This document shows, piece by piece, positions 1 to 64,000 of a stretch of 64,000 bases of DNA; the stretch's first letter is position 1; every line of letters begins with the position of its first letter. The notes under the pieces were generated by a model. It made no database searches and was not told the DNA's origin. It worked only from the letters and a program-made list of their open reading frames with translations. The DNA is taken from the NCBI RefSeq assembly GCF_009389715.1, contig NC_052399.1:16619646-16683645 (forward strand), read 5' to 3'. Position numbers and translations under genes: made by a program. This DNA comes from Phoenix dactylifera. Taxonomy: Eukaryota; Streptophyta; Magnoliopsida; Arecales; Arecaceae.

Positions 1-3000
1 TCCTCTTTAAATTCATCATATTCTTCGTTGTAATTAGCTAGCATCTGCTATTCTATTCTCTCTCTCTAAACTTGCATATGACATTTTGTTCCAAAAAGTT
101 TAAGGAGAGACAAAAATTATGAAAACATCCATAGAAAACACCGCCCGCTTCTCAGCTGACCTACATATTCTATCCCTCATTAATTGAACGTTATCATAAC
201 TTTTATGTTTTTTAAATAAAAATTATAACAAAAATTTCTTTACTTCTCTTTAAATTTACGTTATTCTTACCTAGACTTAGCTGGCTTTTGACATTTTGCT
301 CCAAAAAAATTTAAAGACAGACAAAACTATGAAAATATTCACAGAAAATACCTGACTACTTTCCAGCTGGCACACACATTCCGTTCAGGCAAAATAAATA
401 TTATTATATTATTATATTTTTATATTTTTATTGGATATTAATATATTTTTTTTCTTTTAAATTCACTACATACTCGACTGCCATTAACTAGCATCTGACA
501 TTCTCTTCCAACGGTTTTAAGAACCGACAAAAAACTATAAAGCATCCATGAAAAACACCTAACCACCTTCCAGCTAGCATGCATATTTCACTACTTACTA
601 AATAAATATTATTGCAAAATTTCCTTTTTTTCTCAAATTAATATTGTAACAATATTTTCCTTTTTTTCAAATTAATATTGTAACAATATTTTCCTTTTTT
701 TCTCTTTAAAGTCTCTTATTCTTGACTACACTTAATTTGCATCTTATATTCTGTTCCAGTAGGTTTAAGAATATAAAAGCTCTAAAAATATTGACAGCAA
801 TGCTTGACCTTCTCCGAGCTAGCACACATATTTCATTCATAACCGAATTAATGTTACGACAATTATTATAACAAATTTTTCTTTTTCTTTTCTTTAAATT
901 CATTATATTTTTTTGACTATTCTTAATTGTCAGACATTTTGTTCTAAAAGGTTTAATGATAGACAAATATTATTAAAATGTCCACATAAATTACTTGACC
1001 ACTTTCCAGCTAGCACACATATCTCATTCATCTATATCTTATTCATGGATAGACGAATGTTATCGCAATTCTTATATTTTTCTTTAAATAAATATTTATA
1101 CAATTTTCTTTTTGCTCCTCTTTAAATTCATCATATTCTTCGTTGTAATTAGCTAGCATCTGCTATTCTATTCTCTCTCTCTAAACTTGCATATGACATT
1201 TTGTTCCAAAAAATTTAAGGAGAGACAAAAATTATGAAAACATCCATAAAAAACACCGCCCGCTTCTCAGCTGACCAGCCTGACCTACATATTCTATCCC
1301 TCATTAATTGAACATTATCATAACTTTTATGTTTTTTAAATAAAAATTATAACAAAAATTTCTTTACTTCTCTTTAAATTTACGTTATTCTTACCTAGAC
1401 TTAGCTGGCTTTTGACATTTTGCTCCAAAAAAATTTAAAGACAGACAAAACTATGAAAATATTCACAGAAAATACCTGACTACTTTCCAGTTGGCACACA
1501 CATTCCGCTCAGGCAAAATGAATATTATTATATTTTTATATTTTTATTGGATATTAATATATTTTTTTCTTTTAAATTCACTACATACTTGACTGCCATT
1601 AACTAGCATCTGACATTCTGTTCCAACGGTTTTAAGGGCCGACAAAAAACTATAAAGCATCCATGAAAAACACCTGACCACCTTCCAGCTTGCATGCATA
1701 TTTCACTACTTACTAAATAAATGTTATCGCAAAATTTCCTTTTTTTCTCAAATTAATATTGTAACAATATTTTTCTTTTTTTTAAATTAATATTGTAACA
1801 ATATTTTCCTTTTTTCTCTTTAAAGTCTCTTATTCTTGACTCCACTTAATTTGCATCTTATATTCTGTTCCAGTAGGTTTAAGAATATAAAAGCTCTAAA
1901 AACATTGACAGCAATGCTTGACCTTCTCCGAGCTAGCACACATATTTCATTCATAACCGAATTAATGTTACGACAATTATTATAACAAACTTTTCTTTTT
2001 CTTTTCTTTAAATTTATTATATTTTTTTGACTATTCTTAATTGTTGGACATTTTGTTCTAAAAGGTTTAATGATAGACAAATATTATTAAAATGTCCACA
2101 TAAATTACTTGACCACTTTCCAGCTAGCACACATATCTTATTCATCTATATCTTATTCATGGATAGATGAATGTTATTGCAATTCTTATATTTTTCTTTA
2201 AATAAATATTTATATAATTTTCTTTTTGATCCTCTTTAAATTCATCATATTCTTCGTTGTAATTAGCTAGCATCTGCTATTCTATTCCAAAAGATCTAAG
2301 GACAAATAGAAACTATGAAAATATCCATAGAAAACACCAGACCACCTCCCAACAAGCACATTTCATTCTTGATTAAATCAACATTATCACAATTCCTCTA
2401 TATTTCTTTAATTTTATTATATTTTTAACTCTATTTGACTAGCATCTAAGATCTTGTTCCAAAAGGTTTAGAGCATACAAACGATCAACACATTCACAAA
2501 AAAACAACAAATCACCCCAACTAGCATGTGATATATATTTATATTTAAATGAATATTTTAGCATTTTTTTATTGTCTCTAAATTTATTGCATTTCTAGCT
2601 TTACTTGACTAGCATCTAACATTTGTTCTAAAAGGTTTAAGTATGATAAAAACCATAATCATATCCAGAGAGAACATATAAGCACCTCCTAGTTGGCAAT
2701 GGGCATGTATATTTCTTTCATACTCAAATAAATAGTTTCACTTTTTTATTTCACTTTTTTATTTTTTTTAATATCTTTGAATTTACTTGACTTGTGTAGG
2801 ATATTCTATTTCAAAAAGTTCAGGATGGACAATAAGCATCAAATTATCCATGGAAAATTTCAAACTACATCCTAATTAGCTTGTAATATTTATTTCTAGT
2901 TAAATCAATATTATAGCATTTTGTAAAGACTTACCATATTTTTACTCTGCTTGGATAGCATCTAACATTCTATTACAAAGGTTATCAGAAGATTGAAACC

Positions 3001-3870
3001 ATCACCGCATCTAAAAAAAACACCTTACCACCTCCTAGCTAGCATATAATATTTTATTTATACATAAATAATTGTTGTGTTCACCCAAAAAAATGTTGCA
3101 GTAATTTTTATTCTTTTTAAACTTATTGTATTTTTTACTCTACTCAACTAGCATCCAACATACCATTTCAAAAGCTTAAAGTCTAGCATGTTATATCTCG
3201 TTTCTACTAAATAAATGCTCCAATGTTTTTTTAATTTTCTCTCTAAATTCACTTTATTTTTTATATTATTTGTCCAACGTGTAACATTTGATTTTAGAAA
3301 GTTGAACGATAGACAACGATCATCACTATATACAAAGAAAACATCAAAGTCCTAGTTGGTATAAACTTTTCCCTTGCTTAAAATAAATATTATAGTTTTC
3401 TTTTTAAATTTATTGCATCTTCAACACTTATTGACTGAAATATTTCCAAAGTTTAACAATATAAAACCATCAACTCATCAACCAAAAACATCTAATTAAC
3501 CACCTCCAAGTTGGTATATAATATTTCATTCCTACTTAATTGAATATTGCTGCAATTTTTTTATCTTTTCCCTTGTTTACTTTTTTATGTTGACTCAGTA
3601 GCTTCCAATGTTATGTTTCGGTATCTTTAAGGATAGATGGAAAACATAAACAAGTGTACAAAAAATATGTAACCACCTCACAGCTAGCATGTGCTGTCAT
3701 TCGTCCTTCTTAGCTGAATATATCATTTTTTTTAGATTTTATATTGAATCTACTCTTTTTGACTTGTCTTGATCATCATTTAACATTCAATATTAAAAGT
3801 CTCCATCAGACATCCATCCAACATATCTAATCACCTACCACCTAGTAGATAATATTTCATTCCTAAAATA
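1..3870. repeat. Satellite-like tandem array with a 1,115-bp higher-order unit
   Basis: The block at 1-1115 is repeated almost exactly at 1116-2229, and a third copy starts at 2230 but diverges after about 60 bases. Each 1.1-kb unit contains five related monomers, starting near 7, 250, 460, 705 and 895. They share landmarks in the same order: an AT-rich lead, a 'tagcatct'-like word, 'gttccaaaaggttta', an A-rich stretch with 'aaaacac', and 'ccagctagca'. From 2230 to about 3870 roughly ten more monomers of about 160-190 bp follow one after another, without the five-monomer grouping and increasingly degenerate. This is what a satellite edge with local higher-order amplification looks like. It has no coding content: the two near-identical minus-strand open frames inside it are the same repeat position in the two units. 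The repeat family is unidentified. Confidence 0.85.
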
Positions 3871-4560
3871 AATAGATATCTCCTGAATCAACAAGTTGTT
3901 TTGGATGGAGCTAATCAATGGTTCAGTAGAATCCACAAGTTATGTAAACTTCTTTCCCGAGCTCCAACCTTTATGGCCTCACTTTTCGTTTGAAACTGGA
4001 ATAGAGTAATTTTATCTTTAAGACAATTCAACACTAGATGTTGATATATATGCCAAAGCATTGTATTCATTATAAAATGCATTGCAATCTACACTAAATA
4101 ACTTGCTAAGTAATTTTATCCATTCCTTTATCATATCCATATCAAGAATATGAAATAATTATTATGATTTACCAAAGGACAAGCGATGTATGAGTTATAT
4201 GAATATTATTTCATTTATCAATAAAATGTGGGGTGGCTTGCCACTATTTTGCTAAAAAATGAATATTATTAATTTAACTTAAAATTCTACTTTAATTCAT
4301 CGCATTATCTACTTTGTTTTACTAGAACATTTCATTGCATATATCAGTCTGTACATGCATGGATAAAAATAATCAGTGCAAAAATAAAATGCAAAACTTA
4401 ACAAGGTCAGCAACTCGATAGAAACCTAGGCATGCATGCAAGCATCTAAATTTATTTATAATGTGAAATTAGCATTCTTTACTTAGCAACCAAAGTTATA
4501 TGTCCGGTTCTTGGGTGGTGCATTTTGAAAATTTAGATATGAAATATTAAAATATGGATG
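3871..4560. other. AT-rich intergenic DNA, nothing recognised
   Basis: No open frame of note and no recognisable element. The satellite monomers can no longer be followed here. Confidence 0.5.
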
Positions 4561-4572
4561 ACCCCCCCCCCT

Positions 4573-4651
<79 letters not shown>

Positions 4652-4670
4652 ATATCTATATCTATATATC
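4561..4670. repeat. Compound microsatellite (C)n-(TC)n-(TA)n-(TATC)n
   Basis: A C run, then about 23 TC dinucleotides, then about 16 TA dinucleotides and a few TATC/TATATC units follow without a break. This is a hypervariable simple-sequence locus. The short minus-strand frame that starts just to its right is not a gene. Confidence 0.95.
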
Positions 4671-4989
4671 AGGGAAAAAAAAGGTAATGAAACTCGAACA
4701 CTCATTTAAAATCAGATAAAAGTCATGCAATGCAGCGGGTGAGATCTGTTCGAGAGACTTATGTATATGTTTGATCATCTGACCTCTCTTTGTACAGTTC
4801 AAATCAACCAAGAAAAAAAGGCATAAAAAAAGAGAAACATAAAGCATCAAACAAATGCCAGTGTTCGAATTTTAGTAATTTACCTACCAAAAATTATATT
4901 TTGGGATTAAAAGACGTCCCCACGTCTAGATTGGTGAACATGATGTTATCGCTTTGAGATCCGCGCACATCTCCCTAAACTATCCGCTT

Positions 4990-5240
4990 CATGTGGCCCA
5001 ACATTATAGAGCCGAAGCCCAGATTAAACCTGGCCAGGTCCAATAGCTTGTTGGGCCTCCCGCGCCACCTGTCGGGCCTGCCGCGTGGCACGCCGACATA
5101 CTGTTACTCCGACTTTTACCAGTTTATGCTTCCAATTCCGATATGAGAGGTTCTAGGGTTTCTATGTCCGCAAAGCACCCGCAGCGAGAGGTATCCAGGC
5201 GCCTCTCTTCTTCCATCCTTCTCACCTCCCATTAGGGTTC
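4990..5240 (+). promoter_or_regulatory. Site II and telo-box promoter of the ABCE gene
   Basis: Site II words (TGGGCY) occur at 4994-5000 (reverse), 5016-5021 (reverse) and 5052-5057 (forward). Telo-box words follow at 5155-5161 (AGGGTTT) and 5233-5240 (TAGGGTTC). Site II elements, bound by TCP factors, together with telo boxes are the known promoter signature of plant ribosomal-protein and translation genes, which suits a ribosome-recycling factor. The translation start is about 115-300 bases downstream. No clear TATA box is seen. Confidence 0.6.
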
Positions 5241-5353
5241 GTTCGTCGTAGGTTTATTTGACGCGGGAGCCTCCTCTCTGCTTCTCTCTGTGAGCGGGGT
5301 TCCGTTTTGGATCGGCGCGAGGGCGATCTGCTTGTCTAGAGTAGGGGGGAGCG

Positions 5354-8300
5354 ATGGCGGATCGATTGACTCGTATCGCCATAGTCAGCTCCGATCGCTG
5401 CAAGCCCAAGAAATGCCGCCAGGAGTGCAAGAAGAGCTGCCCCGTCGTGAAAACAGGTTTGTTAAATTCCTGTTTCGTGAAAAGAATGCGTTCTTGATCT
5501 AAAACTTGGGATTTTTTCTAGTTAAAGATTGTTATCCTTTGATTCTAGGGAAGTTTTTTTTTTTGTGTTTTCGTGTTTTGAAGTCTAATTTATTGAAGTA
5601 TTGTTCTCAAAGAAAAATCTTTAATATAGAATATTAAAGTTAGTTGAGGGAATTTTGAGCTTCTGTGCCTGCTATTTCGTTTCCTGGGATCTGTCGGAGT
5701 GGCTTTGCGTGGATCTCGATGAATTTATAATTTTAATCTAAAATCTGATTTTAATCTCGATGAAAGATCATGCTGTTTTTTTTGAGCTGAGAAAAGTTAT
5801 TCTTTTATGGGTGTTGTTGGAGGAATTGGATATGAGATGCCATCGCATATGTTTAGCTTCAGCAGAAGGATTTCGATGATTGTTCTCTGGAACACCTGTC
5901 GCGGCCTTTGTACTTCTGACTGTTGGCTTATAATACCAATCCATGTTGGGCGGAGACCTTTTTTGCTCCTTTTCTTTTCTTGTGGTAGCTGGGAGGGTTG
6001 ATTTTGGAAAGTTATGAGTTGCTAGTTGATCTAGACCTGTTTGCATACTATATGCTAGTTGATTCCTGTGAGAAGTAGAAGTACCTAGCTCTTTTTATAC
6101 CTGAATTTAAGAATATTGTATTGGATGAAGGGCGATATGTCGTAATTTGTGTAAATGGGAGCAGAATTGATATAATCCATTTCTCTGCTGATTCCATCTA
6201 GGGCTTCCGCAGCTCCTTACGAGAGTCAAATATTAAAGTTCTTTATGTAGGTTGATCCGGGCGTTGTCAGCATATGTATAAGTGATCTTGTTTGGATGTT
6301 GAGAAAATAAAGAAAGTGTTAATGAAAAAATAATGGCTGACTAATTATTGAACCTATATTAGCCCATGAGTATAATGTGCCTACAATTGAATCTTCTTTT
6401 TCAATTTCTTTTAATTTTCCTCATGGAACACTGTCGAAGGTGATGGTGCGAATACTGGAGGAAATACCTGCAGCAGGTTTTAATTTTGAATCAAAATTTT
6501 CACGTGAAGCTGGGGACACCAGCACAAAACACACAAAATGGAAATTCATAGTTAGGAGGTATTCTAAAGGTACTCAGGTTTCCTACAACCCCATTAATTT
6601 AAATGATTCGCTGTTGTTCTGTTATGCTACATGATTGCATAGCTCTCCAGAGCACAGACACTTAGAGAAACGTTCGCATGTGTGTTTCAAATTATTGCTT
6701 CTTTTCTCATCAGAGAAAAGTTATCTAATAAATAAGGACAGGATGCAAGCAGCCAAAAAAGAGAAAAAAAAATGTTTGGGTGCAAAAATATAATAAATGA
6801 GTTAGGTTTGCAAAAATTCTGGACCAAAATCTATCAAGAATTGATAGCTTCTAATGCGTATATAAACATAGAATTTACAAGGATCTATCAAGAATATATG
6901 ACCACGACACGAGCTACTGCTTCCATACTGATCCTGGTTTGGTTTGTTTTTAGATAGGGTCTATAATCTATGTTGTCCTTGAACATAGAATTTTCAAGGG
7001 TGCAGGATGGTGAGGCAAAGAGGAGGATGGGGAGTCATCATGGAGGCCAAGTTGGGCAGTTTTGTAGGCGCAGTAGGGTGTGGTTGGTGAGAAGAGGAAG
7101 TGAAAGCAAGGTTTTACTACTAGAAATCTCAAAAATCTTAGTGGTGGTTGATACTTATATTACTTGGGCCCTTCACTTTACCCTAAAATATCTGCACCCA
7201 GGCACTTAAACATAGGTATTATACTAGGACATGGTTTCGTAAGAAGAAATTTTTATGTATTGAAAGGATCCAAAGCTTAGACATGCACTCCACACAACTC
7301 ACAAACTGGAGTTCATCTAACAGGTTGATATTTAGATGGATCAAGATCTTGATTTATCTCAAGTGATATTTAAAATCAGCAAAAATGGAAAGAGACCAAG
7401 ATTTTTGAGATTTCGGTTGGTATGATAGGACCTAAGAATTAAGATACCATGATCTTGGCCAAAATAGTAAGCCCAAATTTAATGACCATTTGAGGGTATT
7501 AATTTGAATATTTAATATTGTAATGGATGGTTTATGAAAAACAAGCTGATATTTGAATAAGTTATTGGTGAATATATTGAGATTTATCTATATGCATCGA
7601 CCAGAATAATAAAGGCTGATATGATATGTCAGTTAGATCAAATCAATGAGTGCCTGATACTGATACGAACTGATATCTCAGTTGAGATACTGGAAAGATG
7701 ATAGCCTTGAGTTGGAAAGAGCACTGGCCAGTGCCTTTTTTTTCCTTCCAGGGTTTTTTTTTTTTTGTTGGGGGGGGGGAGGGGATGGTCATGGAGTTTA
7801 AGTAGATTACAGGGAACATGAAAAGAAAGAAAGAAAGATGTAAACAAAGTGCAATCTAGTCTTTTGCCTCCATTCTATGTGCGTAAGTCCGTAAGGACTG
7901 CTCAAATAGTACTCCTTGTCTAACAAGATACTCTCCCAAATTCATATTTCTGCTTAGCGTAAGTTTGTTGCAAGGAAATGCATGGAAAATGATAAGGAAA
8001 TATCGAACTTTAAAAAAAGCAAAAGTTTTCTGGGAAAGTAGTTCTAAACTTTCCGAATTTGTTAATTTTCTAGAGAAACAAACAATCAAAAAACTAGTTT
8101 CTTTCGAGGAAAGTAAGTTTTCTAGGCAATTATCCCTGCAACCAAACATACCCTTAATTCATTGGAAGATGCGATTATGACTCTCTTTTTTTGTGAACTT
8201 CTCACCAAAATGTTTGGAGGAATCATGCTCAAGGTTCCACTTTTTGGATATATGGATCTGCACCTTGCAAGCAATGAGCTGGGCTTGCACAGGGTCCTGG

Positions 8301-11300
8301 AGTTCTGAATCTAGATTATGCCAAGCAATGTGTGCCATTTTCCACAGTCTGTTCGAGTTATAGTTTAGCTGAATCTCAGTAATGATATTTTCCTTGATAA
8401 CCATGTGAATTTGCAGTCAAAATACAGTCAAGTCCTTGGTTATCAATATTTTCCTAACAGCTGAGGATGTTCGATCCAAAAGTTGGCGTCCAACAAAACA
8501 TGCTTTAGGATCTCTTCTAATCCTTCCCTTGTTGATTCCTTTTTTTTAATATTTCCTGCTACTATGTTAGTGAGAATATATGCCCCACGACTCCGCCTCT
8601 TGGTGCAGGAGTTTATCTGATGTATGAATTCTGAGCCAACTTTTCATTATGCACGTTTTCATATAATTTGCCTAGAAATGCCATGTGAAGTTGGCTGTAA
8701 AGTGTGGGTGTTATTACAGTGTTGTAGCAGAGAATGCAACTGATGAATTTTTTGAATTCTAAGGCTGTACTAGTTTGAATTAAAAACCTCTAAACATTTT
8801 ATGGCCTGGGTTGAACTTTGGTTAATGAGCTGTGCTGGAAGGCTCCAGTCCAGAAGCCATCATTAGGTTTAACCTTGCAAATTGATGATTTTTGACTACT
8901 CTTGATGGTCGGTTTTAACGTTCCAAATTCTTAGATGCCTTCATCGTCCTCCTATACAATGTATTTGTTGCTTAGTTTATTGGGATGGACCTTTGCAGGT
9001 TGTGGCATGCGTATAATAGTATCTCTCTCTAGTAGGGGGTTCTGTCTCTTCTGTTAGTACTAGATGCATTAAATTATTTATCATCATTCTTCCTACCATG
9101 TGAAAGAAGGCTAGTTGTTGTTATTGTTATTATTATCATTGTATTATTGTTGTGGTTATTGTTATTATTATCATTGTATTATTATTGTTGTTATTGTTAT
9201 TATTATCATTGTATGATTCTTGTTGTTATTGTTATTGGATAGTAGAACCATTGTAGGTATGCTTTTTTTTTGGCTCTGTAAGACTAATTTTGCTTCTGTT
9301 TTGGCAGGAAAACTTTGTATAGAAGTCACTCCGGCATCAAAAATTGCTTTCATTTCTGAGGAGTTATGCATCGGATGTGGTATCTGTGTCAAGGTATATA
9401 TGTTCTCTGCTCAACATCTACATTTTTGGTTAGTATGTCTCCTTAACATTGTTGTTGTATTGCCTTGTGATGCAGAAATGCCCTTTTGAGGCAATTCAGA
9501 TTATCAACTTACCAAAGGATTTAGATAAAGATACAACCCATCGCTATGGACCAAATACCTTCAAGTTGCACAGGTTAGTAGAAAATGAAATGTTTATCCT
9601 TATTTTTAAAATTTTAAATTTTCCTGAAAGACACTGATAAAACCCTACAACTGTAGGTTACCAGTTCCAAGACCTGGGCAAGTGTTGGGCCTAGTTGGAA
9701 CAAATGGTATTGGCAAGTCGACTGCCCTTAAGGTGTTGGCTGGGAAGTTGAAACCCAACTTGGGTCGATACAATGTAATGCCCATTCGACCTATTAATCT
9801 GTATATGTTTCTGGATTTATTTATGTACACGACTTTATTTTTTTCTTTCTTTGCAGAATCCTCCTGATTGGCAGGAAATTTTGACATATTTCCGAGGATC
9901 TGAGCTCCAGAATTATTTTACACGCATTCTGGAGGACAATCTGAAGGTGCATATGCGCACAAACTTAGTTGATTTTTTATAAACTGAATGTGGGTGTGAA
10001 CCAATTTGTTCTATTAGTTTCTCATTGTTTATATCACATGTTATATAATACTACATTGCTATTGTCAGTGGTAAATTTTAGGTTTATATTAATCATAAAC
10101 CGCTTGGTTATGAAATCTTGCTCTGGGAGATACAGTGCATTTGTGATGTCCAATGATGTAAATTGTCAGATGACTAAATCCTTTCTTATGCAACTTTGAT
10201 TGGACCTAGATGCAAATGTATTCTTTTCATTTTTAAGTAAGTCATGGTTTCCAATAATGCTTGCTTACATAGCTCCATCGCATTATATTTGGAGAGTAAC
10301 TTCATGGAAAGCATTAATGTTAACATTTTGATATATTTTTTTAAAAAACATATGTCATATCCTATGTATAATGTAAGATATTTGTATTGCTATGTGACCT
10401 CAAATTTTATATCATTTGCAATCAGGAACTGATCTACTGCACCCTTAGTAGATATCCTGTTATACTATAGCATCTTATATCTTTGGGATGTTTAGGTTTC
10501 TGTCTGGTGCAGTTTGAACCTTTCTGGATATACTATCATGCTTGCAATTAATATTAGAATGTTGGTTGGTGGAATTTAACCAACTGTGGCCAGTGCCTTT
10601 AATTGCCACACCAGTTGTCATTTTAAAATAAGGAGCACATGCCTCTCAGTATATGCTTTAGGATTTTGATTCTCTTTTAGGGAATTCTCTGGGGATATTG
10701 TGACACATCATGGATATCAAAAAGATGATGGTTATGATGCTGATAGATTATTGTCTATATTTTTGGATGCAGTTATAACTTCAAATCTGTATTATGAATA
10801 TCTTTTGAAGAGAACACTTTTATAGGTGATTTATAATGATTTGGAACATCAATCTGAGCTAGCTGCTTTAGGTGATTGTTCTCTTATATTCTTTTTATTA
10901 TGAGGCTAATGCATGCCTTAGATTGAATGTTTTAGTTGTTGTAACAGAAAATTTTCTGCTATAGCTTTGGGTTTTAAAAGCCCTTGCTATTTAAAACTTT
11001 TGCTCTAATAATTTCTTGTCCTAAAAGTTGTATAAGTAGCTTTTCTACTGCAAGCATTCACCACGTCCATCTACAAGTCTGCCATTATGTCAGTATTTCA
11101 GTCTGCAGGTCCAGTTGTCATTATAATTAATACTGCTTGAACTATGATGATCGATTCTGGTTTCTTTTATTTTTCATTATAGGACTCCTTCCTTTTCAGT
11201 TTTTTTCTTTTCAGTAATTACTTTCTGGCACGTAACAGGCAATTATTAAGCCCCAGTATGTTGATCACATTCCCAAAGCTGTTCAAGGGAATGTCGGTCA

Positions 11301-14300
11301 GGTGCTTGACCAAAAAGATGAGAGAGATATGAAGGCTGAACTGTGCATTGATCTCGAGTTGAATCAGGTTATTGATCGTAATGTGGGCGATTTATCTGGT
11401 GGAGAGTTGCAGAGATTTGCAATTGCTGTAGTTGCTATACAAAATGCAGAAATTTATATGTTTGATGAGCCATCAAGTTATCTTGATGTAAAACAGAGGC
11501 TTAAAGCTGCACAAGTTGTTCGGTCCTTGCTCAGGCCTAATAGGTACTGGCGATTTCTAGTTTGTACTTTCTTTTTTTTAATGGTTCCATTGTGAAATAA
11601 TATTCTATAACTCACTCATTTTTCCTTTCTCAGCTATGTGATTGTCGTGGAGCACGACCTCAGTGTCCTAGATTACTTATCAGATTTCATTTGTTGCTTG
11701 TACGGGAAACCAGGAGCTTATGGAGTTGTTACTCTACCGTTTTCTGTCCGAGAAGGAATTAACATTTTCTTGGCCGGTTTTGTTCCTACAGAAAATCTCC
11801 GTTTTCGAGATGAATCTCTCACATTTAAGGTAACATTCTCATTTTGGAGTCTATATTTGCTATACAATGATAATCCAGTATAATGGTTTGATATTCTTGC
11901 CCCTTCCAGGTTGCCGAGACTCCTCAAGAGAGTGGTGAGGAGATCCAGGGCTACCAACGATACAGATACCCTACCATGAGTAAAACACAGGGTAATTTCA
12001 AGTTATCTGTGATCGGGGGTGAATTTACTGATTCTCAGATCATTGTCATGCTGGGTGAAAATGGAACTGGAAAGACAACATTTATTCGGATGCTGGTATA
12101 CTATTCTATCTTTTGATCCGGATATCCGTTGCTGTAATCTTCAACTTTTTTTGACCTGATAATGCAAGCTAGCTTAATTATGTCGATAATCGGTGATAAC
12201 CTGAGGTTGGACAAGTTTATTTGGGAATTGAAGGGAACATGCTATTGCAGGTGAAAGGGATTTAATTGGTCATATGTAACTTTAAGAGGATTCGAAATAA
12301 TGCTTGATTCATGTTAGACACTTGACTCAGTCGACGCTTCTCCATGACTTGTGATGACGTTTTGCAGATCATAGCTGTCGTCTACTTGATTGATCTGGTA
12401 CATATTGCAGAATATGCTTGAACCAGATGATTTAACCCAATTGAGCTTTGTGACCTCACTTGCAAAGCAAGACCCTTACGGTTGCCATATAAGGAGGTTG
12501 TTTTCTGCTCATGATATCTCATGAGAGAGGGTTTGGATGGACAATTGTACACATGAGAGAGGTTAGGTGTTGGCACTTCACATCAAATTTGAGGGTGAGA
12601 GAGGTGTTGAACAAGAATACAAATTTTCTGAGTATAACGTATTGCTTGTGACATGATGCCCTCATGAAACTCAAGCTAATTAAATTGGACAGGTTTCTAA
12701 TTTTTTTTTTCCTTCGAAAGTTATAATTCAAAATGCTAGTATTTTTGCACATGTTATGCATGCGCCTATCAGAGGGAAAGTTGGGGGGGGGGGGGGGGGG
12801 GGGGGAGTTTGGCTTCAAGTGCCCCTTCATGTTTACATTGTGGGTCCTACAGAAGGAAACTTCACTTCTGGATTCCGGCTTTGTATGTCCCACTCCAGTT
12901 CTCTTCATACAATGGTGAATGTATGAGGAGTTACACATGCTTTAAAATTAGTCACATGTAATCAAAGGTGGAATTGAGATTTTAGTTATTTAATCATGTG
13001 CAACTGATGATTAAAACTTGGATAACTAGTGACGCAACTAAATGATTTGGTTATGTGAGCAGCATTAACTGTGCGTAGTTGTCATTTCATATGTGTTTTG
13101 GCATAATCCTTATGTACCAACTTGTTGCATCATCACCCTACAAAATAACTCTCTTCCTCTCTGTATACGGTATTGGTGTGTGCTGTTGGTTGCTCATCTT
13201 CTTTTATGATGGATAGACTCGTAGGGGGATGATATAAAAATTTTTTCAAGAAAGAGAAAAATATACTGATGTTGTTGTATACTGACTATTAACTTTGCTT
13301 TGTTGGCCTCCCTTTTTGATTTTGTTGCAAATTCACAGGCTGGATTGTTAAAGCCTGATGTGGTGGAAGATGCAGATGTTGAAATACCTGAATTCAATGT
13401 TTCATATAAGCCTCAAAAGATCAGTCCAAAATTTCAATCTACTGTGAGACACTTGCTGCATCAAAAAATTCGGGATTCATATATGCATCCTCAATTCACA
13501 ACTGATGTCATGAAACCTTTGCAAATTGAGCAATTAATGGACCAAGAAGTTGTAAATCTTTCTGGTGGAGAGCTGCAAAGGGTGGCATTGTGTCTATGTC
13601 TTGGGAAGGTTTGTATAATTATTTTTTTGGCAACTTATGCACTTACCATTGACATGCTTCTTTCTTTTTGTTTTGCTTTTCTGATTTCATGGTAATAATT
13701 TTTGCATAAATTTATTTTCTGCATTAAATATTCAAAACTTAATTTTATTTGGAAAGGAGAATTGCGATGTAACGAGTACCTTATAAAATTACAGTGATCT
13801 TATAGAATGTTTTACTGTTATTATACTTTAGAGTCATAATTTTTTAATAAAATGGTAAAGGAATTTCTCTTTATGAAATTAGTTTCAGAAAACATGATGA
13901 ATAATTACATCTAGTGGTCAATCTTTTTTGTTCATATGGAGACTGTTGCAAGATACCTTTTTTGACCATACTGTTTTTTGTGTTCCTAATGGGCCCTTAA
14001 TTTTCTTTGAAACTGCTTAGGAATTTCTCCCTCTCAATTGGACAGAAATTAATTTTATTTAGTATTCGACCTCAAATAGGCTATCTAGTGCAGCTGCCCA
14101 AGCATTTGCTTATGCTTGTAAAATGCCTGCCTTTAGATTATGAAGAATGGCAGAATCTGTCTATAACTATAGATCTGCTATAAATCTAAATTTTAATTCC
14201 AGATATATTGTCCTTGTCCAATTAAAACTCACCTAAAATAGTAACTGATGTTACAATAATCTGAAAACCTACATGTGGATCTAAACCATCCTCCTATGTT

Positions 14301-16135
14301 TCTAGTTGTGTGAAAAAAATATTGCACACAGTGCAAATATTGTATTATAAGCCTTCATAAAAATCCCTGCTGGTCATTATTGCACATAAGGCAAATGTTG
14401 TATTGTAAGTCTTGCATTTTGAACATGCCATAGACGTTGGATTTTTTTAAAACACTATTATTTAATAACATTTATTCCTAGCTGGGGTTAATGAGCTTTT
14501 CATAGGCTTCTTGACTTGCCATTCAACTTTCCAAGTACACCCATGGGACAAGAAGAATCTCTTCAATGCTAAATCCCATTATCAGCTTGCTCTGTAATAT
14601 CATCAACCTTCTTTTCATGCAAATGTTCAACATTCCCAATTTCCTGCAAAATAGAGGGATATGCTAGGAATTTGACACTGGTCTATGGCAGTGATCAGAA
14701 CAGAGTGCACGTGAACTGGTAGGTTATTCCTTATTCGAGAGGTGCATACCTTCTTAAATTGCTCCATTCTGAATGATGGCAGTGGTTTGCCCTTCTCGAG
14801 CACTGATCAGAAAAAGGACTGAGATGCTTCCTGTTTCTTTACATAGTTGTCTATTGCTTTGTGAAAGCCAACTTCCCTGGTGGAGTGAGATTAATCTGGG
14901 GAAGAGAAGGAAGCACTTGACGAAGCTTCCCTGAATTGGATGGATGAAAAATCTGAAAAATCAATGAAAGATCTTCGCTACATTAACAGCTTCCCATATC
15001 AAACTTAGTTTACTTACTTTCGGAAGGAAAATGTCGTAGGCTATAATCACATAGGCTGACCAATTGAAACCTCCATACCTTACCATTTGGGAACAGTCGC
15101 CGTAATGGAATTCCTTTTTCGCTTAGATGTTTGGTCACAACCATGAATATGTTTACCATTCCAATTTCTTCCGTCTGATGTTCTGATAATCTTTATTTCT
15201 TAGCTTAACTACTAAAGGCAATGATTACGTTTGAGAGCAAATGGCTGCCCATGGTGGTTTATTCTGCTTATAAATCATTTTCTTATTCAAGTAACAGCTA
15301 ATATAGTGATGCTATTTGCTCCATGTCTTCACATATTAGGTTGCATCATACAAATATGCTTATTTTTCATTAACACAAAACAACATATTTGAAATTTATA
15401 ACCGAGTAGATTGGTGTTTAATTTTTGTATTGTGCAAGGGAAAAATCTGGCATTGGAGTAATTATTGATTTTGCTAATTTGTAGTTTCATAATACTTTTA
15501 CTGTTGGATCATAAGAAATTGTTTAGAAGAAACGCATTTTATGAATATGTTGAGTTTTTTTTTTCATTTTTGATGCTTTTGGTATTGATTGGGGTTAGTC
15601 GTGCAGCCTGCAGACATATATCTGATAGATGAACCAAGTGCTTATCTTGATTCAGAGCAGCGTATTGTTGCCGCAAAGGTGATAAAGAGATTTATCCTTC
15701 ATGCAAAGAAAACTGCTTTCGTTGTTGAGCATGATTTCATCATGGCGACTTACTTGGCTGACAAAGTTATTGTATATGAGGGGAAAGCCTCTCTGGATTG
15801 TACAGCCAATGCACCTCAGTCATTGGTATCTGGGATGAATCGCTTCTTATCTGTAAGTGCCAAAATATATTTCATTATTTATCTAATATATTCTGTTCTT
15901 TCATCTGTTTATATATTAGTTATTTTGAATTTCATGATATCCAAGCATAATCCCATCTACAATATTTTGACCTTATTAACCATGAGAGTGTATATTTGGT
16001 TTATTGTGGAAACAGCATCTCAATATTACTTTTAGGCGGGATCCCACTAACTACAGACCTCGGATAAACAAGTTGGACTCTACCAAAGATAGGGACCAGA
16101 AAGCTGCTGGATCTTATTATTACCTTGATGATTGA
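5354..16135 (+). CDS. ABCE2: ABCE-type ribosome-recycling ATPase (RLI2/ABCE2), 11 exons, 605 aa
   Basis: Exons: 5354-5456, 9308-9393, 9476-9573, 9657-9774, 9857-9946, 11239-11543, 11634-11829, 11910-12095, 13339-13608, 15607-15852, 16016-16135. All introns are GT-AG and phases agree through to a TGA stop. The product has the ABCE architecture. An N-terminal ferredoxin-like region carries two cysteine clusters ([15 protein letters not shown] and [12 protein letters not shown]) for two 4Fe-4S clusters. The first ATPase has Walker [10 protein letters not shown], signature LSGGELQR and Walker [13 protein letters not shown]. The second has [17 protein letters not shown] and [12 protein letters not shown]. 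The family splits 80S ribosomes after termination, with eRF1 or Pelota, in the cytosol. The 605-aa length equals my recollection of the Arabidopsis protein, and the C-terminus (YYYLDD) is intact. The start is the only ATG that gives the conserved [11 protein letters not shown] opening; the longer in-frame reading from 5290 has no ATG. Intron 1 (3.85 kb) and intron 9 (2.0 kb) are long. All catalytic motifs are present and I expect the gene to be functional. Confidence 0.97.
5457..9307 (+). other. Intron 1 of the ABCE gene
   Basis: AT-rich intron of 3,851 bp with no exon-like conserved reading frame. Near 7330-7700 are loosely repeated words of the 'gagat..ggtca' and 'gatatctc' type that also occur near 37830-38330 in a tRNase Z intron. 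They may be relics of a shared dispersed element, but I could not define ends. Confidence 0.6.
9114..9238. repeat. AT-rich minisatellite, about 45 bp x 3
   Basis: Three consecutive units built from TTG/TTA/ATT triplets ending in 'atcattgtat' lie at the 3' end of ABCE intron 1, about 70 bases before the exon 2 acceptor. Both strands give spurious low-complexity frames here. Confidence 0.85.
12096..13338 (+). other. Intron 8 of the ABCE gene, with a G tract
   Basis: Noncoding 1,243-bp intron. It contains an uninterrupted run of 23 G at about 12783-12805. The open frames around it, one with a polyglycine and one with a polyproline stretch, exist only because of that tract. Confidence 0.7.
13609..15606 (+). 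other. Intron 9 of the ABCE gene
   Basis: A 1,998-bp intron, AT-rich, with no coding or repeat structure that I can support. Confidence 0.7.
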
Positions 16136-17904
16136 TGTAACAATAGATTATACACAGGTCTCTTTTCTCACTCAGGAAAGGGGGTCGGTTATGGTTGTTT
16201 TGGTGTGTGCATTTATGCTTGCGTGCATGCTTTTTCTGTGTCTACGTCTGTTCCACCTTAGCAAGTCTCTGACCTGTTCTTGCCACATTGCTTTGCAGGC
16301 TATTTTTTCATATTCCCTGTGTGTCAGTGATGAAGATGATTCGGTTGAGAAAACAATCTGCGACGATACATCGAGATCCACCGTGATACATGAAGATCTG
16401 CCATGATGCATGAAGGCCATCGATGTCATATTTTCTATCTGATTGCAGAACTTTAGGTTTGAGTTTTTTCTTCCCCTTTTTGCAGTTCTTTAATGTTTTA
16501 TCTCGAGATTCCACCCCAAAGGAAAACATTGGCTATCGCTTTAGTTCCTATAATGAGGCTGTAACTTGAGTTTTAGAATTGAAGGAGTAGTTTCATATAG
16601 GTTGCAACGGCCCGTTTGATGGTGGAGTTACGCCATCATCTACCCGTTGAAGATCTTGCTGGTGGTGAAACGGTTGTCTGCATAAATATTGATTGATGCC
16701 TACGGATTCAGAGATTTTCTTGGTATGATATCTAGCTTTTCATCACCTTCAGCAGCTGTTGTTATAGTTGACGAGTAGCAAGCTTTCTCCTGGTTTCATC
16801 ATGTCACCTGGATTCTTCTCTATTACTCCTTTGAATTCTTGTTGGTACTGGGGTAAAACCTTCGAGTTATCGCCATTTTGTGGTGTTCTTTTGATTCTGG
16901 AATGATGAAGTGAGCCATTATATATGGATATCTTCGTTTCTGAAAAAACTATCTTAACTGTAACAGCAGCATTATATTATGGCAGAATTCTCTCTACCAT
17001 TGTCTACTGGCCTTTATCTATGCAAAATTCATTATAACAGTTTCGGAGAATTAGTTCAGCACGGTTCCTGAAGCCTGGCGAGCTGTCTGGAAGCTGATGC
17101 TAGAACCTAAAGCATTCAAATATGTCGGCATCTAACAGAACTTTTATATGATATAGTTTAGTGCAAAGCGGAAGTACGTTCTTTTGACGTTCTTCTTACT
17201 ATGGCCACCGTGCCCCCTCCTTGGAACTAGTTTTTGAGAGGAGAAAGGGTCCCAGGTCTATATACTTGTAGATGCATTCTACCCTTTTGAAAAGCTCAGA
17301 ACTGGAAACTCCTTAAGATTAGTGGGTTGGTTCAACAAATGGAAATCCATTTCAGACCTTGTTGTTCTTCCTGCCAGACCTTGGTTGACGTGGATGAGGA
17401 AGAGAAGTATGTGTGAGTTTATCTTGATTACGCCCTTGTTGCTCAGTTTTTTTCTTTCTAGAGGGAGATCATCGATCGATAATCTAAGCCTTTAGCTACA
17501 TCAAAATTTATTCAAACGTGTGATTTCTCATGAAAGGTTTTGTAAGAAAAATGCATCCTCCTTTTCATCATGCAAATTCAATATCAATTTATTTCTTCCA
17601 TAGATTCTATATGGTTTTCAAAATTTGAACAAAAATACTTGTATTTCCCCCTTCTATATTGAATTTTCTTGCCCTGCCATATTAGCATGATGAAAATTCA
17701 CCCAAGTTGTTAACATCTTTTAATAAATTTTGAACAGGTTTATATAATTTTGTAAAAGACACCAAATACGATAATTAGTTTATAAAATAATTAATAATAA
17801 ATATGTAGATAAATAGCTAATATTAGAACATATTATAGCATAATTAATATTGGGATTATAAAGCCCATTGTTGTGGGCTTTCGGTATTAGGGTTTATATA
17901 ATCA
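16136..17904. other. ABCE 3' UTR and intergenic DNA
   Basis: The 3' untranslated region starts directly after the stop. A plausible 3'-UTR intron runs from 16158 (CAG|GTCTCT) to 16298 (TTTGCAG). Its donor would lie about 23 bases past the stop, too close to trigger nonsense-mediated decay by the usual distance rule. The poly(A) site cannot be fixed by eye. Beyond about 17000 I see only AT-rich intergenic sequence. Confidence 0.4.
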
Positions 17905-19096
17905 TAATTAAAAAAGTCGGTACAATAAGTTGGAAAATAGAATAGATGAGATTTTATCCCAATTCCATAAGAGGCAACAGATTACAATGTAAACAGAAAA
18001 GTCGATACAATAAGTTGGAAAAGAGAATGGAATCCCAAAGGCCAATAAGTTGGAAAATAAAACAAAATCCTAAAGGCTAGTTGGAAAACAGAGTGGAACC
18101 CCAAAGGTCAATAAGTTAGAAAATAGAACAAAATCCCGAAAGAGCATACAAACAAACAAAAAGGCAATAGATTGCAATGCAATAATAGGAAAACCGAACG
18201 GATGAGGTCTTATCCCAATCCCAAAAGAGCATGCAAACAAACAAAAAGGCAACATATTGTAATATAAATAAGAAGTCGGTACAATAAGTTGGAAAACAGG
18301 ATGGATGAGGTCTTATTCCAATCCCAAAGGAGCATGTAAACAAACAAAAAGGCAACATATTACAACGTAAATAAAAAAGTTGGTACAATAAGTTGCAATG
18401 TAAACAGGGAAGTGGGTACAATAAGTTGGAAAATAGAACAGATGAGGTCTTATCCCAATCCTAAAAGAGCATGCAAACAAACAAAGAGGTAATAGATTGC
18501 AATGTAAACGGAGAAGTCGGTACAATAAGTTGAAAAAATAGAATGGATGAGGTCATATCCCAATCCCAAAGGAGCATGCAAACAAATAAAGAGGCAACAG
18601 ATTGTAACGTAAACAGAAAGTCAGTACAATAAGTCGAAAAATAGAATGGCTCAGGTCTTATCGCAATCCCAAAGGGGCATGCAAACAAACAAAGAGGCAA
18701 CAGATTGCAATGTAAATGAAAAAGTCGGTACAATAAGTTGGAAAATAGAACGGATGAAGTCTTATCCCAATCCCAAAGGAGCATGCAAACAAATAAAGAG
18801 GTAAGAGATTGCAATGTAAATGGAAAGTTGTTATAATCAGTCGGAAAACAGAACAGATAAAGTCTTATCCCAATCCTATAAGAGCATGCAGATTGCAATG
18901 TAAATGGAAAAGTCGGTATAATAAATTAAGAAACAGAATGGATGAGATCTTATACCAATCCCAAAAGAGCATGTAAACGAACAAAGAAGCAACAGATTGC
19001 AATGTAAACGAAAAAGTCGGTACAATAAGTTGGAAAACAGAACGGATGAGGTCTTATCTCAATCTCAAAGGAGAATGCAAACAAACAAAGAGGTAC
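17905..19096. repeat. Minisatellite, about 104-bp unit, about 11-12 copies
   Basis: The core 'aagtcggtacaataagttgg' recurs near 17910, 18000, 18273, 18410, 18512, 18723 and 19014, each followed by 'gaggtcttatcccaatccc', then 'gcatgcaaacaaacaaa' and 'gattgcaatgtaaac'. Some units are truncated or fused, mainly 18040-18120 and around 18380. The units differ by about 5-15 percent. The Cys/Phe/Leu-rich minus-strand frames across 18070-18898 repeat with the same period and are by-products of the array. Confidence 0.9.
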
Positions 19097-20042
19097 GGCT
19101 GAAAATGTTCACTAATTAGTTAAAATTGAAATTGTTTAGTAATGAGCTAAAAGTTCTCTTTGGACAGAGTTGTAATTTAGCTCTTCTTCTTCTCATGAAA
19201 AATAAGAAAGGTCAATTTTTATCTCACACAACATATAAAGGTGGAAAGTTCACGCAGGCATATGAGATTTTTTAAAGTAATGACATGCTAGCAATATCAC
19301 AATCACATGAGAAAGATAAGGGAAAAAAAGGGCATGCATATAATCTCTGATTCTTTTTTACTTTTGCCATCAAATCAATCTGCAGATAAAAGGACAAAAA
19401 AAGTACACAAAGTACATCGTAGCTCATATATCAATGACAAGAGATATTAATTCTATGTTTTGTGATGAAAAAGAAAGTTAAATAAAAAAGAACAAGCAAG
19501 CTTAACCCCAAAAAAAAAAATGATAGTGCCCAAACCACCAAATTTTTGCAGATGTTGCCATGCACATATATGGCGGCCTTGTGTGATGCAAAGTGGCTTG
19601 CACAGCTAAAATTGCCTTTCCATTGATATGGATGTAAGATCTACCAAAACTAGAGCAGTGGAATGAGTTATGAGATCTTTCATACCAAGTAACCAAGATT
19701 GGAGGATTGATTCGCAAATCAAAAATGAATAGCATTCTTCAAAAAATCTCCACTTTTTAAATTGGATCTCACTGAAAGATTCCAAAATTCGACTCGAGTG
19801 AAATTTTGAAATTCACTATATTTATGCCTTGAAATGGGTTTCACTAAATAAGCTAACAAGGAGAGAGAGTTTTTTGATCAATGATAAAGAGCGATGGCGA
19901 GCTCATCATGGGAAGAAACCGGAGTCACTATCATTTAATAACACCCTACGTCCTCTTCCTACTCAAGCACCTTTCTTAAAATTCGTATTCCACAAAACCA
20001 ATCAAACAACTATAACGAGGAAATAAAGCACGGGCAGCTTAT
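19097..20042. other. Intergenic DNA, nothing recognised
   Basis: AT-rich sequence between the minisatellite and the 3' side of the CASP-like locus. Only short unsupported frames are present. Confidence 0.4.
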
Positions 20043-20280
20043 TTAAATCAAATTTTATAGCTCTACTATGCTGAAACTGAAAAATAAACAACAAGGCTTC
20101 TACCAAAAAAAAAAAAAACTAAGTCAATTACAGATGATGATATCCAAATGGAAACAAATTACATAATTTAATCAAATCAATTTTTATAGTTCTACTCTGT
20201 TGCAGCTGAAAAACGAACAACAAAATAAATTCAAGTCCAGAAGACTACAGATGACATCCAAACACAAATTAGACAATAAT
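20043..20280. repeat. Diverged tandem duplication, about 120 bp x 2
   Basis: The stretch from 20043 is repeated from about 20166 with substitutions and small gaps. Shared words in order are 'aatcaaat', 'tatag.tctact', 'gctgaaaaa', 'acaacaa' and 'acagatga..atccaaa'. It lies just downstream of the minus-strand CASP-like locus and may belong to its former 3' region. Confidence 0.6.
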
Positions 20281-20434
20281 TTGCAGAATTACAATCTGAG
20301 AAGATTACAATTCTTACTCCACAATCTGAATTGAGAGAACCTAAGTAGATGGTTCATAGATCTAACGAGTTGCCGCTAGAAGAAAAACCATACAGTCGAA
20401 TAAACTTAGCACTCGAGAAAAAGAAAAGAGCCCC

Positions 20435-21386
20435 TCAGTCGCTGCTTTTCATAGTTTTCGGAATTCCATTGAGAGCACACACCACAAGGAGACAGAGAAA
20501 GCCAGCATAAGAACAGGCAATGGAGTTGCAGAACTTCTCAAAATAATTGCACACCCGCATCCAGCCCGTGTGGCTGTTTCCTTTCTTTTGCTGTTGCAGC
20601 CGCAGCCGAAGCCATAACCAATGACATTGACATCTGCAACAACAAAGAAATGCCACAAAAATATAACATCAAACACTGACGATACCTACATGTTTTATTT
20701 AGAAGGATCCACCCCCAAGATTGAATGTTAATGTGGTTTTAGTCCCTCTGACTGTTCCCGCATTTGGTTTCGATCGCCGTTATATGTTTAATCATTAAAA
20801 CTGCGTGTAAAATAGATCTGATCGTGCAAAGAAATGACAAGATCAAGTGTTAAATGTCAGACGACTTTGTGGTTTCAGTTAAGGAAATAGGTTTGAAATA
20901 AAAAGTATATTATATATGTAGCAAGACAAGGGAAGTACCAAATTCATGAAGTTGATGAGGCAACTGGTTTCAGTGTACGAGACCAAAATCAGTGCCAGCA
21001 TAGCATATCCAGCGGCCACAAAATTCCCAATCATAAAGAACCTGGAAGCATGAACGCTGAATCATGTATGAACAGATAACACAGAAAAAAAAAAAGAAAA
21101 AAAAAAAACCATGGCTAAAGGGAAGTCCTGGTCTTTTCTCTTCAGCTTTAGCTGCTGATATTTGGTTTGGGATGACCTGAAGGCAGCAGAGGATCTGTAG
21201 TCCGCGTGCATGGTGAAGCCCCCCAATGCCGGTTGTCTGCTCGTCCAAGATGATGACCAGAGCTGCAGCGAACGTGACGACGGTCGCCAACCATCTGAAG
21301 ACCACCTGGGTGGCCCATTTGGTTCTTCTCTCTGCCCTCTCTGGTTCAGGGAGGCTTACTGCTTCCTCTTTGGAGCTGCCTTACAT
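20435..21386 (-). pseudogene. Broken CASP-like (DUF588) four-helix membrane protein gene
   Basis: Three exons can be read on the minus strand: 21386-21177, 21041-20939 and 20633-20435, with good GT-AG borders and matching phases. They give a CASP-like protein: TM1 with VVTFAAALVIILDEQTT, TM2 with FFMIGNFVAAGYAMLALIL, TM3 with SLVMASAAAATA, then GNSHTGW and VCNYFEKFCN, and TM4 with AGFLCLLVVCAL. CASP-like proteins are plasma-membrane scaffolds related to Casparian-strip proteins. The copy is damaged in three places. The only fitting ATG (21386-21384) is followed directly by TAA (21383-21381). A run of six G in exon 1 shifts the frame just after DEQTTGIGG. An extra A in exon 3 shifts the frame between TAKE and GNSHTGW. 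The two shifts sit in short runs, so sequencing error is possible for them but not for the nonsense codon. The family is clear; the subfamily is not. Confidence 0.75.
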
Positions 21387-22050
21387 GCTGTGCGTCCTAT
21401 AAAAGGATAAGGCTAACAGTCTCGGTTAAAGTCAAAATAAATGGGTTAAAATCAAGGTTTCAAGCTTGAGATAAGATTCATTTTGAACTCCCGGAGTTCA
21501 ACGTTTAAAAAACACTTTGAAATCAAAGTTTCAAAGGTTTCAACATGTTGCGGGCGCCAGAGTTTGATTTGGAAGTGTTTTTCAAATGTTGGAGCTCTGG
21601 GAGTTCAAAACAAATCCTTTCTCAAATTTGAAACCTTGATTTTAACCCACTTATTTTGATTTTAACCCATTTATTTTGATTTTAACCGAGACTGCTAGCC
21701 TTATCCTTTCATAGCTAGGACACAGTAAGCCTCCCTGAACCAAAGAGGGCGGCGCACAGCATAGAAGGCAGCTCCAAAGAGTAAGCCTCCCTGAACCAGA
21801 GGGGGCGGAGAGAAGAACCAAACAGTGTTCTTCAGATAGTTGTTAACCGCCATGTTTGCTGCAGCTCTGGTCATCATCTTGGACGAGCAAACGACCGACA
21901 TTGGCGGCTTCACCATGCACGCCGACTACAGAAGAGAGAGTAGAGACCAAGACTTCCCCTTTAGTTATGTTTTATTTTATTTTATTTATTTGTGTGTTAT
22001 CTATTAATACATAATTCAGCGTTCATTGCATGCTTTCAGCCTGATTTGCG
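21045..22050. repeat. Long inverted repeat: head-to-head duplicate of the CASP-like exon 1
   Basis: The arms are about 21045-21533 and 21559-22050, facing each other across a loop of about 25 bases. Each arm holds, from the loop outward, the same 5' flank (the words 'gggttaaaatcaaggtttcaa' left, reverse right), CASP-like exon 1, its donor and intron 1 up to the start of exon 2. The right arm carries its own damage: the start codon reads ATA, TAG replaces a tryptophan codon, there is a 6-base loss near codon 8, and a 40-bp piece of the exon is repeated near 21720-21760. Many differences are C-to-T or G-to-A. A transcript across this region would fold into a hairpin of nearly 500 bp. Confidence 0.85.
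21770..21930 (+). pseudogene. Second, dead copy of CASP-like exon 1
   Basis: The plus-strand mirror of 21386-21177 encodes FAAALVIILDEQTTDIGGFTMHADY in an uninterrupted stretch at about 21853-21927, and its G run reads GGCGGC, the expected in-frame form. Upstream it has lost the start codon (ATA), gained TAA and TAG in frame, and no exons 2-3 follow. It is a fragment, not a gene. Confidence 0.75.
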
Positions 22051-22080
22051 TTCATCGCATGGTTTCAGCCTGATCTCGAT

Positions 22081-22720
22081 GGAACCGAAATAATAGCAAG
22101 GGTGTGGTTTGAACCTCCTCTGATGTCGATGGTATGGATATATGGGAATGGTTCTTGGTCTGCGCGTTTGAAAATGGGAGCCGATGAAGGAATAAGCTCT
22201 GACTGTAAGAATTTCTATCAGAACCGGATTACTTCATCGACAAGGGCTAGAATTAGGGCAATACAAGGAGTCGTTAAAAGTACAAGCTGCCACGCCAGGG
22301 CTACGTAGGCCCAAAATACTACTTCAACTGGCATCCACAAATACTTCTATTCAGACAGATGATAGAATTCTTCACCTCGGGCAATGCACATTGGATGAAA
22401 GCATTGTCACGGCCTCATCTAATGCTAAAGAGCGAGGAACGTAGGTGTGCTCCATTTAGGAGTAGATAACGATGACCTGTGGAGCAGGAGAATTGAAGAA
22501 TTTTATGCAGCATCATGGAAACCAACGAGCAGTCAGCCCTCTACGATCTGTTTGAATCATGAAAAATGAGACATTTATAAACAATAAAGAGAGAAGAAAA
22601 GGGAAGGGGACAAAAAAAAAGAGAGAAAAAAATCCAATTCTCAGGTTCATTTCACCCGCATGCTGATTATATAAGATAAAAATGCAATCGACATAAGTGA
22701 CAAACAAAGCCCCAAACAGT
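22081..22720. other. Intergenic DNA, nothing recognised
   Basis: Sequence between the right arm of the CASP-like inverted repeat and the predicted 3' end of the MTV1 gene. No supported gene. Confidence 0.4.
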
Positions 22721-22721
22721 A

Positions 22722-22727
22722 TTTATT
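22722..22727 (-). terminator. Candidate poly(A) signal of MTV1
   Basis: AATAAA on the minus strand, about 260 bases past the MTV1 stop codon. It is the first canonical signal I noticed downstream. No transcript evidence. Confidence 0.4.
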
Positions 22728-22985
22728 GAAGAGACACAGCAAACTGCACATCTGGCTTAAATTTCACAGTTAAATACAGCAACCTAGAACCATCCTCTCT
22801 ACAACACCTGAGCAGTTTCAACTATATACCTAACAACACACTATGGAAATTGGCAAGGGGAAGTATAGCTCATGCAGCTTGAGGCACAAATGTCATTATT
22901 GCAAAAGAATGACTAAAGGCGCTTCCATTAAGCACCAAACCAGTTTTGATCCTTTTTGACGGTAAAACATGTGCTGTTAAAAGCT

Positions 22986-25900
22986 TCAAAGAACTCTCTT
23001 TGAATCACGGGCTGCTGCAATATGATCCTGCCAAAGGAGGAAAAAAAGCATTATTGCACAGCAGTCATATTGTTGAGCATTATTGTGCAGCAGTCATATT
23101 GTTATCTTTCGCAAGGATGAAATGGATCGCCCAGTAATGAAATTAGTCCGAGTACTACTATAAATAAACAGAATTCTAACAACAAAGATCAGCAAGAACA
23201 TTACTTAACTAGTCACACAGGTATGCGATCCACATTTACAGGCCATAAGAAGAATGATAGCATTAACTTTTGCCAATGTAGCATTTTCAGAAACATGAGG
23301 ATCAATCAGGAGATACATGATACTAGATCTGGAAACTGAAAGGAAGCTTGCAAATATACAATGAATTTGAATTTAGCAGCACTTCTATAGTAAGTGCATG
23401 GCACATATCAAACCCAATTAACAAGGATGCTAGTCTATACATTCATATCTAGGATTTAGCTTATCGATTTGCTGGATAGATTGTTCATATGGATCTAATG
23501 GCACAAATTATTAGTTGCGACCACATGATACATGCAAACTTGACACAGTTTTTCCATGCTGGACTGACTCTGCAGAACTGAAGCTAATGAGCATAGCCAT
23601 CTACCTTTTTCCCCACTATTTGGGGTTGGCTAACTGAAGCTAATATTGCATGACTTTGGGTTCTTATATGACTAAATCTCTGACATTCAGGCAGGTATTT
23701 GTGATATTCTCAGCGGAAAAAACCTACTGAATGAATGAAAGAAAGGTGTTTGTGTTATAGACCAGAAAGTTTTATGCGACAAAATATGACTTATTCACCC
23801 TTTTATTTTTCAATATGTGGTAGAAACTGCTTGTCTGATACTAGTTTGACTGTGCAAGCATCATATTTCTCTCGTGTGCTCAAATTTTCAGCAGTGAAGA
23901 ATAAATCTAACATGGAAGTCCTCGATTAATCACAGTAACATCCTAGAACATGGAATCTTCAACAGTTGACTTCTTAAGCACACACATGGGAGAATCATAC
24001 CGATATAAAATCGAAAGCTTTAGTCTCCTCTTTCTTCGAGCTGTTCATGATCGGACCATGGCTTTGAACTGAATTATTTGAAAGCTGAAAGAAATCAGGG
24101 AGCGGTGAAGAATAACCTCCATTGGCATTTCCAGCCATGCCCCCAAATCCAGAATTGAGATTCCCAAGGTTTTGAAATAGTAATTGCTGCTGAGCAATGA
24201 AAGATCCCATTGCGCCATAATTCATTGGCTGGGCAGCAAAAGCTGGATTAAACATATTGTTTGGAGGCATGCCATGCTGCATGGGAGCCTGAGCATACAA
24301 GGTATTTGAACCAAGGATACCATTAAATGCTCCATTGGTAGGCAGCTGGCCTGCTTGACTGCCACCATCTAAGAAAGTTACTCCTGGAAAGGCACCTCCA
24401 GATGCTCCAGAAGGTCCAAGTTGTTTGTTATCTTGGGCCATTCCATTGAGAGTTAGACCAGCCATCAAATCATTCACATTCTTTTTATCTGCTCCTGTAT
24501 CCTGCAGAAGCTGCCCAGAGTTGGCACCAAAAACATCGAGCAATTCGGACTTATTATCAGCAGGCGTTTTGAGTTCAATATTGGATTTCTTGTCATCCAC
24601 TGTCAGTCCAGAGAAAAGATCATCATGCTCCTTGTCTTCAGTGACATGAAATGATACATCTGCAAATGGATCCTCCTCATTTTTAACCTCAGTGGTACCT
24701 AGTCCAGAAATAAGGTCACCTCCAAAAAGATCGTCAACCAGAGGAGGGGGCAATGTTAGCTTCCCAGTGCTTTGGTCCCCCTGCTTCTGAATGGAAGCTT
24801 CATTTCCACGATCATCTGGATCACCTGTATCAATTAAGTCAGGCATCTGAACCATAGGTGCAGGGGTAGCTTTTGCATCTGATGGCTCCCCTGCATTCCC
24901 TGCTCCATTAGTCTGCTCCCCATCTAGAAGACTTAAGACCTAAATAAAAGCAAAACAATACAACCTGTCAGAATTGTAGAACTAATAGCAGAAGATATAG
25001 AACATTGTTTGTATAGTGTGAAGATAGCAAGCCATCCAGTCCTACAACCTAAGATTGTCTTACATATAACATACGTCTAAAGCTAGTAATTCGCTGCCAA
25101 ACAAGTTCTTGCACTTCTTTTGCTGTTTAAAAATAACCAAATTGAAAACACAAAAACAATCAAAGGGGGATCAAAAGAGCTATGTAAAAAGGGCTAGCTC
25201 AGAGCTGATTACGGGCCGCCCAGCCCGGAATTTTTCGGGCTTGGGCATTAAAAAAAGGCCCATGGGTCGAACCTGGGCAAGAAAAGCGGCCCAACAAAAA
25301 AAAAAATCGGGTCGGGCCTGGTCAGGCCATTCTGGCCCATTTCCAGATTCCAAATAAAGAAAAAATCGGGCCTGTCGGGTCGGGCCGGGCTAGACGGGCC
25401 TAGAACCAGATTTATAAAGTCGGGTCGGGCCTGGACAAAAATTTAATCCCGACAGTCGGGCCGGGCCGGGCCTGGGCATAGCCATCGGGCCTAATTTCTG
25501 CTGTAGAGCCCGGCCCGGCCTGGGTTTTGATCAGCTCTAGGCTAGCTGACACCACCTTGACCTCATGTCAAGCATAGCTGATGCGAGTGGAGCCCATCGA
25601 GATGCCACAATAAGGCTACAAATGAGAGCAACACAGGCCAACCTAACAAACGGAATTACTGAAAATTGACTTGGGAACAGTTTAAGTTATTCAGGTTATC
25701 TCTCTCTCTCTCTCTCCCCCACCCTCCCCTCCCCCCCCCCCCTTTTGAGTTGAATGTCATAAATGTGAACCTTTTTGCAATAAATATCCCTCCCTCTCTT
25801 CTATGTTAACTTGTTTAGTGGCATAAGCATAAATCTTTTCAAAGTTATAAGTCAAGATGGCATATCTTTTTGCTTTTCTTTATGGTCAACAACCTATCCA

Positions 25901-28900
25901 AGTCAACGCCTGACCGGAAGGTATGCCTTCAGATTAATTTCATAGTAGATGTATTCCAAAAATCAGATAACACAGATGAAATACTATACAACTGTCTCGC
26001 TCTGCATTTGGCTTTGCTCCATGCAGCTCACATGATGACAAAAGGATGTGTAAGATCTCAGACAAGCAGTTTTTCTAAATGGTCAGGGAGTTCCTCATGC
26101 AAGGTATAACCATATTGCGTGAAATTTGACAATTTTAGATCTCCACCTATTATCTGTAACTAAATGATCCATTCCAAATCATTCACTGGCTTGTGAGCAT
26201 GAGTTTTCTCTTTTACTGTTTTTTTTTGGTGTGGGAAGGTTGGGGGGATTATTCATGAAATACAGAAGCTAATATCAATTGTCTGGCATTAGGTACAAGC
26301 AGAACAATGCTGTAATCAGATTGTCATGGATCATTCTTCATATTTCCTCAAACAGAATAAAATAAGCAGTCTTACCAAATGAGCCAATGACTAATCCCCA
26401 CATAAACAACCTTTTTCCAGTATAATCACTAACAAAACTTAATGACTAATCCCCACATAAACAACCTTTTTCCAGCATAATCACTAACAAAACTTACTTG
26501 AGCAAAAATAAGATGGCACCATCTAGTAATCAATTTAGTACATGCATAGTATGCGCACACTCATGCATCATGCATGCTAGTATCGACTGCCAGGCATACT
26601 TATGGCATTCTAAGTGCAGACTGCCCTAGGACCTTGACAGTTACTTGAACCTAAATACAAGTTTTAAAATGATTATCACACAACAGGAATGATAATGTAA
26701 TAGGACCTTGACAGACTGCAAGAGGTGACTAAAGGGAAAAGCACAATTTTTTTGGCTCTTGTACAGCTTCAAGAGGGCCAATTATAGTAAGAGCAATAAA
26801 TCAAAATTCCATCATATTGGAGGGCTGGCCTTTAAATGTTACAATTGAAGTAGGCATATCTTTCTATCTGCTTCATATGTAGCATACATATCTGCCTATC
26901 TTAAAGAACAAAAAAAATAAAACTGATACAATCTAATGCTGAAACATCCATAATTTTCAAAATATTTTCCTGATTTTTCATGGTGTTTCGAGTATTTCGA
27001 TAAAGTTTTCAGACAAAGTTTGCTGTCTTGATACTAGACCCTGTACTGGTATCATTCTATTACATTATCGTAACATCCAACACAGTATCCGGTTCGGCGT
27101 ATCAAGTGCCAGTACGCCCTCCGTACCGCATACCGGTTCGATATCAGTATGGTACGGTCGGTATGCACTGGTACCCACCGGTATAGCAAATCTTGTTTTC
27201 GGATTTACTAATGCTTTGCGGTATTGTTGAATTCCAATTAGCTAAAGTACACAGGGTTTCATTTAGAATGATGAGCTTTGAAACCAAACTCTAAACTCGC
27301 AAGGATAAAAAAAGCAATTCCCCTCATAATTAGAGACATAGAACGCTATGGATTGCAAATTGCCAGAACATGTGAAAGGAGATAATCTTAAGGTCTAAGA
27401 GGTACATGAATTAAATTGAGGAAACAAATGTCCTTGAGATAGGTTGCTTTTAGGAAACAAAAAATGCTTCACTAAATAGAACTTAGTGGTTATGCATGAA
27501 AACAGGAAGCAGTGTGTACAAATGTACTTTATGTTCAAGCATGTACCTAGTTAACAAATCTGATTTGATTTTATAAAGATGGACCTCTAGTTTTGTTTCC
27601 GAAAACTGGGGGGAAATCTTAAAATATGAAATTTGAAAATTTCATTTAAAGTGTAATTTCCAAGTTCACAAAGTTTACCTCCTACCCTCTTTTAAAATCA
27701 TTGATTCTTGAGTAGTAAGTTTCTAGATGGAAAAAAATTGAGTAAGCATGAGTTTGGAAGTAAGAACCTCCAATAGGAGCTGAGGAAGAGAGATACAAAT
27801 AACAGGAAGCCATTAAAATGGGAGAGAGGAAATTTCTGCTTTCAGATAATAAAACATAATTAAGCATAAAAATGTGGCTTACCTTCATCGCCTTTTCCCT
27901 CAAAGAAACTTGAGGTAACTCAGAACATCTGACCACAGAATCTCTGTTTTCACTAAAATAAGATGCTATAATAGAAAAATGCTCATCGTCCTTTTTCCTC
28001 AAAATTGCTTCTAGTACACAGATAGCCTTCATCCGGACCTGACAAAACCAAATTAAGTTTAACACTTGGATGCAAATCTTTCTTTACTAAATGAACTCAT
28101 CATTGTTTATCTCTGTGCAAGGTTTGCTATCTCGATACCGGACTCTGTACCGGTGTCGCACTAGTATAGTGTCGGTACGATACGGTACGCAGTTTTTTTG
28201 GCGTACTAATTGTCGGTACACCACCAGTACCGGTACCAGTATCAGTACCAAACTAGTACGGTACGATACGTCCAGTACCATCCGGTTCGGTACAGCACGG
28301 CATACCATGTCTCTGTGCATGTGCAATGTGCATGTATACAGGAAGAGGATGCTTTTGATATTCAAAAAACATACCACACATAGACATTCATTTTCCCCAT
28401 TATTATAAATATTGGAACATATGCCATCTTTATAATGTGCCAAGAAAAGCCAAATGTGCAGAAGTGAACCAATAAAGGTAATTATATATAGTGAAATCAA
28501 CTTATTCATGTAAAAATCAGATCAGTTTCGTGAAAATCTATCATTAATCATTCTGACAGATATGACTGCAGGTTCATAAAACAGGGCCAACAAAGAAAAT
28601 TTTACAATGAAAATAGAAATGGAAGCTTTGATGTGAAAAATGGCACATACAATAAATTAAGTTGTAACATCAACCTGGCACCATGTTTCTTGCATGCTCT
28701 GCAAAGAGCCAACAGGCAAAAACTCGTTTCAGTTGAACAGGAATTGTAATCTTATTCAAACTATAAATTTTTTAACCTTGGCTTTGAAAATAGTAAGTGC
28801 TCACATAAGTACACCCTCACTGTGGCAATCATAAATTCTCAAAATTCAATACTAGAGTGAAAACATATGCACTCTGAAACCTTGCCAGCACAATGGGGAT

Positions 28901-30855
28901 TAGATTTGAGCAAGTTGATATAAAGGATTTTAAATCACCATATTATTTACTTTGATTGGTCAAACTGACAGTAACCAAGTTCAATGTTGTTCAAGTGAGT
29001 TAGACAATGTAGGATTCCATCAAAATCTCCTGTAAATGAAGTCAAGAAAACATGCACTCTCCAAAATAGTATTTCAAGATAAACTATCAAGTGTGCTTCA
29101 TATCCTATTTAATACATAAGATGGTTTTCATTTACACCACCCAGGTTTCAAATCCCCAACACAAAGATACTATACCATCATAAAATATTAAATACAACTG
29201 GATAGAACATAATGCTATGTCAGGATGTAGGTGAAGGAAAACATCAACACAGAAGTGCACCACACTGAAGCCAGAATTATATGAAAAGACTCGATCCATC
29301 CGTCATACATACGTACAAACAAACATATATTCAGCACTTATCATGCAATAATTAGTAAGCAAACTAGGTACAAGCAAAGGATGAAGACAGCATGCCTGCC
29401 ACAAATGAGATTGGAGCTTCATCTCGAGTGCATGACTCAGAGACACTGCATCCAGTTTCCATGCCTCAGTAAGAAAAGCCTGAAGAGCATCACGAGTCGG
29501 CTGCAGACGAACACCTCCAGAAGTGACAATAGTCTCCAAATGCCTCTCCTCACGACTTTTAACCCCTGAGAGACTTGAACCAGTAACCTCATGTGTTGCT
29601 GTCCCTGCTATGGTCATTCTTGAATCCGGGCTCCATGTTCCAGAAGCCACATTTTTTGAGACTCCAGAAGATGTCCAGCTTGCCCTGTGGTGCTCGTCAC
29701 CTTCATATTTATCAAGGCTACCTCCTTCTGTTGTTAGAGACCACCGCAAATTTGGGCTCCTGTAATTCCCGTTGTCGACTTTCCTTATCCCATGGGCAGC
29801 AGCAATGGTGCTTAGTCCCTGCTTGATGGAGGCACTACCGAGTTCCACCACTTCACTGAGAAAAGACTTCTTATCTTCTGTTGGCATCTCAAAATTTGTA
29901 TTACCAAAGCCTTGGATGCGCTTGTTAAGACCTTCTACTGGTGCTGCTGACTTGTTGTCATCAGTAGCAAAAATAGCTTGGATTGCCTCATGAGCAGTGT
30001 CGCGGACAGCCTTACTTGGGGCATCTCCTTTAAGGGGATCCAACTGGCCCTTATAATGAAAAAGCTGTCGGATAGCTGCTGAGTGTCGTTGCATTTCCCT
30101 ACGAAACTCATTGCCTGACTTTCCCACTGCATACTTGATAAGCCGCAATGCCTTGCAATGAACATAAACAGAATCAGTAACTACTATCATTATAAATTTC
30201 CAACATCAAACAGACTCATCTTTCCTAGAGAAATACTGGGTGTGTTACACATCATTTACTATTCTCTGATTTATTATTTTGCTGATAATGTAGCATACCG
30301 AAAAATTGTGTGACATGGCTTCAGAACAATGAAAAAGACAGTCTTAATGTTCAAAAATTGCTTCCAAAAATTAAGACAAGCTGTTGCATGAGTGAATGAT
30401 AAAGCGCATATCACTAAATTATTAAAACTCTTGCTGTTATGAACTTACGATGAGAGTTCCAAAGTATCAACCTAAAACATGAATTGTCACAAGATTCTTT
30501 TTTTTTTCGTTCTTCTGGTACAACCCCAAGATAAACTTTTAGAATTTAGAATGTTGATCTTCGAAGATATGGAGTTCGCTAATAACAACATAGAAATTTG
30601 GATTTTCCAACCAAAACTAATCAGAGAAGGGTGACATCAAATCTATACCTTCTGCTTCACGATGGGGCTCTTGTGATCAAGCCGTTTGAGAATATAATCC
30701 GACACCTCCTTGACGATGCCCGCAGGAGAGCTCCTCAGAAGCTCACAGATCTCCTCTAACTTGTAGACGGGGGAGACCTTATCTTCGTCCGTCGTCACTC
30801 CATCAACCATGCGAGATCTCCAGTACGCTTCCACAGCTCTCCGGCTCGAATCCAT
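22986..30855 (-). CDS. MTV1: MTV1/tepsin-like ENTH-VHS adaptor, 5 exons, 699 aa
   Basis: Exons on the minus strand: 30855-30649, 30151-29396, 28038-27883, 24939-24001, 23027-22986. Phases are all zero and the gene ends at TGA (22988-22986). The protein matches my recollection of Arabidopsis MTV1 (At3g16270), the plant homologue of the AP-4 accessory protein tepsin. An N-terminal ENTH-like domain covers residues 1 to about 130 (MDSSRRAVEAYWRSRM at the start). A VHS-like helical domain lies around 270-375 (TRDALQAFLTEAWKLDAVSL). A long disordered tail carries DPFADVSF, LFSGLTV (481-487), LMAGLTL (531-537), a Gly/Asn/Met/Gln-rich part and a conserved C-terminus KAFDFIS-DHIAAARDSKRV. MTV1 works in clathrin-mediated vacuolar sorting at the trans-Golgi network. 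The start ATG at 30855 was chosen because the homologue begins there; the codons just upstream have no ATG. Intron 2 begins with GC instead of GT. Introns 2 and 3 hold MITEs. All domains are intact. Confidence 0.95.
25200..25539. mobile_element. hAT-type MITE, 340 bp, with 8-bp target duplication
   Basis: A GC-rich block full of GGGCC/GGCCC words is inserted in the AT-rich MTV1 intron 3. It is bordered by perfect 8-bp direct repeats GGCTAGCT at 25192-25199 and 25540-25547. The ends are inverted: CAGAGCTGAT at the left and, read inward from the right, TAGAGCTGAT. An 8-bp target duplication with YAGAG-type termini is the hAT superfamily signature. There is no transposase, so it is non-autonomous. 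The open frame crossing its left half is an artefact. Confidence 0.88.
25700..25742. repeat. CT/C microsatellite in MTV1 intron 3
   Basis: A (TC)n tract followed by interrupted C runs, ending in a run of about 13 C. Confidence 0.9.
26386..26495. repeat. Recent 55-bp tandem duplication
   Basis: The 55 bases from 26386 are repeated from 26441 with a single T/C difference after 'tttttccag'. This is a young local duplication inside MTV1 intron 3. Confidence 0.92.
27015..27194. mobile_element. MULE-type MITE, copy 1 (180 bp)
   Basis: A semi-palindromic element rich in 'ggtac', 'gtacc' and 'cggt' words. Termini are inverted (AAAGTTTGCT at the left; AAGATTTGCT read inward from the right). Flanks GTTTTCAGAC (27005-27014) and GTTTTCGGAT (27195-27204) match at 8 of 10 positions, consistent with an aged 9-10-bp target duplication of the Mutator type. 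It lies in MTV1 intron 3. Confidence 0.7.
28120..28309. mobile_element. MULE-type MITE, copy 2 (190 bp), intact target duplication
   Basis: Same family as 27015-27194: inward ends GGTTTGC and GGTATGC, and an interior of alternating 'gtaccg'/'cggtac' palindromes. The flanks are a perfect 10-bp direct repeat TCTCTGTGCA at 28110-28119 and 28310-28319. It lies in MTV1 intron 2. The open frames on both strands here follow the palindromes and are not genes. Confidence 0.82.
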
Positions 30856-31620
30856 ATCCAACAATCAAATACAACAATATTAAATCGCTACAAACTCCTC
30901 AAATCGACTCGAAACCCTAAAGAAACGAGCTATCACTGCACCGCGCGCATCCGGCTAAAAACCAAACAAAAAAAAAATATATATTCGATCTTGACGGAAG
31001 CTCTCAAATGGTATGATCCCCAAATCCCCGGATCGCCGCTCGAAATCAGCGAACCAACCCTAAAGTTAAAATTATACGATATTCAAGGAAAAAACTTGAC
31101 GGGAAACCCTAGTATTTCGATCTCTGCGAGAAAAGAGAGGAATTAATCGATCGGGAGGACGGAAGAGGACGAGGGCCAGAGATTTTGATCTCTGGCGGAA
31201 ACTGGAAGGAAGGAGAACTGAAGGTACAAAGATGATATTTTTTTTTGGGAGAAGCATAGAATTAGAAATTGGTATACAAGAAGAGAGCGTACGCGTGTGC
31301 CAACCGACCGACGGACCGAGGTGCAAAAATTGTGCGAGTCGCGTACATACGGGTTCGGTTTGTATCAAAGAATGATCGATCTTCTTTCGCGGAATCGACC
31401 GTTGGATGGCGCCCCGCACAGATCTCCTCCATTCATCCGCATGAACGGATCTAGAAGCGTACTTTGCGCGATCCAACGGTGATTTGCGCCAAGGAACGTG
31501 AATCCCCCGTCTTTCGCGCGAAAGATCCAACCCCAGCCATTCGTGTATCAAGACTTTGAGTAGTACTGCGATACCACAAGGGAAGTTTTTGGTTGGATTA
31601 GTGTTTTATTAAACAGAGCG
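30856..31620 (-). promoter_or_regulatory. 5' leader and promoter region of MTV1
   Basis: GC-richer than its surroundings. Reverse telo-box words (aaccctaa or aaaccctag) occur near 30912, 31056 and 31105. A 10-bp inverted pair, ACCGTTGGAT at 31398-31407 and ATCCAACGGT at 31471-31480, lies further upstream. The 159-codon minus-strand frame at 31072-31551 resembles no family and probably only reflects the base composition of the leader. Confidence 0.4.
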
Positions 31621-33490
31621 GAGAGTTCAAGTCTTCAGTCAATGGCAGGGGTATTTGAAGGCAGGGTAAGCTTCTCTGCGTTGTTTGATGGAGAAATTAG
31701 AATTGAACTGTCAATAATCACACAATTTCCTGCTGAATTATGCTGTCTTGTATATGAGTTACCCATCCAATACACCAAAATGTCTCTAGTTTGCACACAA
31801 GGTATCTCACGAGCATCACGATCAACATCGGGACACCATGTAAAGGCCATCGAAAATGATTGCTGAGCGTTTCTGAGAGAACATTGTAGATTCGATGCTA
31901 CTACTCATGTTTGATCATAGATCACCCTCATCTACATCATGTCCTGCAATCCATATATTCGATCAGAAGTCATGCTGCAGATAAGCATATTTGTTGATCA
32001 ATACTGCATATTTAGCTTGATGACCAACTTTTGGAGCTCTTGAAAACAATTACAGTAGGCGATGGATTATTCGGGGATCAGTCTGGTTGCTCAACTTGCC
32101 ACTGTAGGAACGGACCTCTTTTGGTACATTTGGTACCCCTGAGCCTTGTCGGACGGATTTCTTTTGGTGCATTTGGCAGGTTTTCTTTGAAAGTGAACGT
32201 TACAGACAAAACACAACCGCTTATAAATAATTACCAATAGAACGAAGAGCTTGCGTTGGTTCTTATCGTGGTGGAAAACTGGAATTATGATTCATCAATC
32301 ACAATTGTTGGAAATTGATGTACCCTGCATAATAGTTACAATATTAGCAATATCATCTGATATATTTTTTCCTTTTAATGACTTATTACAGTTTTTTGAT
32401 TGCTAAGTATTAATTAATACATAACACATTACATGATAATCAAACCCTCTTTTTCCCTATATTAAATGGCATTTTGACGGCAGCCTATCATATATCAGCC
32501 AGGACATTGATATACTGCAAGCATTTAAAAAAAAAAATCTTCAGCTTTTACCAATGCTTCTTTGTTCATCCTGATACCAATAACTAACCGATATTACTAA
32601 GATTACAGAGTTTAAAATACTCATGTCATAACCCTAAGATAAACAGGTAAAACAGACTCAAACATATGCATCAAAAGGCATATTTGCTTTATCCGTCTCG
32701 ATACCAAACTCTATACCGATGCCATACTAGCATAGTATTGATATAGCATGGTACGAAATTTTTCTAACATATCGAGTTTCAGTACACCATCCGTACTAGA
32801 TATCGGTATCGAATCGATATGGTATGGCATGCTTTGTATCGTGCAGTTCGGACCAATACAGTAACCAATGGTAACATATGTTACAGTAAAATAAAAACGA
32901 AGGATGTTTTGAGGAGATAGCACAGCTAAAAGGACCATAGACCCATAGAGATATGAGGTGACGGCTCCAGATGAACTTTATCAAGTTCTTCACCTCTTAT
33001 CGGCCGCATGCTGTGGTGGCATGTACACATGTTCGCACGCGCACAGACACATGCCCAACATTTGATGCCCCCTAATAAAATGATCCTTCCATACATGACA
33101 CGTAGCAACCACAACATCCCACATGCCCATAACGTAAGACAGTTATTAAACATCCAAAAGGCCACTGAAGCCGAAAGTCATGCTGAGTTCTAGCAGAAGA
33201 GTAAGCCAGAGCGAGCAATCCAACATAAATCTGAAAGAATCCAGTGCAATAGCAAGAGGAAACAAAGTTAACATACAGTACTAAGGGACAGCACATACCA
33301 TTACTCAAGCAAAGTTAGCGAGGCCTATGTCCATAAAGTTAAAACATTGCAACAGGATTATTGTACATAGCAATGCATATCGAGTTCAATGCAAAGTTGA
33401 CCAATATCTTAGCACACAAAAATAAGATCACCAAGGCATGCAGAGGACTTATCTGAAAATTCAAAGAACTTTTGAGTTAAAACATTTATG
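31621..33490. other. Intergenic DNA between MTV1 and tRNase Z
   Basis: No gene is supported. It contains one further copy of the 'cgatacc..ggta' MITE family (listed separately). Confidence 0.5.
32690..32850. mobile_element. MULE-type MITE, copy 3, degenerate
   Basis: It shares the ordered words 'tttgct..tctcgatacc', 'actagtatagt'-like, 'cagtacaccatccgta' and 'atatggtatggcatgc' with the copies at 27015 and 28120, but with many substitutions. Target duplications could not be identified, so the borders are approximate. Confidence 0.55.
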
Positions 33491-33494
33491 TTGC

Positions 33495-33500
33495 TTTATT
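33495..33500 (-). terminator. Candidate poly(A) signal of tRNase Z
   Basis: AATAAA on the minus strand, about 120 bases past the stop codon. Confidence 0.35.
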
Positions 33501-33621
33501 CTTTTAATATAGAATCATTTTAAATTGTTACAAACAATGCAAAGTTGCAGCCAGACTTATCATGAAAAAATATAAAAATCAAATTTTCCAAACAATGAAT
33601 ACAGAACACACATTCAATTTA

Positions 33622-36600
33622 TTAGTACAAAACAGATTCCTGAACATCATCAGATTCATCAACTATGATTTCATTTCTAAAGAGGACTTTGAGGTATGGA
33701 AGAACCTTTGGAAGCACAGGCAAATCTGCTAAATTAACGCTCATTAGGTCAAAAGCAATACATGTTTTGTGCATGTGGTTCTCATCAAAAACTGGGATTT
33801 TTGGATATCTCTGGCTAAAATGAGTGAGAATGATGCGGTAGGCATCCGCTGACGTACCCACTCCAACAGCTTCCCCTGTTGTGCTATGGTTCCTTGCTAT
33901 CGCTTCATCTCCCATACTGTCCTCAAATGTTGCCTGCAAAGGAGCTCAAATTAGCTTATCAAAACTAAAAAAGGTAAACAGGGAGCCTCTAGGGCCACCT
34001 CAGAATTTGAGAGGGTACAAAAATGCAGGTATTAAATAAGGTAAATACGTGCTTACAGCAATTCTCTTAAAATTAAGTTGTTTGCACAGTATGATGTTAA
34101 CTATTCTGTAACACCTCAGCGGTCTTTACTTTAAAGTAACCCGACCTCGGGAATATTTGAAGTATTACATATGTTGTTGTTCTAAGATCTAGAATGTCTT
34201 TAATCTTGCTATAAGTTGCATAATATGATCTCTGATCACAAACCCTTTTACAAAACAACTACTCAAACATTATTAATCTTAGATATGGTACCAGAAATCA
34301 TTTCTTCTTTTCCACAAACTAAAAGCTACATGACTTTCCTTTTTCTCTTTGCTCCATGCTTTCATTCTTAAATTATATACAGTCCCAGATATGTTTTCCT
34401 TTTTCCCAAATTAAAATCTTCATGATCTTTTGTATGTTTTATTTTTTTTGCCCATGCATTTATTTCTAAAATGGTATGTTTAGTTCTGCTTGGGATTGAA
34501 ACCATACCTGTTACCAAGGTTAACCTTGACAACCACAACACAAGGCAAACAATAACATGTATAATATGGCAAAGCTACTCACCTCATGTATCAGAACTGT
34601 TGCACCGTGGGAGGCATCTATTAGAGCTTGGCAGGGCCTCGTATCACCAGAATATACAAGTTTCCAGCCAGGAATAACTTTTCCAACACTGTTTACCCTC
34701 TCGGTAGCCTTTAAAACAACACCAAATGCCTGTGGGCAGTGTACAACAGGGACACTGTAAAGAGCTTCCAAACCTGCCGCAGGGAGCACTTCCTTCAATC
34801 TCATTAAAACTGGCAGAGCCATGACAGCATCAACTGGACTCCCAGGTCTTTTCCAATAGCTTTGCGTTTGACTGCTCTGAGCAAATAAATTAGTTTCCAA
34901 CCGACGAGTTGTAACAGTCTCTACCCCCACATTCCTGTTAATGCTGTTGTCTGAATGCTCAGAAGAGCAATCTTCTGCTGAATCACGAGAGTTAAGAAAG
35001 GCATCCATTGAAGCTTCTGTAGTGTGCCTGCAATCCAGGAACTGCATGTCAAGATCTTCAAGTCTAGAATATGCATCCAGAAATCTCTTCAGCGGTCTTG
35101 GCCCAATCACAAGTAAGGGTTCATGAGGTACACCCTTTAACAACTGACACCGCAAGGCAAGTATTCTGGCTAGACCAGTGTGGTGATCAGCATGAATATG
35201 AGAAATCCAAATAAATTTTAAACTTTTGACTGCTTCATCAGCACCTTTAACACCAAATCTGAAATGTCAAAAAGATTCGATAGTATTATTCTATAAAACC
35301 AGGAAGAAGAGAAATACCGCAAATAACCATTTTTGCTGAAAGATAAAACAAACCTTCTTTTCAGCTGAGCCAAAGTTCCTTCACCACAATCAAGAAGCAA
35401 ACTTCCTCTTGAGAAAAGATTAACAAAAATTGAGCTGACATTGCGATACTTCGAAGGCTGTGATGAACCTGTACCCAAAAGAATGATTTCCATGTCCTCC
35501 CTGGTCACATTTTCCAAACAGGCTGGAATATCAGGATTGTGCTTAAGCATCTCTGTCCAGCTGTCACTTAAACAAGGAAGGTCCTTTTTAGATGCACCCG
35601 CCCCTTGCTTTGAAATCAATGAATTTTCATTCATCCATGGTTCTTCCACCATAATTATGTTTTCATCCTTTTGAGGCATCATATGCTTACTTTCTAAAGG
35701 ACTCTGCCAAAACTGACTAATACATTTTGAAACATCTGCAATTTCAGGAATTTCTGAAAGAAGCTCATCCACAATCTCTTTGTAATTTAGCGAGCATGGA
35801 ATAACAGATCTGTCCAACCCCAGTTGCGAGTAAGGACGCAAATGAAACTGAAACACAAATCAAAAGGATGGATGACATCAAACATATAATTTTAACCTTT
35901 CACAGGTGATGGTCATATTTGTGTTACGTTCTCCAGCAATATTCTTGATCATTCTAACAAAACTATAATATCAAATACTGACAGATTGGGAAATTAGTGA
36001 ACGACTAAGAAAGATAAAATTAGAGACAAAAGCAGTATCAGTTTAAAAAATGAAGCACTTTTGTTTGGTAAAAGATGGGAGGCATTTAACAACTTGTTAT
36101 AGAGAGAAGAAGCACATATGAGAAAGTACACATGCTATCTTTTGCATAATTTAATGTGTCAGTATACCCACTTTGCTATAGTACATTATGCTTGGATTTT
36201 ACCATGGCATTTAATTCATGAATTATTTAACTGATAAAGAAACATGCAGAGCAAAATCAGATATCAAAACATCCTTCAGTTATAAAACGATTTAAAATAT
36301 TTTTTATGTGATATGAAGAATTAGGTCATAAAAGATAAGGAGCTAACAGTTTGAAATAAGACATCCCACTCAATGGCTGCTGGTTTATCAGGTGACAGAC
36401 TGACTGCAATTGGAAGCTGCCTGATGTAAATAGTAGATATATAATATCTTGTTTATCTTAAGAAACAGCACAGTACATCTCGCACTGTCGACTAGTTTCT
36501 TGACTACATAATTGATCGGTACTAATGAATACCCAACATAAATCATGGAGAAGTCACATCACAAAAACAGTTATGAAGTAAGGAAACACCGTCGCATAAA

Positions 36601-39600
36601 ACAAATTTTATTAAGGTATACAGAAAACATGGATCAGATAGTCTTACACTATGTCTCGTGTATTACCTTTACATATAGCATCAATCTATAACCACAAATC
36701 TGGCTAACCAATATAAATTGAAGCAGCCAATTTCTTACCTTAAGAAGATTTTCAGCTGAAATGCTTTCACACAGAGTTGAAGAATCCTGGTAAGAAAAAC
36801 AACTGATTAAAATTTCAAAATGTTGAAACTTGAAAGCAAACAATAATTTGGACCTCAAAGGTTATGCCTTTTATTAAGCATTTTGAACAAACCTCACATG
36901 ATTCATTCGACTCAAAAGAGAAGTTATTGATCTGATGAAGAGACCAAAATCCAGGAGCAGGAAAAAACTGAGGGCACAAGTAGTTAAGCTGGGATGAAAT
37001 TCTTGAACTTGATTTTAGGATTGGTATTTCCATATTTCTTCTGCAGAGAAATAAAGAAACTTAAGAATAAGAACCTAACAAGAAATGACCGACCATTTTA
37101 AGGGCCTGTCATGCAAATACTAAAAAAATATATTTAAATGTTTTAATGTCTAGTCTCGATTACTTGAGAGCATTGCAAATGCTACACATAGTCATCATAT
37201 GCAAATTTACCTAATTATAAGACCATCCTGCGATTACTCAACTAGACGAGTAGGTCAAAATATGGATAATAAATGCCTAAAAGTGAGAGAATCAGTTTAA
37301 AATAAATGCACCTTTTCTTTATTATATAATGATTGATATCCCAGTACACGTGTTGAATTGGTCAAAATGCTAAAACATAGCCCCAATTCTCTAACAACTA
37401 TTTTACACATTACCTCTTAAACTATAGTTGTCTACAATACCAGGAATGCTAAGCTGTACCCCCTGTTCATATATTCCTGCAAATTTATATCCATATTTAA
37501 CGTACATACCATTTATTAGTTGAGCAACAAATCTGTAAGAACCATTATAGTGCTTCAGCTATAATAGTCGAAAACATACTTCATATAGTTTCTATAAGCA
37601 AAAAAAAAAAAAAGCAAAACAAATGTTTTGCACATTTTTTTAAGAATAATTAAAAGGAGTTGAAACCAGAAAGTTTAGTTGCTGAAGTATGGCTGGAAAT
37701 CCTTTCCAGTTTATTTTTTGTTTCAATTTCTGAAGATCACTGATGCCCCTTGACGCATCAACTCTAGCATTATTCAGCAAGACAACACATGACTAGACAT
37801 TACATCATCTGTGGTAGCAAATTGGTCCACCCAAAAATTTTACAGGCCAATTTCTCAGCCATCTCAGTGGGCGACCAATTTTGCAATGAACACAGATATC
37901 AGTTTATCTCAGCCAATATGCAAAAGTAGAGATTTGAAAGGAAATAAAAGATCTCAATATCTCGGTCAATATATAACAACAAAGATAATGAGATATTGGT
38001 CAAGATAGGAAAAAAAAAAAGATTAACTACCAAATTAGGCATTGAATTTAAATTTAGTATAGAAATTAAAAACCCATTATAGGATAGTCAAAAAAGGACT
38101 AAAATATCTTGGCCGATATATTTGTATCATATCCACCAATATCTGAGTATTTATCACTTTGTACTACCCGATATGATGATGCTGATCTATACTTTATATA
38201 CACATACAAGCAGACAGACACATACATGTAAGCACACATGCATAAATACACATTTGTGTAATTATATACATGTGTGTGTTGCATAGGTGAGTGCCTACAA
38301 AGCGATATCTTGACCAAGATGAAAACCACGAATCAGACTCAACTGTATGACACATGGGAATGATGTTAGAAAACTACATTTAAAAAAGAGAAAGACAGAT
38401 GCTTATGGTTTTACTTCAACATGCAATAGAAACCCCTTAAACATTATCACTTTGAACTCGTAAAAGATTCATCTTTTACTTAATATCTACCCTTATACAA
38501 AAGATTTTTGGGCTGGCATGGGCATGATCCATGATGATTTGACATTGCATGCAGAGAGTACTGCTCAAATTTATGTCAAAGAGCTAGCAAAAATGGAACA
38601 GTCTAATCTACCATGGAGATGAAAGTGGTAGAAAGGATTTGGAAATGCTTGCAGTAATGCTTGAGTCAATCCTTAATAGGGATAAATGGCGAATAAAGAT
38701 ACATAAAACCTGCAGCATATAACTCAAACAAGGCTTCTTGGTTATGTTTATGGCTATAAAACTAGACTATGCTTACTCCATTATCACAGATCAATCCTCA
38801 ACCTATTATTTCCGACCAGACCATTAATGTGAAATTGATAAAGATAGATAATGCACAAGCAATTCACAACTGGATGTTTGTGTTATATTTTGACAATTGA
38901 TAGGCATAAAGGACTAATATCAAGCAAATCTCACATTTCATGTCCTGCCATGATATGTTGTGCACCACCAAATCTTTTCATCCACCTCTGATAATCTATA
39001 CTCCTTGTCACAGAAGATGGACCCAGGTGAATTATACAATTTACAGTTTTTAAATGCTCTCTTGGCCGATCAGCAGAATCCGTGTAATAAGGATTAAGAG
39101 ACTGTATGGACAACAGTTCATAGATATGAAGTGGTGTAGGGCAGTCCACCAGAAGTACAATGGGACCAGGGGATGAAGGCCCAAGAACATCACTTGGATG
39201 AACCTACAAAACATGGCAAATAAGCAAAACTTTGTAACACTTATATGTGAGCTTAGAGGGGGAGAAAATATATTCTAGGTCAACTGAAAAGTGGAAGTAG
39301 CAAATGTTGCAAGAAATTTAGAAAGAAGTAGCAATTTTCTACAGAATAAGGGCTAAAACCTAAGGAAAATATGTTCTTCATAAGGGGGATTAACAATATC
39401 GAGAAAAAAATAATATTATTTACTACATGGAAACATGAGACCACAAGTGTTCTTCAAGAAAGTTTTACCGAACCAAAAGCTTTTTTCTTTGGTAAAAGCG
39501 GAACTGAAAGCTTTCAAAAGATTAAAATGCTCAAATGACCGACCATAATGTTGAGGCGATCTGACATGACCGAGTTCCCAAGTTGTAGTTCACGATATTT

Positions 39601-42600
39601 TGGTCCAGGTCTCAACCCAAGAGATGCAGCTTTATCTGGGTCAAATTTTCCCTTTATTTCTGGCAGTTCGCATGCATAGATCACAGCAATCTCACCAGGC
39701 TTTAGTGCTGATCCCGTTTCACTGTCCAAGCTCTGTAAACATGGAGCATTCCAATCTGTTAACTCACTTGTGTTCGCTTCACCAACCAAATCAAATTTGG
39801 AACATTAAAACTGACCATAGTATTTTTTGAAGATCTTGGCCTCAACGGAATAGCAGATATCCGGACCACTTCATCGTCGATAAGAACAATAGGATCTGTG
39901 GATTTCCCAACTTCCGGACCTGAAAAGTTAGTTATACCACCTTGTGTCGCTCCAAAGCTGTGTGTGTGAACCATGGCAGCATTTGGGATGAAAGATCGCA
40001 TTGCATCAACTAAATAGTTAAGATCAGAAGGACCCCATATATTGATCTAAAATACAAAAAGCAAAAGAAAACCATATTTTATTTTAAAAATCTCTTAAGT
40101 CGAAGACATTTATATGTGAATATGAAAATGAATCAATTTTCAAGCAGAAGGGAGGAAAATTATCCTATTACTTACCGACATTCCTTCCTCTCCAATGCCT
40201 GCTAAAGTAAGCAGAAGACCTACATACAAGTGAAAACAAACCAACATTTATGCATTTTCTATTTTAAGGTATAAGTAAGAGCTAGAGATCAGAGATTAAG
40301 AGGGCAGCATCTTCTATTTGACCTTCTTAGTCACAATATGTTCAGTTACATATATTCTCAATCACTTATAAACTCGTAAAAGAAAATTTAACTACAATTC
40401 TAAGTATAACAATCACTTGCCTGGAAGTCCACCTGCAGTTTCTGAGCACACTCGAGTCACAAACATGTGATCAATCTGAGGGAAGGGGAGAACCCAATCA
40501 AAATTTGTTCTGAAAATGTAAAAAGCCATGGCTATGACCACAACAAGTCAAGCAACATCTTGGTAAATACAGGAGGATGCAGAGAAATATAAAACAGAAG
40601 AAACGAAGTTGGTAAAAATAAACCATGGCCAAGTGACATGACGAAAACAGAGTCAAAAAGGAGAAAAATGGAGAAAAGAAAAATTATATGACCTCTCAGA
40701 GATCCCATACCTTTGATAACTTTATCTTGTGCTCGGTGCAGAAACGCTGCAACCCCTGAAACCAGATGAATTTAAAGTTAAAAAATGGAAAACTAAATGC
40801 CTCTTTGACATTTTACTGAGAAGTCGACAGTAATCAATATCTCAAGATAGATTATGCATTTTAGGTGGAGAGGATATTTCAGTACTTCTGCATAAAATAT
40901 CATGAAAAAAGGAAAAGATTTTATCTTCAGACTTAGCCCCCAAAATTCTAGAAGCCTAATTTTTATACATTATTCACTCTTGCCTATCCAGTTATATGCT
41001 GAAAATTTATTTGCAAGATTATACATATGAGAAAATACTGTAAATATCAACATTATAATGATTTTGTGCATAAAATAGGCTACTGCATTATCCATCCCTG
41101 AAAGCTTCACAACCCAAGTAGTTTTGACAACAATCAAGATATAAACATAAGTGTCACTAGTGGTGGAGTTTGAAAGATGAGGCAAGCAGATGTTTGAGAA
41201 TCCAAGACCATTAGAAGCATTCACATGCATGATGATGCATTTGAAAAGATAAGGAAGTACAACCCTAGAGCATGAGCCAGTTGAGATATCATCATCAAGA
41301 AAGAAACTGAGGCAAATTGGTAGTCATTATGCAATGGAGCCCACCTAGGTATAGATTTTTGAACTGCAGTGCATATATCTAGGAAATTTCTTAATATGAT
41401 GAACTCAGCACTGAAGAACTCAAGCTAAAGGGGCTGATGATACAAGCTAGCAACAAAGTTCTTTGGCTAGCAAAGACAAACCTCTAGGGAAGCACGTTGA
41501 TTAGCCAGTGAAGTTGCAAATAACAATTAACAGTTGTATAAAGGTAATGAGATGCTGTAGGCAGAAGATGCTATAATTCTCTAGGCAGCAGATGAGTCAA
41601 CAATAAATGCCAAGTGCACTAGAGAAGACAGTCAAGTCCCAAGGAGCAGAAGAAGAGACAAGCCAATAGCTAATGAAAAGCATGATACAGGTGATTATGT
41701 CTTCATGCAGACATCCTGGGATGATAATGTTGAACTAGAAACATCCATATCAAGAGAGATAAAAATGTGCATAAAAGAAATTTGTCTTAAAACTCAAGAC
41801 AGTAAGCAGAATGATAACAGCAAGAAACCCAATTTTACAAGTGGTATTGTGGATATGGTGAAGAACATGGTATGGTTTATAAAATAAAGATGTCAACTGC
41901 AACTGAAGATCCCAGATAGGTATATAATTCGAAACAAGGTATTCCTAATTCTCCCAATATATAATTGGTGACGAAGCCTGAGATGAATTCCAAACCAATT
42001 AACCCCACCCGCCACTCCGCCACCCACAGCCCAACCTCCACCTCAAGACTCGCTTTTAAGCCTGTTCACATAATGGATGACCAAACTAGGGAACTGCTCC
42101 AAGATTTCGTCTCTATGTATATGCGTGTCTCTGTGTATGTACAATTTGTGCAAACACACATAAAAATACATATTGACACATATAAATATATTATGAACAA
42201 GCAGAGCGTCCAATGCACTGATTTCTGCTTTCTCTATTCTTTCTACTGCAACCTATCTTATCTCCTTCAAGCTTCAATTGCCATGATTTTTGGGCGGACA
42301 ATGAAGATGAACTGTGACAGATTTGGAAGGATTGGTGGCTAGTTAAAAGTGTTATATTACAAAACAATGGCATTGCAATTATGTCAATGCAATCCACCCT
42401 AGACCATTAACCAGCGCGGTGGGGTGGTAGCAGTGCTTGTTCAATTTTTTTGGTCCTCCAATATAGTGTCCACCATACATCCTGCCTCAATATACATAAT
42501 GTGAGCCGGATTAAAACCTGCCAATGTATGCCACATGTGTGCCATTTATATCAGACGCCCTGAGGGTGGGATGTCCGATTGAATCTCTATTGGATGATCA

Positions 42601-44797
42601 AATGGCCTAGTCAGTTTTGGAATTTACTTGTTCCCTTGATTGCATGACCTGCAAGCTTAGTTTAGTCCAAGGAGAAAGGAAGAATCACAGTGGAAGGGAT
42701 TTGCACTTTTTGATGAAGGAAAACAAATTTGTGTTTCTGATGGGAGGAACTTAACATGATCCCATCATACTAGTAAAGACTAGGTTGTCAGGTCAACAGA
42801 CTGAAAGGCAGTTACTGCATATCTGAGGAGTAGATGATCATCATTTCTACTCTCAAGATAATATTTCACAAAATAATGACAGGTAGTCCATGAAAAGAAA
42901 CCTAGTAAATGTATCTTCATTTTCTCATATATCATACCACATCCAATTCCATGATTTAGCTCCCAAATCCAGTATCACCTCACGCATCACCACCTTTCTT
43001 TTGGCTGAGTTATACCTCCAACCTTCTCAATTGCTACCAAGCAAGCCCAAGTTTAAACCCAATGAAGAAAGGCCCTCAACTAATTATCAGCAACCCAATC
43101 AATTAAGAAACACAGTAGTCCTGAATGCTTCGAATCATCAATTGACCTCAATTAATTTACCATAAAATTTGACGTCTTGTTGTAACTTTTTTACACCAAT
43201 CACTGAGACACTGAATATATTGGATTGCTAAAAAATGCATTTCTAAAAAAATTATGTAATTTTCATTGCGGAAATTACAATGATATGGTATAATGAAACC
43301 CCACTTCATCTACATTCTTCAAGAAGCCTTAAAAAAAATTGCAACTAAAAGTAAAGATAGCTGGAATAAAAGAATGGATGCTTCACTTTAGCCAAACATA
43401 CCTCACCAGCATTAAAAATAAATCTCTGTTTATCAAAGAACAGCAAAACTGATGGTGAGGTGTCCTGTGTGTCCATTCCCGTCCCCAAAATCTGCAGAAC
43501 AAAATCCAAAACAAAGAAGGAGATAAGTCAATTCACAGTAAACTGATTCTGCATTATCTAAAACCATAACAACTGCAAAATGATTACAATACAGGATCTC
43601 TGATTTCAAAACCATTAATACAATCTTGAAATTTAGTGTAGCCTACCAAAAAAAGAAGCCTTAATCCAGCCCAAAAAATATTACATGCAGAGCAAGAATA
43701 GATGAAAATATGAAACAATTACCTGAGATATGATGGCCCAGAAACCAGTACATCAATAAATTTTCAACTACAAACATATAAAGAAGAGAACTCAAACAAG
43801 TCATTCGAACATGGTGTCTGAGAATAATTAAAGATGGGAAGTAAAAAACGTAAGAAACAGAGAAGGGGGGAAAAAAGAAAGGAAGAAGCCAGAAAGAAAA
43901 ACCCATGGCAGTGAAAATTTCGCAGCCCTAACTTTCAAAAAAGGTTTTCTTTTGATCAGGAAAAGGATAAAAGACATAAAGAATTTGGAGATCTGGAGAA
44001 ATTTAAGATGTTCAACTTTGTGCAAAGACCTGTGTTGCAAAATCATTATAACAAACAAATCCAAGGCCAAATTTGAATATTCTCTTTACCAGAATCGAAA
44101 CTTTTTAATTCCTTTTGCTACGATATCATATCATTATCAACAAGCAAAATCCAGGAAAGTTTGGATCTTTTTACCAAAATCCAACCTTTTAATTCCTTTT
44201 TGTTTAAATTTTAACAAGATACGAGATTCAAAATAGGAAATTTGGACGGACTATAAAAATGGATTCCCAAGATTTCAAGAAGCCGCGAGAAGAAAATCCT
44301 AAGAACAAGAAAAGATTGAAAGCAATCCCCACCTGAACGTAACAGATGGTGTTGACAGGATTCAGCTTCCGCGTCTTGATCTGGAGAGTCTTGGGTTTGC
44401 CGCTCTTGTCCCTCCCCTCCGCCCTCCTCTTGTTGAACCCCATTCCTTCCTTCTCTTCCATCTCCAGCGCTCTCTCCCTACCCCTTTCTTCCCTCAACGT
44501 ACTGTTGCCTCTCCTCTGGGGTAGCACGCCGCCGCCGCCGCCGCCGCCGCCGCCCCGTTCTTCCCTGGTAGTACTCCTGCCTCTCCTCGGGTGGAGGACA
44601 CCGCCGCCGCTGCCGCTGGCCCTTCTTCCCCTCCTACCGGAATAGGAGAGCACGGAGGTGAGAGGGAAGTGAGGTTTAAGGGGAGTTCCGGGCTTGGAGA
44701 GGACAGAGGTGGCGAAGAAGAAGCGAGAGAAGGGATTCTTGGAGAGCGGAGACGAGGAGGGGAGGAGCAGTCTAAGGCTGGAGGAGATTTGCGGCAT
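33622..44797 (-). CDS. TRZ4: Long-form tRNase Z (TRZ3/TRZ4 type), 13 exons, 1,021 aa
   Basis: Exons on the minus strand: 44797-44333, 43491-43402, 40755-40711, 40475-40421, 40219-40176, 40046-39816, 39732-39544, 39203-38935, 37040-36893, 36786-36739, 35847-35354, 35258-34583, 33933-33622; every phase agrees. The enzyme cuts the 3' trailer from precursor tRNAs. The protein has the two-half ELAC2-like layout. A Ser/Arg-rich transit-peptide-like start with a Gly run is followed by a degenerate lactamase half (ILGTGMDTQDTSPSVLLFF, INIWGPSDL). The catalytic half has GTGSSQPSKYRN (653-664, PxKxRN loop), HIHADHH (713-719, metal site), GPRPLKRFLDAY (exosite arm), HCPQAFG (866-872), YSGD (895-898) and HFSQRYP (956-962). 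All catalytic residues expected of the family are present. It is somewhat longer than the Arabidopsis proteins, mainly at the N-terminus. Intron 4 starts with GC. Choosing TRZ4 over TRZ3 rests only on its MTV1 neighbour. Confidence 0.94.
40756..43401 (-). other. Intron 2 of tRNase Z
   Basis: Largest intron of the gene, 2,646 bp. The short open frames inside it, for example at 41705-41887 and 42890-43165, match nothing I recognise. Confidence 0.7.
44527..44554. repeat. CCG/GGC trinucleotide run in tRNase Z exon 1
   Basis: About nine CCG triplets, read on the coding strand as a nine-glycine run (residues 82-90) in the presequence region. The length is likely to vary among individuals without disturbing the catalytic domains. 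Confidence 0.9.
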
Positions 44798-47700
44798 ACT
44801 GCGTGATAACGGGAGCTGCCTCTAATTTTAAGGGTTTGGGGGGTTTAAAGGAGGGGATTGGGGCACGAGAGGGAAAGCCACCGAGCCGAGTAACGGAAGG
44901 GGAGCAAGCGACAGAATTTGAGGATTGGGTTTTCTTGGGTCCGTTGCGGATCGAGAGCGGTGATTAGTGAACGGACCTAGAATGTCGGTCCAAGTGTGCA
45001 ACTTTTGCCGACTTTGAGCAGGTAATATCGCTACTCCCATTGTCGTACACCTGGCTCCATTTATTTCTTGTAAAAATTGTATTTTTGAGATACTCTAGCC
45101 TACCTTTTTAGCCGAAAGAAAAGAGGGGCGAATTGACTTCATCCTACACCAATAACTGGGACGTTGGTCTTTGTAATTGCTGATTATTGCCTACTTATAT
45201 AGCAAATAATCGCATTACAAGAAGACACCTTTGTACAAAAAGAGTATTTGCAAGCAAAAGTGTATGCATCAAATGATTACCATCACCTCGGCCCTAAATG
45301 AGATAGCAAAAGGAGCCTTTTGTGAGTTGCTGATAGTTGATCAAAATTTAACTCTATATATGCTCATTGACTAGTTCACAATCTTGAGGTATAATTCTTA
45401 ATTCAAAGCATAATATATGCTTAGCTTGCTCGAGCTTGGCTCAATTTCGATGGATATAAATAAATAAATAAATAATATTTTTAATATTTGATATTATATA
45501 TGGAAAATGCGAAGAAATATTTTGTTAAAAAATAAAATAAGACTATTAGATTTAGTTTATGAAATTGTAATTTGTTGAGCAAACTCTTTAGAGTTTGTCC
45601 CAGAAAATCTTTCAGAATTATCTTCCTGTCTCTACCTTTCAAAAATTATGTTCCCCTTAATTTAGTGCCACCTATAACGAGTCTAAATCCCTATTTTCGC
45701 CTATCTCTCCCGTGAGAGCACCTAAACTAAAATATGCATCTAATTTTCAAATATTCCGTCCAAATCCCAATCTCCATGGATCGTCTTAGCAACTTATGCC
45801 GCAACCCACCTCCCTCTTAGAAATATCAAGTCATAGCCACACCTTTTAAGTTTAATCTGTTTCTTTGAATAGAAACTCCAAGTTCTCATATGAATCTATT
45901 ATCGCGACGTGGGATTCAAATACATAATCAAGGAAGTAGTTGTTGCAAATTGAAATACCAATAATAGCTTGTAACAAATGGAGTTTTGTAATATAAATAT
46001 GTTACAAGAGAAATTGATAATTAAGAATCTCAAAGTAACTTCGTATCAAAATTATCTAGGCATGTTAGAGATAATGATTAGATCAAATGATGGCTAATAG
46101 AGTGGTATAGATAGCCAAACTATGACAGTGGTACAAAATGCCCAAACTATTTTCTAAAATTGAAAAATTTTATATGAACTCAAAAATAAATTGGTGAGTT
46201 ACTAATTCCCTTGGATAGATAAGTATTTTTCAGAGGTTAGAATATTGGCGAGAGATAATGTTGGACTTCACTAACTTCATCCCATACACAAAATTTGATT
46301 ACAATCCTTAATTGATTTCAAAAGGTACTCCACAAATGACGCATAGGATATGAAGGGGGTTTGTGATCTATAGAGTATAAGCATAAGGAAGTTTTACATA
46401 GATTAGCTTGACCCATTAGGGATTGTTCCCACTTCTTTGCTAATTTCTTTCTTTTTTTTGATTAAAAAACATGATCCAATCTTTGGATTCATGTCATTGG
46501 TCACCGTCGGCTTAAAATTAGGTAATATTGTTGCGTTAGAAAAGCCTTGATCTAGTAATAGATTGCATTGCATTTGATTTTAAATATTAGTTAATTAGAC
46601 TAATCCAAAAATTTATAATATGTCTTGTAGCCTTTTTTTTTTTTTTTGATCGAATGTCTTGTAGCGTTCAACCATATATAACTTAAATGGGGTCCAAATC
46701 AAAAGAATGTACTCATGCTTAAAGATTTGACAATAGATTGCAACTTGACTGAATTGTTGGAATTAGAAATATTAGAGTTGGGCTAAGCTCAAGTATGGAT
46801 GGTTAATTTCACAACAATATTGTGTTAAATCATCATCAAGTATTTTATTGCAGCAATAGACTTACCTAACATCAAAGTTAAAAGATAAAGTTTTTAGTTA
46901 AAAAAAAATTAACAATAAAGCTGCAACCTAGTTAAATTACTATCTCATACAATTATATTCTCAGCTAAATTATCCACAGATATAGTATTCATGATACCAT
47001 TTATAATCAACTACCATTTACTTTTAAAAAATGAATAAATCATTTATATGCTTTTTTTAGTTTTAGATTCTAGTTAGAACTTTTTATACAGAAATTTTCT
47101 ATTGTATAAATCTGTACATGCATTATAACTATTATTTATCCTAAAACTATATAAGCGTGAGAATGTTCGATGTGAAATTTTTATATACTCAAAAATTCCT
47201 TCAATAATTTTGGTCAACAAATAACCACGATTTTGTAAACAAGCAATTGTAACCATTAGATTTAGTTAAAAGTATCATGGCAACTGAAGCGGAAACTCTC
47301 AACCCAAATCTCATAATACATTTTTATAGAAGTTAGACCAATCATCCAACGACTTTCGTCATGACCTATTTTCAAGAAAAATATTTACATAAACTCCTTA
47401 AAACTCCTAATCCCAATTCCTCATCATCCCAGTAAAATAGAGCACACCTAAGAACATTGAAATTTATGAAATTATTTGATTTTTTTTCCATATGCATGAG
47501 CTTTTAGATTGTCTTGCCTATATATTTTCATATTCTTTTAATAAGGTTTTGACTAAAAGATGCTACATATACCCAAACTCTTACAAATTTGTTTTTATCT
47601 CTTCTAATCCTGCTGTACATGTATCCGCATGTGCCACATTATTGGTATAACATAGATCCGTGCATCTCTCACTCACTTAGGAATATCATATTTTATCTTC
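44798..47700. other. Intergenic DNA between tRNase Z and mL53
   Basis: The first about 250 bases are the GC-rich leader and promoter side of tRNase Z. The rest is AT-rich, with short (TAAA)n near 45460 and T runs near 46445 and 46630. No gene is supported. Confidence 0.5.
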
Positions 47701-47903
47701 TTCATCTCACTAGTTATAAGAGGGAGATTTTATCTCAGCCAATCCGACGGCTGATATATCATGCCCACTGAAAAAATAGGGAGAGGCGTCTGGTGCGCCA
47801 GCTCCATGCTTCTCTCGCCCTAGACGCAGGCTAGAATTCCAATCTTCCAGCCCTCGAGTCATTCTTGAGAGAGAACCGGGGGGAAGAGAAGAGAAGAGCA
47901 AGG

Positions 47904-50371
47904 ATGCTGAGGTTTTTGTCGAAGGTGCGGATCGAGTGCAATCCGCTGGACCCGCGGAAGACGGCGTGCATGGAGCTGCTGGCGCAGTGCAACGCGCGCA
48001 AGGCCAAGGAGACGAACCCGGCGTGCCAGGTCGAGCTGCACCGCCGCACCGACGACCACCCACCGCAGGTCGTCGTCACCTATATCAACGGCGTCGAGGA
48101 GGCCATCGACGCTGCCTCCACCCCGGCCCAGACCATCCGCCAGCGCATCCTCGACCGCGGCCAGCTTCTCGAGACCGAGCAGATGTTCCGCGACGCCGGC
48201 GAGCCATGGCCTGTCGTCATCCCTGAGGACGAGCTCCACCAGAGCTTCCCGGGAATCAAGGTAAATACGGGCGTCGCAGTCTTTTTCTTACCTTCCGTCG
48301 TTGAGGCATATCATCGAATACATGGTGTGGCTATTTGTTTTGCCCGCCGTTCACTTGTTACCCTTTCCTGTGGTGTACGAAGCTTTAACATGTCGTAATG
48401 TGGAACAGGAAAAAAGAAAAGAACCTTAACAAAAAGGTGATGGATAAAATTGTTAGCTAATGGCGAGGTATGACAGCGTTTGAAGCTTCCCTCAGCTAAT
48501 AAGCCTATGCATGACATCTAATAATATTTGAAAGGAAAAAGTCTGCTTGTTATAAGAAGACATCTATATTTCTATCAATTTTTTGGAGAGAGAAAATTGT
48601 AAAAAAATGTTTAATGGTTAATGGAATATTCATATGAATGAAAATGTGTGACAGTTTGCAGAGTCCCTACTTAAAAAATTAAAACGTTTCCTTGCTTTTT
48701 GGTTAGCGTTATTAAGATGGATATATAAATAATACAAATGCATTGATCAAATTTCTCCAAGTTAGTAGCTTCTCTTTTTTTGGTACAAAGTAGCTTCTCT
48801 TTTAAAAGAACTTTTGCCAGTAGTCCTCAATTAACTAGTTTTGTAATTCCTTTGTAGTTTGTTATCAGAAATTTGACAAGGTGCTGATTTCATCCTAGTT
48901 TGAGGTGGGATTCTCAAGTTCATATTCTCTATAACTTGTTTTATTATTTCTCAGATTCCTTAAGCCATGGATTTTGATGGAATATAGAAAATTAACCAGA
49001 GAACAGTAGAAGTATACTTGTTATTTTCACAAATTTCACAGCCCCTTTGAGTGAGACCAGCTAACCTGGTGTGGCGCAGGAACCAGTTGTGCTGCCTTAA
49101 ATATATATTTCTCGATATTAAAGTCTGATGTGTTGAACTACCTATGGAAGGAAAATGCAAAAATATCTGGAATTTGATCACCTGTTCTTGACGGAGGTTC
49201 AAGAAAAATGGTATTTGTCATGTGTCAGTTTTTAGAAAATGTAGGAATGGAGATCTCACAGGCTTGGAGGCTTCACAATATGTTCGGTAAGCGGCTTGTC
49301 AACTAGATCTTCTTTTAAATTGAACAGAAAAATGGTTAGTGACTTAGCAGTTAGCATACATCTCCCAATACTTTTATGAGGGAGTAGAGGGTGGTCTCTT
49401 CATATCTTGGTATCAGAGAATGAGCTTGAATGTACATCTTCGAGTTAAGAATATTCAAGAGGGATACCTAAACAATTACAGTGTAAGATCAAGAAAGAGA
49501 ATACTGGCATGTGCTGAGAACAAAAGGTTATGAAAAATGTAAGGTTTAACCACATTGAATGCATCACTTGGAGCTTCGATAGCTCTTATGTTAGGCTAGT
49601 GGAATCTAAAAATTTCAAAGTAACTCGTTTATGTATTATACTGCAATATTATGTTATTGATCTCACGTTGGTCTATATTATGTTTGATAAGGTGATAGCT
49701 GTTTCCAGTTTGGTCAATAATAAATTAACAGAGTTGTTTTAATATTAGCAAGAAAAAGGTTCTCATGAAAAGCAGGTGAATTGTGCTCTCTACATCCTTG
49801 TGTCTGTCTTGAAATCCTGTGATGTTTCTTCAGACTCTATTTAATCAGAATTTCTCTTGTCTTCTATAATCCTGTCGCTGGTTGGGCATCACTGAAGCAG
49901 CTAGTTTAGTTTTCATCAGAATAGATAGCATATAAAGTATGCAGAGTTGCTTACCATAATTGATGACGGTATGCAGCAAATTGAGCAGTAAGGGGGACCA
50001 AGTGCATCCATTTCAGCATTTGTACTTGGGATTCAAATGAAAAAGCAAAGCCTAGCTCCATCAAATTTTGTGTTTCCTGATTAATCAAGCCCCAAACATA
50101 TCACTTAAAGAATATCTCAGTTATATGTTCTTCATCGAGCATGTCTAGATGCTGTCTCATTCTATAGTCTGCCAGATGTAAAAATTTCACCCAGATTATT
50201 CATTTACCTGTTCAAGCAATTTTAATTCTGCCATTATTTTTGGTGTTATTTAAACTAATTTTGTTAAAGTAACTTTAGATTTTTTTCATTCATTTTGTTC
50301 TTTTCCTAAGAATTATTGCTAATATTATGCTTCTTTTACAGCCAAAAAAAGCAGAAGAAAAGAGCCAGTAA
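47904..50371 (+). CDS. MRPL53: Mitochondrial large-subunit ribosomal protein mL53, 2 exons, 128 aa
   Basis: Exon 1 is 47904-48260 (119 codons). Exon 2 is 50342-50371, giving PKKAEEKSQ and stop. The intron is GT-AG (AAG|GTAAAT ... TTTACAG). The product begins MLRFLSKVRIECNPLD and continues with TACMELLAQCNARKAKETNP, a conserved block of plant mL53-type proteins, and resembles the human MRPL53 pattern (KVRVQFCPF). Such proteins sit in the mitochondrial 50S-like subunit. The short basic N-terminus could serve as targeting signal. The first exon is GC-rich (about two thirds GC) in an AT-rich setting, as is common in monocots. The ATG at 47904 is the natural start: in-frame codons back to 47865 contain no ATG. 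It could be annotated elsewhere under a different mitochondrial L-protein name. Confidence 0.85.
48261..50341 (+). other. Intron 1 of mL53
   Basis: AT-rich intron of 2,081 bp separating the body of the protein from nine C-terminal codons. No other feature was recognised. Confidence 0.75.
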
Positions 50372-51100
50372 TTGTGTATCGTCATTTTGGGATGTGTAAT
50401 ACTTCATCCACAAGTGAGATTGTGCTAGACTTCTGCACTCCTTTTGGTTTAAAATTCCTTTTTCTGGGAGAAGTGTTGCCTATTGCATGTTTGAGCTTCT
50501 TATTGCTGGCAATTGTCTCATAATTGGAAATGTCTACATGAATTTGATATCATTTTTTATGTTATTTATGTTACTTGTTGTCTTAAGGGATGTAATTCAG
50601 TAACCTGATGGACATGGAATTTTATCTAACCAGAACAATTTAGCACAAAGGCGCTGATTACTTCTGGTTCCCAATGTTTTTGACCAATAATTGCTGTGAA
50701 ACCCCGACACAAGTGTAACAGGAAGCTGTAAACCTCTAGTGCCTTATCCTTATTATTCATCATCCTAAAGTATGATCCAAATTTTTTCTAGTTGACAAGT
50801 TAATCAGATACCAGTTTGCAAATAACTTGGCCTTACTTTTTTCCCCATCAATTGCCTAGAGAAGGAGATCTTCTTGCTTGACCAACCTGTATTATGTTAT
50901 GGGGGACCTCATCAATTTCTTTCATCTTTGTTTAACTAGTATCTTGCAAGTTGTTAGGAAGCCTATCACCACTGTATCCTGAAGCAGGCAATATTCATTA
51001 TAACAATTTAATAAGCTCTATTACAGTGACGTTTGGAAATGATTGATAGACAAGATTAGAAAGTAAGAACCTTTTGGAGCAGTTTTCTACTCAGATGATT
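50372..51100. other. mL53 3' UTR and intergenic DNA
   Basis: Contains the 3' UTR of mL53. The poly(A) site is not resolved. No gene is supported. Confidence 0.5.
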
Positions 51101-52469
51101 TTATTGACATAAGAAAATGCGATGGAAATCATAAGGCACCCTCTGGGGTAAGGTTACTTTCGACACTGGCTTCTCTGTAAATTTCTTTGCTTCAATTATG
51201 TACACCTGCAATGCAAGAAAAAGAAAAAAAATCATCAGGATCATAGGAAAAAAATATCTATCTGCTTTATATGTTCCTTGTTTATAAAAAGTGCATTCTG
51301 ACTGGCACCTTGGAAGCATTTGCCTTCACTTGATGGACATAACAAATAAGCCATCCATCATCTTCATCAATGCCATCTTCTAAACAAATTGAACGCCAGA
51401 GCAAAAGTAGTCATCTTCTAGAACATGATACTCAACTCTTGTAATCTCTTTATTCTCTTGAAATGCATACACACAAATAATATGTGTGTGTGTGTGTGTT
51501 ATAACAACAGAATTCCAAAAAAAGGAAAAAATATTAAATTTTAGCTTAAAAATTTTCTTTACCTTGTCTTGCTCATCAAAGTACAGATTTGCAAACATCT
51601 TGTATTTGAACATTGGTTTACTAATTGTTTTTGTAATAACATATTTTTTAGAGAAGGGACGGTGGATCCATCTATACTATGATTATCGAGGATTAGATTT
51701 TTGGACATACACCAGTCTTAGAGTTGAACCCAAAACCTTCAGTTGCTGAGCAGAAGGATGTGTTTGTAACAAAAGTTTCAAGCAAAATAGTTATTATGAA
51801 AGTAGGTCTAGTTGTAAATTACCTTCTTTAGAGCTTTCCAAAGAATCCATAACTTGTTTCTAATACCCGAAGCGTTTATTAATCACTGGGAAAGACATTG
51901 CAACATCTCCCCTTGTCAGGTATCCTTCTTTCACTGCTCCAGTTTTCATGTTGAGTCTCCGCTCGTAGGGGGTTGGGAAAAGAGAATTCCCATCCATACA
52001 AGGATCAGAGCCATCCCAATCCTCATCTTGGTGCAGAGAAGCTCTTTGATACCACCGGGCTTTCTCAACCTTATGATCAGGACTGGGAATTACTGATCCT
52101 AATGTTCGAAGGCCTCCCACGACAATCTATTTGCACAATATTTTATCAAATTGATGAAGTTTATCTTTAGATTGTGAATTTAGACCTCATCTCCATCTTC
52201 AAAGGAGTTGATGATGCGGATACTGCAACAGTTCTTTACATTTAGCCAACAAGTAGATTCTGCATCCCTAAAACAAGGCATAACTCCAATTTTTGATCTT
52301 CCATTATTGCCATATTGCATAAGACTGCAGATTTGATGAATAGTTCCTCGTTATGATAATTCAAATGATCATCTTTCATTTGAAAAGAATGAGGATTAGA
52401 GGTTACTTACGGTTTACAAGAGCTCTATTAATGCCAAACCTCAGTGGATGGTCTATGATGATATTGTAG
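51101..52469 (-). pseudogene. Carotenoid cleavage dioxygenase, 5'-truncated and frameshifted
   Basis: Exon-like blocks in gene order on the minus strand: 52469-52411 (YNIIIDHPLRFGINRAL), about 52324-52186 (RSKIGVMPCFRDAEST and INSFEDGDE), 52126 to about 51800 (YERRLNMKTGAVKEGYLT, DVAMSFPVINKRF), about 51610-51573 (LYFDEQDK), then to 51380 (VEYHVLEDDYFCSGVQF), about 51375-51305 (GIDEDDGWLICYVHQ), and the C-terminal block ending at 51101 (EKPVSKVTLPQRVPYDFH). They match the second half of plant CCDs, closest in memory to the zaxinone-synthase-like group. The fourth iron-ligand histidine (PYDFH) remains. The N-terminal half, with the other ligands, was not found upstream. Near 51862 the frame breaks where 'NGRFTGIRNKYG' is expected, through a small deletion and insertion. 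The joint between the first two blocks does not keep phase. It is probably a decayed copy. Confidence 0.72.
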
Positions 52470-55400
52470 CTGAAAACATGATTAGTCAAAAATCATTACA
52501 CGATCATCTTCTTTCTCAAACAAACAAAACACAATCATCTCGCCAACCCTCCTTATAAATTCATGTAAAATTAAGTACCAAACCATTCCTTTCAAAAAGG
52601 TAAGTACGGAATCATCTTATTTTATATTTCATTACAGTTATCTATTTAATTATTGGATTATATGTCAAGGTTATACTAACTTAATGTTCGCCAAAATTTT
52701 GTTTTGAAATATTCACATCAAGAATGCATTAAAAAAAAAAAAAACGTACAATCAAACCTATTTCTCAATTCAATAAAAACCTAAAGAAGTGAATATGGTA
52801 TCCAAATAACGATAGATATGTTAAAAGCAGGTCTACTTACGATGTATTCCTAATCCTACATAGAATGTAACGACGCAAAAATCCATATGTAAATATAATA
52901 TCTACTGACACCTAATTTTCTCTTTGCAAGATCCAAAAATAGAGGACGCATTGCGCCCTTTAGGCAACTAGAATCAAATGTAAAGCGGCTTTCTTTTTAG
53001 AGTTTAAGGCAGCAAGAATCTTTAGATCTTGTTGAAGCTGCTGAGCATAACTAATTGAATGAGAATTTTCTTCTCAAATAGAGCCGGCAAATTAGTTTGA
53101 AGAAGACCTCTGGGTAATAAGATTGTCCTAATATATATTCCAAGTCTTCAACTGAATTAGCGATCATGGCTGGTGACAACAACTAAAGTTATCCTCAGGC
53201 AAGAAGTCAGTTGCACTACTTTATTACACCAAACTCCCTCCCTTCTCAAACAAAAGTTTCACCAAGACCTCTTCCCCGTTAGCAGCCCAATTTGCTGGTT
53301 TATTGCCCTCTAAAAAGTTCACCAGAAGATCTCACAGTCTTATACATGGACCCTATGATGTAATCTTAAATTGAGCAAGCTGACATTCATCTCCAACGCC
53401 ATCTACATACTTCAGTTTTATTAATTTAATAGATCATCCATGGTATTCGGACCTTGCTACGATAACATGCTGTGTTCCCTTTTTATAGTTACGTTCCTTC
53501 GTATTCTTCCCTGTGATACAAGGTGATGGTACTTGTCCTTTGTTTATGCCGCCACCTGCAACCTTTATACTTCACGATTAGAATTGCAAAATACTCCTTT
53601 ATTTTATCTATATATTCTCTATCATCACCATTTTAAATGGCTGCTGGGTGGAACGCAAATCCTCAAAAAGCCTACTTGCGTGACGTCCAAATATTGAAGG
53701 ACGTGATAAAGATTTAAATCTTTATCGGCCATGCAAATCTAGGCTGCCTTTGCCAGAAAAATTTTTTTAAAAAAAAAAAATCTCTGGCCTGCATCCAGGC
53801 CATTTGCGAGGAGTTGCTTTACTTTTTTTTTTTTTTTGAAAAGTAGAGTTTGCTTTATGATGCATAAAAAATATCATCAAACTTCTATCATCCAAGATAT
53901 CTCTAGAGTCTAGAGGCTAGGTCTGTAATTGGTCGGATCGGATTGGAGCATTCGGATTTTGATTTTAAACACAGACTAATGCACTAGTTGATCAAGTCAT
54001 GTTAGGTCCATTAGACCTAACGGGTTATTCAATCATGCCAAGGTAATATATGGATTGGACTGAATCCAAAATATTCAGGTCGAAGTCAAGGCCTAGTTGG
54101 TTCCGCAGTTTAGGTTAAGTATTTAGCATTCTTTTATAGCTAAAAAATATAATAATTTATAATCAAATATAAAATTATTGAAACTTTTAAATAAAATTTA
54201 AAAATAATTTAAATATGTTTTTTTATTAAAAACTTTTAGTTTCATCCAAGTAATTGATTATTGTAACATACAAATTTCTAACTATATTTTTTGAAATATA
54301 TATTAATATACTTGAAAATAGTATGAATAAAAATTTATTAAAAACAACGAATATGCAATATATTAAGTAAAAAAAGATTGGAGGAGATGGGGTCGTTGAA
54401 ATGAACAGAAAGGAATTAGTTTAAATGAGCGGGGTTTATTGGATGTATTGGGAAAAATATTGCGAAGGGAAAATGCTTCTATATAATCAGATTTTTGGAT
54501 AAGCGAATTTTCGAATACGAAGCCGAGTCCCCAGCAAGACTGCCCCAAAAATATTTAATGATGCTTGGAAGCTGGACGCGAAGTACGTACTGATGAGTGT
54601 AATCTCCAAGCAAACGTAGTGGAAATGATCCGGGAAGTTGGCCTGCGAGAATATTTCAGAGAATGAAAGGAAGAGTTGGGAGGAGTCAATGATGAAAGGA
54701 CAGACAGTCAGACATGAAGCCATAAGAGTTCCTTCCCTCCTATTGAAAAAGTACAGCACATTCTATAGAAGTTTCTTCCTTTTACGTGGTCAGGTGGTCA
54801 GCCATTTAAATTGATGGAAACTTGACTACGCAAAGCTCTTCTGAATGCCGTATTACGTATTGCTTATCAATAAAACCATAGTGGTCTAGACCTCCCTTTA
54901 CATAAAAAAAAAAAATTCAGATTTTTCGATAAGACTGGAACATGTCCAAGTCAGATCGAACACAAATCCAAACTGGTTTTTAAATTGGTTTCGGTTGTTG
55001 ATTTTAACCAGATCTATGGGTCTCCAAATATATGAGTCGGACAAGGTCTAATCCTGGAGTAACTCGATCCAATTGCAGCCTTTGTTAAGGATCCATTTAC
55101 TGGTAGAGTGATAGGTTTTACCTCGGCAGTATTACTGGTGGAATCAGGTCGTTTCTATTATTCCAAATCAATAACCTTTTAGCCTAGCTCGTGTACTCAA
55201 ACTCCCCAAGGTAAAGCAGTAACTTGGACTAGGAATTTTATATACTTTTCCACAATTACTTATAAATCTCTCACGTGAATCCTAGGTGCCCAAGACTTAT
55301 CTATTAAATCATCATTTGTTAATTGACCTGTATAAATTGGTGGTGACTGGTGAGTCAACAGCGAAAGTTCCAAGCTTAAAAAAGGCCAATTCAGGAAAGT

Positions 55401-55698
55401 TCCTGTGCCCTGCCACGTAAAGTTTACTCTGTGCCATGCTTCATTACTTGTAGAAGAAGAAATCCGCTTGTGTCAGGAAATTCTTGATGCCAAAAGGTCA
55501 ACACATAATTTTAGCTGGATTTGGAAGATTGATGTTCATTTAGGAATTGCATTGTTTTTTTTTTTGTAGAAGATTGCAGAGAATAGGCTCTCTTGCCATG
55601 GCTTCTTATTCCGGTGTGGGTTACACATTTCGAATCATTACGGCATTTGTCTAAGTGTTAAAGAACCTACCGCTCATATTATTCTGATTTGTAGAATG
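52470..55698. other. Intergenic DNA, possible old element at 53920-55083
   Basis: AT-rich, with A/T runs near 52730, 53770, 53825 and 54905. The missing upstream exons of the dioxygenase were not seen. The words 'aggtctgtaattggtcggat' near 53919 and, inverted, 'atccaattgcagcctttg' near 55068 resemble each other and could be ends of an old hAT-like element of about 1.16 kb. I found no target duplication. Confidence 0.35.
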
Positions 55699-55703
55699 GT
55701 GAC

Positions 55704-56389
55704 TGTTGAGGGAAAAATAGAACACTCGGAGCACATAGTCAAATCACTGAAGTCTGGTGACGAACGTGACGATGGCGAACATGCTCTCAGCAGTCATGAC
55801 CTCAGAGCGCCCGACCTCAGCGCACTCGATCTCGGCACCGACGACCCCAGAGCTCACGACCTCGATCTCGGCATGACCTCGGCAGGCATGGTCTCGGTTG
55901 AGTTAAGCCTGATCAACCTCAAGGCCAAGAAAGACCCAGTCAAAGGGAGAAACCGACCCCCACTCCACCAAAAATCAAGTCCTCCATGTCCGGGATTAAA
56001 TCTTGCAATCTCCTCCTCAACGGCTGTCAACGTTTGAATTTACACAATCTCAACGGATCGCCAGCTAGCCCGAAATCTCAGGCCGTTTAAGGTAACTCAT
56101 TTATTCGCACAATCACACCCGATTGTAGGGAACCACCACACCCCCTCCTATAAAAAGAGAAAGGGAGCTCTAAGGGGGGATCTTCTTCTCCCTTGGCGAA
56201 AAAAGCATCTCTACACTATTTCTCTCCATTTAAAGTCCCTCTCCGACTTAAGCATCGGAGGGCCTGCGCCGGAACCTCCGGCCACAGGCTTCTTCCAGGT
56301 CCACCGAAGACAGCCGTCCGTCGCCGCATCACAGCCGGAGCCCCTCTTTCTCGGTCCGCGGTCACCCCCGGGTCCAATTTCCAGCAATA
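55704..56389 (+). mobile_element. Solo LTR, 686 bp, with 5-bp target duplication
   Basis: The element begins TGTTGAGGG and ends CCAGCAATA (the expected terminal CA has become TA). It is framed by perfect 5-bp direct repeats GTGAC at 55699-55703 and 56390-56394. A TATA box (TATAAAAA) at 56149-56156 sets the orientation as plus. The terminal part, 'acccccgggtccaatttcc', is shared with the LTR at 60007-60800. No internal retroelement sequence follows, so it is a solo LTR left by recombination between the two LTRs. The 113-codon open frame across it is not a gene. Confidence 0.9.
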
Positions 56390-56449
56390 GTGACAGATTT
56401 GGCGACATGCTTCTCTTATTGATGCAGCTAATATACTATTATTTTTTTA

Positions 56450-57005
56450 AGACGAGTTTGTTCAGAGAATTAAAGAAAAATCTTTTAGTAGAATCCGAAG
56501 ATATGAGGTGATTTTGATGTCTTATATTGCTGATTGAATTTGGTTGGCAAGGAATGATCGTATATTCTAGAAAGTTCTTTGTAGTCTCAAATTAATTTTG
56601 ATGAAAGCTACTTCGCTAACTCAGGAATTTGTTTGTACAACCACCTTAAAGGATTTTTTGATAGCAGGTGAAATCTATGATTCCTACTCTGCAAATTTTG
56701 CATCTTCTTGACTGATTTATTTCTCTTGGGAGCCACTATTCTCTTGCTTCCTCAAGGTTAGCTCCAATAGGAGTGTTTAGAATAAAGATGAGTATGGAAA
56801 GACCAATTTTGTTATTAGATGTCTAAGTGGCACATTAGTGGCATTTGATGGAGTTAAACTTTTTGAAACAACAATTTCTTTGGTCGAGTTATCGGCTGCA
56901 TGGAAAGGATTAATGTATGCAGCAAAGCACGTACAGGCTTTCCACATTATTATTGAGGGAAAATTGTTGACAGTAATTAGGTGGTTATCAACTCCACCAT
57001 TTTAA
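56450..57005 (+). mobile_element. LINE-type retroelement remnant (RNase H-like end)
   Basis: Two degenerate plus-strand segments read as the tail of a plant LINE polyprotein. Around 56540-56700 comes IWLARNDRIF, followed after a stop by LILMKATSLTQEFV. Around 56780-57003 comes FVIRCLSGTLVAFDG, then ELSAAWKGLMYAAKH and IIIEGKLLTVIRWL, the pattern of the RVT_3/RNase H-like domain. Several stops and a frame change show that it is dead. The 3' end is unclear. Confidence 0.6.
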
Positions 57006-57760
57006 GGCTTTTTATCTATTAATACATGATCGTCGGAGAATGGCTTCTCCTCTACTTCCTTACAAGAATTTCTAATAGTGCTGCAATACATAGAGTTAAT
57101 CATACTAAAACTACTTTGTGGATTGTATTGTCAAATATTTCTTTTGTTTTTTTTTATATTTTACTTTCTGATTCACACCGATGTATTTCCTCTAGATTGG
57201 TATATATCCGGCTTTACACAAAAGAAAGAAAAACCCTTCATGTTTTTGGTAACTTTCAATAAAACCTTAATGAAGTGGTAAAACCAAACTAGAAAAGTTT
57301 CCGTTACGAAACCACATCATGTTCGTTATACTCCGTTATTCACACAGCAAAATAGCCAACTTTATGCGCCAAACTCTAAAATTAAAAGGCGCAGAAATTG
57401 TCAAGGTCCAGTTATTGTCTTTACTTTGCTGCACTTCGCGGTTGGTCCAATATTTCTAGTTTCTGGACCAAAAGGTGGCCCCATGATGGATATATACCAC
57501 TAAAATGAAGCACATGAATAACCAAGAAACCATATAGTTCACACGGAGGCTATTGTTATTTTAATAATAAAAAGGGGCCCATAGATGAACATGGAATCTG
57601 GACGGGGAAGCTTCAACGAGGCTGCAATTGCATGGACTTGCCGCAAAGGAAGCTTCATGCATGGAGGTTAACTTATGGCCAAAAGTCGGAGCGCACGTCA
57701 ACCCGCGGCCCCTTCTCTCCACCCACCCCCACCCCATTTCCCCCTTCTTTGCTTCGAAGA
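57006..57760. other. Upstream region of the ankyrin-PGG gene
   Basis: AT-rich intergenic DNA with no supported gene. The last 150 bases are C-rich (CCCCACCC-type tracts) and probably belong to the promoter of the next gene. Confidence 0.5.
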
Positions 57761-57767
57761 AGGTAGT

Positions 57768-57780
57768 CTATATATATAAG
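57768..57780 (+). promoter_or_regulatory. TATA box of the ankyrin-PGG gene
   Basis: A CTATATATATAAG motif lies about 85 bases before the start codon, which would leave a 5' leader of roughly 50-60 bases. Confidence 0.65.
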
Positions 57781-57861
57781 TATAACATCCTTGGCCTGAA
57801 ACCAACCCCATTTCACCGGTAGCAGTGTCACCTACCCTCAGAAACCTACCCCTCTTAACCT

Positions 57862-59967
57862 ATGGATCCCAAGCTTTACAAAGCATCACTAACCGGAGAC
57901 GTCCCGGCCCTCCTCGAGCTCGCTCGAGAGGACGAACACGTTCTCGAGCAAAGGATCATTCCATCCCTCAACACCCCTTTGCACGTTGCCTCAAGGTTGG
58001 GCCACATAGGGTTGGTCTCGGAGCTCATAAGGCTACGGCCCGAGCTGGTCACGTCGGAAAATGCCGAGTCAGAGACGCCGTTGCATGATGCCAGCCGCGA
58101 GGGCCACCTCGAGGTGTGCAAGGCTTTGTTGGACGCCGACCCAATGGTTGCTTATAGGCTTGACTGCGACCACCGGAGCGCGCTCTTTGTCGCCTGCAGC
58201 CGAGGCCACTTGCCCGTGGCCACGTTTCTCTTGGACATGCCATGGCTGCTGGCCTCCGACGAGGATGGCTCGTCCACTTCTTTACACGTTGCAGCAACGG
58301 ACGGCCACATAGGTAAATATTAATTAGTGTCATATATATATTGTTTTTAATTAATCATGGATTGATTGCAACTTGATTACACTGGAATTGTGTGACAGAG
58401 ATTGTTCGAGAAATTTTAAGAGTTAGGCCGGATTTTGTTTGGAAGAGAGATGGGCGAGGGTGCTATCCAATTCACCTGGCCTCAAGCAAGGGTCGCTTGG
58501 AGGTCATCCGAGAATTCCTAAGGGTCGATCCAAGCCTCTGCAGTGCAGCCGACAAGCACGGCATGACTCCTCTCCACATAGCCTCTAGCAAGGGCTATCT
58601 GGAGGCCACCCGGGAGTTCTTAAGGATCGACTCGGACCTCTGCAATGCCGTGGATGAGGACGGCAGGACTCCCCTCCACCTAGCTACCATCAAAGGCTCC
58701 GTCGCGATCCTCCACGAGATCCTCTCCACCTGCCGTGAATCCGCTCGGTTGCTGACCAAACAAGGCGAGTCGGTCCTCCACCTTGGGGTGAAGAACAACC
58801 GGTATGATGCTCTGCGGTGCCTGATGGAGAACTTCGACATCGCCGAGCTCATCAACCTCCCCGACCGCAACGGCAACACCGTCCTTCACCTCGCCACCTT
58901 GGCCAAATTGACCATGGTAAGGACATCTCGACTCATCTGTTCCTATAACAAATTAATGGAGACCTTCGCTAGCTTTGGTGCTATGATGAAGGCGTTTAAA
59001 AGCTATCTCCCTTGGCCGAGTCCAGATGGTGAAGTACCTGGCCGCCAGGTCTGAGGTAAACGCCAACGCCGTCAACCGCAGCGGCCTCACCGCCCTCGAC
59101 ATCATCACCACCAACAGTACCAACAGCTCCGGAGCGCTGCAGCTCGTCGCCATACTACAGAGCGTGGGGGCCAAGCGGGCTGTGGAGCTCCCACCGGGCT
59201 CATCGCCGGAGACGCAAAAGAAAGTTGTAAGCAGACATCCGGCTAGGTCGCCGTGGAACTTGGCACGGAAGAAGAAGCACCCCGACTCTCCAGCCCGTCG
59301 GCGCCAGCGCAGGAAGGAAAGGCGGCTGGATCTCCACAACGAGGGCCTGCGCAACGCCCGCAACACAATAACCATCGTTGCGGTCCTCATCGCCACTGTT
59401 GCCTTCTCGGCCGGCATATCCCCGCCGGGTGGGGTCTACGGCCCGGACGGACCATGGGTCGGGAAGGCCACGGCCGCGAGGTCGCCGGCATTTAAAGTGT
59501 TCAAGGTCAGCAACGACGTCGCGCTCTTCGTGTCGCTGGGGATCGTGACCGTGCTCGTGAGCATCATCCCCTTCCGGCGGAGGTCGATGATGAGGCTGCT
59601 GGTGGTGACCCACAAGGCCATGTGGGTGGCGGTGACGTTCATGGCGGCAGCGTATGTGGCGGCGACGTGGGTGGTGGTGCCAAAGGGAAGGGGGATGACA
59701 TGGCTGCTGGTGACGGTGGTGACTGTGGGTGGAGGCGGGGTGGGGTCGATGTTGGTGGGCTTAGGGGTGATGCTGGCGATGCATTGGCTGAGGAAGTGGG
59801 AGTGGAAGAGGAAGATCGAGGAGAAAGGGAGAAGCAGCAGAGTAACTCCAGAGAGTAGCACCAGCCGGGTGGAGGAGCTACGCGGGATCAAGACTGAGGG
59901 GAGCTCGGGGTCTAGTTACAACTCTGATTTAGAGAGCTCGGAGAGGTCCGGCTACCACACGTACTAG
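57862..59967 (+). CDS. Ankyrin-repeat PGG membrane protein (BDA1-like), 3 exons, 636 aa
   Basis: Exons: 57862-58312, 58399-58916, 59026-59967, all GT-AG and in phase. The N-terminus [20 protein letters not shown] is typical of BDA1-like ankyrin proteins. Residues about 35-360 hold around eight ankyrin repeats ([57 protein letters not shown]). A basic stretch (404-423) precedes the PGG domain: [19 protein letters not shown] (432-450) and SPPGG (455-459), then three more hydrophobic segments and a charged, Ser-rich tail. The fold predicts a cytosolic ankyrin domain on a four-helix membrane anchor. Relatives (BDA1, ACD6, ITN1) act in salicylate-linked immunity and stress signalling; a role in defence here is inference. 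The exon 2-3 junction gives two methionines in a row (KLTM-MVKYL), which is acceptable. Exons are GC-rich. An LTR retroelement begins 39 bases after the stop. Confidence 0.92.
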
Positions 59968-60006
59968 ATAGCGGAGGTGGAGGATGGACGGATCGGAAAT
60001 ATTGGA

Positions 60007-60800
60007 TGTTGCTGGAAATTGGACCCGGGGGCAATCTTCGGTCGAAGAGAGGGAGCGGATGTGAGTTCTCACGGCGGGGCGGTGGTCCGTCGGCGGGCGG
60101 CGTCCTCTGTCTGGGTGCCTGCACACGAACCGGTGGCCGGGTTTTCCGGCGCCGGCCCTCCGACGGTCAAGTCAGTGAGGGGGGCAAATAGTATGGAGAA
60201 GGAAGATAAACAGTGAATTTTTGGGGGTACCAATGTTCCCTCCTCTTGAGAGGCCAAGGCTCCCTTTTATATGCGAGGGTCGGTTTACCTGTGATGTAAC
60301 AGGGAGAGGCCGTAGTATGGCTTGGCATGTTGTTCAGGTCGGTGCTCGGTCAGGCGAATCATTGCACTGATGTTGGCGGTATGGCCGAAATCAGAGACTT
60401 ATCATAGTCGACTAGACCCTGCTGGGTCGATTTGCCGTGGAGAGCTGGGGATCCGTAGATGTCAGGAGCCACGCGCATTTATTATGGAGTAAGCCGGAGA
60501 TCCGCATTAATGGTGGAGTAAGCCGGAGATCCGTATTAATGGTGGAGTAAGCCGGAGATCCGCATTTATTGTTGAGTGTGCCGGAAGATTACAGCGGCCA
60601 TGCGCAATAAATGCCGGAGGGATGTTAGAGTACGGTCCTCGGACATCGGGGTTTCTCTTAGGTCGGAGGTCTCGGGGTCGGTCGTCTCGTGGCCGAGCGT
60701 TCCAAGGTCGGACGCCGACTTCTGCTGTCCGGGGTCGGAGGTTGTACGGCTTCTCTGGGGCATTTATGTCATTTGGGGGGAAACTTTATTTCCCCCAACA
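60007..60800 (-). mobile_element. 3' LTR (794 bp) of a minus-strand retrotransposon
   Basis: On the minus strand it runs from TGTTGGGGGAAATAAAG (60800) to CCAATTTCCAGCAACA (60007), that is TG...CA. A TATA box (CATATAAAA) lies at 60265-60273. Immediately outside the TG end, at 60801-60814, the minus strand reads a purine-rich GTCGGGGGGTAG, a polypurine tract. That makes this the 3' LTR and places the element body to the right, beyond the window. The outer flank on the gene side is TTGGA (60002-60006); its partner would lie off the window. U3 contains three 29-bp repeats. The 3' terminal segment is related to the solo LTR at 55704. Confidence 0.82.
60486..60572. repeat. Three 29-bp repeats in the LTR U3 region
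   Basis: Units start at 60486, 60515 and 60544, each beginning GGAGTAAGCCGGAGATCCG. In the LTR's own orientation they lie about 210-300 bases upstream of its TATA box, where LTR enhancer repeats usually are. Confidence 0.9.
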
Positions 60801-60814
60801 CTACCCCCCGACTT
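60801..60814 (-). other. Polypurine tract
   Basis: A G-rich stretch directly next to the LTR start on the minus strand, the priming site for second-strand DNA synthesis. It decides that the LTR is the 3' one. Confidence 0.7.
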
Positions 60815-60926
60815 CCGAGTTCGAGCGGCTTGTGGGGCTCGGACGTGGGAAGTAAAATCTGTCACTAAGGTTGGGGGGAAGGTCTCGCCCGCCCCCTTGT
60901 GCTTTCCGGAGTCTTCATGGTGAGAT

Positions 60927-61517
60927 ATGCGCCCTCGTCTCGAGGCTGCTTTATTCGGTGAGCTAATGATGGGGCTCGTATCATCATGCTTCTTGAATCG
61001 CCAGGATCATTTTACGGCCCTCGAGTATGAGGAGAGGGCCCTTCGCCTCCGACTCGAGCAACTTGAGGCCCGGGAGAGGAGGGCTCTCGAACGAGCCGAG
61101 CACGCCGTGGAGCTCTTCAAAGAGTCGCAAGAGTTCCGCGACATGTTGGAGGAGGAGACGGTCGACGGTTTCCTTCGAGGCTTCGAGAACTTCCGTGAGC
61201 AGGTGCGCCTGTACTGCCCTCAGTACGACTTCTCGACGGTCCGTCCGAGGGAGGACCGGGGCTGGGGGTCCGACGTGCGAGCCCTTCCCACCATCCTGAC
61301 ATCCGAGGCGGGAATATATGAGCAAGACCCCGCCGAGCCTTCGACGGGGGTAGCCGAGGCGGACGGTGTCATGGAGGTGGCTCTGGCGGCCGAGACGGAC
61401 GCTGTCCCGGAGGTGGTGCCCGAAGCGCCTGCTCCCGACCCCGAGCCTGTTCCGGAGGAAGGTCTTGAGGTCATCAATGTGCCGGACGACCCCCCGGATG
61501 TGGCTCCCGCCGCTTAG
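60927..61517 (+). CDS. Opposite-strand ORF of the retrotransposon, coiled-coil protein, 196 aa
   Basis: An uninterrupted frame from ATG to TAG lies just inside the 3' LTR, on the strand opposite to the element's transcription. Residues about 28-78 are a strongly predicted coiled coil (EYEERALRLRLEQLEARER). This is followed by EFRDMLEEETVDGFLRGFEN, a block I associate with retroelement-linked hypothetical proteins in many plants. The last 80 residues are acidic and Pro/Ala/Val-rich. Additional opposite-strand ORFs between pol and the 3' LTR are described for Tat-lineage Ty3/gypsy elements (Grande, Retand type). The function is unknown. The frame lacks stops and is coding-like in composition, so it may have been under selection recently. 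Confidence 0.65.
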   Translation: MRPRLEAALFGELMMGLVSSCFLNRQDHFTALEYEERALRLRLEQLEARERRALERAEHAVELFKESQEFRDMLEEETVDGFLRGFENFREQVRLYCPQYDFSTVRPREDRGWGSDVRALPTILTSEAGIYEQDPAEPSTGVAEADGVMEVALAAETDAVPEVVPEAPAPDPEPVPEEGLEVINVPDDPPDVAPAA

Positions 61518-62686
61518 GACTTAGCATATTTTTCTTTTCTTTTCATTGTATCCGGGGTCGGCCCTTGAGCGGCCGACTTCCAATTTTGTAATTGGCCTTC
61601 CGGCCCTTTGTTAATGAGAAAGTATTTTTGCCATTCCGTGTTCATCTTTCCCTCTGTTGTCATGACCGAGGCCAGGGCCTTAGCGAACCGCCTCGATGGC
61701 CTAGCTTTGCATTTTAATTTCCGGGCTGCTTAACAAAGTTGTCCTTCTTCCCGGGCTACGTCTTAGCCTTCTCGGGTTCCAGTCATCCCGACGAAGAGGA
61801 GCTCCGAGTCTTGAGTTTTTTTTAGAAAATTTCTCTAAGTCCTATAGCTCGGATTTGGGAGTCGTGGAGGTCATTGCGTTTAGCCTTTAGGGGAGTCCCA
61901 AGGCGTCGAGGTCGGGCCTTAGCCCTTTAACTAAGACCGGACTAGGTCTGTGCGTGCCGCTAATCGGGGAGTTTAGTCGGGTCTCCGAACTTAACTCCAA
62001 ACCCCTCAGAGGGAGCGCGGGCCAATAGGCAGGTTATTACCGACGGTTTTCGTAGTTATTGTTCTCGGACTCTGCCGAGGCTTCGGTGAGCAAGGCTGGG
62101 TTTCCAGAGATTGCCTTGGTACCCGCGTTTGGCTGGCACATTCGTGGCCGGGACCACTTTTTCAGCCGGACGTAGGAGCTTACGTCGAAGAGCCGAGTTG
62201 GGCACTGATTTATGAAATCCTCTGTACCAGTTTCGGAGGCTTGACGAACGGTGCATGCATAATGTAATTAGGAGGTCGATCCTAAGCCGACCCGTTAGAG
62301 AGGCCCGACTTTGGGGCGAGATAAGGCTCCAACATTAAGATTCCGCTCAGTAATATGTAAATAAAATTTGACAAGGAGGGCGTCCAGTTGAATGTACCTC
62401 TTTCATTCTCAGAGTTATGCTTCGCATGGTGGAGTAGGCTGCTTCCCTTCCTCGTCGACCTGCGGAGTCATTTTTGACTTTAAGGGGGCTCGGGCTTCTC
62501 ACGGACCCGACAGCACCCGCCGAGGTTGAGAGGGCTTGGGGAGACTTTATTGATTTGTAGCTCTTTGCGAGGTCGAGGGAGTTTGAGACCCTGTGGTCGG
62601 ACCTCGGGGCACCTCAACCTTGGTCGAGGGGTCTTGTGTCAGGTCGGCGGGTCTGCGGACGCTTTGCTGACCTGTGGTACCTCCCG
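61518..62686. mobile_element. Retrotransposon 3' noncoding region
   Basis: GC-rich sequence with many 'gtcgg', 'gaggtcg' and 'ccgac' words. It continues the element body between the opposite-strand ORF and the tandem array. A loose precursor of the array unit is visible from about 62565 to 62686. There is no gag or pol coding. Confidence 0.6.
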
Positions 62687-63830
62687 AAGTCGAGGGAGTC
62701 TGATTCTCTACGGTCGACCCTCGGGGCATCCCGACCTTAGTCGAGGGGGCGCTACGGGGGGCCGCGAAGGTACTATCCCGTTGTTGGTGATGAGCGCCAC
62801 GGGGGGCCGCGAAGGTACTACCCCGTCTTCCCGAAGTGTCGAGGGGTCTGGGCACGCACTGTCGACACTCGGGGCATCTCGACCTTAGTCGAGGGATCGC
62901 TCGCTTCGGGGATCGGGGATCGTCGACCGCTCCTGGGGGTCCACTTCGTGGCGCCCCAGGTGGAGCCGCCCTTTCCACCCCTCATGGCGCCTTTCCGAGG
63001 TCGAGGGAGTCTGGTTCTCTACGGTCGACCCTCGGGGCATCCCGACCTTAGTCGAGGGGGCGCTACGGGGGGCCGCGAAGGTACTACCCCGTTGTTGGTG
63101 ATGAGCGCCACGGGGGGCCGCGAAGGTACTACCCCGTCTTCCCGAAGTGTCGAGGGGTCTGGGTACGCACTGTCGACACTCGGGGCATCTCGACCTTAGT
63201 CGAGGGATCGCTCGCTTCGGGGATCGGGGATCGTCGACCGCTCCTGGGGGTCCACTTCGTGGCGCCCCAGGTGGAGCCACCCTTTCCACCCCTCACGGCG
63301 CCTTCCTGAGGTCGAGGGAGTCTGGTTCTCTACGGTCGACCCTCGGGGCATCCCGACCTTAGTCGAGGGGGCGCTACGGGGGGCCGCGAAGGTACTACCC
63401 CGTTGTTGGTGATGAGCGCCACGGGGGGCCGCGAAGGTACTACCCCGTCTTCCCGAAGTGTCGAGGGGTCTGGGCACGCACTGTCGACACTCGGGGCATC
63501 TCGACCTTAGTCGAGGGATCGCTCGCTTCGGGGATCGGGGATCGTCGACCGCTCCTGGGGGTCCACTTCGTGGCGCCCCAGGTGGAGCCACCCTTTCCAC
63601 CCCTCACGGCGCCTTTCCGAGGTCGAGGGAGTCTGGTTCTCTACGGTCGACCCTCGGGGCATCCCGACCTTAGTCGAGGGGGCGCTACGGGGGGCCGCGA
63701 AGGTACTACCCCGTTGTTGGTGATGAGCGCCACGGGGGGCCGCGAAGGTACTACCCCGTCTTCCCGAAGTGTCGAGGGGTCTGGGCACGCACTGTCGACA
63801 CTCGGGGCATCTCGGCCTAAGTCGAGGAAT
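62687..63830. repeat. 311-bp tandem array, about 3.7 copies, inside the retrotransposon
   Basis: Units begin at about 62687, 62998, 63309 and 63620 with 'gtcgagggagtctg.ttctct'. The fourth breaks off near 63826. Identity among units is very high (a handful of substitutions). Each unit contains an internal duplication of about 46 bp around 'cacggggggccgcgaaggta' and several 'tcgacc'/'ggtcga' palindromic words. A fifth, diverged start appears near 63868. The periodic open frames on both strands here repeat every 311 bases and are not genes. Confidence 0.93.
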
Positions 63831-64000
63831 CCTGCTCCATTCCACGTCTCATCGTCTTGCGATTCTTCCCGAGGTCGAGGGAGTTTGGGACTCTACGGTC
63901 GAGCCTCGAGGCATCCCGATTTTGGCCGGGGAATCTGAGGATCACAGACGACCCAATATTAAAAGAGGATTACAGCTATCAAGGTGAGAGAAATATTTGC
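63831..64000. mobile_element. Retrotransposon body continuing off the window
   Basis: Diverged array-related sequence to about 63940, then unique sequence to the edge. gag-pol should lie beyond, on the minus strand. Confidence 0.5.

Follow-up and report, generated by a model that had tools for sequence, protein, structure and literature searches.

The window analysed here is a stretch of 64,000 nucleotides of the date palm (Phoenix dactylifera) genome (C8:16619646-16683645; positions below are counted from its first base). On its minus strand lies a three-exon CASP-like pseudogene. Exon 1 (21177..21386) has a putative ATG that is followed at once by TAA, and its frame is shifted by one extra base in a C-run at 21219-21224. 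It is separated by intron 1 (21042-21176) from exon 2 (20939..21041), which is open on the minus strand and aligns with a second copy of the gene on contig C9. Exon 3 (20435..20633, minus strand) is apparently frameshifted. Five pieces of the locus were scanned against Pfam. Only the exon 3 piece passed the cut-off of 26.2 bits for PF04535, with 27.2 bits for its 3' part; the exon 1 piece stayed below it at 13.1 bits, the exon 2 piece had no CASP match of its own, and the piece from the inverted copy described below had no match at all. With the frameshift in exon 1 and the apparent one in exon 3, the pseudogene has no intact reading frame.

The front of this pseudogene is the left arm of an inverted repeat. 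The left arm (21042..21550, gene sense on the minus strand) comprises, as the preliminary description had proposed, exon 1, intron 1 and 5' flanking sequence (about 165 bp); the exon bounds were read by eye. The right arm (21551..22039, plus strand) is a partial inverted copy, and its outer end is the homologue of the 3' splice AG of intron 1 (22038-22039). The two facing arms that had been described are present: aligned in gene sense, they are identical at 357 of 424 ungapped columns and differ at 67, with 12 gaps (84% identity, 16% divergence, K2P 0.18). The longest identical stretches span 32, 37 and 32 ungapped columns. Self-BLAST of positions 20000-23500 returned the repeat on the minus strand over 818 columns (E 4e-128). 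We surveyed inverted repeats in 57 sequences of this genome, all searched alike (308 kb, some overlapping or near-duplicate), and the arms were by far the largest local one, with 818 columns vs 89-116 for five others. The inverted repeat is real and is an unusually long DNA palindrome. A palindrome of about 115 bp, 81% identical over 116 columns, was also seen near another CASP-like locus (L045, 2057-2171).

The palindromic centre (21397..21714, no strand assigned) consists of the duplicated 5' flanks. A loop of about 25 bases had been reported; pairing in the middle is poor (69% in the first block of the alignment), so the loop has no sharp bounds. We searched the genome (773 Mb, 2391 contigs) for further copies. 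The centre matched this place only, in a search that skips very common words, and the right flank also matched a single place. The outer junction of the right arm is spanned by a 29-bp tandem repeat, whose two copies (22019..22074, plus strand, repeat family D5) are 93% alike, lie 29 bp apart and straddle the end of the arm.

Each arm carries lesions that are absent from the other. In the right arm, 48 bp of the left arm are missing across the exon-1/intron-1 junction, splice donor included, as are a further 7, 10 and 3 bp; the right arm reads ATA at the position of the ATG. Both copies are coding-dead, in agreement with the preliminary description, the left one with the ATG-TAA and the frameshift, the right one with the ATA and the missing stretches.

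Queried with 351 bases of the left arm, the genome yielded four hits: three within the locus and a single one on C9. The C9 copy has the same exon structure and aligns over exons and introns at about 72%; no inverted arm was found within the 9 kb compared. It carries an in-frame stop upstream of the first membrane segment as well as an apparent frameshift late in exon 3, and thus looks broken too. Near this copy, the C9 region also holds a block homologous to 4.9-16.9 kb of the window. This second block, common to both, makes the C8 and C9 regions appear to be products of a larger duplication. The two common blocks are ordered differently on C8 and C9; the common block sits on the opposite side of the CASP-like copy on C9, which suggests rearrangement after the duplication. 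The common gene block extends over 4928-16858 in the window and over offset 79-93 kb on C9 (L014-L016), and contains an ABC-type match too weak to reach the Pfam cut-off.

Several other features were observed in the window. A unit of about 1114 bp occurs twice in tandem at 1-2230 (96-100% identical by segment). At 17884-19095, 1.3 kb from exon 3 of the pseudogene, lies an AT-rich tandem array whose period is about 104 bp. A GC-rich tandem array of 311-bp units occupies 62682-63914, and related stretches occur about 2-4 kb from the C9 copy. Beyond 58 kb of the window, GC content reaches up to about 0.6.

The C9 copy provides a scale for the age of the arms. Over the same 221 columns, K2P is 0.156 from arm to arm vs 0.40 and 0.47 from the arms to the C9 copy, so that the divergence between the arms is a third to 0.4 of that to C9. 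The locus had been presented as young; by this comparison the arms are old. Palm DNA changes at about 2.6e-9 substitutions per site and year, a rate that would put the age of the arms at roughly 30-35 million years and make the word young unfitting.

The C9 copy also bears on the sequence around the repeat. At 22077..22094 (minus strand), 17 of 18 bases are the same as in sequence upstream of the C9 copy, and the match is oriented as a resumption of the ancestral 5' flank would require. None of 200 shuffles reached the score of this match, which is short and was noticed before it was tested. We tentatively regard it as the point where the ancestral 5' flank may resume. The similarity of the central flanks to the C9 upstream region is at shuffle level (reached by 60 and 54 of 200 shuffles), so the centre is unsupported as ancestral 5' flank.

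It had been proposed that C-to-T and G-to-A changes concentrate in the right arm, as expected from methylation. We counted 22 changes from C/G in the left arm to T/A in the right and 22 in reverse (p 1.0); the transitions are symmetric, and there is no methylation-type excess in the right arm. CpG loss shows no excess either: a CG of the left arm corresponds to TG or CA of the right arm in 4 cases, and the reverse holds in 3. Transitions that keep pairing through G:U wobble are likewise not in excess (23 keep pairing vs 21 that break it). When the C9 copy served to polarise changes (223 columns), 15 fell to the right arm (among them 4 G-to-A, 0 C-to-T, 3 A-to-G and 1 T-to-C) and 8 to the left arm, including 2 G-to-A; the right arm may be somewhat more changed overall. 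Over all 424 columns, mismatches are clumpier than permuted ones by dispersion (p 0.016), with p 0.086 for the longest run. The 257 columns of the core hold 29 mismatches, spaced like permuted ones (dispersion p 0.15, longest run p 0.24), and we ascribe the clumping to two regions outside the core: the centre, where pairing is poor, and the T-rich end of the intron. In the flank beside the start (21397-21455), only 3 of 59 columns differ; this counts against plain drift, since such low divergence could reflect constraint or late gene conversion.

Folding of the transcript had been suggested as a check. For a 997-nt RNA, the predicted energies on the two strands are -594 and -596.5 kcal/mol, far more stable than shuffled sequence, which averages -276 and -271 kcal/mol over 20 shuffles per strand (z -36 and -42). 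Long pairing between the arms is kept, as had been claimed, and the palindrome could pair over hundreds of bases, as in a hairpin-siRNA locus of the IR-PTGS type. The predicted fold contains helices of up to 35 and 42 pairs and pairs 81% of the bases, with an MFEI of 1.36-1.37. The inner 326 nt form a strong hairpin on their own (z -20). A MIRNA precursor is expected to have a foldback of about 300 nt or less; the foldback of the palm locus measures about 1 kb, and the inner 326-nt hairpin is only part of it.

The orientation of the arms restricts how such a hairpin could be transcribed. The 5' ends face each other, and transcripts driven by the duplicated flank would run outward. They would be two same-sense RNAs, which therefore cannot pair, and no hairpin would result. 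A hairpin would need read-through that starts outside an arm.

The preliminary description had also proposed that small RNAs from the locus target functional CASP-like paralogues. PF04535 has 61 matches in the genome; our target scan covered 59 of these 61 match places in 54 loci (140,833 bases, made up of Pfam-matching exons with flanks and not always whole genes). The C1043 locus was left out, the C9 copy was scanned apart, and the arms were used without the outer T-rich part of the intron. In the 54 loci, the left arm's best 21-mer had 3 mismatches and lay at the corresponding exon position of L069; that of the right arm had 4. Shuffled arms, ten versions of each, also get down to 3 or 4 mismatches in the same loci, so the arms match these paralogues no better than shuffled sequence. 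Of 415 left-arm 21-mers, 17 match the C9 copy with one mismatch or fewer, and the best match is perfect. The best right-arm 21-mers, which are the antisense ones in a minus-strand transcript, have 3 mismatches (12 of 392), and 0 of 392 have one or fewer. A functional homologous target was not found among the 54 CASP-like loci and the C9 copy, which itself looks frameshifted.

We also compared 38 distinct date-palm small RNAs (40 rows) from Table 3 of PMC4633500, a short list formed by the duplex subset of 180 novel sequences; none of these 38 came within 6 mismatches of 20901-22100. No Rfam family at gathering score and no tRNA by ARAGORN were found in the window. Among the matches listed for literature on inverted repeats and palm CASP-like genes, nothing concerned this locus.

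Taken together, the locus most likely reflects a known kind of event, the partial inverted duplication of a CASP-like gene, followed by decay: a head-to-head inverted copy of 5' flank, exon 1 and intron 1 lies beside a three-exon pseudogene. In the simplest history suggested by the sequence, a backward copy of the gene front was inserted into the gene's own 5' region. A repair or replication error would have made this copy after the C8 and C9 copies had parted, and the old upstream sequence would have been displaced outward to about 22077, as the 18-base match suggests. Both arms would then have drifted, and the locus would have no selected function today. A polymerase that started beyond the arms, either in the displaced upstream region to the right or in antisense from the left, could produce a hairpin RNA of about 1 kb. 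Dicer-like enzymes could cut this hairpin into mixed siRNAs with the locus itself as their main target, so that the locus may have a passive siRNA output. The evidence examined does not make the locus a working small-RNA gene; the arms look like ageing debris.

Other readings give the palindrome an active role. A live hairpin-siRNA locus would be transcribed by read-through from the displaced upstream region, its 1-kb foldback would be cut by DCL2/3/4, and the siRNAs would silence the locus and perhaps the C9 copy. The predicted fold energies, with z-scores of -36 and -42 and helices of up to 35 and 42 pairs, are consistent with this, as are the 17 of 415 left-arm 21-mers that match C9 with at most one mismatch; excerpts of PMC3608071 describe natural inverted gene repeats that silence via read-through transcription. 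However, the wobble bias is absent, the antisense 21-mers of the right arm match C9 with at least 3 mismatches, the C9 copy looks broken, and 0 of the 38 small RNAs in Table 3 of PMC4633500 match, which leaves this reading unlikely. In a variant that we regard as quite improbable, the copy was inserted between gene and promoter, so that the old promoter would read through antisense arm, loop and sense gene. In this self-silencing switch, the hairpin made from the gene would have killed it, and residual siRNAs would still act against the C9 copy. A true MIRNA gene born from inverted duplication, with one favoured duplex, would agree with the geometry of the inverted-duplication model and with the MFEI of 1.36-1.37, and in Arabidopsis one miRNA gene overlaps a pair of neighbouring, inverted pseudogenes that are paralogues (excerpts of PMC3237417). 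Yet the stem of about 490 bp is not that of a short precursor, mismatches in the core appear to leave no single protected 21-nt block, the window has no Rfam family at gathering score, and the comparison with the 38 small RNAs in Table 3 of PMC4633500 is again negative; this origin is exceedingly improbable.

The remaining readings concern the source of the palindrome itself. A MITE or gene-capturing element might have supplied it, and the inner 326 nt do form a strong hairpin alone (z -20). This is very improbable: the centre is found at this place only (very common words being skipped), the right flank matched once, and the outer arms are gene sequence. Multiple genomic copies of a repeated transposon or MITE were not found, and a repeated transposon is rejected because the centre matched once in the genome in that search. 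Palindromes are a known error of long reads, and the repeat could in principle be a read-through palindrome of the assembly. But 67 of 424 columns differ between the arms, whose alignment also has 12 gaps; the right flank matched one place and the window contains no N. Because the arms are 16% divergent, the repeat is not a fresh assembly palindrome, and we give an artefact almost no weight. The palm locus can be compared with several known systems.

Soybean CHS and rice Lgc1 glutelin are natural inverted gene repeats that silence, cited in PMC3608071, where, in the excerpts considered, such silencing is explained by read-through of rearranged genes. Like them, the palm locus consists of inverted gene copies able to give dsRNA by read-through. 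The soybean and rice repeats have live targets, whereas no live close target was found among the CASP-like copies compared here. Their arms are also near-identical, while the palm arms are 84% identical. In the Arabidopsis case, a MIRNA gene derives from two adjacent inverted paralogous pseudogenes, and the parent gene is the target of the miRNA (excerpts of PMC3237417). The palm locus resembles it in having two adjacent inverted pseudogene copies of one parent, but differs in that no intact parent was found, nor a matching small RNA among the 38 compared.

The inverted-duplication origin of plant small-RNA loci reportedly goes back to Allen et al. 2004. As the preliminary description had held, this route to small-RNA genes is established (excerpts of PMC1790633 and PMC3237417). 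The stages of the model are a large foldback, siRNA-like output, drift and death (Fahlgren et al. 2007, excerpts of PMC1790633). The palm arms share with it an extended similarity to a protein-gene family. Unlike in the small-RNA loci of this origin, the gene of origin is itself dead, any small RNAs are hypothetical, and the 5' ends face inward, so the duplicated flank drives no hairpin transcript. If siRNAs are made, the locus would represent an intermediate stage of the inverted-duplication path that can be dated, the arm-less C9 copy serving as a built-in control. Otherwise, it would be a clear example of drift and death, perhaps the commonest fate according to the model's authors (excerpts of PMC1790633).
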